NCBI GenBank assembly: GCA_001799195.1
Contig: MGSU01000251.1
Span: 1-6,687, forward strand
Reading direction: 5' to 3'
Origin: Deltaproteobacteria bacterium RIFOXYA12_FULL_61_11
Lineage (GTDB): Bacteria; Bdellovibrionota_F; JAHFAK01; YA12-FULL-61-11
DNA: 6,687 nt
Part shown: piece by piece, positions 1 through 6,687 of the stretch
Position numbering within the stretch: position 1 is the stretch's first letter
Layout: the number at the start of each line of letters is the position of its first letter
Translations under genes and position numbers: made by a program
The notes under the pieces: generated by a model
Told to the model about the DNA's origin: nothing
Database searches by the model: none
What the model saw: only the letters and a program-made list of their open reading frames with translations

Positions 1-16
1 AGACGTGCCTTTTCAT
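1..16 (-). CDS. Start of a third operon gene, truncated by the window edge (product unknown)
   Basis: An ATG on the minus strand at 16-14 opens a frame reading MKRHV before the window ends. It begins 2 nt after the thiolase-like gene's stop codon. A GGAGG Shine-Dalgarno sequence (minus strand, 28-24) sits 7 nt upstream, inside the end of the thiolase-like gene, so translational coupling is likely. Five residues cannot identify the product. Genes for SCP-x/archaeal-type thiolases are often next to a gene for a DUF35 protein (zinc ribbon plus OB fold) that forms a complex with the thiolase. That is the first guess, but it is inference from context only. Confidence 0.6.
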
Positions 17-18
17 GA

Positions 19-1194
19 TCAGTCCTCCCTGATGAAGGTCATGCAGACCACGTTGTTGCCGAACCCGCCGAAATTGCAGGTGAACCCGACCTTGGCCCCG
101 GCGACCTGGCGTTTGCCGGCCTCGCCGCGGAGCTGGTGCACGATCTCATGGGCCTGGCCGACACCGGTGGCGCCGACCGGATGCCCTTTGGCCTTGAGAC
201 CGCCCGAGGGGTTGATCGGCAGCTTGCCCTTGAGCGTGGTCAGCCCCTGTTCGAGGGCCTTGTGGCCCTCTCCCTTCTTGAAGAAGCCGCACTCCTCGCT
301 CTCGACGATCTCGAGGATGGTGAAGGCGTCGTGCAGCTCGGCCACGTTCACGTCCTTGGGCTTGACCCCGGCCATTTCCATGGACTTCGCCGCGGCGCGG
401 CGCACCGCCAGGAGGTCCGTCGGCTCCTCGCGTTCCATCACCGCCTGGGTGTCCGTGGCCTGGCCGATGCCGGCGAGGCGGACCTTGGGCCGCTTGACCT
501 TCTGGGCTACCTCCTTCGAGGCCAGGATCAGACAGGCCCCGCCGTCGGACACCGGGCAGCAGTCATAGTAGCGCAGCGGATCGGCCACGAAGGGATTGTT
601 GGTCGAGGCTTCGGGCGAATCGAGAATGCCTTCGATGGTAATCGGCTCGCGCACATGGGCGAACTCGTTGAGCAGAGCGTTGTCGTGGTTCTTCTTGGCC
701 ACCATGGCCAAGTGGCGCGAAGTCACCCCGTACTTGTCCATGTAGAGGCGGGTGAACATGCCGGCCAGCGAAGGCAGGGTCACGCCGTAGAGGAACTCGG
801 CCATGGGATGGGTCAGGGTGGCCACGAACTCGGTGGCCTCGAGGTTGTTGACCTCGCGCATGCGCTCGGCGCCGATGGCCATGGCCACGTCGTACATGCC
901 GGAAGCCACGCCGAGAAAGGCCTGTTTGACGGCCGAGGCTCCTGAGGCCGGGCCGTTCTCGATCGTTTCTGCGCCCGCGGGGCAAAGCCCGAGGTTGTCG
1001 ACCACGGCGCTGGCCAAGCCTGCCTGGTGATTGAGGCGGCAGCCGCCCATGTTGGCCACGTAGACCTGCTCGATGGTCCGCAGGCCGCAGTCCTTCATGG
1101 CCAGCATGGCCGGATAACAGGCGATCTCGGTCAGGGGGTATTCCAGCCTGGTGAAGCTGGTGATGCCGATACCTATGACGTAGACGTCGCGCAT
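19..1194 (-). CDS. Thiolase-superfamily protein (SCP-x/archaeal type) lacking the nucleophilic cysteine
   Basis: This is a complete 391-residue protein, the usual thiolase length. It starts with VYVIGIGITSF, typical of SCP-x and archaeal acetyl-CoA acetyltransferase-like thiolases. Visible family motifs are ELHDAF (286-291, His288), GGLKAKGHPVGATG (331-344, His338) and TCNFGGFGNN (372-381, Cys373). Thiolases normally carry the acyl-accepting Cys in a CASG-type motif. Here the aligned segment is IENGPASGASA (78-88), with Pro82 in place of Cys. Normal ping-pong thiolysis through an acyl-enzyme is therefore doubtful. It may instead be a retro-aldolase or other C-C lyase on a CoA thioester, as in the thiolase-fold steroid aldolase Ltp2, or a non-catalytic subunit. 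The start has GGAGG 7 nt upstream and lies 1 nt beyond the GNAT-like gene's stop. The superfamily call is secure; the reaction and substrate are unknown. Confidence 0.93.
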   Translation of the reverse strand: MRDVYVIGIGITSFTRLEYPLTEIACYPAMLAMKDCGLRTIEQVYVANMGGCRLNHQAGLASAVVDNLGLCPAGAETIENGPASGASAVKQAFLGVASGMYDVAMAIGAERMREVNNLEATEFVATLTHPMAEFLYGVTLPSLAGMFTRLYMDKYGVTSRHLAMVAKKNHDNALLNEFAHVREPITIEGILDSPEASTNNPFVADPLRYYDCCPVSDGGACLILASKEVAQKVKRPKVRLAGIGQATDTQAVMEREEPTDLLAVRRAAAKSMEMAGVKPKDVNVAELHDAFTILEIVESEECGFFKKGEGHKALEQGLTTLKGKLPINPSGGLKAKGHPVGATGVGQAHEIVHQLRGEAGKRQVAGAKVGFTCNFGGFGNNVVCMTFIRED

Positions 1195-1195
1195 G

Positions 1196-1945
1196 TCACT
1201 TCCTCCCCTCGAGAGCCCAACCTTGCGCCATCACGGCAGTGCCGGTCTGGTCGTAGAGAGCACGAGCCGCAGCCATGGGATGGATCGGCTTGCGCGGAGG
1301 ATCAGTCGGCGGCAGGATGGCCTCCATGGCCTTCTGCATAGCTTTTTCCGGGACCGGACGCCGGCCGATGACCAGGGTTCCCCTGGCGCGGTCGAAGAGG
1401 TCCTTGGTCAGGGCCCAGGAGGGGCAACCTCCCAACTCGTGGGGGACCTCGAAGCGCTTCTCGAGCTTGTATTCGATCATCCAGCGGCGGAAACCGATCG
1501 GCGATTCTGCCACGATCAACACTTCCTTCTGGCCACACACGTCGATGTGGTACTCCATCTTGGTGGCGAAGGCGTGGGCGCCGATGCGCAAACCCCGGCG
1601 CAGGCCGAGGGTGTGCAGCGACATGCCGACGTCTTTGTTCACGAAGCGGCCGTTGACCACGGCCACGAGCTCCCCGTTGACCTGGGCGACGAGCACGTAC
1701 TCGTCCTGGATGCGGTACCGGTAGTAGGCCAGCAGCTCCGAGTAGACCCGCGCAGCAACGATGTCGTAAAAATCGCGTTCGACGTGGAGCAGGGGTTCGA
1801 CGTACTTGAGCACGTCGGGGACCTCTTCCCGGCCGATCTGCCGGATCACCAGATCGTCGCCGTTGGACAGGGTCATGTACTTGGGTGGGAAGGGCGGAAA
1901 GTCATTGTCGACCGGCCGCAGGATCTTCTCGACGTCGACAGCCAT
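1196..1945 (-). CDS. GNAT-like acyltransferase-fold protein, first gene of the thiolase operon
   Basis: This 249-residue protein has a GNAT-like order of elements. These are a first strand (DDLVIRQI, 31-38), helices (43-76), a central hairpin (YVLVAQVNGELVAVVNGRF, 83-101), then LGLRRGLRIGAHAF (113-126), which resembles the acyl-CoA pyrophosphate-binding loop (R-G-x-x-I-G, 117-122). A later strand EVLIVAES (141-148) and helix follow. The last 60 residues are Pro- and Ala-rich and unassigned. The start is MAVDVE at 1945, because AGGAGG lies 5 nt upstream and the predicted transcription start (about 1997) excludes the in-frame ATG codons at 2131 and 2008. It is packed 1 nt upstream of the thiolase-like gene, so a role in the same CoA-thioester metabolism is likely. 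The catalytic residues and substrate cannot be named, and a GNAT-fold protein without acetyltransferase activity is possible. Confidence 0.85.
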   Translation of the reverse strand: MAVDVEKILRPVDNDFPPFPPKYMTLSNGDDLVIRQIGREEVPDVLKYVEPLLHVERDFYDIVAARVYSELLAYYRYRIQDEYVLVAQVNGELVAVVNGRFVNKDVGMSLHTLGLRRGLRIGAHAFATKMEYHIDVCGQKEVLIVAESPIGFRRWMIEYKLEKRFEVPHELGGCPSWALTKDLFDRARGTLVIGRRPVPEKAMQKAMEAILPPTDPPRKPIHPMAAARALYDQTGTAVMAQGWALEGRK

Positions 1946-1950
1946 CGGTA

Positions 1951-1956
1951 CCTCCT
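1951..1956 (-). promoter_or_regulatory. Ribosome binding site that fixes the GNAT-like gene start
   Basis: The minus strand reads AGGAGG, then TACCG, then ATG (5 nt spacing). This is a consensus Shine-Dalgarno sequence. It selects the ATG at 1945 over the longer open frame, which continues upstream through the promoter to 2131. Confidence 0.8.
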
Positions 1957-2003
1957 CAATCGATTCCAGGTCGAGCCGGAACCCGGGTCGACCAACGGCG
2001 CGG

Positions 2004-2032
2004 ATCATACTCTCGGTCCGTCGACCTTTCAA
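2004..2032 (-). promoter_or_regulatory. Sigma-70-type promoter for the GNAT-like/thiolase operon
   Basis: On the minus strand, TTGAAA (2032-2027) and TATGAT (2009-2004) are separated by exactly 17 nt. Each hexamer matches 5 of 6 consensus positions. The predicted transcript starts near 1997 and has a leader of about 50 nt before the ATG at 1945. It lies in a locally AT-richer part of the divergent spacer. This is sequence inspection only. Confidence 0.65.
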
Positions 2033-2054
2033 GTATCGAAGTGTCGAATGCAAG

Positions 2055-2075
2055 AGATCCAACTTGTTCGGATCT
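2055..2075. repeat. Small inverted repeat between divergent promoters, possible operator
   Basis: AGATCC (2055-2060) and GGATCT (2070-2075) are perfect 6-bp inverted arms around a 9-nt centre. The repeat lies upstream of both proposed -35 boxes, about 22 bp from the leftward one and 49 bp from the rightward one. A dimeric regulator could bind here. A TTTT run (2075-2078) follows on the plus strand, but the stem is short and AT-containing, and no gene ends nearby, so a terminator is less likely. Six-bp arms can occur by chance. Confidence 0.3.
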
Positions 2076-2124
2076 TTTAACCCAAGAGGCCGGAAGCTCC
2101 TACTAGTTGGCGACACGCCCGTTC

Positions 2125-2153
2125 TTCCCATCTCCTTGAGACCGTGCTAGGTT
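2125..2153 (+). promoter_or_regulatory. Possible promoter for the radical SAM gene
   Basis: TTCCCA (2125-2130, 4 of 6 matches to the -35 consensus), a 17-nt spacer and TAGGTT (2148-2153) preceded by TG at 2145-2146 form a plausible extended -10 promoter. Transcription would start near 2160, about 27 nt before the ATG at 2187. It is weaker than the leftward promoter, and no rival was clearly better. Confidence 0.4.
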
Positions 2154-2186
2154 CTCGACCGGAATATCTTGGTTCACTCCCGATCC

Positions 2187-3161
2187 ATGCAACTCGATCA
2201 CTTCAAATTCTTCAGCGCCAACCTCACCAACACCTGTATGTTGCGCTGCAAGATGTGTCATTTCTGGAAGATCGCACCCGAGGCGCAGCAAACGCTTCCT
2301 CTCGACGTCTGGCGCTCCACCGTGGCCGGCCTCGCCCCGTGCGTGAACCCCGGCTTCCCCATCATACTCGCCGGCGGAGAACCCCTGCTCGTGCCGGACT
2401 TGTCCCGCTACGTCGCGGCGGCCACCGCGCAGGGTTTTTCGGTCTCCATCGCCACCAACGGTTACCTGCTCGACGAGCGGGCGATCGAGCAACTCATCGA
2501 CGCAGGCACCAGAGCGTTCTGCCTCTCACTCGACTCGCTCGACCCATCGCTGCACGACGAACTGCGCGGCCGACCCGACTGCCATGGCCGCGTGCTCCGC
2601 GCCATCTCCTTGATAAAACGCCACAATCCCGCCACCGCGGTGAGCCTGCAAACGATCATCATGGACGCCACCTTGCCGGGCTTGCTCGACCTGACCCGTT
2701 GGGCCCTGGACGAACCCACGGTCGATTCGATCTATTTCCAGGTCGTCACCCAGACCTTCGCCACCCCTCTGGTACCCCACTGGCAGGATAGCCCGGAGCA
2801 CGCCTGGTTGTGGCCGCGCGATCTGCGCGCCGCCCTCTTCGCGCTCGATCACTTGATCGAGCTCAGTCCTCATCGCAAGCTGACCAACTCCATTCCCCAA
2901 TTCCAGACCTATAAGGCCTTTCTCTCCGATCCCCGGCATTTCGCCTTGCCGACTTCCTGTTCGATCCACCGCGCGGGTATCCACCTCGACCACAACGGGG
3001 AACTCCTGAACTGCCACCTCTTCCCCAGGCTCGGCAATGTCCGCGAGGCCTCGATCCCCGAACTGCTCACCTCCGAAACCTATCACCGAAATGTCGAGCG
3101 CATCCTCGCCTGCCGGGTGAATTGCCACTCCATGATCAATTGCTATTTCATCGACCCCTGA
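2187..3161 (+). CDS. Radical SAM protein with a reduced SPASM/twitch-like Cys-rich C-terminus
   Basis: This 324-residue cytosolic enzyme should cleave S-adenosylmethionine at a [4Fe-4S] cluster to start a radical reaction. The cluster motif C-x3-C-x2-C is Cys17, Cys21 and Cys24 (CMLRCKMC). GGEP (63-66) and SIATNG (87-92) are the next expected radical SAM motifs. The C-terminal part has Cys258, then G-x4-C (Gly271 to Cys276), then Cys309, Cys313 and Cys319. This resembles the start of a SPASM or twitch domain and could bind one auxiliary Fe-S cluster; a full SPASM domain has more Cys. Many such enzymes modify peptides or proteins, but no precursor peptide is seen beside it. The ATG at 2187 is preferred because it lies about 27 nt after the proposed transcription start. 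A TTG at 2169 would add six residues. Neither has a good Shine-Dalgarno sequence. Substrate unknown. Confidence 0.88.
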   Translation: MQLDHFKFFSANLTNTCMLRCKMCHFWKIAPEAQQTLPLDVWRSTVAGLAPCVNPGFPIILAGGEPLLVPDLSRYVAAATAQGFSVSIATNGYLLDERAIEQLIDAGTRAFCLSLDSLDPSLHDELRGRPDCHGRVLRAISLIKRHNPATAVSLQTIIMDATLPGLLDLTRWALDEPTVDSIYFQVVTQTFATPLVPHWQDSPEHAWLWPRDLRAALFALDHLIELSPHRKLTNSIPQFQTYKAFLSDPRHFALPTSCSIHRAGIHLDHNGELLNCHLFPRLGNVREASIPELLTSETYHRNVERILACRVNCHSMINCYFIDP

Positions 3162-3233
3162 TCCCTGCCGGACGGTGGCCCACTTCCTGCTCAGTACTGC
3201 CCTGTTTGGATGCAACACCATGGTTTTACTTGT

Positions 3234-4979
3234 ATGGCGGCATCATTTCGCACCCAGCTTGGCTCCACTCCGCGCCTGTTCGGCTCCGGCTTCGCCCTCG
3301 TCCTCCTCGCGGTGCTGGCCGCGGGACCTGCCTGTCTCCCCTCTTCGGAACCCGGTAACGACCAGACCCTACCCACCGGCGACGGTCTCCTGACCGAATC
3401 GCTGGTACCGGCGCCGCAGACGGCGTCGGAGCTGTTGCCCTCGTCGACACCGCCTGAGGTCGTCGCGGCCGTAGACCAAGCCCTGGTCTCGGACGGCGGC
3501 ATGTCGCTCACCCCCGAGGACCTGGTCCTGGCAGACCCCCCCCCCTTCGGCGCGGTCCTCGAAACCGTGGCCCCGGGGTTTTCCTTCGACTTCAACGAAG
3601 GCAGCGGCCCCGCGTTCCAGGACGACTTCGGCCGGGCCGAGGGCGAGGTACACGACGCGGGGTGGTTCGAGGAGCAAGACGTCTCGGGCCTCGACTTCAC
3701 CGCCATGACCTCGTCGAGCGTACTCCTGCCCACCCTCGAGCTCTCGGCCTTCACCCTCGAGGTGCGGTTGCGCCACCACAACAACTCCGACCACTGGGGC
3801 GGGATCGTCTTCCTTCCGGTCGAAGGCTGTGCCGAACCCTACCAAGTCTTCGGTCTGCAACTGCTCAGTGACGGCAAGCTCAACTTCGCCCTCGGCCTCG
3901 ACGGCCGTTCGGTCGACCTGGCCTCTTCGACCTCGCTCGTCCCCGAACGCTGGTACGAGGTCCGGGCCGTGTTCGACGGCCGCTCGATGGCCCTGTTCCT
4001 GAATGGCGAGCTCACGAGTTGGCGACCAGCGAAGGGAACCTTGGCAGAAACCACCAGCCCACTCCTGCTCGGTCGCACCGGCTGCGGCGAATACTTCAGC
4101 GGGAGTCTCGACAAGGTCGCCCTGAGGCCCGAGGCAGAAGAACTCTCGTGGCTGGAACAGACCTCGCAGCAACCCACGGTGCCGCCGAACGAGCCCACGC
4201 CGCTTCCTTCGCGCGAAGAGGCCCTTCTCCATATTCAGGCCAATGGAGCCGCGGTCACCAACCCCTTCATTGTCCCCGCCGGCGTGCTCGGTCCCTACGC
4301 CGTAGCCGTAGCCGGCCGCCGCCTGCCCGAATTGGCTCTCAAACATACCCTGATCCCGGTCAACCCGCCGGCGAGCGGTACCTTCCAACTCGTGGCCGAA
4401 TTCGTCTCCCCGCTCGACCCGAGCGACTACTACCAGGGAAAATACACCAACGCCCGCCAGGCGGGTCTGAACATCAACGATGAGAGCAATGACCTGCTCA
4501 CCGGCGAACGCTTCAGCACCACCTATCTCGGCAACCACGACCTGCCGAGGACTGCCGTGGGTTATCTGCACAACCTCAAACCCGGCGACACGGTCAGCTT
4601 GCCGGCGGCCATGCAGATCGACCGCGACGAGGGCTTCGTCAACACCGGCCTGGGCTACAAATCCGGAGCCTGCCATACCGCCAACGTGGTCTTCGGACTT
4701 TTCTCCATGCTCGAAGCCGCCTCCAACCCAACAGGGGTCCGCTTCAAGGGCGTGAACGTGGCCTACCACCAGGGTGCCTACCTGAGTTACGCCCTGATCC
4801 CCGGAGTACCTCACCCCGGTGTGACGTTCTACTACCCGTGGCTCGACCTCTCTTTCAAGCTCTCCGCCCCGCCGGAACTGCGCGACCTCGAACTGACCGT
4901 CAAGGTCCTGCCCGTCGCCCTGCAGGGCGTGGACTATGTCCTCATTGCCCAACTCTACAGCACGGCACCGCTGTACTGA
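3234..4979 (+). CDS. Exported, probable lipoprotein with LamG-like and VanW-like domains
   Basis: From the ATG at 3234 the protein has 581 residues. Two Arg (6, 14) precede a hydrophobic stretch (20-30) and Cys34 in LAAGPAC, a relaxed lipobox, so it is exported and probably lipidated. Residues about 117-300 look like a LamG/concanavalin-A-like sandwich: WGGIVFLP, WYEVRAVFDG, ALFLNGEL and LLLGRTG...SGSLDKVAL. Cys199 and Cys284 might pair. A Pro/Thr-rich linker (about 312-330) follows. The C-terminal part resembles VanW-type domains: LLTGERFSTTYLG (421-433), RTAVGY (439-444), YKSGACHTANVVF (475-487, Cys480) and YYPWLDLSFK (533-542). The upstream ATG at 3210 would add eight residues in A/T-ending codons before the signal peptide; neither start has a Shine-Dalgarno sequence. 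The role is probably carbohydrate or cell-wall binding at the envelope, which is inference. A C10 tract lies in codons 101-104. Confidence 0.85.
   Translation: MAASFRTQLGSTPRLFGSGFALVLLAVLAAGPACLPSSEPGNDQTLPTGDGLLTESLVPAPQTASELLPSSTPPEVVAAVDQALVSDGGMSLTPEDLVLADPPPFGAVLETVAPGFSFDFNEGSGPAFQDDFGRAEGEVHDAGWFEEQDVSGLDFTAMTSSSVLLPTLELSAFTLEVRLRHHNNSDHWGGIVFLPVEGCAEPYQVFGLQLLSDGKLNFALGLDGRSVDLASSTSLVPERWYEVRAVFDGRSMALFLNGELTSWRPAKGTLAETTSPLLLGRTGCGEYFSGSLDKVALRPEAEELSWLEQTSQQPTVPPNEPTPLPSREEALLHIQANGAAVTNPFIVPAGVLGPYAVAVAGRRLPELALKHTLIPVNPPASGTFQLVAEFVSPLDPSDYYQGKYTNARQAGLNINDESNDLLTGERFSTTYLGNHDLPRTAVGYLHNLKPGDTVSLPAAMQIDRDEGFVNTGLGYKSGACHTANVVFGLFSMLEAASNPTGVRFKGVNVAYHQGAYLSYALIPGVPHPGVTFYYPWLDLSFKLSAPPELRDLELTVKVLPVALQGVDYVLIAQLYSTAPLY
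3536..3545 (+). repeat. C10 homopolymer within the lipoprotein gene
   Basis: Ten consecutive C encode the end of Asp101 and Pro102-Pro104 of the exported LamG/VanW-like protein. The frame is intact at this length. Losing one C would lead to a TGA at 3706-3708, and gaining one to a TGA at 3869-3871. Both would remove most of the LamG-like domain and all of the VanW-like domain. It could be a slippage-prone site or simply a run of Pro codons in GC-rich DNA. Confidence 0.85.
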
Positions 4980-5036
4980 CTTGTCTTCACCCTCCATTCA
5001 TGCTATGTGCGAACGCCGTTGGCGAGTGCGGCATCC

Positions 5037-6687
5037 ATGCCCCCGGCCGCAGACGCGGAGGTCTTTATCGGTACGCGCAACTACCTCGATTACACCGCCG
5101 ATCGGTTCAAGATCTCGATCCACATGAGCCGGGACGAGGACTTCGAGCGCAAACTCAAGCTGCTGCCGACCAAAGAGAGCGTCGACGAGAGTACCTGGCT
5201 GGCCGATCTCAAGGACTACCAGGCGGTCCTGCAAACCTTCGCCGATTACGAACTCAGCCCGGCCTTAAAGACCGCGGTCGAAAAAGTGGAACGCAGCGGG
5301 GGCACCTCCATCATCCCCGACGTGGTCCTGTCGCGCAGGGACGGCAAGATCAAGGTGGTCATGCCCTCGTACCACAGCGACCTCGTCGAGCGCCTTCAGG
5401 CCGTCCCGAAGAAGAAGTTCGACACGACCGAGAATTGCTGGCTCTACCCCTCCGACCGACTGCGCAACGTCCTCGAGGCGTTGCAGGGGTTCAAGGTCTA
5501 CACCCTCAAGGATATACGCGACGAAGCCCGCCAGATCGTCCACGATCTCAGCGAAACCCGCCGCCGCCGCGAAGCCAACGAGGCCCTGCTGCGCGCCGAG
5601 GAAGTAGAGCTGGACTACGAGTTCAGGATCCCCCCTTTCCATCATCAGCGGCTTGGTATCAAGTTTCTCATCGACAATCTTCAGGCAGGGCTCTTCGACG
5701 AACAAGGCCTCGGCAAGTCCGAACAACTCATCTGCGCCCTGGACCTCTTGCAACGCAGGGGAGCCATCGCTCGAGCGGTGATCGTCTGCCCCAATTCGGT
5801 CAAATATCCCTGGGGCGACGAGATCTCGAAACACTGCGCCCTCTCGTACCGCATCGTCGAGGGGGACCGCCGCCGCCGGGCAGCGGCTCTGGCAAGCGAA
5901 GCCTTCTTCTTGGTCTTGAACTACGAACTCCTGCGCATCGAGTTCACCGCCCTCGAGCGCCTCTTCGCTTCCTGCAAATGCGCCCTGGTGTTCGACGAAT
6001 CCCAGAAGATCAAGAACCGCAACACCAAGACCACCAAGGCCGCGCAAAAACTGGCGTTGCAAACCGAAGTGCGCTACCTGGCCACCGGCACCCCGGTCGG
6101 GAACAGACCCGAGGACCTGTGGGCGCAGATCCAAGTCCTGGACGGCGGCAGATTGTTCGGAAAGTACCACGACTTCCTGCAGGACTATTGTCAGCTCGGC
6201 AACAAGTACAGCACCTGGGCCATCGTACGATACAAAAATCTCAATCAATTACGCGATAAATTGCGCTCCATCAGCATCCGGAGGCTCAAGAACCAGGTCC
6301 TAGACCTGCCCGAGAAGCTCTACCAACTCCATCACGTCGACCTCTGCGAAGCCCAAGCCGCGATGTACCGACAGATGCGCGACACCCTCGCCGTGACCAT
6401 CCGCGACCTCACCGAGCGCGAGGTCGAGCAGAAAGCCCAGAACATCATGGTCCAAATGGTGAGGCTCTCCCAGATCGCCTCCAACCCCCGGCTCCTGGAT
6501 AAACACTACCAGGACGGGAACGCGAAACTGGAAGAACTCGACAGCCTGCTCGAGGACCTGCTCTACGACGACAAGAAGGTCATCATCTGGACCTCGTACG
6601 TCGACAACGTCCTCGAACTGTGCAGCCGCTACGAACGCTATCAGCCTCGCGCCATCTTTGGCCAGGTCTCCCCCGAGGAGCGTTTCC
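5037..6687 (+). CDS. SNF2-family ATPase with a HARP-like domain (SMARCAL1-like), 3' end missing
   Basis: The frame stays open from 5037 to the window edge (550 residues). Residues 1-95 are unassigned. Residues 98-152 (IKVVMPSYHSDLVERL, then VPKKKFD...CWLYPSD) resemble the HARP domain of SMARCAL1-type annealing helicases. The SNF2 ATPase core follows: Q-motif-like FHHQRLG (201-207), Walker A DEQGLGKS (221-228), motif Ia VIVCPNSVKYPW (248-259), Walker B DESQ (320-323), motif III ATGTPVGNRPEDLW (349-362) and IRRLKNQVLDLPEK (414-427). The second RecA lobe begins near VIIWTSY (515-521); its arginine-finger motif lies beyond the window. It probably remodels DNA structures or DNA-protein complexes using ATP, perhaps in fork repair. 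The start is the first ATG; GTG 5007 and TTG 5019 are also in frame, and none has a clear Shine-Dalgarno sequence. It lies 57 nt after the lipoprotein gene. Confidence 0.9.
   Translation, partial: MPPAADAEVFIGTRNYLDYTADRFKISIHMSRDEDFERKLKLLPTKESVDESTWLADLKDYQAVLQTFADYELSPALKTAVEKVERSGGTSIIPDVVLSRRDGKIKVVMPSYHSDLVERLQAVPKKKFDTTENCWLYPSDRLRNVLEALQGFKVYTLKDIRDEARQIVHDLSETRRRREANEALLRAEEVELDYEFRIPPFHHQRLGIKFLIDNLQAGLFDEQGLGKSEQLICALDLLQRRGAIARAVIVCPNSVKYPWGDEISKHCALSYRIVEGDRRRRAAALASEAFFLVLNYELLRIEFTALERLFASCKCALVFDESQKIKNRNTKTTKAAQKLALQTEVRYLATGTPVGNRPEDLWAQIQVLDGGRLFGKYHDFLQDYCQLGNKYSTWAIVRYKNLNQLRDKLRSISIRRLKNQVLDLPEKLYQLHHVDLCEAQAAMYRQMRDTLAVTIRDLTEREVEQKAQNIMVQMVRLSQIASNPRLLDKHYQDGNAKLEELDSLLEDLLYDDKKVIIWTSYVDNVLELCSRYERYQPRAIFGQVSPEERF

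Follow-up and report, generated by a model that had tools for sequence, protein, structure and literature searches.

A thiolase-fold protein with proline at the position of the nucleophilic cysteine, encoded with a GNAT-fold protein and a predicted DUF35 partner in a probable nucleobase-catabolic operon

A cysteine-free thiolase-fold protein

Thiolase-fold enzymes are normally read as cysteine-dependent Claisen enzymes. The window analyzed here (6,687 nucleotides, the entire contig C251 of a 4.64-Mb, 342-contig, 87% complete assembly of Deltaproteobacteria bacterium RIFOXYA12_FULL_61_11) encodes what is by homology a DUF35-type thiolase-fold protein in which both catalytic cysteines are gone (Table 1). 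Since the acyl-accepting cysteine is Pro82 and the acid/base cysteine of the HDCF motif is Ala290, the protein, judged by these residues, cannot work as a thiolase, and its chemistry must differ from that of its relatives. It is very probably a functional, cysteine-free member of the family that belongs to an operon of nucleobase breakdown. The database labels "acetyl-CoA acetyltransferase" or "thiolase domain-containing protein" are almost certainly wrong for it.

An earlier note on this DNA had placed proline (CCG, minus strand) at the nucleophile position of a full-length protein, and both observations hold: the translation of the open reading frame 19-1194(-) contains ETIENGPASGASAVK and has proline as residue 82, the nucleophile motif aligns gap-free with that of cysteine-bearing relatives (ESACASG/EAACASG), and the 391 residues match the thiolase family over their full length (Pfam PF22691, Thiolase_C_1, 3e-43; PF00108, Thiolase_N, 7e-19). 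The AF2 model (pLDDT 78.9) matches the thiolases 7yvy and 6esq at Z 50, and curated NCBIfam models score the protein below their cut-offs only. The dN/dS of the gene, about 0.11-0.22 against four relatives, indicates purifying selection, and gene decay, which the note had also discounted, was rejected on these values. A sequencing error or private mutation at Pro82 was rejected as well, because proline is present in every relative that is readable there.

Table 1. Features of the window and of the Pro82 protein (residue numbers of the window protein)
Feature	Position	Strand	Observation	Basis
Pro82 thiolase-like protein	19..1194	(-)	391 aa, intact, active site without Cys	Pfam, AF2 fold, 18-row clade alignment
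Pro82 codon (CCG), position of the nucleophilic Cys	949..951	(-)	Pro in 18/18 clade rows; Cys in 21/21 Cys relatives	
H288-D-A-F291, HDCF motif with catalytic Cys replaced by Ala290, His288 kept	322..333	(-)	HDAF in 18/18 clade rows; HDCF in 21/21 Cys relatives	
His338 codon (GHPVG), active-site His	181..183	(-)	Invariant in clade and Cys relatives	
Cys213 codon, candidate relocated functional residue	556..558	(-)	Cys in 18/18 clade rows; Ser in 21/21 Cys relatives	
His129 codon, clade-specific His	808..810	(-)	His in 18/18 clade rows; Asp in 21/21 Cys relatives	
Gene of GNAT-fold protein	1196..1945	(-)	Stop 1 bp before thiolase start	Fold match
Start of downstream gene, read as DUF35 (zinc ribbon/OB fold)	1..16	(-)	Codons 1-5 (MKRHV), then contig end	

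The proline clade

Close relatives of the Pro82 thiolase were collected from genome collections. NGPASG is found, with Pro82 invariant, in 20/20 sequences readable at the motif, the window's included (18 of them rows in alignment A1, the other two L057 and L058; L038 ends before the motif). The relatives share 49-78% identity and come from at least three named phyla, their records including Elusimicrobiota, Effluviviacota and Eiseniibacteriota. Among the other thiolases retrieved none has Pro82; nearly all have cysteine there and a few have serine or glycine. In a maximum-likelihood tree of 61 rows a single branch holds all 18 proline rows (support 100/100), so that the question raised in the earlier note, whether Pro82 is conserved in a clade, is answered in the affirmative, and its idea of a repurposed thiolase-fold enzyme agrees with a cysteine-free site that is fixed across the clade.

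The clade's sister is a pair made up of L013 and a Sulfolobus structure, 4yzo; the node uniting it with the clade has support 100/99, that of the pair itself is weak (96/60). Both have serine instead of cysteine at position 82 and HDAF/HDMA at the HDxF motif, for which reason the two cysteines were probably lost before the proline arose. The neighborhood of L013 (L160) contains DUF35 and gave no further functional hint. The nearest cysteine-bearing relatives include a paralog from the same genome (L002, 43-44% identity). No plasmid-borne relative of the Pro82 thiolase exceeded 44% identity, and no plasmid match to the GNAT-fold protein was found.

Other thiolase-like genes came to light in the course of the comparison. 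The paralog of the same genome (L002/L043; L043 6221-8507, C164) has ESACASG and HDCF, and its neighbor looks by eye like an archaeal-type HMG-CoA synthase. The same genome also contains an adjacent pair of thiolase-like genes (G000:C200:5444-7530; L004, L005) without CASG and HDCF, one of which has EEKVAQDG and SDQY. A thiolase lineage apart from the proline clade (L019 of G021 and L026 of G043) has glycine at the cysteine position and HDAF/HDAY; by these motifs it is an independent loss of both cysteines.

The active site

The proline clade retains His288, His338, Glu286 and the loop GHPVG. The earlier note, which took all other active-site residues to be retained, is therefore right about the two histidines, which are invariant, and misses the loss of the second catalytic cysteine, evident from HDAF in every row. 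Cys373, which the note had counted as an active-site residue, was rejected as a second catalytic residue: the position holds C, V, L or I within the clade and Gln in the cysteine relatives. Fixed switches between the 21 Cys and the 18 Pro rows (numbered after the window protein) include S80N, A81G, C82P, D129H, Q180H, S213C, C290A, M375F and G380N. Residues 116-142 and 195-214, among them His129 and Cys213, are not reliably placed in the AF2 model.

In PhlC, a DUF35-partnered enzyme of the thiolase fold, the backbone amides of Cys88 and Gly385 hold the acyl oxygen (PMC6392133). Proline lacks a backbone N-H, which leaves no amide at position 82 to build the oxyanion hole, and by analogy with PhlC we infer that an acyl-enzyme at the Pro82 site would be ruled out twice over. 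The clade offers a clean natural case in which one residue, proline, removes the nucleophile together with the backbone N-H of the oxyanion hole.

The GNAT/thiolase/DUF35 module

The gene adjoining the start of the thiolase gene can be read as a longer open reading frame extending to 2131, homology beginning at 1945. Its product has no Pfam match; its model (pLDDT 61.5) matches GNAT acetyltransferases, with Z 15.3 over 171 residues to 8gxj. On the other side, the window shows only the first 16 bases of the next gene; the junction GGAGGACTGATCATGAAAAGG matches TGACAATGAAGCGA of the relative L097, in which the next gene is DUF35, and DUF35 (PF12172/PF01796) follows the thiolase in all relatives whose sequence reaches that far. 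In each clade locus that shows the region, these three genes (GNAT, thiolase, DUF35) adjoin one another, the GNAT gene directly upstream of the thiolase. The GNAT gene also stands without the Pro-thiolase in AllFGH operons of three genomes (G014, G050 and G283; L165, L166 and L167), and a thiolase homolog of any kind was not found in G014 and G050.

Three further genes lie in the window. Adjoining the GNAT gene is that of a divergent radical SAM protein with a weak SPASM domain (2169-3161), which is not conserved beside the module in relatives; it is followed by genes for a protein that contains a LamG/concanavalin-like domain and probably a secretion signal (3210-4979) and for a protein with an SNF2-related helicase domain, cut by the contig end (5007-6686).

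The operon in relatives

Most loci of Pro-thiolase relatives add, in varying order, AllF, AllG, AllH, a PF04199 cyclase/hydrolase and a molybdenum hydroxylase of the xanthine dehydrogenase type. The Pro-thiolase occurs in 13 of 386 genomes. The GNAT gene is present in all 13 and in four others (one of them weak), and AllG, found in 41 genomes altogether, is present in 11 of the 13 versus 30 of the remaining 373. Fisher tests of co-occurrence with the Pro-thiolase over the 386 genomes gave p=4e-21 for GNAT and p=3e-10 for AllG, values that are indicative because the genomes are not phylogenetically independent. The two Pro-thiolase genomes in which AllG is missing are that of the window and G329, both less than 90% complete and with contigs that end near the module. 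A search of the window's 87%-complete assembly, G000, turned up neither AllF nor AllG; the contig ends inside the operon, and since that assembly is incomplete the pathway of this organism is taken from its relatives. The operon is widespread and previously undescribed; a literature search of partial coverage found nothing joining a thiolase with FdrA/DUF1116/DUF2877 or AllFGH with barbiturate. It links the recently characterized transcarbamylase AllFGH to molybdenum hydroxylases and ring hydrolases in many uncultured lineages.

AllG of these operons shares 43-52% identity with E. coli AllG. A single acquisition of the module is not shown by the AllG tree, from which the E. coli row dropped out and on which the Pro-thiolase label needs four changes; exchange between end modules is possible. 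Of the 8 AllG loci that have no GNAT gene, 5 encode both a class III CoA-transferase and an amidase; of the 16 GNAT loci none has the CoA-transferase (p=0.0013), and L100 is alone in having an amidase (nitrilase family). CoA-transferase III and amidase are apparently an alternative end module of AllFGH operons, and this distribution is as expected if both end modules handle the same acid. AllFGH operons of the alternative kind, with neither GNAT nor thiolase and with an amidase of the AS or nitrilase family, are L173, L176, L177, L179 and L180. In one small-genome family (L168 11478-13373, L105 2532-4448, L169 1-1621) a tungsten aldehyde ferredoxin oxidoreductase accompanies AllFGH and the cyclase, replacing the molybdenum hydroxylase; L105 also carries PurU.

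Clues to the pathway were drawn from AllFGH loci both with and without Pro-thiolase. NCS2 permeases near AllFGH are uracil-like in L171 and L166 and xanthine-like in L176 and L165; L178 has a cytosine permease and L176 PucR. Genes for a uridine phosphorylase, a cytosine deaminase-like protein and a dCTP deaminase are found in one small-genome family only. Carbamate kinase is matched in 29/30 pathway genomes, in 18 of them, that of the window included, over the cut-off, versus 2/14 over the cut-off in controls. The gene neighborhood points to nucleobase catabolism rather than to steroids or fatty acids, and the operon probably breaks down nucleobases, uracil included.

Proposed function

Ureidomalonate is oxalurate extended by one CH2 group. 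In E. coli, oxalurate is the substrate of AllFGH, which yields oxamate and carbamoyl phosphate (PMC11326118). In the pathway that we propose, the molybdenum hydroxylase would oxidize uracil to barbiturate, the PF04199 hydrolase would open the ring to ureidomalonate, AllFGH would convert this to carbamoyl phosphate and malonamate, and carbamate kinase would use the carbamoyl phosphate to form ATP. The C3 product would then go either to the GNAT/Pro-thiolase/DUF35 module or to amidase and CoA-transferase, yielding malonyl-CoA. The Pro-thiolase would decarboxylate a malonyl-type CoA thioester, as do the Cys-less KSQ ketosynthases. In the known KSQ enzymes it is glutamine, not proline, that replaces the cysteine.

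Non-covalent enolate chemistry on a CoA thioester is most likely in view of the His288/His338 pair, which polarizes the thioester carbonyl in SCP2-type thiolases. Decarboxylation fits because it needs only stabilization of the enolate, which two histidines could give. Among Cys-less proteins of the fold, TbSLP, for which there is a structure with bound malonyl-CoA (5ab7), decarboxylates malonyl-CoA slowly (0.005 per s), and Sal has no such activity (PMC12329534). Against a malonyl thioester it counts that most Pro-thiolase loci show neither a CoA ligase nor an amidase, and against uracil that the pyrimidine-specific genes (uridine phosphorylase, cytosine deaminase) stem from a single small-genome family and that elsewhere the permeases get better scores as xanthine-type. 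As the best explanation of the whole we tentatively favor a module of GNAT, Cys-free thiolase and DUF35 that serves a nucleobase-catabolic operon by non-covalent chemistry. That the Pro-thiolase decarboxylates a malonyl-type CoA thioester is possible by analogy, though we would not call it likely. The complete scheme, an undescribed oxidation of uracil in which AllFGH-type enzymes gain energy by releasing carbamoyl phosphate from ureidomalonate and which ends in a new type of enzyme, a doubly Cys-free, DUF35-partnered malonyl-thioester decarboxylase or lyase with a dedicated GNAT, must be considered doubtful; if uracil is indeed the substrate, the operon would supply candidate genes for the oxidative degradation of pyrimidines by means other than the AtzD-type barbiturase.

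The module could have the same place in the operon and act on another substrate, for example on an oxalyl- or oxamoyl-type product of a purine-derived oxalurate/oxamate route. Oxalurate is the substrate on which AllFGH was characterized, the CoA-transferase of the alternative end module has CoA:oxalate CoA-transferase as its closest match, and PucR and PbuX-like permeases occur in some loci. We nevertheless regard this as rather unlikely: no ureidoglycolate dehydrogenase or allantoin gene was recognized in the loci read, molybdenum hydroxylase and ring hydrolase suit the conversion of uracil to ureidomalonate better, and uridine phosphorylase and cytosine deaminase-like genes are present. An improbable role is that of a non-catalytic scaffold, a CoA-thioester-binding platform that with DUF35 presents the substrate to the GNAT enzyme. 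In its favor, both catalytic cysteines have gone and no partner is as constant as GNAT, which occurs without the thiolase in three genomes with AllG. Against it, the clade shows no variation in the His pair, GHPVG, HDAF or NGPASG and has gained further invariant polar residues around the site, as would seldom be seen in a scaffold.

Another rival reading is a relocated nucleophile, with a covalent acyl intermediate on Cys213, perhaps assisted by His129, and acyl transfer to or thiolysis of a new substrate. Both are invariant in the clade and replaced in all cysteine relatives; counted from the conserved DG, Cys213 has what we take to be the position of the pantetheine-contacting serine of classical thiolases. 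The surrounding region (195-214), however, has a pLDDT below 50, and a nucleophile there would need a substitute for the oxyanion hole that proline disrupts, which makes such an enzyme improbable too. Less likely, and given little credence here, is a retro-aldolase or retro-Claisen lyase of the Ltp2/Sal kind, the analogy drawn in the earlier note. In its favor are the DUF35 gene that follows in relatives, the shared fold (Ltp2 6ok1 and Sal 9myr, Z 43.4 each) and the lack of a nucleophilic cysteine in Sal as well (Gly). It is weakened by the HDAF of the clade, in which His288 takes the place of the essential Tyr of YDHF/YDCY (PMC12329534) and Ala290 that of Sal's catalytic Cys; moreover, the operon contains no hydratase or dehydrogenase that would supply a beta-hydroxyacyl-CoA. 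With HDAF instead of YDHF/YDCY the mechanism of Ltp2 and Sal does not transfer.

Relation to known systems

The closest likeness in fold is to the archaeal-type, DUF35-associated acetoacetyl-CoA thiolases (6esq/6et9, 7yvy; PRK06064/AcCoTHIOL_METTL), with Z 50 and about 35-38% structural identity. The window protein shares with them the full length, the His of GHP, the His of HDxF and, as read from the start of the next gene and from relatives, probably the adjoining DUF35 gene; it differs in having proline for cysteine and alanine in HDCF and in the lack of an HMG-CoA synthase neighbor. ST0096 of Sulfolobus tokodaii (4yzo) has likewise lost both cysteines (Ser; HDMA) and has the PINPSGGL..KGHP region in common with the window protein, to which it is 39% identical across the fold, but it has serine, not proline, and is without His129 and Cys213.

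The steroid aldolases Ltp2 and Sal have in common with the window protein the Cys-less thiolase fold and with its relatives the DUF35 partner, and differ by their Tyr-based catalysis, their steroid operons and an identity of only 22-25%. TbSLP (5ab4-5ab7), which has the fold, none of the SCP2-thiolase cysteines and an affinity for malonyl-CoA, is eukaryotic, contains YDCF and is about 21% identical. In KSQ ketosynthase domains the loss of the cysteine turns an enzyme of the thiolase superfamily into a malonyl decarboxylase; these have glutamine where the clade has proline, act on ACP thioesters and have no DUF35, so that the likeness we claim is one of working manner only.

The operons of the relatives share AllF, AllG and AllH with the oxamic transcarbamylase operon of E. 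coli, carbamate kinase being encoded elsewhere in the genome. Unlike in E. coli, AllFGH is joined in them not to allantoin genes but to a molybdenum hydroxylase, a PF04199 hydrolase, GNAT, the Pro-thiolase and DUF35.
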